Below the pieces are notes generated by a model. The model was not told where the DNA came from. It made no database searches and saw only the letters and a program-made list of their open reading frames with translations. A stretch of DNA of 64,000 bases from assembly GCF_932294415.1 (NCBI RefSeq), contig NC_065538.1:41112843-41176842 (forward strand), given 5' to 3'. The stretch comes from Quercus robur (Eukaryota > Streptophyta > Magnoliopsida > Fagales > Fagaceae). Shown here piece by piece: positions 1-64,000 of this stretch. A program made the position numbers and the translations under genes. The number at the start of each line of letters is the position of its first letter. The first letter of the stretch is position 1.

Positions 1-775
1 CAAGAAGGATATCTCGTAGGTCGGAGCGTTTCCTGGGTATTTGGAGAATTGCCAACGCCAGGGAAGGGTCGAATTAAATGAGCAGTAATGAAGGTTCGGA
101 GTTACCAAAACCCCCCTTTCCAACCAAGAGGTCGGACAGCAGGGTTTTGAGGGGCTATTGTGGGGCCCAACAATATATGGGCCAGGCCCATTTGTTCATG
201 GGAAGCTTTAAGGCCCAAGCCGAAGAAGATGGTAGTCCAAGCTCATTAGTGTAAAGCACACATGGGCCCAGAGAGGCAGCCGAGGACGGTGCAGCCCTCA
301 GCTTGGTCCAAAGCTCCACCAAGAAAAGGGGCAAAAGTGGCATAGGGACAATCTTAAAAGAAAATCTGAAATATTTGGGAAAGGCTGCCCTTACTGCCTT
401 TCCCATACCGAACTTTGCACCTAACAGAGCCGTGTTCTTTAGCTTTATCAGCTACTCCCAACGACTTAGGTCTGGGACAGATGGGACAAGTATCAGTCTT
501 GGAAAGGTCGACCCTACACGTGGACGAAGGAAATTGAACGCATGCTAGTATAAAAGGAAAAATATGTAACCTAAAGAAGGGCCTCCAGTCCCACTGGGAG
601 AGAGGGGGGTTCTAGAGGTGAATACACCTGAACCATGTATGAACAGTTTAACAAAACCATCGCCGGGTAAACATGACTCAGCCTTTCGATCCCACTCTCT
701 ACAAATGATATTGTATGGGCCCATTCGTGTGCGAACCCAACTCTACTGCGGTCTGTCGCAAAACGTGTCCCTACA
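1..775 (+). mobile_element. 3' end of a Ty3/Gypsy LTR element (fossil), entering from the left edge
   Basis: An LTR of about 617 bases runs from 159 (TGTGGGGCCC) to 775 (CCCTACA). A purine-rich tract just before it (about 144-157) fits a polypurine tract. Bases 1-158 look like the last part of the internal region. The polypurine tract, the GATGGGACA motif, the CCCACTCTCTACAAAT-like stretch and the GCAAAACGT end all resemble the LTRs of the Gypsy element at 7227-17964, so this is a related but different family member. The 5' part lies outside the window. It is a non-coding fossil fragment. Confidence 0.7.
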
Positions 776-2135
776 GTGTACATATAAATTTAATTGGGCA
801 AAAGATTTTGCAACTAGGAAAAACGTGGTCAACAAATTTACACTACATTCAGCCCACAAAAATGTTGTTGTGCTTATTAAATAAGGCAAAAAAAGAAAAA
901 AAAAGAAAAAAAAAAAAAAAAAGAACCTGGACATTGCTGTGCTGTGAAAATGTAAAGTGATGAATAAAGTAAGGGGTAGGTGAGAGGGTATTTGTGTAAA
1001 ATGTATTTCACAGCACTTTTCCCTCCCATTTTCCTCCCAATTTAGGGAGGATAAAAAAAGAGGGTCGGGGAGGGAAAACTTTCTCCCTCATTTTCTGTCT
1101 CTCCTATTTTCTTTTCTCAACCAAACAGTGGAAAACAACATAATTTAATAAAATGTAGAGAGAGAGAGAGAGAGAGAGAGTAGATAATTTAATAAAATGT
1201 AGAATAAATTAGATAGTATTTTTTAAGAATAAGTAAAATAGATAATTTGATATAGAATGCTTTGAAAAGTGGTTTTATAAAATAGAAAAAATTGTTTTTT
1301 ATTCTTAAATTGATAAGAGTTTTTGCATGAGTTAATGGTAATGCTCTTACTATCCCAAATTGCCTCCACAATATGAGTTTGAATACTATTTTTCAAATTT
1401 TGTACATTTTTAACTTGATTTGTTTAAAGATAATTGCAAACATTATAATGCACAAATTTCCCAATTTGGACCCTGTTATCTACAATAAAAAGTACAAAAT
1501 TCAATCCTTTTTTTCTTTACCTTTTTTATAATTATAAAATTAAAATCCAAGCATATCAGAAAAAAAATCCTAATCATATTCTATGATCAGACAAAAGTAG
1601 CCTATCAAAAGATAAATGAAATTATCGTGATTACACTAGTAGAAAGGAACCCTTATTCTCAATAAATTCCACAAGAAATATTAAATGAAACCAAAATTAC
1701 AAAATAAACAATCAATTTTCAGCATAATAGTCAAAAATAATAATATTTTCCAATATTCAAGAGATTAGGATTTTATTTGAGGAGGACAACAATCAACAAC
1801 AAATTATCAGAAAGCAAAGAGGGCGACACTTGAGAGGAGACAAAGACCGCAACAACAAGAAGAAATTAAGTCTGAGTTTGCAAAATAAAGAGTAGCATTA
1901 TTTTTTTTATTAATTATTATTTTACACAGCTGTAACAAAGCTTGTAAAATCTTGTTTTGAAAACTTAATTTCAATTATAATTGTGAAATAATAAAACGTG
2001 ATTTCACAATTTAATTAAAATTGTATTTTTAAAGTATATTTTTAACTAATGTGGCTCAGTGTGCACTTTTTATTTTATTTATTTTTTAATATTATGAGAA
2101 TACCTAAAGCATTTTTAACTAATAGGCTAAGTGTG

Positions 2136-2177
<42 letters not shown>

Positions 2178-2213
2178 GAGAAGGAGTGAGAGACCAGGGT
2201 TTGATTTTATTTA
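776..2213. other. Gene-free AT-rich intergenic DNA
   Basis: No convincing coding sequence. It holds poly(A) and poly(T) runs (about 885-922 and 2139-2174), a GA microsatellite at about 1156-1182 with a short direct repeat around it (ATAATTTAATAAAATGTAGA at about 1139 and 1184), and A/T-rich sequence. I see nothing else that I can support. Confidence 0.6.
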
Positions 2214-3359
2214 TCTATATATATATATAAAACCGAAACCTTTGCTAGCACCACAATTTTCCACGTCAGCACAATATTTAGCACCACAATTTTCCACGTC
2301 AGCACAAAATTTAAAAAATAAATAAAAATTATAACTCCTCAAAACCCTAGCAACCTTACCCCTCTCTCAAGTTAAGAAATATAAAGCCACGGTTTCTGCA
2401 AACTCTCTATCTCTCTCCAGACGTAGGAAGCCCTAAAGCATTCAAGATCTACAATGCACAGTATAGATTTTAGCTTATAAAGTTCAGCTTTTGTAAGGTT
2501 AGTGTTGTTTATATATTAATTAATACATAGTACTTTGTTCACCATTGAATACTCATATAATCAATTTCCAATTCAGTGTTCAAGAATTAAACCAAAATTC
2601 TAATTGTGCTATCATAAAATATTATTATTAGTATGAATTTTATGGAGTTGCGATGTTCAAGAATTAAACCAAAATTATTTTAAATTATCTATAATATTTT
2701 GTCCTCTGAAAATTTTATCACTTTGATTTTATTATATTGTGTTTCTTAAGCTATAGAGAGATTTTCTTTCGTTTCTGCAAACTCCCTCTCTCTCTCTCCA
2801 GATGTAGGAAGCCCAAAACGCACGGTATAGCATTCAAGATCTACAACTCACGGTATAGATTTTAGCTTATAAAGTTCAATTTTTGTAAGGTTAGTTTGTT
2901 TATATATTTAGTCCTTACGTTTAGGTTTAGGTTTAGGTTTAGGTTTTAAGAGATTTATATATTACTACTATGTGACTAAATTTCCCGTGACATCAGTTTT
3001 ATGTTTTTAACCAAATACATCAGGAAAGCAAGAGAAGGCGCATAAATATTTAGTCCTTACGTTTAGGTTTAGGTTTAGGTTTAGGTTTTAAGAGATTTAT
3101 ATATTACTACTATGTGGTTGAATTTCCCGTGATATTAGTTTTATATATATTTTTTTATTTTTTTTTTAATTTGTTTTATGTAAGGTTAGTTTGTTTACAT
3201 CAGTTCTTTATCTCAAAGATAAGGCTTTTATTTCTACCGCAAGAACTATTTAGGTATGTATCCCTTGCAAGCACACATGAACTTAAATTGTCTTTTAATA
3301 TATGCATGCTTTATTATTTTCTAATAGTTTTCCCGTGCATCGCACGGGTTAGCGACTAG
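2214..3359 (+). mobile_element. Non-autonomous Helitron, complete ends
   Basis: The element begins with TCTATATATATATA after a host A (2213) and ends with CTAG (3356-3359) before a host T (3360). This is the A/T target habit of Helitrons, which make no target duplication. A 17-base hairpin, CCCGTGCATCGCACGGG (3332-3348), with a perfect 7-bp stem and ATC loop, sits 7 bases before the terminal CTAG, as expected of a Helitron 3' terminator. At 1146 bases it has no Rep/helicase gene, so it must have been moved in trans. Inside are two diverged copies of a roughly 110-base segment (about 2390-2510 and 2772-2905) and two copies of a roughly 95-base segment containing TTTAGG repeats (about 2911-3005 and 3051-3145). 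Confidence 0.85.
3332..3359 (+). terminator. Helitron 3' hairpin and CTAG end
   Basis: A perfect 7-bp stem (3332-3338 with 3342-3348) and 3-base loop are followed by TTAGCGA and CTAG. In Helitrons this structure marks the end of rolling-circle strand transfer. Confidence 0.85.
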
Positions 3360-4385
3360 TTTATTTTAATGAGAATGAAGTCATAATTACCTCCACGGGA
3401 ATTAATTCCAAGATTTCAATGTGACCGTTGGCAGAGGCGGCTATACGTGGAAGGCAGGGTATTCAAATGAATATCCTAACTTGGAAAAAAAAAATTATAT
3501 ATAATATTTTTATAATTATTTTGTTTTGACCGCTCAAAATTTTTTTTACCACCCTAACAAATTTGAATACCCTAAATTTTATTTAAACCCAACCAAATTA
3601 AACTTAATTGGTCCCTTAAACAAAGACAAAAGGCCTAACAACAACAAATTAATTTTCTTGCTCTAAAATCTAGAAAGAAAAGAAAAACATATGGAAGCCC
3701 AACAATAATCTTAGAAAATCAAACAAATAAAAGCCCATTTGAACTTACTCCAACATTCCTTCTTATGAAGCCAAAAATGATTGTCAATTGATAACCTTGT
3801 CGGAGCTTATGACGAGGTCACATTTCCTGCAAAGATGAGAAAGAAAGACACCAGAGTGGCGTTAGCCAACAGTTCTCCAATGATAAAATCAGAAGAATTC
3901 TCAATATCTGTCAGAGAATTAGAATATAATTCTGTATGTTTGAAATTGTGTACCTTTCTTCCGGTGCTTGGTGACTTATTTATAGCCTTAGTATAGCTGT
4001 TGGAATCACCATTATGAGTGTAACCATCGGTGCCCTCTTAATGGCTCTCTTGGCTGTTTTGAGTAACGTCTACCTGAACTTAAATGAAGATTTAACTAGC
4101 TCATGATTGGTCTTTCTAACCGTTGGAGCCCGTCGGTTACAAAACCATTAATGATTACGCCATTAATGCTAAATGGTCGTCTTCTCATATGACAACCCAT
4201 GGATGGGATGCTCGTCATTTGTTATGACAATCCTATAGATGTAATACTCATTCGTTGCTTGGACGATCCCATAATTTTAGTATTTGTCACCTTTGCCCGA
4301 ATTAAAATATATTGGCAGTTTGGCATAACATAAATAACCAAATTTAAAAGGAAAAAAAAAAAAAAAAAACCCAAAACTAAGAGAG
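3360..4385. other. Gene-free stretch with a possible hAT end
   Basis: At about 3434 the sequence CAGAGGCGGCTATACGTGG resembles the left end of a plant hAT family, but I find no matching right end, so this is at most a fragment. An open frame at 3781-3996 has no recognisable domain, and its surroundings look like non-coding or LTR-like sequence with a TATA-like motif near 3979. No gene is supported. Confidence 0.4.
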
Positions 4386-4396
4386 AAGTAAAGAAT

Positions 4397-4578
4397 ATAC
4401 CTTGTGGGTTTCAGTTAGTTGAACTAGTAAAGTTTTTTATAGTTGAACAAGAGATTTGGGGTTCAATCCTTGTCTATACCAAAAATCGATTGATGTCTTG
4501 GTTTGATGATAAAGAGCTATCATCAAGAGCAGATACCATAAATTGAAACCCTCTAAAAAAAAAAAAAAAAAAAAAAAA
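4397..4578 (+). mobile_element. tRNA-type SINE with poly(A) tail and 10-11 bp target duplication
   Basis: A body of about 155 bases has a box-B-like GGGGTTCAATCC (about 4457-4468) and a plausible box-A-like stretch (about 4411-4425), and ends in a long poly(A) at about 4554-4579. The direct repeat AGTAAAGAAT flanks it at 4387-4396 and 4579-4588. Internal pol III promoter, A tail and target duplication together define a plus-strand SINE. The family name is not known to me. Confidence 0.8.
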
Positions 4579-5074
4579 AGTAAAGAATGTTGCGGCTTGC
4601 CTCCTTTTCCACTTTTCCTTAGAACCTTCACTCTACTTGATCTCAGCTATAGGTACTATTGTATTGCTTACCCCTTCCCCCCCCCCCCCCCCCTCCTCTC
4701 TCTCTCTCTCTCTCTCTCTGTGTGTTTTGATTTCTCACTTTTGCTTGTGGATTGTGATTGGACATTATGGATTATTGGACTAAAATCTGATTGTGATATT
4801 TTTGTTGGAATGTGAGTATATGATTAAGTGACTTTTTTTTTTTTTTTTTTTTTGTTGAGAAGATATGACTAATGCCATGTTTGGATTTTTATTTTTCATC
4901 ACTCATCACTCATCACTCCTCACTTAACTTATCATCACTCAATATTTTTTCAATGTTTGTGGGACCCATGCCTGACACACTCACAACCCCTAATAACTCT
5001 CTCTCTCTCTATGTGTCATCTCTTTCTTTTTGGTCTTTTTTGCATTGGGTTGTATGGAGACCTCCCTCCACCCT

Positions 5075-5221
5075 TTTTGGCTGATGAAGACAAGCCCAGC
5101 AACACCACCGTCTGGTCCAACAACGCTAAAATGGCTCCGCCGACTCTCCGCAAGTCCTCTTCGGTCTTCGCTCTACCGCAGACCATTCTCAAATCTCAAA
5201 CCAAGGCCAAAACCCAGTGAA
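5075..5221 (+). pseudogene. Unidentified exon-like fragment inside the MULE-like element
   Basis: This GC-richer stretch reads as a short open segment ending at a stop near 5219. It includes the residues NNAKMAPPTLRKSSSVFALP, unlike the low-complexity surroundings. Composition and setting suggest a piece of a host gene picked up by a MULE (a Pack-MULE). I do not recognise the parent gene, and chance coding potential is not excluded. Confidence 0.35.
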
Positions 5222-5705
5222 AGAAGAAGAGGGCGATGGAGGCGGAGGTAAGGAGGGAGCTCGAACCCAGTGAAAAAAAAAAAAAAAAAAAACCCAAAAA
5301 CTTTCAGTGAGACCTGCCTCTACAATCTCATCTCCTTTGCAAAATTTCAGTACTTACCCACTATTCTATACACATTTTCACACTAAGAAACTTTTTATCT
5401 ATTTTTCTCTACCTCTTCTCTCTCTCTCTCTCTGTCTCTCTGTTTTTCTTGCTTGGGTTATGGATTGTGAGATATGAGAATGTGAATCTGATTTGACTTG
5501 GCACAAAAAGATTGCAAATTTCTTAACTTTCTAAGATCTGGAAGCCTTCTTGGTCTTTGATTTAGATCTGTGTTTGCCAAAAAAATCATTTTTTTTTTAT
5601 AAAGGTTATGATCTTAAACTCCGAAACCCACTAGTGTGAAAGGAAAAAGAAAAAAAGAAGAAGAAGAAGAAGATCACCAAACCCAGAGAGAGAGAGAAAA
5701 AAAAG

Positions 5706-5910
5706 GGTCAAAAGTTGCGGTTGACCGCTGACCGTGGGACTCAGTATGTTGTTTTAATTACAGAAATGCCATTAAAAACAGAGTTATGGAAATTGAAAAC
5801 ACATTTTAGGTGTTTTCAGTTTCCATAACTCTGTTTTCAATGGCATTTTGATAATTAAACACACATGGAAGGATTCACTAGACAGGATCAGTCGCAACTT
5901 TTGACATTTT
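5706..5910. repeat. Foldback (inverted repeat) element, ~205 bases
   Basis: Inner arms 5754-5802 and 5810-5858 are 49 bases each, with about five mismatches and a 7-base loop. The outermost segments also pair: GTCAAAAGTTGCG at about 5707-5719 with its complement at about 5897-5909. The middle of the arms is more diverged. This is a foldback MITE-like structure able to form a long hairpin RNA, nested in the larger inverted-repeat element. Confidence 0.75.
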
Positions 5911-5992
5911 TTTATTTTTCCACTATTCTTTAGTTGTTCTTTCTTCTTTTCTTTTTTTTTTCCTTCCTTTTCCCCCTTGTCATTTCGTTCTT

Positions 5993-6025
<33 letters not shown>

Positions 6026-6356
6026 TTCTTCATCACATAATATTTTTGGTCTTTGCTCAGTTCTTTCTTTTTTTTTTCTTCTTCTTTCACTGGTCTCCGT
6101 TAGCTAGGTGTTTTATTTTTTATTTTTTTTTTCCACTAGGTTCGGTGAGTTTGGGTACAGGGGGTTGAAGGGAAAAAAAGAAAAAAAAGAACTAAAAGTT
6201 GCACCAAGCTACAGGTATGGGGCCCACAAATAGTTGAAAAATTTGAGTGATGGTGCCAAACACACTTTGTGTAGAGTGATGAGATATTTTAAGTGATTAG
6301 TGATTAAAAAAAAAAAATCCAAACAAGACCTAAGTGACTTTGTGGACTATTGTAAG

Positions 6357-6548
6357 TGTGCGTTTGGTATGGCTTAAAAAGCAAGTTTTTTTTACTATTT
6401 AGTTTATTTTTACAACTATTTATGGGTCTTATTGCATTTTTTGGTACTATTTATGAGTCCCACTATACTATTTTAATTATCTTTTAGCTTTATTTTTTTC
6501 AGTAGAAAATTTTCAATTTCAGTTAAATAAGCTGTTCCCAAACTGACT
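6357..6548 (-). mobile_element. MITE, same family as the pair in MutS2 intron 1
   Basis: Read on the minus strand, this roughly 192-base unit matches the copies at 42676-42874 and 42880-43078 along its length. Shared features are the GTTTGG-type ends, AATAGTACCAAAAA-type core and the CCAAAC end. It has no coding capacity and lies just outside the MULE-like element's right end. Confidence 0.65.
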
Positions 6549-6552
6549 CTGA

Positions 6553-7221
6553 GTATATTATAATTCATGTTAGTGTCATAGTACCAGCGCATAGTCTTAT
6601 AATTTTAAGTATTTGTTTAGTGTTACGAAATATGAATAATTAATTTGTCGAGTCATCCCACATCGGTAAGGTGTGATATTGAGAAGGGGTTTATCACTTG
6701 CTCTGCGACATTAATTGTTGCATGCAGTTTTGGTGTTGGCGTGTGAGTGTATTCCCCTATATATGTGTGTATGTGTTTCTCAAATAAAAAAATAAAAAAT
6801 AAAAAATTTGCTGAGAATTGGGTGGTTGTGTTCACATGGGTCAGACCAGTGGAACTGTGGTCTTTTAAAAAAAGTTTAAAGACTAAAGAGTAAAGACAAA
6901 TTTTTTGGGTTGTGAAAGACAATTTTTTTTAATTGAATTGTTTACTTGAATTCTTAATAAACAAATGTTATGAACACAACAAAAATTCTTTAATACAATT
7001 AAAAGACTACTAAATTGAGTTGATTTGTTAAATAAAAGAATTGTATTATTTTTAATTGAATTGTTGAGTTAAATTCTTAATAGAAATTTTCTTAACATAA
7101 TTACAATGAAAAAAATTCTTTTTTGATTGAATTGTATTTTTTTTTCTTTTGCTACTGTTATGGAAAAATACCTTATAAGTAAAGGTATACCAAAAAATAC
7201 CTTATAATTTTTTTTTCTTTT
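6553..7221. other. Gene-free AT-rich stretch
   Basis: No gene is supported. A TCCCACATCGG motif at 6655-6665 is of a kind often seen in plant repeats, but no element could be bounded. The rest is AT-rich sequence with A/T runs up to the Gypsy insertion. Confidence 0.5.
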
Positions 7222-7226
7222 ATTAT

Positions 7227-7997
7227 TGTAGGGTTAAGGACCCAGATCATATATTGGGTCTTGGCCGAGAGCATGAGTAGTCCGAGGAGGAACAAATGGT
7301 AATGAATGGTTCAGGTTCAGGATTTAATGAGCAAAATACAAATGCGAAGGTGGTTCGAGGAGGAATAACTTCTCAAATACGATTAGTATAGTTCAAATAT
7401 GTATTCCAACAATCAGGGTGACCTTCCAAGAAGCTCCATTGATAAGGACGTGCATCATGAACATACAAAAAGGAGGGAAACTCAAAAATATCTAAGGGAA
7501 AGTTGTTACCATTGCATTGAATGCACTGCATCTACTTTTCTGACCGTATTTATGTGGAGAAGACCCCTGAACAGTGCTGCCTTGGCTATCACAACTCACA
7601 GAAAGACAAAGAGGGTGTCTGATGGGACAGGTACTCGAGTTAGGGCTTAGATGACCAACAAGTGTAGGATCAAGATGGTTCCAAGGGAACTATATAATGT
7701 AAGGGACCTTCCTTGAGGAGGGGATCGAAAAAATAGAGAAAGAATACTATAGCGATCAAAATTGTACTTGTATTCAACCGCTATTGATCTATATGGAAAG
7801 CTTCCCTCCTCGGACATGGAATTCATTCAGCTTTATGTTCCTTGTTTTTTCTTGATCGTCCTCTAAACTCATACTAGCCGTTGTCAAATTCATTAGGGCC
7901 TAGTTCTTTGACCCACTCTCTACAAATTTATTTTACTGGGCTCACTGGGCCAATATCCCATACCTCTTGGGCTTGGGTTGCAAAACGTACCCTTACA
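7227..7997 (+). repeat. 5' LTR of the Tat-lineage Gypsy fossil
   Basis: It starts TGTAGGGTTAAGG and ends CCCTTACA, 771 bases, the same length as the 3' LTR. Transcription of such elements normally starts within the LTR, but I could not place a TATA box with confidence. Confidence 0.92.
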
Positions 7998-7999
7998 AT

Positions 8000-8017
8000 T
8001 GGCGCCATTTGTGGGGA
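8000..8017 (+). other. tRNA-Asp primer-binding site of the Gypsy element
   Basis: The 18 bases two after the LTR, beginning TGGCGCC and ending GGGGA, resemble the complement of the 3' end of plant tRNA-Asp. This is the minus-strand primer site for reverse transcription in this type of Gypsy element. Confidence 0.75.
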
Positions 8018-8053
8018 GGAACTTGTGTAATAGTGTGTGCGACGTTTAACTAT

Positions 8054-11000
8054 GGTAAGATCAGGTCCCCATCAACAAGAATCTATGGGTTCCCAACAAC
8101 AAGATGATTTCCTTAACCTCAAACTCAAGCGGGATTAAGAAGGTAGTGTACACACCACACATACTAGAAAAAGTTACTCTCGAGTTGGGAGTCACGTCTC
8201 TCAAGAGCAGAACAATAGAGCCATGCAAAGGGAAATTGACCATTTAAAGAAGGAATTACGTCATGCACGACGAAGACGAACTCCCTCCCTGTCTGACTCC
8301 TCTTCTAATGATGAGAAGGATGATAGTTATCGACATAGATCAAGGACTCCTCTTAGTTAGTCTTTCTTATATGAAGAGGAATACCATCGTGAACGCAAAT
8401 ACAAGAGCCTAACTCACAGAAGACTGGAAAACAACGCTATGAGCAAAGCATTGAACCAAATTTCCAAGTCGCCCTTCACGCACAGGATTGAGGAGCAACT
8501 CTTCCTCGGCGTTTCCATCAGGCAACGTTCACCATCTACAATGGATGAACGGACCCGGTGGAGCATTTGAGTCATTTTAGTCAGAGAATGGCTATCCATT
8601 CTAAGAACAAAGCCTTGATGTGCAAGGTGTTCCCATCTAGTTTGGGACCCGTTGCGATGAAATGGTTCAATGGCCTAAGGACAGATTCCATAGATTCATT
8701 TAAGGAGCTCACTCGGGTATTTGGCTCTCATTTTATTACATGTACTAGGGTCCTTCGGCCTATAGATTCCCTACTGTCCTTATCCATGCTAGAAGGGGAG
8801 AATCTGAAGACGTACTCGGAAAGATATTGGGAAATGTTCAACGAGATTGATGGTGACTTTGATGACGTGGCCATTAGCATCTTCAAGGCCGGCCTCCCAG
8901 TCGAGCACGGTTTAAGGAAGTCTTTGATTGGTAAACCTGTCACCAGTGTGCGCTAACTCATGGATCGGATTGATAAGTACAAGAGGGTTGCGAAAGACCA
9001 GCAACTAGGGAAAGGAAAAGCTAAGGTTATCCCTCAGGAGAGGAGGGATTTTAGGTCGGACCAGTACAACAATAACAACCGGCTTTGGAGAGACTTTGCT
9101 GGGCAGTTAAGATCTGCTAATACTCAGGCGGTTAATGCGGTGTTCCAAGAATCGGTGTATCAGGTTCTAAAGAAGATTAAAATGAGCTGTTCTTCAAATA
9201 GCCAAACTAGATGGCTAGAAACACCATGAGGTGTAATTAGAGCCTTTATTGCCAGTACCATCAGGACTAGGGACACACTTCGGAGGACTGTAGAAATTTG
9301 TAGGACTATTTGGACCAGTTGGTCCGAGAAGGAAAGTTGATGCAGCTTCTGCATCATTCTAGTGGCCAGGGGAGCCAAACAGGTTCGGAACCCCAGAGAG
9401 ATGTTTCTTCAAGACCTCCTCTAGGAACGATCAATGTCATCTTTGCTGCTCTAGGGAAAACCGGTTCTTGTCCCTCTAGAGTGATGTCTGTGGCTCGGCT
9501 GTCCGCCGAGGATGATAATCTGGAGTCGAAGAGGGCTTGAATGGATATTCAACCGGCATTAAATTTTTCGAACGACGATAAGATTGGAACCATACAGCCC
9601 TACGACGACGCTTTGGTGGTCACACTCAGGATTGGTGGGTATGACATGAAGAGAGTGATGGTAAACAAGAGTAGTGGTGCCAAAATTATGTACCCCGACT
9701 TATACGAGGGGATGAATTTAAGACCCGAGGACTTGATGACCTACAATTCTCCTTTGGTAAGTTTTGATGGGAAGGTAGTCATTCCGAGAGGTCAGATAAG
9801 ACTACTCGTGCAAGCTGGTTCAGAAGTGATGGAGGTAAATTTCATCATGGTGGATGCCTATTCTCCCTACACGGCCATTGTAGCTAGATCCTAACTTCAT
9901 GCTCTAGAGGCCGTCTCTTCCACTCTACACCAGAAGGTGAAATATCCGTTAGGGAGTCGCATTAAAGAAATCGTGGGGAGTCAATCCACAGCTAAGCAAT
10001 GCCTAGTGGCTGCCATCTTACATCAACCTAAAGCTGAGTCCTCAGCCTCTGCTGGAGGGGGCTTGTAGCAATCAAAGGCTCCAGCATTGCCTATAAATGG
10101 ACCAGCTAAGGAGGCAAAATGTGAAGATTTAGAAACGATTATGGTCGGTGATGACCTAGAGAAGTTCTTTCTGATCGGGACTCTGCTACCTTCCCAGGAG
10201 AAGGAAGAGCTAGTAGAATTTCTTAGGAAAAATGTTGACGTGTTTGCATGGAATGCTTATGAAGCATTGGGGGTGGACTTGAGCTTCATCTGCCATCATT
10301 TAAATGTTAACCCATCCATCATTCCCAAAAAGCAATCACCTCGACGCCCATCCAGGGAACATGTAGATGCTGTCAGAGATGAGGTGATGAAGCTCAAGCA
10401 GGTTGGGACTATCAAGGAAGTTTTCTACCCGGAATGGTTGGCCAATACTGTGGTGGTGAAAAAGAAAAATGGGAAGTGGTGAATGTGTGTGGACTTCACA
10501 AATCTGAATAAGGCTTGCCCAAAAGATCCCTTCCCTATGCCTTGAATAGATCAGTTGGTGGATGCAACGATGGGACACCCTCGGATGAGCTTCTTAGATG
10601 CCTTTCAATGATACTATCAAATACCACTAGCCCTGGACGATTAGGAAAGGAAAGCTTTTGTCACTCCCATTAGAAACTACCACTACAAAGTGATGCCCTT
10701 TGGTTTGAAAAACGTAGGGTCTACCTATCAAAGGATGATAACGAGAATATTTGAATCACAGTTGAGCAAGAGTATTGAGGTATATATAAACGACATAGTG
10801 GTGAAGAGTAAGGTGGTGTCTGAGCATGTGGGAGACCTTAAAAACATCTTTGAAATTCTGAGGAAACACAAGTTGCACCTAAACGCTTCCAAGTGCTCAT
10901 TTGGTGTGGGATCAGGCAAGTTCTTAGGCTACGTGGTAACTCACAGGGGAATTGAGGTCAATCCCGACCAAATTAAAGCCATTAACAGTTTACAACCACC

Positions 11001-13380
11001 TCGAAATCCCAAAGAGGTCCGGAAGCTTACTAGAATGACTGCTGCCTTGAACCGATTTATTTCTCGGTTAGCGGATAAGTGTAGACCCTTCTTCCTTTTA
11101 ATGAATATGTGGAAGGGATTTGAGTAGACCGAAGAGTGTGCTTTGGCTTTCCAACAACTTAAAGAATATCTATCTTGGCTACCTATCATGTCCAGTCCTG
11201 AGGTGGATGAGGTCCCGTTTGCTTATATCGTTGTAGCCCTTCATACTGTAAGTTTGGTGTTGATATGAGTTGACAGCGGCACACAACGGTCAGTTTATTA
11301 TGTGAGCAAGTCACTATATGAGGCCGAGGTTTGTTATCTACCATTGGAGAAAGCCATCTTGGCATTGGTGCATGCTACACGAAAGCTTCCCCATCACTTC
11401 CAAGCACATACAATTATTGTCCTGACTCAGCTTTTACTTAGGGCTATACTTCGAAGTGCTGATTACACGGAGAGGATTGCTAAATGGGGCACAGTTCTAG
11501 GGGCTTTTGACATCAAGTACATGCCTCGTATCTCTGTCAAAGGCCAGGTCCTCGCAGACCTAGTGGCCGAGCTCGCTAAACCCCCATTAGAAGAAGTAGC
11601 AGCGACACAGAATATGGATGGAAAATCAATTGACACAATCTCCCTGCAAGAACCTTTATTCTGGAAGGTATATGTTAATGGTGCAGTAAATCAAAGGGGC
11701 TCCGGAGTGGGGCTACTTCTGGTTTCTCCTGAACAAATCACCATTGAAAAGTCACTAAGACTGGGCTTCTCGGCTACAAATAATGAGGCTGAATATGAAG
11801 CTCTGTTGGAAGGAATGTCCATGGTTCAAAGAATGGGGGGAAAGGCAGTAAAGATGTTCTCATACTCAAGATTGGTTGTTGGCCAAGTGAAAGGCGAGTT
11901 AGAAGCAAGAGATGAGAGAATGCAAGGGTACTTAAGTCAAGTTAGGCATTTGTAATCAAGGTTTGAATCATTCAGCCTGCTACACGTCCCTAGAAGTGGA
12001 AGCACATATGTTGATTCCCTAGCCATGCTTGCAACCTCCTTGGCGTAGAGCTTACCTTGGGTTATCCTTATAGAAGACTTGTGCAAACCTACAGAGGTAA
12101 AGGGAAAGGTGGTCCATGTTCACCAAGTCAGAGTAAGGCTTAGCTGAATGGATCCCATAGTACTATTCTTGAGAGAGGACATCTTGTCGGAGGATAAATT
12201 AGAAGTTGACAAAGTATGGAGAAAGGCACCTCGTTTCTAGCTATTTGAGGACCAAAAATTGTACAAGCGCTCTTTTTCTAGGCCAAATCTACTCTACATT
12301 CACCCTAAGGCATCAGAGATACTCCTTGAGGAATTACATGAAGGGATTTGTGGAAGCCATACAGGAGACAGATTTTTGTCTCACATACCTATCACTCAGG
12401 GCTATTGGTGGTCAAATATGCAGAAAGAAGTGCAAGAATATATGAGGAAGTGTGATCAATGCCAAAGATTTGCACCAAATATAATCAACTAGGAGGAGTC
12501 CTTAACCCCCTATCCAGCCATTGGCCATTTGCTCAATGGGGCTTAGACATCGCTGGCCCTTTCCCTAAGGCAGCAGGGAATAAGAGATATTTGCTGGTCA
12601 GCACGGACTACTTCACCAAGTGGGTTGAAGCTGAGCCTTTGGCAAATATCAGGGATGTGGATGCCAAGAAATTTGTTTGGAAAAACATTGTCACACGATT
12701 CGGGGTCCCTCGTAACCTTATCTCAAACAATTACCTTTAATTTAACAGCAAATCTTTCAGGAGATATTGTTATGATCTTGGAATTATAAATAGGTATTCC
12801 ATTCTAGCTTATTCCCAAGGAAATGGACAAGCCGAGGTTGTTAACAAGGTCATAGTTAATGGATTCAAGAAGAGGTTGGATGATGCGAAGGGAAAGTGGG
12901 AAGAAAAGCTGTCACATGTCATCTGGACATATCAAACCACGCATTGTAAGTCAACTGAGGAGACCCCATTTTCAATGACTTATGGAGCTGAGGTTGTTAT
13001 TCCTTTAGAAACTGGCTTCCCAATGCTAAGGACCAGCTCATTCAATCCGAGCAGTAACAATGAGTTGCTAGAAAAGAGGTTAGACTTTATTGAATAAAGA
13101 AAAGAAAGTGCATTGGTTCAATTGGCATACTACCAACACAAACTCAAGCAAGGTTATGATGTTAATGTAAAGCTGAGGTCATTAGTGCTTGGTGACTTGG
13201 TGTTAGGGAAGGTTCTGGGTATTACAAAGAACCCGGTGTAGGGAAAGCTAGGGTCCAATTAGGAAGGACCATATCGCATCACCTCGGTGGCTAGTATAGG
13301 AGCATATTTTCTAGAAGAATTAGATGAGCATGTAATACCGCGCCTTTGGATTGTAAACAACCTGAAAAGGTATTATTATT
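8054..13380 (+). pseudogene. gag-pol region of the Tat-lineage Gypsy fossil
   Basis: Recognisable parts in order are: a gag domain (about 8500-9230, with the MKWFNGL and FKELTRVF regions); an aspartic protease region (about 9541-9900); reverse transcriptase (about 10250-11100, with MPFGLKN and SGKFLGYVVTHRGIE); a first RNase H (about 11280-11580); a second, archaeal-type RNase H (about 11655-11960, with the ATNNEAEYEALLEGM motif that marks the Tat lineage); and integrase (about 12290-13380, with a CxxC zinc part near 12450 and a core near 12540-13050). No chromodomain is apparent. The region is broken in many places and makes no protein as it stands. Confidence 0.88.
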
Positions 13381-13996
13381 AATAAATGTGTCTTTTGTAA
13401 ATATGTTCATTTGTTGTATAAAAGCATTGTACTTCTTATTATTCATTCTGTCTAAGTATTAAACAGAACCTTAATCATGTTTGGCTTCTCAGACCACATG
13501 CTTTGGCCAAATTAATACTTGTTGGCATCTTTGTATAAGTGTTTAAACAGAACCTTAATCATGTCTGGCTCCTCAAACCAAATGCTTTGGGGAAATTAAC
13601 ACTCTATGATATCTATTTGATTCTCACTAAGTGTCAAGACAAACCTAAGATCATAACCAACTCCCCAAATTGGTAGCTCTGAGTAAGTTAATATTCTTAA
13701 TTATTTATCTAAGTGTTGAGCAGAGTGAAGAATATCTCTCCCTTTTTATTCTTCACAAAGTTTATTACTTATCCTTATTAGATTTAGCTTTCATTGTTAG
13801 TACTTAGTCAAATTACTTACATTGGTAGTAGAACATTGTTGTTAGTTTTTGTTAAAGCTAGAGTGGCAACAGTTCAAGTTTATTTACAATAGTAATAAGC
13901 TTCAAAGCATATAAAGTAAAGGTGCAAGAGATAAGAGGAAAAGCATTTTCATTAAATAAAGAGGAGTACATTATATTCAGTGACAGAGTGTCACTA

Positions 13997-14031
<35 letters not shown>

Positions 14032-14049
14032 ACAAGAAAATCCTAAGTG
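13381..14049. other. Spacer between integrase and antisense gene of the Gypsy fossil
   Basis: This non-coding internal region has short imperfect repeats (AAACAGAACCTTAATCATGT at about 13463 and, with changes, 13544) and a 31-base poly(A) run at about 13999-14029. No coding sequence is supported. Confidence 0.55.
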
Positions 14050-16549
14050 CTAAGCCTTGGCCTTGGGAGCAGGAGGGTCTTCTTTCTGCCTCGACTGAGA
14101 AGTAGGAGCGTCCTTGGCCTTAGGATCAGCTTCTTTAGTCTTGGCCTCTGCTTCCTTCACCTTAGCTGCAGCTTCCTTGTCCTTGGTAGCGTTCTTGGCT
14201 TCTGAGGAGGGCTTTTTCTCCTTTTCCTTACCCTTGTCTTTGTCCCCCTCAGCCCCCTAGCCTTGATCACCAGTTTGGTTAGATCCCTTCAAAACCTCCG
14301 GGAGAGGGAGAGTAGCTTGGATAGTTAGGGGCTGCTCAGAAGTCTCTGGAGCAAGGGCAGAGGGAGAGGGGATGGCATTTGGGACTTCACGGATATCTGG
14401 GTGATAATATACGCTTCTAGACTACCTCCAAACAGAGTCTACAGGGACTCTTGCAACACTAAGAGCCTTATCCCATGTCACATTGTAGTAATCCCTGCAT
14501 ACCTCTAAAAGCTCCTCAGCTAGCCTAACTTGCATTTCCTCCATGCCGAGTAGATAGGATGCTTGCTTCTCAGCCTCGGTTGCTTCCTTGGCTAGTTGAC
14601 CCGCCTCCTTGGCCTTTTGCAACTCAACCTTAAGATCTATGACCAACTGCCTTTAGGTGGCCAGGTCTATCTTGGTCAGGTGTAGCTTTTGACGCTGATC
14701 CTCGGCTTGCCTCTCCACGGTCTTTAAACCTGTTTCGGTACTCAGGCGAGCCTTGTCCGCTTCCTTCAGCTTCTTGAACAACTCTACCTTTTCTTGTTTG
14801 AGGGCCTCCAAGGACTTCTCAACATCGGCACGGGAGAGGGCCTCAGCGTTGGCCTCATTACTGGCATTGCGAACCCACTCCTCGGCCACAAAAACTGGTT
14901 GAGCAACCTGCCCAAAGACAATGGAAGAATCACATGAATAAAAAAGTAGGGAAAGAACGAAAATACAACTTAACATTTAACTTCAAGGATGTGATAGATT
15001 GCTTACCATAGTGAGGTACCTTTTTAGAGATAGGAAGAGATCGTTTTGCTTGAAGGGCCTGTAAGCCTCCATGTCTCTAGGGAGTATAAGAGGCTGCTCT
15101 AGGGCTTCAGCAATATAGCCTGCACGCCCCTTTTGGAAGTCCCTGACTGAGGCATTCCAAGGGATGATAGTCCCATCCACCTCCAACCGAGGAGACCAAG
15201 TGCATTGCAGAAGGTGCACATCAGCCTTAGTTTGCTCCTCTCAGCTGTCCACAAAGGTGGACCTCTTGTCCTAAGGGTCTTTGGCCACCTTCTGTTGTTT
15301 AATCCCTTTTTGAGGGCCTACCTCCCCTTCTTCAAGCTTCTGAATCGGCCTTTTCTTCTTTAGATCAGGAATGGCTTTCAGCTCGAGGTCGATAGGGAGT
15401 GGAAGAGGAGGAGGGGGAAGAGTAGGAGGAACTTGGGACTTCTTGTGAAGTTGTTCCCTTGTTCCTTGTAGCCATGAGGTCTCTCAGGCTTTTGTTCCCC
15501 CGGTTCAATGCCATCTTGTCCTCCTCTTCTTCGGAGGTGCTGTTTGGATGAGCAATTACCAAGGTAGGGAAGTGAACACCTGAGTGCCTATCAGCCTCCT
15601 CCTCGGCGTCTAAAATGTTAACTACAGGAGCCTTTTGAATCTCCCCTTCTTCAAAATGAAATTTGTCTATCTCCTCCACGAGTGATAAACGAGAAGAGGT
15701 GACTTCCTCCCTCGGCATTACTGCTGCCTCAGGCAAAACCTGTTGAAGTGGTAACACAACAAGTGGAAGGTCTCTCCGAGCCAAAAAGCCAGGCATCAAA
15801 ATGTCTATATGGGCTAATCGGGTGTCACCAGCTCTTATTGCCTGACCCGCCTCCTGGAAGATTCTAGATAGAGGCTCGTAGTGAAGTACTAAGTGAGCGG
15901 CTCATAGCTGCCTATCCTCACTGATAAAGACCTCGGACCTCAGCAAATAGTTGAGAGCCAGAACGTTGACCAGGCTGAGTCTTAAAGCGACGTGCCTTTT
16001 ATCTGTAAAAAGGTCCGAGGAGGAAATCATGGTCAGACCAATGAAAATTACCATCAAAATAAGATGAAGTGTTAAAAGTGAAAGGGGATAAAACTAAAAG
16101 TGCTAAATCCCCTACCAAAGGGACTAATCCTAAGGTACCCCACCTGGCTCTCTTACCCGAGTTGGGCAGTGAAGACCATCATTCCACTCTCCGGAGACAA
16201 TCAGGTAGTCATCCTTCATGCCTTTGTTAGACTTAGGAAGGCACGATATCAGTCTGATGATGTCGGATCGAGACTTGAGATAGTATCCCGCGCCGGCAAG
16301 TTTGTGGCAATTGTACATGTAAACTACATCATGCCACGTGAGCCCCAAGCCCATCTGCTCGTTGAAAGCATCTACGCAACCCAAGATCCTAAATAGGTTA
16401 GGGGCGCATTGATGGGGAGTCAGTTTGTGGTTAATTAGGTAATCCCTAGTTACCCTACTCATGGGAAGTGTCATTCCTCCCTCTATGAAAGCGATCATAG
16501 GAATGATGACTTCACCCACTTCTCTATTGGTAAGAATGGTCTGGGGCAC
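14050..16549 (-). pseudogene. Antisense extra gene of the Tat-lineage Gypsy fossil
   Basis: Between integrase and the 3' LTR, coding-like sequence lies on the strand opposite to gag-pol. Its N-terminal part (about 16130-16549) reads like the plant putative gypsy-type transposon domain (motifs GGMTLPMSRVTRDYL, APNLFRILG). A charged, serine/acidic-rich part (about 15365-15799) follows, then a lysine/glutamate-rich coiled-coil-like part (about 14420-14976). A lysine/alanine-rich tail ends PPAPKAKA and a stop at 14050-14052. Extra antisense ORFs at this place are known in Tat-lineage elements such as Grande. Its function is unknown. This copy is broken in several places. Confidence 0.7.
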
Positions 16550-17193
16550 AATATTGCAGGGCTACTTCCTACAGAATGTAGTACCTAGCCCTAAATCCCT
16601 CCATACGGGCCAGAGAGTCTACTAAGTGCTTGAATCTACCTATCTAAGCAAACGCAGATGACACAAAGGAAGTTTTCTAAAAAAAAAAGAAGGCCAAGGA
16701 GAAAAAGAAAGTTTAAAGAGATAGATACTTACGAAAGCGAGTGAGTGTATTAAACCCTGAACCTTTAGAAGAATCTTTTGGAAATTTTCTTAAGGAAAAG
16801 AATGAGGGAAACTTAGGAGGGTAGAGAGTTTAGTGAGTTGAAGTGCTTGAGATCTCTAGAGAACTTGAAAATTCGTAGACTAAGGGGAAGATGATTTCCC
16901 TTAAGGCTTTATATAGAGGACGAGATTGAGTGGGAGTTATCCCGCTCAAAACCTCCGGAGAAATATCAGCCATTGGATTAGCACCTCACCATTGGATGTA
17001 GGGAACATAACGCTGCCTAGAGTAATTAATGATGCCTTGCGGGCTCCGAAACTTCAGTGGCAATGATGGGGCGTGCAAAACGACACTCCCACGTGTGCCA
17101 ATCAAAGGGCAAAATAATATTAGTGCACTAAAAATTAAAACCCCACTTTTCTCCTTGGATGAAAGGGAAAAAACCGGAGTTTTAAGGGGCTAT

Positions 17194-17964
17194 TATAGGG
17201 TTAAGGGCCCAAATCATATATTGGGCCTTGACTGAAAGCATGAGTGGTTCGAGGAGGAACAAATGGTAATGAATGGTTCAGGCTCAGGATTTAATGAGTA
17301 AGATACAAATGGGAAGGTGGTTTGAGGAGGAATAACTCCTCGGATACGATAAGTACAGCTCAAATATGTATTTTAACAATCAGGATGACCTTCCAAGAAA
17401 CTCCATTGATAAGGACGTGCATCATGAACATACGAAAAGGAGGGGAACTCAAAAATATCTAAGGGAAAATTGCTACCACCGCATTGAATGCATTGCAGCT
17501 ACTTTTCTGGTCGCATTTATGTGGAGAAAACCCCTAAACAATGCTGCCTTGGCTACCACAACTTACGGAAAGCCAAAAAGGGTGTCTGATGGGACAGGTA
17601 CTCAAGTAAGGGCTCAGATGACCAACAAGTGTAGGATCAAGATGGTCCAAAGGGAACTATATAATATAAGAGACCTTCCTTGAGGAGAGAATCGGAAAAA
17701 TAGAGAAAGAATACTGTAGCAATCAAAATTGTACTTGTACTCAATCGCTATTGATCTATATGGAAAACTTCCCTCCTCGAACATGGAATTCATTCATCTT
17801 TATGTTCCTTGTTTTTGCTTGGTCATCCTCTAAACCCATACTAACCGTTGTCAAATTCATTAGAGTCTAGTTCTTTGACACACTTTCTACAAATTTATTG
17901 TACTGGGTTCACTAGGCCAATATCCTATACATCTTGGACTTAGGTTGCAAAACGTGCCCTTACA
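17194..17964 (+). repeat. 3' LTR of the Tat-lineage Gypsy fossil
   Basis: It is 771 bases, aligned without gaps to the 5' LTR at about 90% identity by hand count, and is followed by the ATTAT target duplication at 17965-17969. Confidence 0.92.
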
Positions 17965-17969
17965 ATTAT

Positions 17970-18430
17970 ATTTTTTATAATTTAAGTTTTGTAATTTTGA
18001 AAAATATTCTTGAAACCGTCACCGGCCATTAAAATTGTAACTAGCTTCATTTTAAATTTAACATGAGATTCTCACATTTTTTTTACTTCATTAAAAAAGA
18101 AAAGCAAAAATTAAAATTAAAAATAAATTAATATAACCAATTAAGCTTGCACTTTATTTAAACCTCAGAAATATATTCCACTTTTTTTTTTTTTTTCTAA
18201 TCTAAAATACAAAAGAAACCTTTTTTTAATAGAAAAAAAAGTAATAAATAATTTGTCGGTCCAATACATGTTTATATTAATATTATCGACATTCTATCCA
18301 TTACCCAAACCCTAGCCTAACTTGCTATTTCAATTCGGCTACGTTTTCCTTGCACATATTTTTAGTTTTTCATTTTACGAGTCGGCAAGTTTCATTCTCC
18401 AAATAAGAGTTGGAGAGTTTTCTTCCAAGA
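17970..18430. other. Upstream region of the PP2C gene
   Basis: AT-rich sequence with a poly(T) run (about 18183-18196), and no coding sequence. It is the only space between the Gypsy 3' LTR and the PP2C gene, so the LTR sits about 600 bases upstream of that start codon. Confidence 0.5.
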
Positions 18431-18458
18431 TATATATATATATATATATATTTATATT
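18430..18458 (+). promoter_or_regulatory. TA-repeat, candidate TATA region of the PP2C gene
   Basis: A (TA)n run followed by TTTATATTA lies about 105-130 bases before the ATG at 18560. The position suits a TATA element, and CT-rich sequence follows as in many plant 5' leaders. No experimental start site is known. Confidence 0.4.
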
Positions 18459-18559
18459 AAGCTCTGCTTCCATCCCTACTCCTTCTACACATCTCTTTAA
18501 TTTCTGCGCTAGCTCTCTGTGCTTTTTTTTCTTTTTTCGTTTAATTTGCTGGGTCCACG

Positions 18560-19384
18560 ATGATCATCAAGAGAAGAAGACTTGACGGAGAACTGGAAGC
18601 AACTACTGTGTTGCGTGAACGAGGCCCGGCCAAGATGAAGATGAGTTGTGGAGCGTTATACTTACCCAAAGACGACGAGGATAAGCCATTGGGCGAAGAT
18701 GCACACTTCATCTGTGCAGAGAAGCAGACCATTGGTGTCGCTGATGGTGTGGGCGGCTGGGCCAAAAAAGGCGTGGACGCCGGAGAATACGCACGTCAAC
18801 TCATGAAAAACGCTGAGATCGCCAGCCAAAAAGAACCCAATGGAGAAGTGCAACTAAAAAGGGTTTTGGGAACGGCTTTCTTGAACACCGAGGCTCAGGG
18901 TTCATCCACGGCTTGCATTGTGACTCTCAAGCAGGATTATTATCTACATGCTATTTGTGTCGGTGACAGTGGGTTTATGATATTCAGGGACAAGAAGTTT
19001 GTGTACAAATCGCCCATACAACAACGTTGTTTTAATTGTCCGCGTCAGTTGGGAAATAGCAATAAAAGTGATAAGCCATGTTCGGCTATTGAAATAAAAG
19101 TAGGGGTTGTACCAGGAGATATCATAGTTCTCGGCACCGATGGGCTTTTAAATAATATGTTCCCTGCGGAAATCGAGGATGTTATCAAGAAAACAACTTT
19201 AGAAGAAGGTGTAAATCCAGAGAAGTTGGCTTTGACTATTGCAGATTTGGCATTGTATAACTCGTTCGATAGATTTTTCTATAGCCCATATGCAAGAGCC
19301 GCTCGAAAAGCAGGAAAGGAGCACAGCGGAGGAAAGATTGATGATATTACTGTCATTGTTGCCCATATTTTGCCATATGTCTAA
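18560..19384 (+). CDS. PP2C-type (PPM) serine/threonine phosphatase, single exon
   Basis: The intact frame of 274 residues encodes a metal-dependent PPM/PP2C phosphatase of the plant PP2C55/PP2C80 and PPTC7-like branch, which removes phosphate from serine/threonine using Mn/Mg ions. Motifs in order: GEDAHF (45-50), VADGVGGW (60-67), GSSTACIVTL (114-123), VGDSGFM (134-140), SPIQQ...QLG (151-164), VPGDIIVLGTDGL (184-196) and GGKIDDITVIVA (257-268). Asp47, Asp62, Asp194 and Asp261/262 are the likely metal ligands. No clear transit peptide precedes the domain: the N-terminus is short and basic (MIIKRRRLDG), unlike longer organelle-targeted relatives. The ATG at 18560 is the first in frame. It is uninterrupted while many relatives have introns, and an A-rich tract follows the stop, so an old retrocopy is possible. 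A fairly recent intact paralogue is equally likely. Confidence 0.88.
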   Translation: MIIKRRRLDGELEATTVLRERGPAKMKMSCGALYLPKDDEDKPLGEDAHFICAEKQTIGVADGVGGWAKKGVDAGEYARQLMKNAEIASQKEPNGEVQLKRVLGTAFLNTEAQGSSTACIVTLKQDYYLHAICVGDSGFMIFRDKKFVYKSPIQQRCFNCPRQLGNSNKSDKPCSAIEIKVGVVPGDIIVLGTDGLLNNMFPAEIEDVIKKTTLEEGVNPEKLALTIADLALYNSFDRFFYSPYARAARKAGKEHSGGKIDDITVIVAHILPYV

Positions 19385-19889
19385 TTCAGGTGTTTTTCTA
19401 TTCATCCACAGAAAAAAATAAAAATAAAAATAAAAAGTTTATTAGGTGTTGTGTTAGATTTTACCTTTTAAAAAAAAAAAATTTATTGTATAGAAAATTT
19501 TCTGAATTGAAACAGTCCCTGTGTATACAGTTGGTTTTGTGCAAAACATGTGAAAGATTAATTGTTACATTTATGCTTGATATTGTTCTTATGTATTACT
19601 ACTCTCTTTGTTCTTCTATCTAATGATGTCATGAGCCTTTTGGCTCTAATCTTTGCTTTTTTTTTTTTTTTTTTAATCATCAATAATTCATCCAAAAAAA
19701 ACGAAAAAGAAAGCTTAATGTTATTTATATTCCGGCCATCATATGTTGTTCTCAATTACATTTTTTTTTTAATCATTTGAATAAGACTGCGTGACTGGGA
19801 ATTAATAAAATTTCTCCACTTATGAAAAGCTAGGCTTGATGGATATAAGGAAAGGAACCACTACACTATATTCTTTTTGGTTTTTCTTC
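19385..19889. other. 3' flank of the PP2C gene
   Basis: An A-rich tract with several AATAAA-like words (about 19411-19438) follows the stop by about 30 bases and could be the polyadenylation region or an old retrocopy tail. The rest is AT-rich with a poly(T) run near 19656-19674, and no gene. Confidence 0.45.
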
Positions 19890-19903
19890 ACGTCTCAGAT
19901 GTT

Positions 19904-20064
19904 TTTTTTTTTTTTTTATACAAGATAGAATTTCTACTCTAGTCTAATCTAAGTGTATATGTGTGTGAAACTCCCTCCTGGAGACTTGAACCCCGGCCCT
20001 TACCTCCCACACCTCACAAGCATTTATACTTGTGGAGTGATCACTGCACCAAGAGTGTGCGGTG
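19904..20064 (-). mobile_element. tRNA-type SINE, minus strand, 14-base target duplication
   Basis: The direct repeat ACGTCTCAGATGTT flanks it at 19890-19903 and 20065-20078. The plus strand starts with poly(T), the A tail of a minus-strand insert. The complement of GACTTGAACCCCGG (about 19984-19997) gives a good box B, and the complement near 20045-20062 a plausible box A. The duplication is perfect, so the insertion is not very old. It belongs to a different family from the SINE at 4397-4578. Confidence 0.85.
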
Positions 20065-20078
20065 ACGTCTCAGATGTT

Positions 20079-20753
20079 AAAAACATGGTTTTGTATCTTG
20101 TACAAATCAATATACCAGAAGCAACATAAGAATCTATTTTATTCATAAGAAATAACATACAACATTGAATTCTAAAACAAATAATAGAACACATACCATG
20201 ATGTAGTTATTCTTAAAACAAACTTAAAATATGATCTTGAGAAGTCTTTCAATTTTTACCTCAATTCTACATGGTATCTAAGATGTGTGGTCTTTCAATC
20301 AGTTCAAGATGTAGGTAGTTTTTTTTTTTTTTTTGGGGTTATGGAAAGTGTGTTATAGAGAAAACAGTTTTCTCTAATTTTAATTATATGTTCATTTAAT
20401 TAACTACTTAGACAATCATTTTATTTAATAACTCCTTATTAAATAATAGGCTAAATGCAAATTATATACTTTAAGTTGGACTAAAATTCATTTTAATCTT
20501 CTAACTTTATTTTAGTTCAATCGAGTCCTCTAAGTTTCAAATTTATTAAATTCAAGCCTTTCGTCCAATTCCATTAAAAAAAATTGCAATTAAGTATGCA
20601 ATTAACTAATGAAAAAAAATTTGAAAAAACATTCTCACATAAAAAATCGATAAAATATTTTAATTAATTTTATAGATTTTTTCATCTGGCTTGAGATTGG
20701 ACCAAAGTGGCAAATAAGGCTCTAGCTTCAATGGTTTTCGGGCTTTCTATCAA
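20079..20753. other. Gene-free stretch with a dispersed repeat
   Basis: About 20450-20690 resembles sequence at 40720-40990 and about 57480-57710 (blocks such as AATTCATTTTA, TTTCAAATTTATT and AGTATGCAATTAACTAATGA), so a dispersed low-copy repeat is present. No gene is seen. Confidence 0.5.
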
Positions 20754-20761
20754 CTTTTGAC

Positions 20762-21714
20762 CATGGTTTTTAAACCTAGACCGGACTGTACGGTCCGATC
20801 GGGTTAACCATGAACCGTTCATGAAAACGGTTTTTTATATACAAGAACCGGGCATGTAAACAATATGAGAGAACCGCTTGAATCGAGGTCTAACCTGAAA
20901 AACCGTTCAAACCGTAAGCCAGTTCAATTGTATGTCTGTGCAGAAATTTGCTTTCTGATCTGAAATTTTGGCATGGATCTGAAGTGAGAAAAAAAATAAT
21001 AAAAAGAGAAAATGATGAAGAAGATCCGAAAATGAAGCAAAAAATATAAGAAGCATTAATGGTATGGTGAGATTTAAAAAAGAAGAAGAAGAAGAAGATG
21101 ATGATGATGAGACGAGTCACAGACGCGAGGAGAAAGATGGAGATGAGAGTAAGAGCTGGTGCTGGGAAACTGTGTAAAGGAAGTAAAGCATCACAAAAGG
21201 AGATTTATCTCTTCACATTATTGTGAAGAGATAAATCTGAAATGACGTGGGTGGGTGGGTAGGTGGGAGTCAAAATATAGTAAGGAGATTAAAATTGAAA
21301 ATGGGTTTTTAAAAATGCAAATAGTCAAATACCCCATGGTATTTTTGATGAACGTCAATTACCCCATTGTACTAGTAAAAGAGAGATTTTTTTTTTTTTT
21401 TTTTTTAATCTCATCATCTCTACTCTTATTTGGATTTTTTAAAACATTATAGGTAATTCATTAATTTATGTCATTTAGGTATAATAAGAATAAGTAATAA
21501 TCTTTTATTTGAAAGTTTGTATCAATTTTTAAAAATATTTTAGTCAAATTTGCTAATATTTACAAATTTAATATCTTTATAATTATTTAATTTAATTATT
21601 AAATTAATTATGACATCTTCACGGTTCGACCTCAGTCGAACATCGGTTGAACCTTTAAAACCTTGAACCTCTCCCTTTAACGGTTTTTTGAACAGTCCAG
21701 GTTTGAAAACCATG
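20762..21714. mobile_element. Non-autonomous hAT-like DNA transposon, 953 bases
   Basis: It starts CATGGTTTTTAAACC and ends with the matching inverted sequence GGTTTGAAAACCATG. The 8-base direct repeat CTTTTGAC flanks it perfectly (20754-20761, 21715-21722). Eight-base duplications point to hAT. Arms are imperfect beyond the first 25 bases, but both hold AACCGTT/AACGGTT-type words. No transposase frame is seen. Inside are an AAGAAG/ATG microsatellite (about 21076-21111) and a perfect hairpin (21201-21238). Confidence 0.75.
21201..21238. repeat. Perfect 17-bp hairpin
   Basis: Arms 21201-21217 and 21222-21238 are exact reverse complements with a 4-base loop (TTAT), inside the hAT-like element. 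Confidence 0.85.
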
Positions 21715-22024
21715 CTTTTGACAAGTCCAAAGTTACTATTAATTATATAATAAGTAATACTATGAAAATATATTTGCATTCTAGGCTTAATTAATAAATT
21801 ATATCTCAATACTATTATAATATCATAAAACAACTGTCACTTTGTAAATCACTATTTTAATCCTTGGGTCTCTGGTTTAATATTTCAATTATTCCCATAT
21901 TTTATGAAATTTAATTTTATTAAAAATATAACCTTTAGTAACTCTTTACTAAAGTGGTCAGGCCTAACACTTTGAATAATTAATTCCCATTTAGAGTCTG
22001 TTTGACTTTGGCCTTTAATATTTA

Positions 22025-23003
22025 GGCCAAAATGTAAAACTCATCTTCTAAGTTTTACCACTTTTCATTTCAGTCATCTAAATTTGCATTCGGTCATTTC
22101 AATCCTTTAAGTTTCAAAACTCCTCAATTCAGCCCTCCATTAAAAAGCCATCCATTTCTGCCATTAATAACCCCAAAACGACGTCGTTTTGGATTAGTTT
22201 TAATTAATGATTTATTTCTTATTTATAAAACATTAATTAAAAAAACCAGAAATATTAAATAAATAAAAAAAAGTCCCTCCCAGCTATCATTAATGGCCTC
22301 CATACCTAATAAGTCAACAGTGAAATCCCAACAAAACTATATAAATCCCAATACCATGATCACCATTACCATTGCAATCATCTCAATTTGACCTTTTTCT
22401 TCTATATTCTCATTCATCACTCTGCATTTTCACTCTTATACTCTTAGAACCCAATCCAAAATTCCTTTTTCCTCTTCACCACCATGGCTATGAACATTTT
22501 AGACCACGAAGTGAACCAAGACACCCATGACCTCTTCTAAGTCACACTTAGACTCCAACCAATTCCCAACCGTCATCACCTGCACTCCCCACACATGGTC
22601 GACCTCTAGCTCTCCAACATTTACCACATCCATCGCCTCATTGTTGGCCTCCAATCCCCGATCATCCTCTCTCCTTCCCATGCTTTCTTGGTCATCATCT
22701 CCTTCTCTTCCCTTAGCGAGGGACGACATCAATTGGGGTTTTATTTTTTTAAATTTTTGGGTTTTTTTTTTTTAATTAACATATTTTAAAATTAAGAAAT
22801 AAATAATCAAATAGAAATTAAATTTTAAAAGCAGTCCAAGACCGGCATCATTTTGGGGTGTTAATGGCAGAAATGGATGGCTTTTTAACAGATGATTGAA
22901 TTGAGGAATTTTAAAACTTAGAAAACTGAAATGATCAAATGCAAGCTTAAAGGACTAAAATGAAAAGCAGTAAAACTTAAAGGGTAAGTTTTACATTTTG
23001 GCC
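22025..23003. mobile_element. MULE-like element with ~165-base inverted ends and a captured promoter/gene start
   Basis: The left arm (about 22025-22190) and right arm (about 22842-23003) begin GGCCAAAATGTAAAACT and are inverted copies at about 80% identity over 160 bases. The flanks TAATATTTA (22016-22024) and TAACTTTTA (23004-23012) match at 7 of 9 positions, a decayed 9-base target duplication. Long arms and a 9-base duplication indicate Mutator-like. The interior has no transposase. It holds TATA-like ACTATATAAATCC (about 22337-22349), a C/T-rich leader, and an ATG at 22484 in good context, which suggests a captured host gene start (Pack-MULE). Confidence 0.7.
22330..22740 (+). pseudogene. 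Captured 5' gene fragment inside the MULE-like element
   Basis: A TATA-like word at about 22337 is followed by a pyrimidine-rich leader and ACCATGGCTATGAAC at 22481-22495. The frame from 22484 reads MAMNILDHEVNQDTHDLF and then stops. A serine/proline-rich frame continues on another register to about 22740. The donor gene is not recognised. The stop shows this is no longer a working gene in this copy. Confidence 0.4.
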
Positions 23004-23009
23004 TAACTT

Positions 23010-23048
23010 TTATGTACAACTCCTTCTCAAAAAAAAATTATGTACAAC
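23010..23048 (+). mobile_element. Micro-retroposon: 17-base insert in an 11-base duplication
   Basis: TTATGTACAAC occurs at 23010-23020 and 23038-23048. Between them lies TCCTTCTCAAAAAAAAA (23021-23037). The form is that of an almost completely 5'-truncated L1 insertion. It lies just outside the right arm of the MULE-like element and overlaps its target duplication, so it came after that element. Confidence 0.6.
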
Positions 23049-23470
23049 ATTTTAAACCTAACTTTTCCTACTTTTTCACATTTTTTTTTCAAAGTACAAG
23101 TATATTTTAACACACTTTCAGCAAAAAGCTAGATAAGTTGTTTCCAAATGGACACTAAATCTTAAGATGTGGTTTCGTGTCTCCTATCGAGGTTGTAGAT
23201 TTTATCTCAAGAATATGTATTCCTTTTACAATACGTGCAATTGCTCAACATAATGAGATTTTGACTGTTAGATTAGATCTTACTCTTGATATATCAAAGG
23301 AACCTACATTTTATGATTGGGTTCATAATCCTCTTAAAATTAATAGTCTATGAAAATAGAAGTTGTTAGATTAATTATTCAATTAACAACTGATTTATTA
23401 TTCAAATAACAGTTGTTAATTGAATAATTAATCTCACAATAGTTTAGTTCAATGTTTCTTACACACTTAA
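23049..23470. other. Gene-free stretch with a perfect hairpin
   Basis: AT-rich sequence without coding potential. Its one notable structure is the inverted repeat at 23368-23434, listed separately. Confidence 0.5.
23368..23434. repeat. Perfect 25-bp inverted repeat
   Basis: Arms 23368-23392 and 23410-23434 are exact reverse complements around a 17-base AT-rich loop. It could be a small foldback element or a hairpin-RNA source. Confidence 0.85.
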
Positions 23471-24476
23471 GACACGCTAATACGAGCCAAAACTACTCTA
23501 TTTTTTAGCAAATCAATTGACCGTGATATGCGGCTTTCTATCAAGGAGACTTTTGGTGTTCCTGTGGTGTAACAATATGAGAAATACCTTGGCCTTCCCT
23601 CTTTTATTGGCAGGAAGAAAAAGGACAACTTTGCAAATATCAAACAATGGATTTAGAAAAATTTACAAGGATGGGAAACTCTTGACCCAAGTGGGGAGAG
23701 AAATCTTGATTAAACCGATAGCTTAAGCCCTCCCCACGTATACAATGCCATGTTTCAAGCTTCCGGTAACTTTATGTCATGAAATTGAAGTACTTATTCA
23801 CAAATTATTTTGGGGACAAAGAGGTGACAACCGGGAAATTCATTGGCTGAAATGGGAGACTGTGTAAGCCTAAGTCACAAGGTGGGTTGGGTTTTAAGGA
23901 TTTTTCTATGTACAATGATGCTCTCTTAGCGAAGCAAACATGGTGACTCCTCCAAGACACACAATCCTTATTCTACTAGGTTTTCAAAGCAAAGTTCTTC
24001 CCTAATTGTTTGGTGATGGAGGCTAAAAATCCTAACAATGCTTCTTATGCTTGGAAAAGCATTCTCAAAGGCAGAGACGTTATCAAGTGTGGAGCCTTAT
24101 GGAGAATTGGCACAAGTACCTCAGTTAATATTTGGGGTGACAATTGGCTTCCAACAAAAAATAATCCAGGGGTTATTTTTCCAGCGATGTCGGGTCTGCC
24201 AGCAAATAAGGTTAGTAACCTTATTGATCTTGTGCAACAGGTTTGGAAAGATCTTGATAAGTATTTTTCTAAGTTTGAGGTAGCTGTGATAAAGAGAATC
24301 CCCCACTGCCAATCTATCCAAGATGATGTCCTTATTTGGCCATGGAACCTAGATGGTGAGTATTCGGTAAAATTAGGTTATCAGTTCTTGCAATGTACTT
24401 CTTAAGCCCAACAACTCGATCACTCTATGGTGGACAATTTGAAGCCTTTGTGGAATAAGATCTGGGGACTAAATGT

Positions 24477-25217
24477 TGTAGGAAAATAAGGCTAAATGAA
24501 CAAGTTTGATTCAACAATACAAACCCTAAAAAATTAGCAATGATGAAAATAAATAGATAGAGTTAGAAAGATCTCACAAACTATGGAATCATGCAAAATG
24601 CATTGTCTTTAAAGGTTGATTCGTGCCACAATGAGTAGAATTCAGTGTGAATGGCTCTCTTGACCGAACAACACCCCAAGATTAAACTATAGTGATTTCT
24701 TCAAGTTGATCACACACTTAAGTAAGAAGAACTAAGAACAACCGTAATTTGCCTTTCCTTAAAACTAAAAATTGATGCTGAAATTTTCAGTGGAGATGAG
24801 CAGAAAAAACAGAGCAAAACAGAGGGGAAAAGGCGGCTGTGTAGCTGAAAAACTAAAGAGAATAAAGAGGGGAATAGAGGGTTTATAAACCAACTAATGT
24901 GAGGGCTTATGGGCTGCAACAGTCACTGTATATGCCAATGGGTAGCACATTAAATGCCCCTACGGGGTGCTTGTTTAATGCCCGTTGGGTAGAACCAAAT
25001 TGGGCTAAAAGAAAAAGAAAGGGAAAAGAATTGAGGCCCAAGAGAGATAGAGACAAGCTTAAGTCCAACTCAAGCCCAACTCTAGCCTTTAGCCCATTAT
25101 CTTTCAAGCTATCACTTAAGTGGTGCTATAGTTCATAAACATACATGAGAATTCATCTCTAACTAATGCAGGACACAAGCACAGTTTTAGAGTTTAAAAC
25201 ACACATATTCCAACAAT
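24477..25217 (-). repeat. 3' LTR of the Copia fossil (left on the plus strand)
   Basis: It is about 91% identical by hand count to the right LTR and has TG...CA ends. Confidence 0.9.
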
Positions 25218-25799
25218 CCCCCACATGTTACAAACACTAAACTAGGAAAGGCAATAAACTCACGAAGGCATGCATCAATATGGTACCATATGGTTTTAAC
25301 CATTCTTAGGATAAATAAGTAAGAACTACTAGACAATGGTAGAGTTAGACTCTTTTAACCAAGTTATTAGATAACCAAACTTACCACCCACATACCTTTC
25401 TTTACCAAGGTTGTTCCATAAGCGGGTTGGTGCCTTATACAGGCCATACGCCACTGGGTTTCATGAGAGCTCTAGAAACCTACCCAAGTCTCATAGGAAG
25501 TGACACAACTTCCACTCCCACATAGGTGGCATCCATCAAGAGTGTGTGCAGTACACCCCATCCCAACAGGTAGGGACTATGGATCCATTAAGAGCTAGAA
25601 CTCAACCTCCAACAATTTGCAACTTAGCACCGTCTCACACCATAGGGATGGACTCATCGCTAATCTCCTCAATGAGATATCGGAACACATAAAAACTGAC
25701 AGTCCCTATATGGACCACAAATGACCTTTACCTATTTAACCCCTTGCGTGAAATCACCCATCATAGAGGTTGGGCATTGGCCATAGTGTCACAATTTGG

Positions 25800-28700
25800 A
25801 TATCAATTATATCCCCCTCGATGTCTCACTCACCAGCCTTTTTGCTAGTGACTTGGTCAAATGATCGACCAAATTCCTTTTTTACCTCACAAGGTCCAAG
25901 GACATTACACCATTATCAATGAGCTGCCTCACAATATTGTGTCTCAATCGAATATGTCGACTTTTCCTATTATAGATTTTGCTCTTAGCACGTGCTATAG
26001 CAGCCTGGTAATCACAATGTATGCAAATAGAAGCAATAGAGTTAGTATACAATGATATATCAATTAACAAACTCCTAAGCCACTTGGCTTCGGACCCAGC
26101 CTTCTTTAAGACTATTAACTCTGATTCCATGGTGGATCTCGCTATGCAAGTCTGCTTGGATGATTTCCAAGAGACAACCCCTTTAACTAGTGTGAACACA
26201 TATCCACTAGTGGGTTTTACCTCATCTGAATCAAAGATCCAATTAACATCACAATATCCTTCTAATATAGCAGGGTAACCACAATATGACAAACCATAAT
26301 CAAAAGTACCCTTTAAATATCTTAACAATCTTGATATTACATCCCAATGTTCAATACTAGGATTATGAGTATATCTACTCAATTTACCAACAACATATAC
26401 AATATCAGGGTGAGTAAAGTTTGTCAAAAACATCTAACTGTCAATGATTTATGCATATTTATCTTATGAAACACTATAACCACGATTTTTAAACAAGTGC
26501 ACCTTTGAGTCAAAAGGAGTAGACATAGGTGACATATTAAAGTGTTCAAACTTTTTAAGGATTTTCTCTACATAGTGAGATTGTGATAGTGTAATGCAAT
26601 CATTATCCCTAAGGATCTTGATGCCCAAGATTATATTTGCTTCACCCAAATCTTTCATATCAAAATTAAAGGTAAGAAAGTGTTTAGCATCATGCACAAC
26701 ATCAAGGTTAGTTCCAAATATAAACAAGTCATCAACATATAAACATATAATAACACCTTTATTATTAACAAACTTGCTATATATGGATTTATCGGCACCA
26801 TTCATCACATACCCATGTGTAAGCATAACATTATCAAATTTTTCATGCCATTGTTTAGGTGCTTGTTTTAAACCATATAAAGATTTAACCAACTTACAAA
26901 CTTTATGTTTTTGTCCAAGAACTACATAACACTCAGGTTGCTTCATATAAATCTCTTCTTCTAAATCACTATTTAGAAAAGCAATTTTAACATCCATTTA
27001 ATGTACTACAAGTTTGTAAATAGAAGCAATGGCAAATAAAATTCTAATAGATGCAATTCTAGTAACCGGAGAATAAGTATCAAAATAATCCACATTATGT
27101 TTTTGCTTATAGCCCTTGGCTACTAAGCGAGCTAAGCTTTAAACTTATCAATTGTAACATCCGGTTTTAATTTCCTTTTAAACACCTATTTGCAACCAAT
27201 AGGTTTAACCTTGGGTGGAAGCTCAACTAATTCTCAAGTATGATTAGACATAATAAATTCTAATTCATTATTAATTGCTTCCAACCAAAAAGGTGCATCT
27301 ACGGATGTAATTGCATCATAGTAACTTACATGTTCATCTTCAACGACATAGGGAAGGAAATCATTACCGTAATCCTTTTCCTTCCTAGCTTGCTTGCTTC
27401 TTCTTATTTCTTGCACATCATCAACAAAGTCATTAGAAATTTCAATAGAATTATGTAATACTTTTTCCTTATTTTTCAAATGAAACACATGCTCAAAGAA
27501 TATGGCATTTTCAGATTTAATAATAGTGTATGATTCCAATATATCACTTTTGATGTCAAGAAATTTATAGCATGAACTATTGCAAGCATAACCAATAAAC
27601 CCACAATCACATGTTCTAGAACCAAGCTTTCTCCTTTTAGGCTCGGGTAGCATGACCTTAGCCAAGCACCCCCGCACTTTGAGGTATTCCAAGTTAGGCT
27701 TACGCCCTTTCCAAAGTTCATAAGGAGTTTTACTGGTTTTCTTATGAGGTACCTTATTTTGAATATGACAAGCCGAAAGAATGGCCTCCCCCCACATGTT
27801 GGAAGATAGCCCAGAACTAACAAGCATAGCGTTCATCATCTCTTTAAGAGTTTTATTTTTCCTTTTGGCTATTCCATTAGATTCCGGTGAATAAGGTGGA
27901 GTTACCTCATGTATTATGCCATTTTGTTCACAAAATTTCTTAAAAGGATTAGACTCATATTCACCACCTCTATCGGTATTAAGTCTTTTAATCATTTTAT
28001 TCTTTTGGTTCTCAACTTTACTTTTATACTTTATAAACATCTCCAAAACTTCATACATAAAGTTTAGTGAATCTAGAGTGGTCATCAACAAAGACCACAT
28101 AAAGTCTTTTACCACCTCTAGTCATAGTGTGTTTTAAATCACCCAAGTCACTATGTACCAATCCAAGAAGGTCAGTTTCTCTTGTTATGGATTTACAAGG
28201 TTTCTTGGTGATTTTAGTTTCGACACAAATTTCACATTTGTCCGTATTAGCTTCATTTAGTGAGTTATTCCACATTCTTTCATTTTCTTTATATAGCCAA
28301 GATTAACAAGTCCAAGTCTACCATGCCAAATATCAATGGAATCAACCAAGTAAGCACAAGAAGATGAACCTTTTCATTAATAACTTGATTAACATTAAGT
28401 ACAAAGAGACCTTCATCATCATAGCCCTTACCAACAAAGACTTCATTCTTACTTAAAGTAACTATGCCACCATCAAATAAAACTTTAATACCGACCTTAC
28501 CAAGCAAATGTACCGAAATGAGATTGTGTTGAAAGTGAGGTACATGAAGGACATTATTGAGTAAAAGAGTTTTACCGGAAGTTAGCTTCAAGAGTACCTT
28601 CCCTTTACCACTCATTGGCACGAACCTATTGTCCCTAACATAGACACATTCGGTGCCTTCCGCCATAGGAGTGTAGGAACTAAACTCCCCTTTGAATGCA

Positions 28701-29628
28701 CCAATGTGTCTTGTGCAAGCCAAGTCAACTACCCATCCCCTCACTTTTGTCACCAAGTGTGCCTCACACACCACCGTCGCAATGATCTCTTCGGTTTGCA
28801 CCACATTTGCCTTATTTGATGTAGAGCCTTTGTTGTTGTTCTTATTGTTGTTGAAGTTGCCTCTTACCTTACATGTTGCCGCATAATGACCTACTTTGCC
28901 TTATTTTGGCCATTTTTGTAATGAAATTTTCATTTTCCCTTGAAATCATGTTTCTTATTATGTCGTGGAGGTCTAGGAGGTCCTCCCTTTACAACATTAG
29001 CCTTGGAAGTAAATTCCTTAGCTCTAGAAACCTTTTCCGACATCTTATTTGTTTTTTCAATTTGAATATCAATGATAGTTTGTTAAAGATTCAAATAGGT
29101 TCTATGGTGGCTATACCGGTGTTTATACTCTTTCCAAGATTTCGGCAACTTAAACACAAGGCCATGAGCCACAAACCTCTCGGGTAAAACATCACCCTCT
29201 TTAGCTAGGTCGGATACTAATTTTTGAAAATCTTCAATTTGGCTAGAAACACTTTTTTCTTCAACCATTTGAAAAGACATAAATTTAGTTGTAGCAAACT
29301 TTTTAGCACCCTCATCCTTAAACCCATAATAACCATTAAGTTCATCCCATAAATCTTTAGCACAAGTAAAATGACAATAATTATCAAACAACTTGTTAGA
29401 TAAACCACACTTAATAGTATGAACACATAATTTATTTGTTTTTTCCCACTTTGCTATATTTTTAGGATCATCTTCGGGTTTAGGCTCATAAAGAACCCGG
29501 TCAATTTTGGTAAATTCTAAGATGGGCAAAACCCTTTCTTTCCAACATTTAAAATTATTTCCATCAAAAGCCTCAAACTTTGTAATTTCCGAAATGACCT
29601 TAAGAGAGTCAACAACTTGTTTCTTCAT
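25800..29628 (-). pseudogene. gag-pol region of the Copia fossil
   Basis: Reading from right to left: gag (29628 to about 29080, with FDGNNFKCW and AKDLWDELNGYY); protease and GAG-pre-integrase region (about 28800-28050, with the RGWVVDLACTRHIGAF and CEICVETK regions); integrase core (to about 27250, with the VTPPYSPESNGIAKR and GEAILSACHIQNKVP regions); reverse transcriptase (about 27000-26460, with MDVKIAFLNSDLEEEIYMKQP and LYVDDLFIFG); and RNase H (about 26430-25880, with [10 protein letters not shown]). The leader between LTR and gag start is only about 30 bases. It is broken and not expressed as a full polyprotein. Confidence 0.88.
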
Positions 29629-29658
29629 TTTTAAAACGCACTAATCAACCTTTAAAAT

Positions 29659-30402
29659 TGTAGGAAAATAAGGCTAAATGAACAAGTTTGATTCAACAAT
29701 ACAAACCCTAAAAAATTAGCAATGACAAAAATAAATAGATAGAGTTAAAAAGATCTCACAAACTATAGAATCACGCAAAATGCATTGTCTTTAAAGGTTG
29801 ATTCGTGCCACCCGGAGTAGAACTCAATGTGAATGGCTCTCTTGACCGAACAACACCCCAAGATTAGACTATAATGATTTCTTCAAGTTGGTCACACACT
29901 CAAGCAAGAAAAATTAAGAACAACCTTAATTTGTCTTTCCTTAAAACTAAAAATCGATGCTAAAATTTTCAGTGGACATGAGTAGAAAAAACAAAGCAAA
30001 ACAGAGGGGAAAAGGTGGCTGTGTAGCTGAAAAACTGAAGAGAATAAAGAGGGGAATAGAGGGTTTTATAAACCAACTAATGTGAGGGCTTATGGGCGGC
30101 AACGGTCATTGTGCATGCCAATGGGCAGCACATTAAATGCCCCAACGGGCTGCTTGTTAAATGCCCAACGGGCAGAACCAAATTGGGCTAAAAGAAAAAG
30201 AAAGGGAAAAGGAATGAGGCCCAAGAGAGATAGAGACAGACAAGCTTAAGTCCAACCCAAGCCTAACTCTAACCCTTAACCCATTATCTTTCAACCTATT
30301 ACTTAAGTGGTGCTATGGTTTATAAACATATATGAGAACTCATTTCTAACTAATGTGGGACACAAGCACAGCTTAAGAGTTTGAAACACATATACTGCAA
30401 CA
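29659..30402 (-). repeat. 5' LTR of the Copia fossil (right on the plus strand)
   Basis: 744 bases, beginning TGTAGG and ending CAACA as read on the plus strand, followed by the AATGT duplication at 30403-30407. Confidence 0.9.
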
Positions 30403-31785
30403 AATGTTCCAGCTAAGGTAAAGAATCTGGTTTGGCGTGCTTGCCAAAATTCATTACCCACAAAGACCAATCTGGTAAAGAGGAAGGTTATTACAGATAG
30501 GAAGATGTTGCCCATGCTCTGCACCATTGCTCAAAACTGGACAGTCTTTGGAACTCGATACCACCGTGGAATCGTGGTATCCTTAAGCAAAGTGTGAACT
30601 TCATCGATATGTTGGGTTTTGTTTTTGCTAAAAATAGGGACCCTGAATTGTTCGCTTTGGTGATTTAGGAGGTTTGGAATCGTCTAAATAACCTCAAGTT
30701 GGGTAAACCCGTGGTGCCACTGGGTCAGTTATTGCAGATAGCCCGAAAGAGATAACTGGAAAGTGCTACTCTTCCCTCGAGTACACCGATACACCATCCT
30801 CGATAGAGATCAACTTCCTGGACACCATTGGCATCTCCCTGCTACAAAGTAGACTTTGATGGAGCTACTTTTGTAGATGAAGGCTGTGTTGGTTTGGGCG
30901 TTGTAATACGGAATGGAAATGGGCTGGTTATGGCTTTCTTATCCTAGCTGATATCGATACCCCTAATTGTCACCGAGGTTGAAGCTTTGGCGGCTCAACA
31001 GGGCATGGAACTTGCCCTTAAGCTGGGTTTCAACAATGTCAAATTGGAGAGAGACTTGGCAGTCTAATTAGTATCCTCAAGGCTGGTCATAGGTCCCTAG
31101 CCCAGTACAATCATATTGTAGCTGATATTCAATACCTTGCCTCGCATTTTTCAATTTTCAACTTATCTCATTTTCATAGGCATTGTAACAAGGTGGCTCA
31201 TTCTCTTGCGAGAAGAGCAATCCTTTCCCCCCCCCCCCCCCTTTGTCAATCTGGATGGAAGATGTACCACAGATATCATTCATGTACTACAAGCTGATTT
31301 AAACAATCTACCTTAATAACATGCATTGTTCTTTTTCTCCACACAAAAAAAGAAAAAGAAAAAAGATACGCTAATACATCAATTAGAAGTCTTCACTTCC
31401 ATGATCTAAACAAACTATCTTAGTTGATATATTATACTCTTTACAGATGAGACGTCCCAATTTCATCACCGATTACGAACTACGTTTTTGAGTTTATAAG
31501 AACTAGTGATTTATATTTTCTATAACTAAATCACATATAATGAATCTTAAGGATTATATAATAATGTTCAATTAGTTCATGTAGAAACAATCTCATATAA
31601 TTAAATACTTTAATTACTTAAAATATGACAATAAATTCAATTTTAGGGCACAAACCTTAACAGTGGTATCAAAAACCTTCTTGCAGCCCCTTAGCTAATC
31701 CAACTAGCTAGATGCTATTTTTGTTCTCAAATAATGCTCCTAATTGGTTTTGGAAATTTCCAACTGGTGGCTGTAGCTTACCATC

Positions 31786-31848
31786 AACTACTTTGATATT
31801 TTCACCTAAAAAAAAAAGAAAAGAAAAGAAAAAACTACTTTGATATTT
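31786..31848 (+). mobile_element. Micro-retroposon: 31-base insert in a 16-base perfect duplication
   Basis: AACTACTTTGATATTT is present at 31786-31801 and 31833-31848. The 31 bases between are TCACCT plus an A-rich tract with G interruptions. The end before the A tract differs from the TTCTC type, so the template may be another L1 family. Confidence 0.65.
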
Positions 31849-32252
31849 ATTGTTTAATTAAAGGATTGCTCCGTTTTTGTTTTTAATAATTTTTTAAAGG
31901 CTCTTCTTTTGGAATGAAATCTACCTACAAACTTTGTTATTAACATATGCTCAATGAACAGACAAATGGCAAGTTTCACTACATATGCTTGGGAAGTCAT
32001 TACAGATCATAACAAACCTGACCTGAGGTATATATAAGATGGTCGAAATTCCTTAGGTTTCAATTTTCAAAGCTATATACCAAAACATGGGTTTATTACT
32101 TTATCCATGACTAGATATAGGCTTGTGAGTGGGACTACAAAGGAAGTTAATTTTTTATGTGAATTTTGTAGCAAAGGAGATGGAGTTGAGTTACGAGAGC
32201 ACCTATCTTTGAGTGGCCTGTGACTAATAGTCTACTAGTAGTAGCTCCTAAG

Positions 32253-32502
32253 GTTTTTTTTTTTAGTAAACAGTAATACTTATTAGAACACACACGAAAA
32301 TAGCAATAATAGTGTTTTTTAAACAGGGTTTATAATACATTACATAACCAGAGTATAACTACAAAAGGGCTTAACCTTTGTAATTGTAGACCGGGGTTAT
32401 AAATAACGGACACTAGATACATATAACTAATGTAGGATAAACATCCCTATTTTTTTGAGTAAATAGTAATGCTTATTAGAACATACATGAAAATAGTAAT
32501 AA
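32253..32502 (-). mobile_element. Small retroposon-like insert with repeated end, 11-base target duplication
   Basis: TAGCTCCTAAG flanks the 250-base insert (32242-32252, 32503-32513). The insert opens with poly(T), as a minus-strand poly(A) would. Its first ~57 bases recur at its end (about 32450-32502; AGTAATRCTTATTAGAACA in both). Either it is a partly dimeric SINE-like unit or a very small element with direct terminal repeats. No coding sequence. Confidence 0.55.
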
Positions 32503-32590
32503 TAGCTCCTAAGATTGTAAACAATGTTAGAGGAAGGAAACTAGTGCTAAGCACATATAAGAGTTATGTATCTAAATTAAAGTATCTCAA

Positions 32591-32624
<34 letters not shown>

Positions 32625-33164
32625 GTATATCAAAGAAAATATTTCTAACAATATAATTAAAATTGAATAATAAAATATAGGATTAATTACCATTTTGATC
32701 CTAATGTATGACCTGCTTTCATAGTTAAAATTCATTACAATTTTTTTAAAAAAATATTTTTTTCTTGTTTTTTTAAATAAAAAATGTTAATTTTTTTTGT
32801 ATTTCGGCTTTGCTAACATCTAATTTTCAATTGATAATATAACTATATAAGAAATCTACAGAATGTTATTGTATCATATGGAAGTAAGAAATTAACCAGT
32901 GCTTAATTACTTGCTTAAGAACACAATTAATTTAGATTATGGACTAAAATCAATCCGTAATGGGAAATTTGAACAAGAAACCAAAGACGGTTTCCCTCTT
33001 GTAAAAGTATGTAAAAAAGCTTTTATTCATATCCTCTTTTTTTGATACAATTCTCACTCTATGTATTTCTCTCTTTTTCTTTTGTGTCCCTTCTTTCTCT
33101 TTCTTCTTTCTTCCCTTTTATATGAGTCATTTCTTTTCTTTTTTTCACGTTTTGTCCTTGTTCA

Positions 33165-33352
33165 ACTGGATAACTTCTAATCTTATCGGGCTCTTTTTTC
33201 TTGGTTTTTCATCATGAATGAAGCTTTCTAGGGCTTCTTTTTACTGTTTAGGCATGCACCTAGATAACTTTTGATTTTATCAGACTCTCATTTTTTGGTT
33301 ATTCATTATGAATGTAGACTTCTAGTGCCTTTTTTACTGTTCAAGCTCATCC
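33165..33352. repeat. Two tandem copies of a ~94-base segment
   Basis: The copies at 33165-33258 and 33259-33352 share GATAACTT, TTTTATC.G.CTC, TTTTTTGGTT.TTCAT.ATGAATG and TTTACTGTT blocks with about 20% divergence. An old local duplication in non-coding DNA. Confidence 0.7.
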
Positions 33353-33930
33353 TTCTACATTAAATGCAGTAATGATAGGTAGGTGACCTTCATTAATGCG
33401 GGGGTTATTGTGAAATCATCTGGAAATCTCAGACAGCTACCTCAATGAAGTTGATCTTTTCTAGGACTTACCTTGGTAGTTTGGACATGACCTCAGCACT
33501 AGGCCAGGAAGGGGATTGGGCCTGATCAATAGTCTGAGGTTTTGTACCTATTATTAGAATGGGCTAGTCTATGTTGGATTTGTTTTCTGCGTTTAGGCCA
33601 ATGCTTGAAATGGGTCCAGCATTTATCCCGTTATAATAAGGCCCAATGTTTATCCTACTACATATTATAATTGATTATTTTAAGTAAGATCTTATTAATT
33701 TTAAATTTGAAAATCTTTTATTTATTTTTTGCATAAAGAACTGCAATAACAAGGGGAATTTCAAGTTTCTCAGACACTAAGAAAGAGGTCTCTGACTCTC
33801 TTCCCTTAGACTATAGAAGTGACTGTCCCTACCTGTAAGGCTTTGTGTCCCCTAGGGTAATACAGTTATCAGTAGGGCTTGTGGGGTTTTTTTTTTTTTG
33901 GGTGGGGTTTGGGAAACACTAGTACGAGGA

Positions 33931-35297
33931 ATGGAGAGTCTTACAAATCATTGGCGTAATCTATCTCTCATCGATAGGGAGGGAGGTAAGTTGTCAGTAA
34001 AAAGAAATAGAGCAAATCAAGAGTATACCATTGCAGCAAAATTTCTAATGACACGAGTTTTAAACACGGAGGTGATTGTTAGGACTTTTAGCCCTTTGTG
34101 GCAAGCCAGGAATGGATTTAAGGTCAGAGAGGCAGAAGATCATATAAGGCATTTTGTATTCGATAATGTAGAAGAGGTAGACAAAATCATGGCTAGTGAA
34201 CCTTGGAGCTTTGACAGGCATCTGGTCATCCTTCACAAGTTAGCAAACGTAGTACCAGTGTAGGAAGTGGCTTTCAATACTATATCTATTTGGGTCCAAG
34301 TACACGATATCCCGGTCAGCTTCTTGAACAGAGAGGTAGCCGAAGATCTGTGTGAGGCTATTGGAGTCGTAGACTGAAGCTCTAAGGATGAAGAAGTGGA
34401 TGGAGGAAGCTACATTAGAGTTCGAGTAAGGGTGGATATCTTAGTAACTCTGTACAGGGGTCGGGTGCTTTCAATAAAGGATGAGGAGGAGTTTTGGGTG
34501 TCTTTCAAATATGAACAACTTCCCAGAATTTGCTACTAGTGTGGATGCTTAGACCACTCTGATAAGGACTGTGAAAAGTGTATTGAAAGTGAGGGAACCC
34601 TAGACAGCAGTGACAAAAAATACGAACCATGGATTTAGGCTCCTACACCCCAAGGAAGGCGAAAACCGGTGGTTGTGGTACCTGGATTTTATGAAGCTAG
34701 GAAAAAAGGTGGCTTAAGGATGTCCAGTCCGGTGGCTAAGAAAGCAGCGCCGCCATCGAGGGAGGTTAGGGTTAAGGATAGCCAAGAAAACCTACGGATG
34801 GAGAAAGAAATGGAAGCGGTTGAAGCGCAAATTGCGGAAACATTCAATGCACCTGAGAAATCAAGTTTGAAACTGGCAGAATCTTTAAAGGGAGATATTA
34901 ACGAAAATAAAGGAGATTTTATTGAGAAGGAGATTTTATTGAGAAGCAGATTAGGGAGATTGACAGGGAATTAAATAATTTTGATATCTTAGGGAGTAAT
35001 TTAAGGGGAGCGCCAGCCAATCAAAAGGAGGTACACGTAGTCATTCCTTGTAGAGAAACAACTCCTAACTTAACCAGTGTGGCTGATACGGGTCATGAGG
35101 CAGGTGTTGGTCACATGGAGTACTTAAATTCACAAATCTCAGGCACAAAGGAAAATCTCCAGCCCGATACTCAAGTTTCCTCAACTGACTGTGCATGCAA
35201 AGGGAGATCCTTAATGAGAACATGGACAAGGGTAGCAAGGGTGGCTCAAAGTTCTGATGAATGCAGTAAAGGTGAAGTGGTTCTCTCCTCTAAATGA
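33931..35297 (+). pseudogene. L1 ORF1 (nucleic-acid-binding, DUF4283/CCHC type), broken
   Basis: From ATG 33931 (MESLTNHWRNLSL) the DUF4283-type domain spans about 33950-34440 (motifs AAKFLMTRVLN, VREAEDHIRHFVF, PWSFDRHLVILHK). A zinc knuckle follows near 34531-34572 (C-x2-C-x4-H-x4-C spacing). In-frame stops lie at 34261 (TAG), near 34375 (TGA) and near 34540 (TAG, inside the zinc knuckle). A 17-base tandem duplication (34913-34929 and 34930-34946) shifts the frame; the remaining C-terminal part reads on in another register to 35297. Confidence 0.8.
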
Positions 35298-35407
35298 ACT
35301 CTTATGGAGGTTGACAACTGTGATCCAAAAAAAAGAGAGTTGGTTGCCCAAAATAATCAGAATAATTCTTCAATTGTGGAGGCTGCTGGGCAACCCCGCT
35401 AAGAGCA

Positions 35408-38400
35408 ATGAATCTCCTATGTTGGCACTGTCGGGGGCTTGGGAACCTACCGACAGAACAAGAGCTTAGTGATTTGATTCGGGCACAAAATCCCTCAGTT
35501 GTTCCTAGCTAAAACATGACTGGATAAAACAAGGCTAGAAGATATTCGGATTAGATTAAATTTTGGTGGTATAATTGAAGTTTGTCGTGAAACGAGAGGG
35601 GAAGGGATTGTCATATTTTGGAAGAAGGAAATTGATTTCTCTTTAGGCACCTTTTCTCCAAATCATATAGATGGTATTGTGAATAAAGGTAGGAAGGATG
35701 AATGAAGGTTCACTGGTTTTTATGGAGAGTCAGAAACAACAAATCACCGCTTATCATGGTCTTGTCTGCGACGTTTAAAGAGTAGAACTTCTATTCCTTG
35801 GCTTTGTGCTGGGGATTTCAATGAGATCACAAGAAGTCATGAGAAAAGTGGGGGCTGACAAAGACCAGCAAGGCAGATGGAAGATTTTAGAGATGTGTTG
35901 GATGACTGTGGGTTTAGAGACCTTGGTTTTGTGGGGGGAAAATTTACATGGTGCAATGGGCATCCAAATGGTTTCACAATTTGGGAGAGGTTGGATAGAG
36001 TAGTTGCTACAATAGAATGGCTAGGAAAATTTCTGGTAACTAAGGTAATTCATTTAGAGTGTGGCTTCTCCGACCATAAACCTATTCTCATTTGCCTAAA
36101 TGGTATACCTAAGCTTAGGAAAAAACCATGGAGATTTGAGCATATGTGGTTAGAGGAAGAGGGGTGTAGGGATACGGTGGAGTCAGCATGGCTTTTTGAT
36201 GCTCCTAGTCAAGCCATGTCTTAGGTTGAAGGGAAGATTAGTCATTGCCAAGCAAAACTCAAGTGGTGGAGTCGGGTGGCAATTGGAAATGTTACCCGTT
36301 TACTAAGGGAAAAAAAAAAGAATTATTACGAAAGGCAGAGGATGCTGCAATAGCGAGTAGGTCCATGAATCAGGTGCTTAGGCTAAAAAAAGAAATAAAT
36401 GATCTTTTAACAAAAGAAGAAAAAATGTGGAAACAACGATCTCGAGCATTGTGGCTGCATGAAGGTGATAGTAATACTCGTTATTTCCATAGTCGAGCCA
36501 CTTACAGGTTCAGGAGAAACAGGATTGAGGCTTTGGAAAATTCTTTAGGCAAAAGGCATGTGGATGAAAATGGAATAGCAAATATTTTGGTTGATTTTTT
36601 ATCAAAATCTATTTGCTTCTTCCTTACCATACTAGATTGAGGAAGCTTTAAAAGCCACTCCTACGTTGGTAACGGAGGAGATGAACCAAGAACTTGTGGC
36701 ACCTTTTGAGAGAGCGGAAGTGGATTTTGCCTTAAAACAGATGGATCCTTTAAAAGCACCTGGACCAGATTGTATGCCTCCACTATTTTTCCAGCACTTT
36801 TGGTTGCCATTGGTGATGAAGTGGCAAAAATTGTCCTCACTTGTCTCAACATGGGCTCTATACCTTCATCAATAAACCAGACCTTTATCACTCTTATCCC
36901 AAAGGTTAAAAGCCCGGTAAGAGTTTCAGAATACCACTCTATTTCTCTATGTAATATTCTCTATAAGCTTATTTCTAAGATTCTAGCAAATAGACTTAAG
37001 AAAATTTTACCTTGTGTTATTTTTGAATTTCAAAGTGCTTTTTAGTCTAGTAAAGCTATTTCTAATAATATTCTAGTCACCTTTGAGACTTTGCACCATA
37101 TGAAGAACCAAAAAACTAAGGGGGGGGGGTGTTTATGGCTATGAAGCTAGATATGAGTAAGACATATGACCGGTGGAGTGGATTTATCTGGTGAAAATCA
37201 TGGAGAAACTGGGTTTTTGTGAGAAGTGGGTGTGTCTTGTCTTTGAGTGTATTAGCACTATGTCATACTCAATCTTGGTGAATGGAGAACCGAGGGGAGA
37301 TATTAGACCTTCAAGAGGTCTAAGGCAAGGGGACCCTTTGTCTCCATATCTTTTCCTGTTATGTTCAGAAAGGTTGAATAGGATGCTTCAAAGGGTAGTT
37401 ACTGATGATTCTATAAGGGGCTTCTCTTTATGTAAGAGGGGGCCAAAAATCTCACTTTTATTTTTTGCAGATGATAGTCTGTTATTTTGCAGAGCCTCTT
37501 TGTTAGATTTACAGGTTATTCAGAATATTCTATCATTGTATGAGAAAGCATCAGGCCAAAAGCTAAACCAAGAGAAGACTACCCTCTTTTTCAGTAAAGT
37601 AGTAAATGAAGACACCAAGACCTAAATCTCCAATTATTTAGCAGTACCTGAGGTAAAAGAATATGAAAAATATCTTGGCTTACCGGCTGTGGTGGGTAGG
37701 AAAAAGAAAGCGAGCCTTGGCTATATAAAAGAAAGAGTATGGTGAAAACTCCAAGGGTAGAAAGAGAAGCTTTTATCCCAAGTGGGTAGAGAGATTTTGC
37801 TCAAAGCAGTGATGCAAGCAATTCCCACTTTTGCGATGAGTTGTTTCAAACTACCAGGTGGCCTTTGTGATGAAATTGAAGCGCCAATCCGGAAATTCTT
37901 TTGGGGACAAAAGGGTGAGCAAAGGAAAATTCATTGGAAAAAATGGGAGGTGTTATGTAAGCCTAAGTCCGAAGGGGGGTTGGGATTCAAAGACTCGGCA
38001 AAATTTAAAGATGCATTGTTGGCAAAGCAAGTTTGGAGACTACTGAAGGACTAAAATTCCCTATTTTTTCGGGTTTTTAAAGCAAAATATTTTCCTACGG
38101 GTTTGATTTTTTATGCTAAAGCAATTGGGGGTCATATGCCTGCAGAGTATTCTCAAAGCCAGGAATGTGATCTCGATGGGTATGTGATGGAGGACAGGTG
38201 ACGAAAAAAGAATAAATATTTATAATGACAACTGGATGCCAGGGAAGGGATCTGCCAAGGTAGTTTCTCCACATGTGCTTGCATTGGAAGGTGCACAGGT
38301 TGCTGCCCTTATCAACTCAGACACAAGGACCTGGAATCAGAACATGTTACAACAACATTTCTTAAGTTTTGAGGCTAATTGTATCAAAACCATCCCACTG

Positions 38401-39500
38401 TGTTGGACAGACTAGAAGGATTGTCTAATATGGCCGGCATGCAATAATGGTGAGTACTCAGTTAAAACGGGTTATAAGCTCCTTTGTGAGGTAGAAAATG
38501 CTAGTGCCGCTTCGAGCTCAGACAGATCAAAGCAGGATCTTTTCTGGAAACATATTTGGAAGTTACGCATTCCAAATAAAATTAAAATGTTCCTATGGCG
38601 GGTCTGCTACAAATGCTTTGCCAACAAAGGAAAATTTGAAGAGGAGAAAGATATTAGACGATGCCACATGCAGTGCTTGCCTCTCGGCCCAGGAGAGCAA
38701 ATTCCATGCCATTTGGAGTTGCGCATGGCTTCATCATATTTGGATCCCCTGTTTCAACTGGATCTAAACAGAGCATCCCCAAATTCAAGATGTACAGGAG
38801 CTAACCCACTTGGTTGTGCAGCGGAATGATAATTCAGAGCTGTTTGCAGTTGTGGCATGGTTTATTTGGAACCACAGAAACCGATTGAGATTGAACGAAA
38901 AGGGGCTGGCTTCTGACATAATTTTTCAAGTGGCAAAATTGTACCTCTTGGACTTTCAGCTGAAGCTTTTGAAGACCATAGACGAACCATACAGAGGAAG
39001 CATAAAATGGAGACCTCCTTTGGGTGAATTGTACAAAACAGACTATGATGGGGCTGTGTTCAGTGAATCGAGAGAGACAGGTATTGGGGTTGTAGTTCAG
39101 GATGCAAATGGTGAGGTAATTGTGGCCCTTGCTGAAAACATCACATATCCAGGGTCAGTGGAGATGTTGGAAGCCTTAGCTGCAAGAAGGGCTGCAAAAT
39201 TTATTGTTGAATTAGGTATCTCTTTATCTGAATTTGAGGGTGATTCGAAGGTGGTGTGCAGGGCGTTGCAGGTAGCAAATTGGAGCCACCCGTCTATCGG
39301 TCAGATTGTAAAAGACACTTGGTCTATTGTTCGTTTGCTTAGAACCTTTTCTTTCTCTCATACTAGGCAGTAGGGTAATTGTGTAGCCCATGCTTTGGCT
39401 AAGAGAGCAATAGTTTCTTTTCCTTTATTGGTGTGGAGGGAGCATGTTCCATTTGACATACATCAGCTTGTTATTTTTGATTCTTCAACTACTTAATAAA
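35408..39500 (+). pseudogene. L1 ORF2 (endonuclease, reverse transcriptase, RNase H), broken
   Basis: It starts near ATG 35408 (MNLLCWHCRGLGN), the usual start of plant L1 ORF2, 110 bases after ORF1. Domains are the APE-like endonuclease (about 35408-36110; AGDFNEI near 35809, SDHKPIL near 36073), reverse transcriptase (about 36700-37700; LKAPGPDCMPPLFFQ near 36750, LRQGDPLSPYLF near 37320, FADD near 37464), a zinc-binding connection (about 38550-38760), and an RVT_3-type RNase H (about 39020-39400; YDGAVFSES, EALAARRAAKF, FEGDSKVV). The pieces lie in different frames with in-frame stops, for example TAA near 35510 in the first segment, so at least several indels have occurred. The last domain is well kept. 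Confidence 0.85.
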
Positions 39501-39557
39501 AGCGTTCGGTGTTGATTCTCAAAAAAAAAAAAAAAAAAAAAAAAAAAACTACAATAA

Positions 39558-41359
39558 ATTTTGTCATTAGAATATTATAAGAAATATATGTATTTATAAA
39601 AGGATTTATTATTTATTTATAATCACAAATTTTTATTTTACATCTTTAAACATTATTATGATTATATTTATTTCTATCTTTCTGTTGTACTATTTCAATA
39701 TATTTTAAAGTTTTTTTTTATGAATTTCTAATTGTTTGTGAGATTATATATATATATATATAGTAATAATAACTTTATTAGGAGATTCTATTGGAGATTC
39801 AATTAAACTTTTATTTCTTCTCTTATTTTTCTTAAATTTTTCATATCCAAATTGATTTTTTTAAGTAAGAATTCGTAATTAAAATAGTTACTAATAAAAT
39901 GAACCTGATCTATGATATAAAATTATGATATGATAAGATTAAAATAAATTATACAAAATATTAGAATCTATTTTATCACGACTTCACTTAATAATAGAAT
40001 TTCCCAACAATGTCAACCTATCCAAATAAAAATTTCCCAATAATGTCAATCTACCCAAATAAAGACGAATTAATATTAATAAAACAAAGATGAATTTTAC
40101 ATATAAAATCAAAATCACTATTACTTTACAAAAAAAAAAAATGATGAAAAGTATAATTTTTATATATATATATAAAAAAAAAAGACTTTTAATTTACCTT
40201 AGTTAAGGCTATGCATAGTGAAGGAAAGCTAAATTCTAATTTCCTATTTTGATTTTGGTGGAGAGAAAGAGATTGTTTGGTATGTGGTCATATGGTAAGT
40301 TGTGTGGAAGACTTGTCTATAAAACTTGAAACATTAAATTTATTGGATTTTTTTTTTTTTTTTTGAGAAACTATTGGAAATTGATTATTAGTGATGATTC
40401 AATATACTTACATCAAAAAAAAAAAATTTTTGGTTATAGTTTTGGATTTCAATTATATTTTTAAATCATCAAAGTCACTATTAGAGAATTTTAGTTAATG
40501 ATAGAATCATATAGAAGCATCAACTTGTTCAAGCAAGGATGGATTTAAACATAACAACTACCGTTTAATGTCTTCTTTCATTCTTGGGATATGTAAAGAA
40601 AAAAAAATGAATAATGTTATTGTAAATATTACAGGGTGACTTTATATTTTTACACAACTTTATATGAACATATGTGGGTGAATTTTGAGTTTAATTAGCT
40701 AAAATGTGATTTTTTTATTTTAGGCTAAAATGTAAAATGCATTCTCCAAGTTTAGTTGAAATTCATTTTAGTCTTTAAACTTACTTTTGTTCAATTAGTC
40801 CTTTAAGTTTCAAATTTATTTAATTAAGGTTTTTTATCCAATTTTATTTTTTAAAAATTGGCATTAAAAAAATATTATTTTCACCTAAAAAATATATAAA
40901 ATTAATAAAAATATTTAATGGGAGAATTTTTAATTTTTTTATTATTAGTTAATTGCATAATTTTTTTTTTAAATAGAATTAGACAAAGGGAAAAGTTTTG
41001 CTACATATTATGTGACTACAAAAAGAAAAGTGACAAATGTTCACTTGATCATGTGTATTGCACATGACCCTTGGGTATATGTTGCTTTCTTTTTGCTACT
41101 ACATAATCATGTATGTAACAATATCTTTGCTTTACACAAAAGATATGATTTGAATAAATTTAAAAGTTAAAGAACTAGTTGAACCAAAATAAATTAAAAT
41201 CTAAAATGAATTTCAGTAAAACATTTTTTTTATTTTTTATTTTTTCAAATGATACGGGGAGTGAAGAAAAAAAAAAAAAAAAAAAACGCTGTGTATATCG
41301 TGGTTTCCACTTCAACGTGGCCTTTTGCCTCCATAATTCAAAAGGATAAGATTCAAAAA
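39558..41359. other. Gene-free stretch upstream of MutS2
   Basis: AT-rich DNA. About 40720-40990 belongs to the dispersed repeat also seen near 20450 and 57480. About 40994-41130 has an imperfect inverted repeat (CTACATATTATGTGACTACA against its near complement), perhaps an old MITE. A poly(A) run lies at about 41268-41286, close to the MutS2 start. No gene. Confidence 0.45.
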
Positions 41360-41371
41360 ATGCAAATGTAA
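41360..41371 (+). promoter_or_regulatory. Three-codon upstream ORF before MutS2
   Basis: ATG CAA ATG TAA lies 66 bases before the MutS2 start codon. If the transcript begins upstream of it, this minimal ORF could reduce translation of the main frame. Whether it is transcribed is unknown. Confidence 0.25.
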
Positions 41372-41437
41372 GTAAAATTTCTCTCACGCCGACTCGACCC
41401 AAACTCAATCCCAACGCACCGAGTCAACTCGTTCCCC

Positions 41438-44026
41438 ATGCAACTCACCAATCTCCTATTCACCTCCGTCGCCCACAAAGCCCCTCCAGTTCTCTTCCCC
41501 AAAGTGAAAGCGCTCAATTCCAACTCGCCCGAGTCAGTCACTCTCTCCCAGACCCTCCAATCCGAAACCCTCGAAACCCTAGAATGGCCGTCACTCTGCA
41601 AACAACTCTCATCGTTCACGTCCACCACCATGGGATTCTCGGCCGCGCAGAAAGCCAAGATCCCCTTGGGCCAAACTCCGGAGGAGAGCCACAAGCTTCT
41701 CGATCAGACGGCGGCGGCGGCGGCAGCGTCGGCGATGATGATGATGATGGATTCTCCGCCATTGGATTTCTCGGGGATCGAGGATGTCTCGGGGATTTTG
41801 AACTCGGCTGTTTCGCGCGAGTTGCTCTCGATTTCGGAGCTCTGCGCGATTCGGCGAACGCTCCGAGCCGCGAAGCTCTTGTTCGAGAACTTGAAACAGT
41901 TGGTTAATACCGGAGATTGCTCTGAAACTGAAAGGTACTTTACTACTACTGTTATTATTATTATTAGAATTAGAGAAGGATTTAATTTGTTTCTCAAAAA
42001 AAGAAAAAAGAGAAGGATTTAATTTAATTTAGCTTTAATGAAACCCTAGCTTTACACCATCTAATTCTAATTACAATTTTGCCACTTCAATTTTTACAAC
42101 TTATAGCATAAACAGCTTCATACTGAATATTAGGGAAAATTTGCAAAATAATAATGTCTTAATTAATTAATGATAATTATTTAAATTGGCAAAACAGTTA
42201 TTTGGGAATATGGCCTTTTCTTTAGAATCATATTTCTACGATTTCAACTGACTTAACTGAGCTGAATTATAAGTGTCAAAAACACAATTTCAACATGAAA
42301 CATGATTTTAATAAAAAGGCTAGATTTCCAAATAGTTTAAAAGCAATGCTAATTTACATAATTATTACTAAAATGATATTGTTTTGCAAAATTTCCAATG
42401 AATATTATCCTAATAACATAACTAGGATATCATCGAATAACAAAACTAGGATCGACTACACCATAGGTTCAAATTCTATTTTTTTTTCCTTTTTTTGTCT
42501 CCATTGTGTGTGTGTGTGTGTGTGTGGGGGGGGGGGGGGGTATTTGTTTGGATTTTCAGCTCAAAGTCAAACCAAATCATTTATACATTTTGGTTTGCCT
42601 GACTTAAAATACGCATGGTGCTTAAAAATTCATTTTGATTTTAGATGTTATAGTAAGGGCATGCACTATTCTTAGAGTCTGTTTGAGATCTACTTATTTT
42701 GCTGAAATTGAAAACTTTTTGCTGAAAGTACTGTAGATAAATGTAAAAGTTAGCTAAAATAGTACAGTAAGACCCATGAATAGTACCAAAAAGTGCAGTG
42801 GGACCCATGAATAGTAGCAAAAATAAGCTGAATAGTAAAATAAGCTGGTTTTTTAATTTGGAGCCAAACACATACTTAGTGTCTGTTTGGAAACAGCTTA
42901 TTTAGTTGAAACTGAAATTTTTTTATTGAAAGTACTGTAGATAAAGCTAAAAAGTAGTTGAAATAGTATAGTGAGGCTCAGGAATAGTACCAAAAAGTGC
43001 AATGAAACCCATGAATAGTAATAAAAATAAGCTAAATAGTAAAAAAAGTTGGATTTTTAAGCCAATGCCAAACACACACTTAGTTTTGATAGTTTGCGGT
43101 ATATTCATAGATTTTATATTTTAATTGGGAGAGGTTCTCCAAACACTTGGCTTTTGTGGTGGGTGATGGTTCCCGCATATGTTTTTGGCATGATAGGTGG
43201 GTTGGGGATACCTCACTTAAAATGCTCTATCCTCAGCTATATGCGTGTTCTAGTGACAAGGAAGCTTGTATTTCTAACTTGTTGGATCATCAGGAGGATG
43301 GGAGTAGTAGATTTTGGAACGTGAGATTTTATAGGAATTTTCATGAGAGGGAATTTGAGGTTGCCTTCTCTTTACTAGAACTCATTCAGTCTTGGATCCC
43401 AAGAGGTATTGGGTGTGATAGACCCCATTGGTGTCTTAATGGGAATGGTAAGTTTGATACTCGGTTTTTCTATTATAAGATTAGGGTACATCTCTTTCTT
43501 GCTTCCCATGGAAGGGGATTTGGAAAGTCAAGGTTCCTAAGAGGGTGGCTTTCTTCTTGTGGACCGCAGCCCATGGTCAAATTCTTACCTTGGATAATTT
43601 GATGCTACAAGGCCTCCCTTTGGCGAATAGGTGCTGTATGTGCTGCTGTTCTACGGAATTTGTGGACCATCTTCTCATTCACTGTCCTATAGCTTATTCT
43701 TTGTGGGTGCAAATGTTACAAGCTTTGGGATTCAATGGGTCATGCTAGGTTCTGTGGAGAGTTTGGTGTCTTGTTGGAGTAATTGGTTGGGGAAATTTGC
43801 TTTGGACATATGGAATATGGTTCCTGGCTGTTTGATGTGGGTTGTTTGGTTGGAAAGAAATCGGTGCTCTTTTGAGGCTCTGGAGAGAACGCTTGATCAG
43901 TTACAAGCTCTCAGCCAAAATACTCTTTTTGAATGGACTAGGTTCTGGGGTTCTTCAAACTGTTCTTCTATTTTGGAGTTTTTTTCTTCCCTTAGAAGTG
44001 CCCCTTAAGTTGCTCTTCTTATTCTT

Positions 44027-44059
<33 letters not shown>

Positions 44060-47000
44060 TTGTTTTTTTTTTTCACCATCATGAACACCTGTATTTGCTG
44101 TTTCCGTTCTTTCATGATGAATATAAGTCTTATTAATTATCAAAAAAAAAAAAAAAAAATCAATTGACTTGAAATTTGAGAGAACATATAATCCAAGTGT
44201 GAGATTTTGAAAATCCTATAAAATGCTATTAAGCAATAATGTCATTTTTGTGGGTAATTCAATAGTTGGGGGTGGGGGATTTGGATCTTGGATATCTTTG
44301 TTGGAAACATCAAGAGGTGTCAGTTAATCTTACAAGGCTCTTGGCATTAACAAAGAGTTACATCATTTGGAACTTGAACTTTATCCAATAATTGTATTGA
44401 GTCTATTGACTATTATCATCAATATATTTGTAGTTGGAATTGATATTTTGGTCTGATGAGTTTGTATGGCGTGTCATATATTAGAGAAACAAAATGCAGA
44501 AGCAATGGTGATTAGAGTAATTATTCTAAAAGTTGAAAAACTTTAATTTTGCGAAAGATGGAATATGAGAATATGATGAAGAAGAGTGCAAATGTAAGAA
44601 AATAAATAGATAAGTGATATAACTTATAAGCTTTATAAGAAGTGGGACTTTGAGAGTGGTGAGAGGGGGAGGGGGTAATGGTGGAGATTATTAGGAGAGC
44701 TATTTGTGGTGTTGCAAGTTCATAATGAGTATTGTATTCCTGATGTATGGATGCTTTTTTTTTTTCTTTTTTTTAATTATAAATTTTTATAAATTTTTCT
44801 GATCTTTTTGATGTGTAGGTAAAAACTGATTGGAGTTAATTTTGGTTTAAGTGGGAAGTCTCGGTTTTATTGGTCTTCTTTAGTTGGCTTTTGGGTTTTG
44901 TTGATGTGTCTTTGTTTTGTTCTTTGGGTGTTATGGTTTGCATTCTGATTATAACAAATAGATGCATTTTGAGAATTTATTAGTAACCAAGCTGTTGATC
45001 TAAAAGGTAATAGATTTTGGAAAGAGATATGGTAAAAGAATGCTATATGTTGATCGTTAATCTTTTTCTGCTAGATATATTCCAGAAAGCCTAGGGGTAG
45101 AGTCTTAGAGGTTAGGAGCTCCTGCATTGACATGGTTTGCTGCATCAAACTGTGCCTAGAGTTAGCCTTTATTTTAAAATGGTTCGTGAGTTTGAATCTT
45201 CACAGTTCTTTTTTTGACTTGGTTCAAGACAATAAAGAGGATATTGTTTTTTTTCCAAAATAGGTGTCACCAGGCTCTGAAAGCTGCTGCTTCTATGTTA
45301 AGCAATTTTCTTTGCTACATCCCTGGATAGGTTGTCCTTATTGGTTGGCAGTCGGGGAGAAGCATTTATCATAAGGTAATGAGTTCTCATGTCACAGTAA
45401 GGGTGTCAGTATAAAAATTTGTTTTAAGGGGACTGTCACATATAGAGTGCTGTGCTTCTTTTTCTACATTTTCATACAACTGAAAGCAGGAGCTTCCTGC
45501 ATGATTTTGATGTTATAATAAGGAAATGAAAATTTATGTTTCTATTTGTATTCAAACAGGTACTTGCCTCTGCTTGAAATACTTAAGCACTGCAATTTCC
45601 AAGTGGAGTTAGAGCATAAAATAGGATTTTGCATTGATTGCAATTTGTTAATAATCCTTGATAGAGCTAGTGAAGATTTGGAGATCATTAGGTCAGAAAG
45701 GAAGAGGAACTTGGAAAGTTTGGATTCTTTGTTGAAGGGAGTGTCATCTCAGATTTTTCAGGCTGGGGCAATTGACAGACCTCTCATAACCAAGCGTCGG
45801 TCTAGAATGTGTGTTGGTATTAGGGCTTCCCACCGACATCTACTTCCAGATGGTGTAATATTAAATGTTAGTGGTTCTGGTGCAACATACTTTATGGAAC
45901 CCAAAGAAGCTATAGAGTTGAACAACATGGAAGTGAAGCTTTCAAACTCTGAGAAAGCTGAGGAGATAGCAATTTTGAGCTTACTTACATCTGAAATAGC
46001 GGAATCAGAAATAGAGATAAGGTATTTGTTGGATAGAATTTTAGAAGTTGATCTTGCTTTTGCAAGGGCTGCCTATGCTCAGTGGATGAATGGGGTCTGT
46101 CCAATTATCACTTCACAGGGTTGTGAGGCAATAAATTTTAATGAAGAAGAAGATTGTGCTCTGTCAGTAGATATTGATGGTATACAACATCCTCTGCTCC
46201 TTGAGTCCTCTCTGAGAAGTTCTTCAGATGTCATCACATCCAACTCTGGCAATTCAGTTCACTTGGGTGATGGAAATGGCACAATGACTTCTTTAAGTAT
46301 GTTAAGAGGTGCATCTGCTTATCCTGTGCCAATAGACATTAAAATTAAATGTGGAACCAGGGTGGTTGTGATATCAGGGCCAAATACAGGAGGGAAAACT
46401 GCTTCCATGAAAACCTTAGGTGTGGCATCTCTTATGTCAAAGGCTGGCATGTTTTTACCTGCTAAGAACCGCCCACAAATTCCGTGGTTCGATCTTGTTC
46501 TAGCTGATATTGGAGATCACCAGGTAGTTGTTTACCTTGTTTATGGCATATAAATTCTTAGTTCTTTTAGTTGTTCCTGCTTAGTCTTACTCTGGTTTTT
46601 TATTTTAGTCTTTGGAACAAAGTCTCTCAACTTTTAGTGGTCACATAACACGGATCTGTAACATCTTAGAAGTGGCCTCAAGAGAATCACTTGTCCTCAT
46701 TGATGAAATTGGTAGTGGAACAGATCCTTCAGAAGGTGTGGCCCTTTCCACCAGCATCTTGCAGTATCTCAAAGACCGTGTTAACTTGGCCGTTGTGACC
46801 ACTCATTATGCGGATTTGAGTCTCCTGAAAGAAAAGGATAGTCAGTTCGAGAATGCAGCCATGGAATTTTCACTAGAAACCTTACAACCTACTTATCAGG
46901 TCCTCTGGGGAAGCACTGGGAATTCAAATGCCTTGAGTATTGCTAAATCAATTGGTTTTGATCTAAATATAATTGAACGTGCACAACAATGGGTGGAACA

Positions 47001-49708
47001 ATTAAAGCCTGAAAATCAGCAAGAGCGGAAAGGTTTGTTATATCAATCACTAGTAGAGGAAAGAAACAGATTAGAAGCTCAGGCCAGAAGAGCTGGATCT
47101 CTTCATGCAGAAATTTTGGATCTATATCATGAGGTATTTTTATAAGTTCATATCTGTCAGAGAATGCTTAAATTTCTATATAGGGTCAAGGTTAATGTTT
47201 TGAAGTCCAACCTAGTCCTAGCAAGGTTCTGAGCACTGACAGTGGGAATCAAATAATTTATTGGGTGCACCAATGCTTTGCTAATATTAGCACTGATGGC
47301 CCATGGTAGGGCCATCTGCTGTGCCTCTTTGTGCGGGCATTGAACCCAGGACCAAGTTTTTGTTTTGGTGTTTCTTGTGGTTGTCAAATTATCTGTAAGT
47401 TCCCATTTAAATGGTTGAGAGTTAATTTAAGTAGGGTGCCAAACTACAGTGAGGAGAAACTAGGATGAAGTAATTGGGTTATTTTTTAAGAACTTGCATT
47501 TTTTAAAAATTGTCAAATCAAGGCTATTTTATTCCATTATTAACTTTTTCATATTTCTAAAAAAAGAAAATTTGAATTTTTAATAGAACTTAGTGGTATT
47601 GTCAAAGTTAGACTACATGTCAAAATTCAAACGTAACTCTTTTGTTTCTAATCGCAGCAACTTGGATTTTGAATGATTTGCCATTCTTGAATTAATTATT
47701 GTGATAGTTGTTTGATAATATTTTCTGCTTCCCCCCACCCCCCAAATAATTTTATGGGTGTAGATCCAAAATGAAGCAGAGGATCTTGGTGGGCGTGAGA
47801 CAGCTCTTAGGGTGAAGGAAACCCAACAGGTCCAGAAAGAATTAAAGACTGCAAAATCTCAGCTGGATGTTGTGATACAGGAGTTTGAAAATGGACTCAG
47901 AATTGCCAGTGCTGATCAGTTTAATTCACTGATCAAGAAATCAGAATCAGAAATTGCCTCTATAGTTGAAGCTCACTGTCCTCGTGATGCTTATTCTGTC
48001 AATGATACAGATTCCAAATCTTATACACCTCAAATTGGAGAGCAAGTCCAGGTGACGGGATTGGGACGTAAGTTAGCTACTGTGGTTGAAGCACCTGAAG
48101 ATGATGAAACTGTCCTAGTACAACATGGTCAAATAAAGGTCCGTGTAAAGAAAAGCAACATCAGATCTATTGCAAGTAGCGAAAGGAATACTGAAACTAG
48201 ATATGCCCCACGTTTGAGAAGGCAGGTATGTACTAAGTAGTGCTTTGCAGAAGTTAAGACATTTCTCATCTAGATTAGTTGTTAACTGACCATAAATTGT
48301 AGGGCCTAATCCCTTTTGCACATAAAAGGATTTGGCTAAGCAAGTAGGGGCATTAGGCGAAATGATCCCAATGAATTTGATTAATTTGACTTTGCCTGAG
48401 GAAGTTAGGCCCCTTTGTACACAAGCACATTCTTCCATGGTTCCACCTTGACATCAAGTGTTTCCATCTAAGCTTACTTTCACATACCATCCTCATGTCA
48501 TCGGTGGCATGCCACTACAGTCATTTTCCACTTGTTTATAATGAATTATGTGTATTGCATTTGCATCAGTTGAAGCTCTATGAAACTGTAACACTTGACT
48601 GTCTCTTTCTCTCGATGAGTTTACTACTTTGCATAAGCTTTTTCAAGTTTGTTCCAGGCTCTTGTTTCATTGGAGTATAATCTTCTCGTATTTATAGTCA
48701 CACTTCTAAGTACCCATCAATTTCATACTCTCAATACCACTCAACTCACCACAATCCAGACTGCATGAGTTCTCCTATGTGAAACCCTTCGTGCAATCCT
48801 GTTTTTTCTAGAGCAATGTATATAAGGCCTTGGAAATGATTTTTTTTTTCACTGTTATTATTATACATTTCTTCTCGGGTGTTCTTGTCCCTCTAATGCC
48901 TTTTACATGAAGGAAGTCTCTTCCCTGCACACCGCACTCTATAATATTAACGGCAGTCAGTTTCTGTTCTTGTAGACATTTGTTTTCAAGTTATTCCTAC
49001 CATTTTTACTTTATTGGTGAAACCTGAAAGATAAATTCCTTTCACAAGCCAAGTTAAAGTTTTAACTTCAGTTCACGTAATTGAGTACAATGTGACATTT
49101 AATCATCGCATTTAGTTCTCTTCAAGTTCTAACCCCAGAATATGGCAGTATGTTTTATACAAGTACACATATTGCACTTCAACTTGTTGGATCCTATTCC
49201 TTTTAGTTGAGACAGATCTTAATCATGATGTAAACACATAATCCTTCTTTAACTGTTTATTCTGAAACTTGAAAAAAGAAAAAAAAAAAAGATTTATCCT
49301 TGAACATTGGTTGGGATTGTGTGGCAATTGTTTGAACTAGTCATCTTCATTGACATTTAACAGACATGAATCTGATTGTTTACATCAATACTGTAGGGTC
49401 AGCAGAGCAAAAAGCTCCAGGCTCTTCCAGAGCCAAAAAAGGGCGAGGAGGTTTCATATGGCCCATTGGTGCAGACATCAAAGAACACAGTGGATTTACG
49501 TGGTAAACGAGTGGAAGAAGCTTCGTACCACCTCGAAATGGCCATCTCTGCAAGTGGACCATATTCGGTTCTATTTGTCATACATGGGATGGGCACTGGG
49601 GCTGTTAAGGAGCGTGCACTTGAGATATTAAACAATCATCCACGTATAGTCAAGTATGAACAAGAAAGTCCAATGAATTATGGATGTACAGTTGCTTATA
49701 TTAAGTGA
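41438..49708 (+). CDS. MUTS2: MutS2-type ATPase with C-terminal Smr domain, five exons, complete
   Basis: Exons are 41438-41934, 45560-46523, 46609-47133, 47764-48225 and 49397-49708, all with GT-AG introns and consistent phases, giving 919 residues. MutS2 proteins are ATPases related to mismatch-repair MutS that act on branched DNA or, in bacteria, on collided ribosomes; plant forms are usually sent to organelles. The N-terminus has a Ser/Thr/Ala/Pro-rich, acid-poor start that fits a transit peptide (about 1-50). An alanine run and five methionines lie near 92-104. Then come the MutS core and clamp, Walker A GPNTGGKT (439-446), Walker B LVLIDEIGSGTD (515-526), a coiled-coil linker, and the Smr domain with VDLRGKR (about 848-854) and HGMGTG, the nuclease-type motifs. 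Intron 1 is 3.6 kb and contains MITEs and an L1 fragment. The gene looks intact. Confidence 0.92.
41972..42025 (+). mobile_element. Micro-retroposon in MutS2 intron 1: 20-base insert, 17-base perfect duplication
   Basis: AGAGAAGGATTTAATTT occurs at 41972-41988 and 42009-42025. The insert GTTTCTCAAAAAAAGAAAAA (41989-42008) has the TTCTC-A(n) end. It starts 38 bases after the intron 1 donor site. Confidence 0.7.
42676..42874 (+). mobile_element. MITE copy A in MutS2 intron 1
   Basis: 199 bases, preceded and followed by CTTAG (42671-42675, 42875-42879). Near the ends it has GTCTGTTTG and CCAAACAC as inverted words. No coding capacity. Same family as 6357-6548. Confidence 0.75.
42880..43078 (+). 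mobile_element. MITE copy B, head-to-tail with copy A
   Basis: Also 199 bases, sharing the middle CTTAG with copy A and followed by another CTTAG (43079-43083). The two copies differ at many positions, so they are either two insertions at the same target word or an old dimer. Confidence 0.75.
43110..44159 (+). mobile_element. 5'-truncated L1 fragment in MutS2 intron 1
   Basis: It reads as the end of plant L1 ORF2: AFVVGDGSRICFWHDRWVGD near 43146, then a zinc-binding connection (VAFFLWTAAHGQILTLDNL near 43540, HCP near 43680) and a terminal VVWLERNRCSFE stretch near 43838. It ends in poly(A) at 44143-44159 after ATTAATTATC. Frame changes and stops are present (for example near 43500 and 43746). 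The 5' end and target duplication could not be fixed. It has no RNase H domain, unlike the L1 at 33750. Confidence 0.8.
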
Positions 49709-50220
49709 AACCTCAGTTGCTTGGTCCAATGAAGTATGTCATACTTGTGACCAGTTTTGAATTGTATATATACATGGGTTGAATGACTCACAGTCAGTAA
49801 TCATAGTTCATTGAGTTTGATTGCTTCGTGCCACTTCCAATTCTCTACCTTTTGTCTCCACAACCTTCATGAACTTGTTCAATCTAGAATTAAAGCCAAT
49901 ATATGATCACCACAATATATTTAATCAGTATCTAGTACAACTCTGGTCCCGAAAGAATGTTATGTTTGGATGATACACAGGTCATTCTTTGATGTTATAT
50001 TTGTAGGTAAAAAGATGGGAAGAATAAGAAGGCAAAGGAAAAAGGACCAAAAATATATGTACCTATCCTTTTGTTTTCCAGAATAGTTCATTCATTTTAC
50101 TATTATTCCAAACCGTTAATTGAGTTTTGTCTTTATTTATCCGATGAACATTTGACTGTTGAATTTAACAGACACCTCCTGATCCTGAAGCATAAACAAG
50201 AGACTTTTGGTTTTGGCACT
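49709..50220. other. 3' flank of MutS2
   Basis: AT-rich spacer between two genes on the same strand, with no coding sequence. Possible polyadenylation sequence lies within 49760-49930, but no single signal stands out. Confidence 0.4.
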
Positions 50221-50369
50221 ATGCATGCTGCGTGTCACAGGCACAGCAACCTTGGTTAGACACGTGCACGTTACACGTATCACTCGAGCAAACCTTACAG
50301 CTGCCACATGGATTACTACCAACACAGCACTCTTGTGAGCCTGAGGTAGCAAACTTTGATTCAAGTACT
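50219..50369 (-). other. Cysteine-dense minus-strand open segment
   Basis: Read on the minus strand, the segment after a good acceptor-like TTGTTGTAG (complement of about 50370-50378) encodes a 49-residue tail with nine cysteines in about 32 residues (including CGSCKVC and GCCAC), ending at a stop at 50219-50221. Nearby on the same strand GAG|GTGAGC (complement near 50441) looks like a splice donor. It might be the last exon of a small disulfide-rich or metal-binding peptide, but no first exon or start is recognised. Overlap with the ACGT cluster suggests it may instead be promoter DNA. Confidence 0.25.
50261..50278 (+). promoter_or_regulatory. Cluster of three ACGT cores (G-box type) upstream of the TSJT1-like gene
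   Basis: CACGTG (50261-50266), CACGTT (50267-50272) and ACACGT (50273-50278) lie side by side about 240 bases before the ATG. Such clusters bind bZIP or bHLH factors and often mediate ABA, sugar or light responses, which suits this gene family. An RY-like ATGCATGC is at 50221-50228. Confidence 0.45.
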
Positions 50370-50515
50370 ACAACAAATAATGATAAGTATAAAAAAGTAA
50401 AAATAATAAGAAGAAATATAAAAGCATCTATGAAGCTCACCTCTATTTAATTCACCGAAGTATATGTATTAGTTTCTATTCAGAGCAATAGCTGTTTTTG
50501 AAATTTTGCTTGAAA

Positions 50516-53007
50516 ATGTTGGCTGTTTTTGAGAAAGCAATAGGGAACCCACCAGAGGAGCTGAAGCTTCCTTCAATGGGGTTAGAAACTATGAAATCCC
50601 GGCAAGATATAGTTGATATTGTTCGGTCATTGTGGCCAGACTCCACGGTTTACAGCCTTGCAAATTGGAATTTTATGGCTTCATCACATGAAAATGAAAG
50701 TCCATCACAGCCCAGGTATTACATAACAATATTGCTATTATTATCAACCAAAAAAAAAAAAAAAAAAAAATTCAACATTCAACATTTGCTAAGGTGGTAA
50801 GTTTGGTAAATTATGATTGATGGCTGTAAATCACTTTTATAAAAGCTCACCATCGACACTACTTTTATTTTACACTAACTTAATTTGTCATCATTATGAA
50901 AAAAAATTATAAAAATTTTATGTCACTAGATTTATTATTTTACAAATATAGTTGCTACCAAATTGGGATAGTAAAATCCATGGAAGAGGCTTTATTTAAA
51001 TCTTTATAGGACCAACAGTGTCACCTTATCACATCAAATTATCAATTTTATAAGGAGTTTTGAAAAATTAGATTGAGAAAGTTACATTTTCAACCTCATA
51101 ACTTAAGGCTGATTTCAAATTAAACTATATACTTTTGAAAACCTTTCAATTCAATTAAAATTACACGGTGACGTAGTTAATGGAAAATGCTTATACAAAA
51201 CAATGATAGAGTGCTTTTCTTGCTTTTGAAAATAGAAGTTAACCTTGTAAGCTTCTCAAAAAAAAAAAAAAAAAAAAAAAAGAGTTAACCTTATAAAAGC
51301 AAGCTTGAAGTTTTGCTAGAGATTGTCAAATTATCTGAAACTTTAAAAATAAGTATGCCAAAAATTTTATAGCTGAACTGATAACTTTTGGTGTTTTCAA
51401 TGGAGATATCTAAGTTCAAATTTCCTATACCCATTGTAACTATTGAATTATTTAAAAAAAAAAAAAAGTATAAAATAAATTTAAGTGCACTAAATTAACT
51501 GGCTCATTTCTATGTTATAAGGTCTATTGTAGTCACAGATGATATCTTCTGCGTTATTACTGGGGCTCTAGAGAACACAACTGAACTAAGACGACATTAT
51601 GGTCTTTCAAGACAAGCCACAGATGCCATGGTTATAGTTGAAGTTTATAAGGTTCTAAGAGATCGAGCACCCTACCCATCTGATCAAGTCATTAAAGATC
51701 TTGAAGGAAAATTTGCATTCATTCTCTTTGATGCTAGATCTGGAACACTTTTTATAGCCCGGGTGAGTTCAAGCCTATAATACTTATTTTGTATTGGTTT
51801 GTAGATTAACTTTAACAACACTAGAACTAGGTTACATAAATTATATTTATATATAGCGATTCATTTTGGAATTTTTCTACAATATCAACTTACCTTGTTT
51901 TCTATTCAACTTTGTTTAACTCTGAACATGACATTGTCAATGTTTTGGACCTAGCATGTATATGCTTGTACAACACTTTCGAGTGATGTTTCCTCTTCTC
52001 TTACATGAATGATGGATCCTATCATGAATTTTATTAGTGAGATCTTCTATTACGTGAGAGGAGTGTTTCTCCAAAGTATAGAATAATTTCTCTAGTAGAG
52101 ATAAAATTGAATCACTGCATTGTACTTGAACAATGAAATGAAAGTTAATCTCTGACAAAGACAGACCATAAAAAACATGGTCATCACCAAATTTTAAATG
52201 CAAAGGGAACAATAATGACTTATCATCGTTTGCGATGATGGATGCTATGCTATAATTTCTATTAAATGCCATTGTATGACGCTTGAATCACTTTTTTGGG
52301 GGTCGGAATGTTAATTCACATTGGAGTCCTTAGCTTCGCATGAGATGTCCAAGGCAGCACACCCTTTGTAATAAGAAATGCTAGATACTAAAGAGAAAAA
52401 TATTATGTGACAATGCTAGTAATTGTTGCTACCATTTTTAGGATCGTGAAGGATGCATAGAACTTCATTGGGGAATAACCGGTGATGGATCCTTGGTTTG
52501 CTGCAATGATCTCAATATTACAAGAGAGGCCTGTGGAAAATCTTGTGCACCTTTTCCTCCTGGTTAGTTCAGCTCACTCTTTTTTGCATATTGCTCTCTT
52601 TGGTAGCTCCTAGCAATTAAAAACTCAAGGAAATTACTAAAAAAATAATCTCAACCAAACTTAAATGATATCTTGTAACAGTCATTTCATGAATTCTTAA
52701 GTTTTGTAAAGTTCTTTCCTCTACAGCTATAAGCTACATGTGCTATTTTGATATGCTGAAAAGTGGTTTTTCCTAATGGCTAATGCATGGCATAACAGGG
52801 TGCATTTTCATGAATGGAAGTGGGCTTAAAAGCTTTGATCATCCACTTTACAAGGTTAGAGCAATTGCTCGTGAAGATGACAATGGCCTCATTTGTAGAG
52901 TAATGTTTCAGGTGGACTTGTACACAAGGCTCCCTAGCATTCCACGCACTGGAAGTGCAGCAAATTGGGCAGAAAATGCTGCTGTCCCTGGGAAAGAAAA
53001 TATCTGA
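50516..53007 (+). CDS. Stem-specific TSJT1 / Wali7-like (DUF3700) protein, four exons, complete
   Basis: Exons are 50516-50715, 51522-51762, 52442-52562 and 52799-53007, with GT-AG introns and matching phases, giving 256 residues. The product belongs to the plant DUF3700 family (aluminium-induced Wali7, TSJT1-like), which has a glutamine-amidotransferase class II fold but whose biochemical role is unknown. Transcripts of relatives respond to sugar starvation, metals and auxin. Diagnostic parts are MLAVFEKAIGNPPEEL at the start, VVTDDIFCVITGALENTTEL (exon 2), the LEGKFAFILFDARSGTLFIARD stretch across exons 2/3, HWGITGDGSLV, KSCAPFPPGCIFMNGSGLKS (exons 3/4) and LYTRLPSIPRTGSAANW. The ATG is chosen because family members begin ML.(I/V)F. 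It lies about 800 bases downstream of MutS2 in the same orientation. No damage is seen. Confidence 0.92.
51237..51292 (+). mobile_element. Micro-retroposon in intron 1 of the TSJT1-like gene
   Basis: AGTTAACCTT occurs at 51237-51246 and 51283-51292. The 36-base insert contains GCTTCTC followed by a run of about 24 A. The duplication is short (10 bases), so this case is weaker than the others. Confidence 0.5.
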
Positions 53008-53698
53008 GATTTTGCAAGCTGGTAATCAAACTGTGTTGTAATAAGGCCAATGTTCTAGAAATGTGTTAATGGTTCATGTTTGATGAAAAAAGGAAGGAGT
53101 ACAGCATGTTAGTTTTCATTGAAGTAATGCTAGAGACCCAATAAATTTCACAACTTGTTAAGGTGGAAAATTGCAATTGGTACAATATCACTTTTACATG
53201 AATTCACCTCTAACATCATGATTATTATACACCAGACAACTTGCCAACTTAACAATTATGAAAAAGTTGCAAAATTTATTGTGTAAGTAGACTTATTACA
53301 TCTTTTTTTGCTCTTTCCACCAAATGAATATTTAGAACTTCAAAAGGCTCTCTTTAAATTGTTTGGTAGTTTCACCTGCGTCCAATAATTCATACCTGAT
53401 ACAGAAGTTTACACTAGACACCCTTTTTCAAGAAGGAAAGGACTACTTCTTGTACTATTTCTTTTTCTTCTAAAGCTAATCTTTATGATCCTAGGCTAAA
53501 TGGTTACTAATTAAAGTAATTTAAGTGGCAATTGATTTAAGAGGAACAAACAATTTACACATAGCGTAAATGTAGGTGTGGGCATATTGACTGTTGTCCT
53601 GTTATCTTACAACATGCTTTTAGGATTACACCTTACCTTAAGAAACATGTGATTTAAAATTTCGGATTTCAAGTGACATAGGTCTAAATATCTAGGGG
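53008..53698. other. 3' flank of the TSJT1-like gene
   Basis: No gene. About 53135-53290 has AATAAATTTCACAACTTGTT-like and AAGTTGCAAAATTTATTGTG-like inverted ends, so an old MITE may lie here. Confidence 0.4.
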
Positions 53699-53705
53699 AA
53701 AGTAT

Positions 53706-53913
53706 GTAACGTCCCAGTCAGTTAGACAAAAAAAAAAAAAAAAAATGAAAAGAAAGGAAGAGTGAGCCGGCCAAAGAGGGAAGATAAGGTGGAGTGAAAT
53801 GTGTGGTGGGAATGGGTGGACTGTGGAGTAGGTGGAACGTGAGACCCATTAAAAATCTGACTTTCATTTTTTTTTTGTTTTTTTTTTTTTTGTCTGACTG
53901 ACTGGGATGTTAC
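53706..53913. mobile_element. MITE with 27-base terminal inverted repeats
   Basis: The left end (53706-53732, starting GTAACGTCCCAGTCAG) and right end (ending CTGACTGGGATGTTAC at 53913) are inverted copies with two differences in 27 bases. AAAGTAT (53699-53705) and AAAGCAT (53914-53920) flank it, a likely target duplication with one change. 208 bases, no coding sequence. Confidence 0.8.
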
Positions 53914-53920
53914 AAAGCAT

Positions 53921-54228
53921 GTTGTAATTCATCCAACAATCGACTCAGATGTTTGCTTTAATTTAATTCAGAAATTTATTGGTTTTTTTGTTTTTTTTTT
54001 CAAACGTACTGTAATTTATAAGGATTTACAATATTTCATTTTTAAATAGATTTCAGAAACTATAATATTCAATCATCTGTTGGATGTATAGTAAAAACAT
54101 GGTTTGAAGATTTTTTTAAGAGATAAACAGCGGTTAGTGCTTACAATAGTAAATGGTTATGTTTAGCTAACACACTTATTTTGGTTAAATTATTTGCTGA
54201 GAGGCCTAGCTAGCTAGCCCCGGTCCGA
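53921..54228. other. AT-rich spacer
   Basis: No gene or bounded element seen. It is the 3' flank of the minus-strand glycine-rich gene. Confidence 0.45.
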
Positions 54229-54430
54229 CTACCCTGACTCTGGGGCTATGGCATCCTCAGTAGTAGTGTGCTTTTGATCATCATGATGATTAATTATGTC
54301 CTGAATCCTTGCCAGTGCTTCCATGAGTGAACCCTTTGGGCCACTAAGATCCTCACCATCATGGACCTTAATTGAACCAAACACAGGTGTATAGTTCCCA
54401 CAATCAACGTACAGTTTAATTGAACCAAAT

Positions 54431-54983
54431 TCAAGAAGACTCACTAATGTGCATAGCGGTGGGCCATCCAATCCAGAGCCATAACCAGGAAGACCTACCA
54501 ATGGGATTGTCCCCCCAACTCACATAACCACCACCACTTCTAGACCCAGTGTCAAAACCACTACCAGAAGAACCAGAACCACTGTCTGCACCATTGCTAG
54601 AACCTTCATGACCTTTAACTTTTCCACTGTCAGAACTAGAACCAGAACCAGTACTACTAGTTCCACCTCCAGCTGAACCACTAGCTTGACCCCCAGAACC
54701 ACCAGGTCCAGCATCTACACCAACCCCAGAACCCTGACCACTACGAGGACTAAAGATAGTACCACTAATCCCACTTGGACTAAACCCAATGCTGCCACCA
54801 CCACCATTTCCCCATGACCATTGACCATATTCCTTCAAATCTTTTTTGGATGCCAAGACCCCCTGGTTTATCAGCTACTGGTTCATCCTTGAAAGTGAGA
54901 ACTGGTCTATGAGCACTGCAAAATCCCCAGCTTAGAAAAACTAGAAAGTAGGCTAGATAAGCATACGATCTAATCGCTGCCAT
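54431..54983 (-). CDS. Secreted glycine/serine-rich protein, apparent one-base frame slip
   Basis: The minus-strand ATG at 54981-54983 opens MAAIRSYAYLAYFLVFLSWGFCSA, a good signal peptide with likely cleavage after the second alanine-containing SA (residue 24). HRPVLTFKDEPVADKPGG follows. At a run of five G (complement of 54859-54863) the frame must change by one base to continue into a Gly/Ser-rich tract (SKKDLKEYGQWSWGNGGGG, then GSGSSGSG-type repeats) that ends at a stop at 54431-54433. A third frame also stays open from 54501 to 54229. Gly-rich secreted proteins of this type are thought to act in the cell wall. The clean promoter and signal peptide argue for a real gene; the slip is either a natural knock-out or a homopolymer sequence error. 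The family is not identified further. Confidence 0.55.
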
Positions 54984-55032
54984 TTTTAACTAATTCCTTG
55001 CTCAAACTGCTATGGCTCGTGCTCGTGAAGGG

Positions 55033-55042
55033 TATTATATAG
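55033..55042 (-). promoter_or_regulatory. TATA box of the glycine-rich gene
   Basis: The minus strand reads CTATATAATA about 50 bases before the ATG at 54983. The spacing implies a very short leader of about 20 bases. Confidence 0.55.
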
Positions 55043-55396
55043 TGACTGGTATGCAAGGGTGGTTGATTTGCTTTGAGTGAACAAGGCGCACTTAAAGAAT
55101 GAAGTTGGCTGTGGTAGAGTGAGATAGGGCAAATAATGAGATCATATGTATACATCATGCATTTTGTAATGGGAATCAGGTATCACTCATGGTGTTTGTG
55201 TTGAGTGACTCAAGAATTACGTGTTGTTAATTGCACTATTTTTTTTAGTTTATGTTTGGTTGGAGGGAATGGGAGAGAAGGGAGGAGAAAAAAAAAATAA
55301 TTCTTTTTTCTTCGTTTGGTTAGAAGTAAATTAAAGAGGAGAGATAAAGGAAATGTGGATTCTAAATCGAAATGAAATGGTTTCGAGTGATACCAC

Positions 55397-55446
<50 letters not shown>

Positions 55447-55932
55447 CCAACACCATAAAATTATTTAATTACTCTTATATCCTTGAAATTTATTGAATTT
55501 TTTTTTGAAATTATTTTTATATTCTCGTAATTAATTATTAATTTATAATTTATAACAAAAATAGTAAAATAATATTTTGTTATTATTATTATTTTTAGTT
55601 ATCTTTCTCTCCTTTATCTTTCCATCTACATCCCAAATACGCTTACGTGTAGAGTATGGGGCATTGACTTCCTTCAAACCAACACAGTCTTAGTGAGTGC
55701 AAGATCGTTGCCTTGGCTTCCATTTTAGGAGTAATTTTACTAAAGTAACCATAAAGACTGGCTTTGTTATGCTCCAGCCGGTCCTAGGCTTTAGTTCTTG
55801 GGGTAGGGCTCCTACTAAAGTTTGCCTCTAAATGTATGGGATAACAAGTGATTTTTTTTATTAAAAAAAAAAAAAAAAAAAAAAAAAGGAGTTATACAGT
55901 TTTTCCTCCAACATTTTTAATGCCCAAAAGAT

Positions 55933-56108
55933 TGAGTAGTGCTAGAAATATTACAAATTTGGCTATATATATCTTACAAATTGATATTTCACTAATCACA
56001 AGAAGTAATTGAAATAATAATTTATTAGCTTGTTAATATGTCACCAATCACACTCATTGTTACATTAATTTGTAAGTTTTTTGCAGTCAAATTTGTAGTA
56101 ACTTCATT
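55933..56108. mobile_element. MITE-like repeat of a dispersed family
   Basis: Ends such as AGTGCTAGAAATATTACAAA and AAATTTGTAGTAACTTCA are inverted relatives, and the CACCAATCAC core recurs in the copies near 58772-58940 and 63079-63258. Confidence 0.45.
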
Positions 56109-56471
56109 CTAAAAAAATATTATGGCAAGTGAATTGGTGATATTAAAAAGTAATAATAATAGAATTTTTAAAAAAGTAATAATAATGCATTTTACAACAA
56201 TAACAACAACTAATGTTATTTTGGCCTTAAAAATCTCAAATTGTTGGGGATCCTTGACAGATAAGTTAAGATAGGCCACATGTATTGTTTTCCCTCATTC
56301 TATTATATTTGAAGTCCTACTTTTTGTTATTTCCTTAATTAACAAGTCATTTCTAATTACCTCTACTAATGTTATTTTGAGTCTTCCTCTATTTTTTTTT
56401 TTTTGGTATTATTTAAGTGATATTTAAATATAAAAAATGATCATTTAAAGTTATCAATTATCAGTTTATCA

Positions 56472-56531
56472 CCTTAGGTCTTACAATAGATTCTCAAAAA
56501 AAAAAAAAAAAAAAACCTTAGGTCTTACAAT
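56472..56531 (+). mobile_element. Micro-retroposon: 28-base insert in a 16-base perfect duplication
   Basis: CCTTAGGTCTTACAAT is at 56472-56487 and 56516-56531. The insert is AGATTCTC plus 20 A. GATTCTC-A(n) equals the last bases of the L1 at 33750-39546. Confidence 0.75.
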
Positions 56532-56921
56532 TGTATTGAGTCAACCTTATCCTCCACTTGTTTTTGTATTCCTAGAGTAGAAAATATAGCCAACAATCAA
56601 GCCCGGAAAATTTTCACTTAGCCAAATAAGATTTTCTTTGATTGTGTTATTTTCTCCTCCCTTCAACGTTGGCCCAATTTTATATATGGTCCAATTTTCA
56701 TAACTCAAGAATATATCATATATGGTTTTTTGCACTTGGAGAGTAAATCTACGGTATTCTACTTCAGAGAATTAGATAAAACACAATATAGACTTGTGGT
56801 TAATTTTAGACATGTATCCAAATTGTCTCGGATCTAGTATACTAGAGCATTGGATCCAAGCCAAAACCCATTCTTAGATACCCTCAAAGCCTTGTTGCTT
56901 TACATAATACAAAGAACCACC

Positions 56922-56922
<1 letters not shown>

Positions 56923-57002
<80 letters not shown>
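56923..57002. repeat. 52-base C homopolymer joined to an (AC)n microsatellite
   Basis: Uninterrupted C at 56923-56974 followed by alternating AC to 57002. The minus strand is a 52-base G run able to form quadruplexes. The exact length may be an assembly estimate. Confidence 0.85.
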
Positions 57003-57005
<3 letters not shown>

Positions 57006-58619
57006 ACACGCGCATGCGTAGAAGGTTGGCTCAATATTTTTAATTAATGCCTAGGGATAAGGCAATAAATTTAAGTGAAATTTTTAATGTTTAAATATCA
57101 ATTATATAATAGTTATTAAAATTTTTTGTTTAAAAATCGTTCTTATTACCCTTTGAGATGCAAAGTTACTAATTAAGTTCTTGTATTTAAGTTTTATTCG
57201 CATCTCTTTTACAATTGATAATAGTTAATTACTTGATTTTTTGTTACATAATTAATCTTAAGTAGGATTTCATCAATTTTAATTTTTTTAAAAATTGTTC
57301 TATAGAAACAACAATAATATGCATTGTGAGAAATTTAGTAAGCAATACATGCATTTGAGAAAAGAACTAGCCTTCATATACAAACAATAATATATGCTAT
57401 ATTACATCAAACATGATGATGATAATTTTCATTTATTATCTTTTTGTTGTATTATTTTAATTATCTAAGAATTTTGAGATTTCATCTAAATTTTTTATTA
57501 AAAAAAAATCACCATTAAGTATGCAATTAACTAATGAAAAAAGATTTTTTTTACTAACATAAAAAATCTATAAATTATTTCATTATTTTTATAGATTTTT
57601 TTTCATGTAAGAAAAATATTTTTTTTAATGGTAAATTTTTAACAAAATTAGACAAAAGACCTGAATTGAATAAATTTGTAACTTAATTGAATGAAAGTAA
57701 AGTTAAGCCTAGCCTTCTTTCCCATCTCCTTTCTAATATAGTTTGCATAAGTTGGCTCTAATTCGTAGAAACTATTAACCAAAGATCCAAAAAAATTTCT
57801 TCATCATTTGACATCTTTATCAAAATGCCCAAATTTGTCTTTCTCTGTTGTCTCTCTCTCTCTCTCTCGCTCTCGTCCACCAATAGTCACCATAACCACC
57901 TTCAAAACCCATAACCAATTGCAAACGACAACACACAACCACCGCCAAAATCAAATCAACCACCACTACCACGCCAAAATCAGATAAGCCCATAACCCAA
58001 AAAAAACTACAAAAAGAAAAAAGAAAAAAAAAGAAAAGAAGAGACCCACAAAACAAAAATGAAGTCATCGTAGTCCAATCTAAGATCAGTAGTGGCTACT
58101 ATTTGGGTGTGTGTGTGTGTGTGTGTGTGAGATGAGGAGAGAGAGAGAGAGAGAGAGAAGACAACAAACCAAGTGAAGCTTTGGCCATGGGTTCCTTGGT
58201 TGAGATTGAAGAGAGAGAGGTGGAAACTGAGATCGGCAGTGGATTGGCCATGGATTTGAGATTGGTGTGGTGGTGATAGTTGTTTGTGTGTGAGTTTCTA
58301 AAGGTGTAGGATTTTTTTTTTAATTTAAGGTTATTTTATGTATATAAGTGTAGTTTGCAAATTGTTTTTTGGATATGTGTGAATATGGAATTTTTATTTG
58401 GATTACTCAAGAATGTTCATACCAAGAGATGGTGTGTTCTTCAACCAGAACTTTACAATTTCGCAAATTTGCTTTTAGATCTTTTTTTTTTTTTTTTTTT
58501 TTTATGTGATATTTTGTTTTGGGAGGAGAGAAATATAAAAGAAAAGTAAAAATATATATATTTACCCTTATTTTTAATAAAAGTAGATAATGAAGTTCTA
58601 ACCGAGCAAACCTCAAGTG

Positions 58620-59408
58620 CAGGGCTAGCAAAAGGCCTAGGCAACTTAGGCCTAGGGCCCCACCACAAAAAAAAAAATTTACCCTTTACAAAAAAGGCTC
58701 TCATCCCATTGTAAAATGCCTCAATTTTTATAAAAAATATGAATTTTTTCAAATTGTTGTGCACTTTTTATTATTAGTGATGTTAGGGATATCACAAATT
58801 TTACTATAAATTTACAAATTGACACGTTACCAATCACAAAAAAGTATTTTAAATATTCATTAATTACATTATTAAAACTTATCAATCATTGTTATTGTCA
58901 CATTATATTGTGAACATTTTATAGTACCTTTAGCATTTTCCTTTTATATTTCTAACAAGGCTTTTAAAAAAATTTGCAAATGTGTTAAATCATCAGATGA
59001 TTTTTTTTTTTTTTTGGATTGAATCAGATGATTAATCTCTCCTAATAGTTTGAAACTTTAATATTTGTAAACTAATCTACTACAAAACCGCACATCAATT
59101 AATAACATAGATTATAAATTAGATTATAAATGTAATTAACTATGTATCGTTATATATCTAGATAAATTAATTTTCTTTTTAATTTTTTTTTCTTTTTGTT
59201 AAATTAATTTTTCAACTATGATATTCAACACTCTATATGAAATTAACCTGAGTTTTAGTTAGTATTATTCATTAAATTATGTATTTAATACATCAAATTA
59301 ACCTTAATTTGATTAATATTAAATAATTTTATTTAATTAATATTTATATATAAAAGGCCCTACATAAATCTTTTGCCATAGGTCCCAAATTAGGTTGGGC
59401 CGGCTCTG
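58620..59408. mobile_element. Non-autonomous hAT element, 789 bases, with a nested MITE-like copy
   Basis: It begins CAGGGCTAGC and ends GCCGGCTCTG, the imperfect inverted ends of plant hAT elements. The flanks CTCAAGTG (58612-58619) and CTCAGGTG (59409-59416) form an 8-base duplication with one change. Subterminal GGCCTAGG and TAGGTCCCAAATTAGG words suit the same family. No transposase frame remains. A MITE-like copy lies inside at about 58772-58940. Confidence 0.75.
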
Positions 59409-59416
59409 CTCAGGTG

Positions 59417-59782
59417 GGTAAAGTGTTAAGTTTTAAACACTGGTATGCAAAGTAAAAAACAAGTCTAACAACTAGTGAGTTTATTGTAAATTTGTACAGA
59501 TAAAATTAAATACAGGTCTAATCATAAGTGAATTTACTGTAATTTGTCCAAAACAATCTGTGTCGCAATAAGTATTTCCTATTTTTATTTCCATGAAATT
59601 TTTTTTTTTTGTGTACGATAACTACTTAAAAAAATAAAAAGTGAATCCACTGCAAAATACAGCGCGTCAAACGCCTAAGAAAAACCTCACGTATATGTTT
59701 CCATTGTAAGAGTAAGAGGTCCGCTGACATAAGTTTCCTTAACCCCCAACTGTCTCACATTTCCTTCAAAGTCACAGCAGAA
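59417..59782 (+). promoter_or_regulatory. Upstream region of fibrillarin
   Basis: No coding sequence. The last 100 bases turn C/T-richer before the ATG, as in many plant leaders. I do not see an exact telo-box (AAACCCTAA) or a clear TATA box close to the start, though the TGGGCC word of site II type sits far upstream at about 59397, inside the hAT end. Confidence 0.35.
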
Positions 59783-61812
59783 ATGAGACCCCCTCGAGGT
59801 AACAAACAAAACCCATAAATCCTATCTTCTTCTTATTTTCCCTGTACTTTTTCTTTTCTGAGAAAGCTTATACATTTGCCTAAAACAACAAAAAAATGTT
59901 AGACCCAGTTTGTCTGTTATTACGCTTTCTTATTAACATGAGGGCTATATAACGAATGAGTTTGTGAAAACAGAGTCATGGGCAAAAAAACCCAAATATT
60001 GATTTATATTTTTAATTTTTTTAGATTTTCATGCGTTGTACAAAGTAAGAAACGTGTTGAGATACACAGTACTAATAATAAAAAAGAAAAAAGAATCAAT
60101 TCATTAGATGATTTTTGTTTTGACAACTATGGCTGAGAGGATGGCATTAAAATTCTTTTTCTTTAACATAATTTATATATATTATTGTCCATTTTTTCAT
60201 CAGAAAAAGGGAAAGCTTTCATTTTTTAACATCTTGATTGCTTTTAGTTTTCACCATATACGAGGCATTGTTAACTTTGAGCTGGATTTTGGGTGATCTT
60301 GTGCAGGTCGTGGTGGTGGTGGTGGTGGATTCAGGGGTAGGAGTGATGGAGGGAGAGGTAGAGGCAGAGGTGGTGGAGGTGGAGGTGGAAGAGGCTTTGA
60401 TAAAGGTGGTGCCATGAGAGGCCGTGGTGGTGGACGTGGTGGCCGAGGTGGTGGAAGAGGCCGGGGAGGAGGTAGAGGTGGAATGAAAGGTGGAAGCAAG
60501 GTTATCGTTGAGCCTCATAGACATGAAGGAGTATTCATTGCAAAGGGTAAAGAAGATGCTATTATTACTAAGAATTTGGTCCCTGGTGAAGCTGTCTACA
60601 ATGAGAAAAGGATATCTCTGCAGGTCAATTTAGTGCAACACTTATCTTTTCATGTGCTTTTGATTAATTAATTATTCTTGTGATCATCAAATGTTTGACT
60701 TGCTGCAATTATATTGTAAGTTTGCTTGTTTTTCAAAGCATAAAGCGTTTTCTTAATAGGTTTGCAGTTACATCAATGTAGTGCAGAATTTCTTGTATAT
60801 GCGTTTTTGAGAATATCAAGTGCTTAGTAATAATTAAGTTTTGTATAAGTAATGGGGCTAGTGTTTTATTGAGTATAACTCTTAGTTTTAACTAACCTTT
60901 TCTAGGAAAGGTGGGCTGGAACTTAAATATATGCTGGGTGATGCTAAGAATATGCAGAAAGCACCATATTTGCACAGAAAGAAAGAAAATAAGTTGGTTC
61001 AATGTCAACCCCTGGCTGTGTGAAAGGAAATTTATATAATGTACTTGAAAAAGTGTTTTGTCTGTAATTTATTGGTTAATCATGAAATCATACCTTGCAG
61101 CATCTCTAGACTATTGCTTTTATGCCAACCATTAAATTTTGTGTTCATAGTTGTTAAATATTTGTTAGTATAGATCTATGGACTTTAAGAATTTTACTTT
61201 CCTTCACAGAATGAAGACGGAACAAAAGTTGAATACAGGATTTGGAACCCATTTCGTTCAAAGTTGGCTGCTGCCATTCTTGGTGGTATTGATGAAATAT
61301 GGATTGTGAGTTTCTCCTTGATTTCTTAATTTTATTTCACTTTTGTGCTTCAATGATATAATGATTTTAAATCTGTCCATAACCAAACTCTTTTCTCTAC
61401 GTTTTAATATCTAAAATGAAGAAACCCGGTGCTCGGGTTCTCTATCTTGGGGCTGCTTCTGGAACCACCGTCTCTCATGTGTCTGACATTGTTGGCCCTG
61501 TAAGTGATCTATATAAAATAGTAGTATATTTTTATTTATTGGGTCTCTTAGATTGCCATCAAAATAATTCTTTCTCAGAAGAAAAAGTTTATTAATTGAA
61601 AAGACTTGATTAGAACTTTTGCTCCTTACCTGTAGTCTGGAGTTGTTTATGCTGTGGAGTTTTCTCATAGAAGTGGTAGAGACTTGGTTAACATGGCAAA
61701 GAAGCGTACAAATGTTATCCCAATCATTGAAGATGCTAGACATCCTTCAAAGTACCGAATGTTGGTAGGCATGGTGGATGTGATATTTTCTGATGTTGCT
61801 CAACCAGATCAG
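59783..61812 (+). CDS. FIB: Fibrillarin, rRNA 2'-O-methyltransferase, first five exons (runs off the window)
   Basis: Exons are 59783-59798, 60307-60623, 61210-61305, 61422-61499 and 61636-61812, all with GT-AG introns and consistent phases; 228 residues of the usual ~310 are present. Fibrillarin is the catalytic subunit of box C/D snoRNPs, methylating rRNA ribose in the nucleolus with S-adenosylmethionine. The N-terminus MRPPRGRGGG and the Gly/Arg-rich (GAR) domain (about 6-66) are followed by [41 protein letters not shown] (exon 3), the SAM-binding [20 protein letters not shown] (exon 4) and [20 protein letters not shown] with SDVAQPDQ (exon 5). The 16-base first exon is supported by reading frame and the family's MRPPR start. 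The remaining C-terminal exon(s) must lie beyond 64000, making intron 5 longer than 2.1 kb. Intron 5 hosts snoRNA copies. Confidence 0.93.
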
Positions 61813-62399
61813 GTTTATTCATCACTTCCTTGCATGTTTCATGTTCAATTCGTCCTCTAATATTCAAATTGATAAAAGGGGATAGCACCATAATGTTAAA
61901 GTGGTGGCAAGAGCACTTTCTTTAGTAATGCATGTGAAATTTCCCATGGACATGCATCAGTGCATGTGCTTTGTTCCTTGTTTCTGTCATCTATTTTTTT
62001 TGCTGGGTTCTATGTTTCTGTTAATAACTACTGCTCTAGTTCCTTGATCAACTATCTTTTCAATTGCTTTTCATGCATTTAAGAAAAAATTAAATTTTGT
62101 CTTAGCAGAAGATGGTCCTTATTTCTATATGAATTTTAGATTGTAGTTCTTTATAGTATACTGCATGAGTCCCTGTGTACTTGAGTTTCTTCTCTTTTTG
62201 ATAGAGTTTCTATTGATTTATATATATATATATATATGTATGTATGGTTCTTGTTTGGAACTTTTTTAGAACTACTTTATATGCTGTTTGGGGTTGGGAT
62301 GCATGTGTTTTGTATTTGTTTTTTCTGTCTTCATTCTTTAATGGGGGATCTCAATCATACTAACTTCTTAATGGGACCTTGGGAGATCTTATTTGAATG

Positions 62400-62480
62400 G
62401 TATTTTTTTATTACTAAGTTATACACACATCCATGAGACTTGAACCCACATCCTCACCTCCACCTTTATTTATTGGTATC
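62400..62480 (-). mobile_element. Possible SINE fragment in fibrillarin intron 5
   Basis: The complement of GAGACTTGAACCCACATCCTC (about 62436-62456) resembles a box B in its tRNA-derived context, and a T-rich start lies at about 62403. No target duplication was found, so it may be a truncated copy. Confidence 0.3.
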
Positions 62481-62607
62481 CCAATGATACTTCCTTTTTG
62501 TTCTCTTCTGGAAAATTAAAAAGGCATTTAAGAAACCTAAGCTTTATGATTGTGTTACAATTGCTATTTTCATTTTTCAAATTTTGTATCTTGTTTTATA
62601 TTATGAT

Positions 62608-62676
62608 GCATATGATGAGTTACTCGGATTCCCCTTCAAGACATAATAGGGTGATGTCAGCTCGAGTTTCTGATGC
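62608..62676 (+). ncRNA. Intronic box C/D snoRNA (U60-like) in fibrillarin intron 5
   Basis: Box C ATGATGA (62612-62618) and box D CTGA (62670-62673) are bracketed by a short terminal stem (GCA with TGC). A C'-like GTGATGT is at 62651-62657. After box C, the guide segment TCGGATTCCCCTT (about 62623-62635) is complementary over 13 bases to the conserved 25S rRNA sequence AAGGGGAATCCGA (recalled, not searched), and the +5 rule from a D'-like CAAG/AAGA points at a G. Arabidopsis fibrillarin genes are known to carry U60 in intron 5, and this is also intron 5. It is presumably released by processing of the spliced intron. Confidence 0.8.
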
Positions 62677-62771
62677 TGTTATGAAGTCTTTTTTATTTAT
62701 TGTTATCATATCTGCTCAAATATATAGCTTTTTCTTTTTCTTTTTCTTTTTTTAATCTAGTATACTATCAT

Positions 62772-62847
62772 GAGCAAATGATGAGTTACTTGGCCATTCC
62801 CCTTCATGATGATGTTATGGGTGATGCAAGCTCAAGTTCAGATGCTC
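62772..62847 (+). ncRNA. Second, degenerate copy of the box C/D snoRNA
   Basis: It is about 164 bases after the first copy. Box C ATGATGA (62778-62784) is intact and the terminal stem is perfect over 5 bp (GAGCA with TGCTC). The box D position reads CAGA (62839-62842) instead of CTGA, and the rRNA match falls to nine bases (ATTCCCCTT). It also shares GTTACT, ATTCCCCTTCA, GGGTGATG and AGCTC.AGTT with the first copy. It is a tandem duplicate that probably no longer works, unless it has a changed target. Confidence 0.65.
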
Positions 62848-62876
62848 CTATAATTTTTTTTTTTTTTTTTGATAGA

Positions 62877-62927
<51 letters not shown>

Positions 62928-63039
62928 TCTCATTTTATGTTCTTATATTTTAATTGCATGTTTCTTACTGGGCTCAAAGATGCATTTATGGCTAAATTTC
63001 CTTGTACTAGTCAAACTCAGTGGTGTCAGAGTCCACATC

Positions 63040-63081
63040 GTTTATATAATAGGAAAATGCGTTTATATAATAGGAAAATGC
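63040..63081. repeat. Perfect tandem duplication of 21 bases
   Basis: Units 63040-63060 and 63061-63081 are identical (start GTTTATATAATAGG). The second runs into a MITE-like copy that starts near 63079. Confidence 0.85.
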
Positions 63082-63258
63082 TAAAACTACTACCAATTTT
63101 ACTACAAATTGCTTACAAACTGAAACATGACAGTGATTGTGATTGGTGCTACATCGACCACATATGAAATATAATTTTTTAGTTACTTTTTGGTCTTGTG
63201 CTAAAAAGTTGAGACATCAATTTGTAGGGTGTAAAATTTGTGGTAGCCCTAACATCAC
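63079..63258. mobile_element. MITE-like repeat in fibrillarin intron 5
   Basis: The left end TGCTAAAACTACTACCAATT and right end AAATTTGTGGTAGCCCTAAC are inverted relatives. A GATTGGTG core matches the copies near 55933 and 58772. Confidence 0.5.
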
Positions 63259-63603
63259 TAAATATATAACTAATGGGTAAACTTAGTACAACTTCTTAGT
63301 GATGTAGCTTAGGTTCTATAATTAAATTGAACGTTTGGCCTTGGAAGCTGATACACAAGGATGTGCATTGGCCAGTAAGGCAAATGGTTAGATTTAATTG
63401 GGGAACCTAGAGTAAAACACCTAAGGAACTATACATAAGTTTTGCCCATAAATTCTTGTGTGTCTTCTCATTTCACATTGGTAGCCAACTCCATTGTATT
63501 GAATTGTTGTTAGCATACTATTTTTTTCTCATTTCCCTGTATGGTTCTTTTTTCTGAATCTGATATTATGAATACTTTATGTTTGTGGTTCTTTTTCTTG
63601 TTC

Positions 63604-63650
63604 GAGAGTAATTAAATGATTGTCACTTTAAAAAAGAGAGTTATTAAATG
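63604..63650 (+). mobile_element. Micro-insertion in fibrillarin intron 5: 17 bases in a 15-base repeat
   Basis: GAGAGTAATTAAATG (63604-63618) and GAGAGTTATTAAATG (63636-63650) differ at one base. The insert is ATTGTCACTTT plus A6. It fits the same pattern as the other micro-retroposons but is older or coincidental. Confidence 0.4.
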
Positions 63651-64000
63651 CTTTTCTTATGTCTATATATTAACTATCAGAGTTGTGTTTTGTTCTCTCT
63701 TATATCTTGTAAATTTAATGCTAAAAATCAAAGTTTGATGCGGGATGCGGAAGCGTCAAGAAGTAGAATATGTCTACTTCTAGAAAACAAGAAACAAAAC
63801 ACGTTTGCTTCTGAAAATAACCTCGAATCCACGAGGGTTCCTTGAATCCACAAGGAAAAAGGGTTTGGAATCCACTAAGAAATAGAAAGAAGAAAGTCTG
63901 AATTTTGTTGATTGAATAATTGTTAAAAAACGTGTACAGACTTAGGGACCTTTTTAAGGGCTTCGTAAAATTTGACAGACAAGAAAATATATTCTAAAAT
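63651..64000. other. Right edge, possible LTR-like sequence
   Basis: No gene. The words GCGGAAGCGTC, CCACGAGGGTTCC and TCCACAAGGAAAAAGG are of a kind I associate with Copia LTR-type repeats, but the sequence is cut off by the window edge and cannot be bounded. Fibrillarin intron 5 should continue through it. Confidence 0.3.

Follow-up and report, generated by a model that had tools for sequence, protein, structure and literature searches.

The window analysed here is a stretch of 64,000 nt of Quercus robur DNA, which carries on its forward strand the first five exons of a fibrillarin gene, called gene W below. These exons (59783–59798, 60307–60623, 61210–61305, 61422–61499 and 61636–61812, +) are separated by GT-AG introns 1–4 and, when spliced, give 228 amino acids that are open throughout and match the Pfam family Fibrillarin (PF01269, E 4e-76). 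The donor of intron 5 is at 61813, and the intron fills the remainder of the window (61813–64000, +) and extends beyond its end. By tblastn, two more fibrillarin exons are found downstream in L022, with exon 6 at L022:4463 (about window position 66120), which gives intron 5 a length of about 4.3 kb. Intron 5 also contains a perfect 21-nt tandem duplication (63039–63080). At window positions 63278–63443, there is a weak match to the MIR2606 precursor family on both strands (38.3 and 35.7 bits, cut-off 139.7), a pattern such as an inverted-repeat element would give.

Two sequences of the box C/D snoRNA family U60 (snoR60, Rfam RF00339) lie after fibrillarin exon 5 and are for that reason assigned to intron 5. 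A cmscan of the whole 64-kb window returned them as its sole matches above the gathering score of any Rfam family (40 bits for snoR60), in agreement with the earlier note, made from the letters of the DNA, that had described a duplicated box C/D snoRNA in this intron. Copy 1 (62606–62677, +; 79.0 bits, E 9.6e-16) is an ordinary U60. Its box C (ATGATGA, 62612–62618) and box D (CTGA, 62670–62673) were read as motifs, GTGATG at 62651–62656 is taken for box C′, and box D′ is CAAG (62637–62640), in the register that places the Arabidopsis target G2125 at +5. The guide TCGGATTCCCCTT (62624–62636) forms 13 pairs with 25S AAGGGGAATCCGA, whose complement is exact in the rRNA-like sequences L017 and L008. 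Compared with the Rfam consensus, none of the seven private changes of copy 1 falls in positions classed as functional (P 0.019). The earlier description of an intact first copy with a 13-base complement to 25S rRNA agrees with these motif coordinates and with the 13 exact pairs.

Copy 2, taken with its 5-bp stem, spans 62772–62847 (+) and carries an old variant of box D; the Rfam match covers 62772–62846 (54.5 bits, E 5.7e-9). The terminal stem GAGCA/TGCTC (62772–62776/62843–62847) is complete, box C (ATGATGA, 62778–62784) was read as a motif, and GTGATG at 62821–62826 is again taken for box C′. Nine guide bases, ATTCCCCTT (62796–62804), pair around the target base of copy 1 and are followed by a box D′ CATG (62805–62808), with ATGA one base further on (62806–62809). 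At the position of box D, located by the Rfam alignment and by motif reading, stands CAGA (62839–62842). The features reported earlier for this copy (box C, a perfect 5-bp stem, CAGA at box D and nine matching bases) are thus found as described. Copy 2 exceeds the family cut-off, has a box C of the RUGAUGA form and a terminal stem, and differs by one base from CUGA at box D. Because box D reads CAGA instead of CUGA, copy 2 is classed as a U60 family sequence and a divergent paralogue, a label that makes no claim to a proven working C/D snoRNA. The bodies of the two copies agree in 59 of their 69 aligned bases; their alignment score was reached by none of 500 shuffles, and that of the 20 nt upstream by two of 500. 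Two small insertions are private to copy 2, a CC adjoining the guide core and an ATG adjoining D′.

Arabidopsis carries U60.1F and U60.2F within introns of FIB1 and FIB2, which bears out the earlier remark that a guide RNA within the gene of its own methyltransferase is known there, and in fib1-1, where U60.1F is not expressed, the U60 target 25S G2125 is less methylated (PMC8053127). The equivalent of G2125 is opposite the fifth base upstream of CAAG in copy 1 and of CATG in copy 2. It was placed by counting along an assumed plant 25S stretch; one of the 18 offsets tried puts the published base at 10/10 listed methylation sites, and there G2125 is the third G of AAGGGG. In the Quercus assembly, AAGGGGAATCCGACTGTTTAATTAAAACAAAGC is found once, in the LSU-like sequence L017 (G000:C5:50115525-50118557). 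This sequence holds the sole exact match of a 33-base 25S pattern in the assembly, is unlike rRNA in its first part and is probably a solitary rDNA fragment. The earlier note had proposed aligning the guide with the 25S rRNA of this species; in the plant's own LSU-like L017, copy 1 has an exact 13-base complement and copy 2 has nine pairs. Counted from D′, these nine occupy +1 to +9, and four pairs flank the target base (+5) on each side; within the enzyme, no more than 10 pairs are formed (PMC8053127). The CC insertion is just outside the nine paired bases and separates off the outer four pairs of copy 1. To speak of a lost guide match in copy 2, as the earlier note did, was therefore an overstatement, since the nine bases adjoin D′ and are centred on the same target base. 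Nothing longer than this match, at the usual site, was found for copy 2 in L017:861-2771. A 10-base match, which starts inside C′ and ends 4 bases before box D, occurs in a foreign LSU, L008, and is absent from L017; 18S coverage for the pairing of copy 2 was 228 nt of L008. L008 (JAESUE010000410.1) is a contig of a Pseudomonadales bacterial bin carrying eukaryotic SSU, 5.8S and LSU rRNA, which is contamination. The pattern scan of other genome contigs gave eight stretches, six of which were scanned with Rfam: L008 with eukaryotic rDNA, L004 and L005 with archaeal LSU, and three with no match. In viral contigs, the rRNA and guide patterns had 0 matches each.

A search of the plant's own genome for snoR60 (785.7 Mb in 42 contigs; 61 scored of 139,939 first-look candidates) gave nine matches, all above the cut-off of 40 bits. 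All nine are downstream of a fibrillarin exon ending in DVAQPDQ with the next exon beyond (tblastn), that is, in the same intron of five genes: gene W of the window with two copies, genes A and B on contig 38 with three and two, and genes X and Y on contig 41 with one each. The five are the fibrillarin genes that hold U60 matches, and those without U60 are outside this count. Copy B1 of gene B is altered at box C, in the guide and at box D. Copy B2 (L019:3775-3840; G000:C38:13691274-13691339) has intact boxes C and D and is missing part of the guide and D′; it is possibly a snoRNA deprived of its target, judging from its letters. In the guide region, the copy of gene Y carries three changes and that of gene X one, and both are missing part of the C′ region. 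Genes X and Y (L020 and L021, G000:C41) are about 14 kb apart, and a comparison over 345 nt showed no synonymous difference between them. In gene A, copy A3 (L018:3322-3392; G000:C38:13731821-13731891; 82.3 bits) has an intact 13-base guide, a box C AUGACGA and a CAGA box D. Common descent of this CAGA with that of copy 2 was considered and dropped, as A3 aligns with the first-type copies and its box C is AUGACGA; it is probably an independent change. A tree of the nine copies with their flanks resolved only A1 with A2 (support 94) and X with Y (100), other supports being 22–60.

The history of copy 2 is illuminated by the intron of gene A, where a permissive scan (E up to 10) revealed three further sub-threshold snoR60 stretches (30.2, 28.0 and 16.9 bits), the weakest of which (E 4.9) is unconvincing by itself. 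Each begins 153–155 nt after a good copy, as copy 2 begins 166 nt after copy 1, and local alignments to copy 2 scored 79, 65 and 57, the maxima of 60 shuffles each being 36, 33 and 42. The alignment of the W and A units extends over copy 1, the spacer and copy 2. At the stem, copy 2 and its three counterparts have TCATGAGC in common. A1′ and A2′ read GTTCAGA as copy 2 does (with a T missing, and CAGA), and A3′ reads GTTAAAA. Their boxes C are ATGAAGA, GTGAAGA and ATAAAGA, with 3, 4 and 2 changes in the nine guide bases. Since two of the three counterparts have CAGA and all three have the altered stem side, the CAGA-bearing pair is probably older than the divergence of genes W and A, the other possibility being an exchange between the two introns. 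The synonymous divergence Ks of W and A is 0.365 (95% range 0.23–0.59, 345 nt); those of W–B (0.27) and W–X (0.25) have overlapping ranges, so that these values do not rank the gene splits in time. No second U60 copy was found in gene B, nor by local alignment in X or Y, where the profile search extended to E 0.01.

Whether copy 2 has been kept or is decaying was approached through its substitutions. In a hand alignment, set by eye and with columns skipped where any counterpart has a gap, copy 2 has acquired since the W/A split a single private substitution, immediately ahead of box C, and the two small insertions; box C, guide core, C′ and box D are unchanged. The spacer, in which W is 68, 69 and 75% identical to the three A units, leads to an expectation of 10.9–14.4 substitutions (P 2e-4 to 9e-6), and half of Ks over 72 sites gives a concordant figure of about 13. 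Automated alignments give weaker support: over 3 settings, 3 counterparts and 4 outgroups, the copy 2 branch has 1–5 changes and the counterpart branch 8–13, so that it is shorter in 36/36 comparisons, and P<0.05 was reached in only 8 of these 36, which overlap in data. Against the Rfam consensus, one of the 12 private changes of copy 2 falls within the 31 of 72 positions that we ourselves classed as functional (P 0.012), a figure to be read with the bias towards few changes at functional positions that comes from finding copy 2 by similarity. The strength of the statistical case for retention thus varies with the alignment, and the view that selection has kept copy 2 is supported but not settled. 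Gene conversion from copy 1 is another possible way for copy 2 to have stayed similar; speaking against it, copy 2 does not have copy 1's own letters around C′.

The meaning of CAGA can be considered in terms of the kink-turn, with positions named as in PMC5689011. In our reading of that scheme, the U of CUGA is 3n, opposite the U of box C at 3b; CAGA would thus retain the GA of the tandem sheared pairs and turn 3b:3n into U:A. The U4 kink-turn has a G:C pair at 3b:3n. U4 kink-turns depend on the same 15.5K protein and have 3b:3n pairs other than the U:U that is strongly conserved in human box C/D RNAs, and all exchanged variants described, U:A not being among them, folded once L7Ae was added (PMC5689011). 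In the list given for Entamoeba, CAGA appears at D′ only (PMC3542256). A CAGA box D therefore looks unusual and possibly weak, from which it does not follow that copy 2 is dead.

Taken together, these observations favour, with slightly better than even confidence, an old second U60 isoform that is more likely kept than decaying and has the same target nucleotide as copy 1. Confidence is held down because the box C and guide of the counterparts are altered, not wholly lost, and because most automated tests are non-significant singly. The strongest competitor, itself given a sizeable chance a little short of even, is a pseudogene: CAGA would have ended snoRNP assembly long ago, drift would have been slow by chance, and only copy 1 would yield U60. 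The departure of CAGA from the box D consensus and the two small insertions fit such a history, as does the frequency of U60 loss in this genome, seen in the altered box C and guide of the gene A counterparts and in the damaged copies of B and Y. Harder to reconcile with it are the absence of any change of copy 2's own in box C, guide core and C′ since gene A split off (hand alignment), and the single functional-site change among 12 noted above. Recent decay, which the earlier note had suggested, was rejected as the leading reading, CAGA being common to copy 2 and two of the three gene A counterparts and own changes since the split being few. The same note had also suggested a change of target, and this is very improbable. 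The D′-like ATGA (62806–62809), identical to CUGA at three of four bases where copy 1 has AAGA in that register, would move the register one base, onto the G preceding G2125, or some other RNA would be paired. Copy 1 and the Rfam consensus nevertheless also have an NNGA in the shifted register, the longest copy 2 match in L017:861-2771 has nine bases and lies at the usual site, centred on the same base, and the 10-base match of L008 is absent from L017.

For the favoured reading, that of an old and kept isoform, the following course may be proposed. The two U60 genes of fibrillarin intron 5 are most likely co-transcribed with their host and then excised from the intron, copy 1 acting as the standard U60 that would guide 2′-O-methylation of the G corresponding to G2125 of Arabidopsis 25S rRNA. 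The CAGA box D and GAGCA/TGCTC stem of copy 2 would have arisen before the W/A split, and with its box C, C′, stem and nine D′-adjacent guide bases copy 2 most likely retains the ability to assemble, if perhaps weakly, and to act redundantly on the target nucleotide of copy 1. Expression, snoRNP assembly and methylation are here what we infer for the U60 copies. The stricter proposal, that copy 2 functions as a U60 isoform with CAGA as its non-canonical box D, that the conserved U:U of the kink-turn has become a Watson–Crick U:A and that selection has kept the copy since before the two fibrillarin genes split, is tentative and appreciably less than evenly probable. If copy 2 does work, box D would tolerate CAGA in a living snoRNP, perhaps aided by the complete terminal stem. 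An expressed copy 2 would be a test of the strictness of box D, and a silent one would illustrate the slow pace at which an intronic snoRNA copy may degenerate. One genome here offers a natural series of intact U60 copies, a seemingly kept box D variant and degraded counterparts, all located within introns of genes encoding the methyltransferase that U60 serves.

Duplicated plant snoRNAs as such are well known. Barneche et al. (2001), to go by the title, reportedly dealt with extensive duplications giving snoRNA isoforms and new predicted sites. Most plant snoRNA families comprise several paralogues, clustered or spread (PMC5122169, whose main text does not mention U60 or snoR60). The human and fungal U60 (SNORD60) has only name and class in common with the plant one; its target differs, since it appears in a table next to 26S Gm2751 and yeast snR48, where no plant counterpart is named (PMC2780460), and the Fib U60s have been called plant-specific (PMC8351944). 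Among the open-access literature matches listed, no title or abstract opening mentions tandem U60 copies within an intron of fibrillarin. In Arabidopsis, U60 is hosted by intron 5. The Quercus copies resemble Arabidopsis U60.1F and U60.2F in belonging to the same family by Rfam score, in lying in a fibrillarin intron and in having a guide to the same 25S stretch (PMC8053127); they differ in that two copies share one intron, the second with CAGA, whereas a single U60 is named for each Arabidopsis FIB gene.
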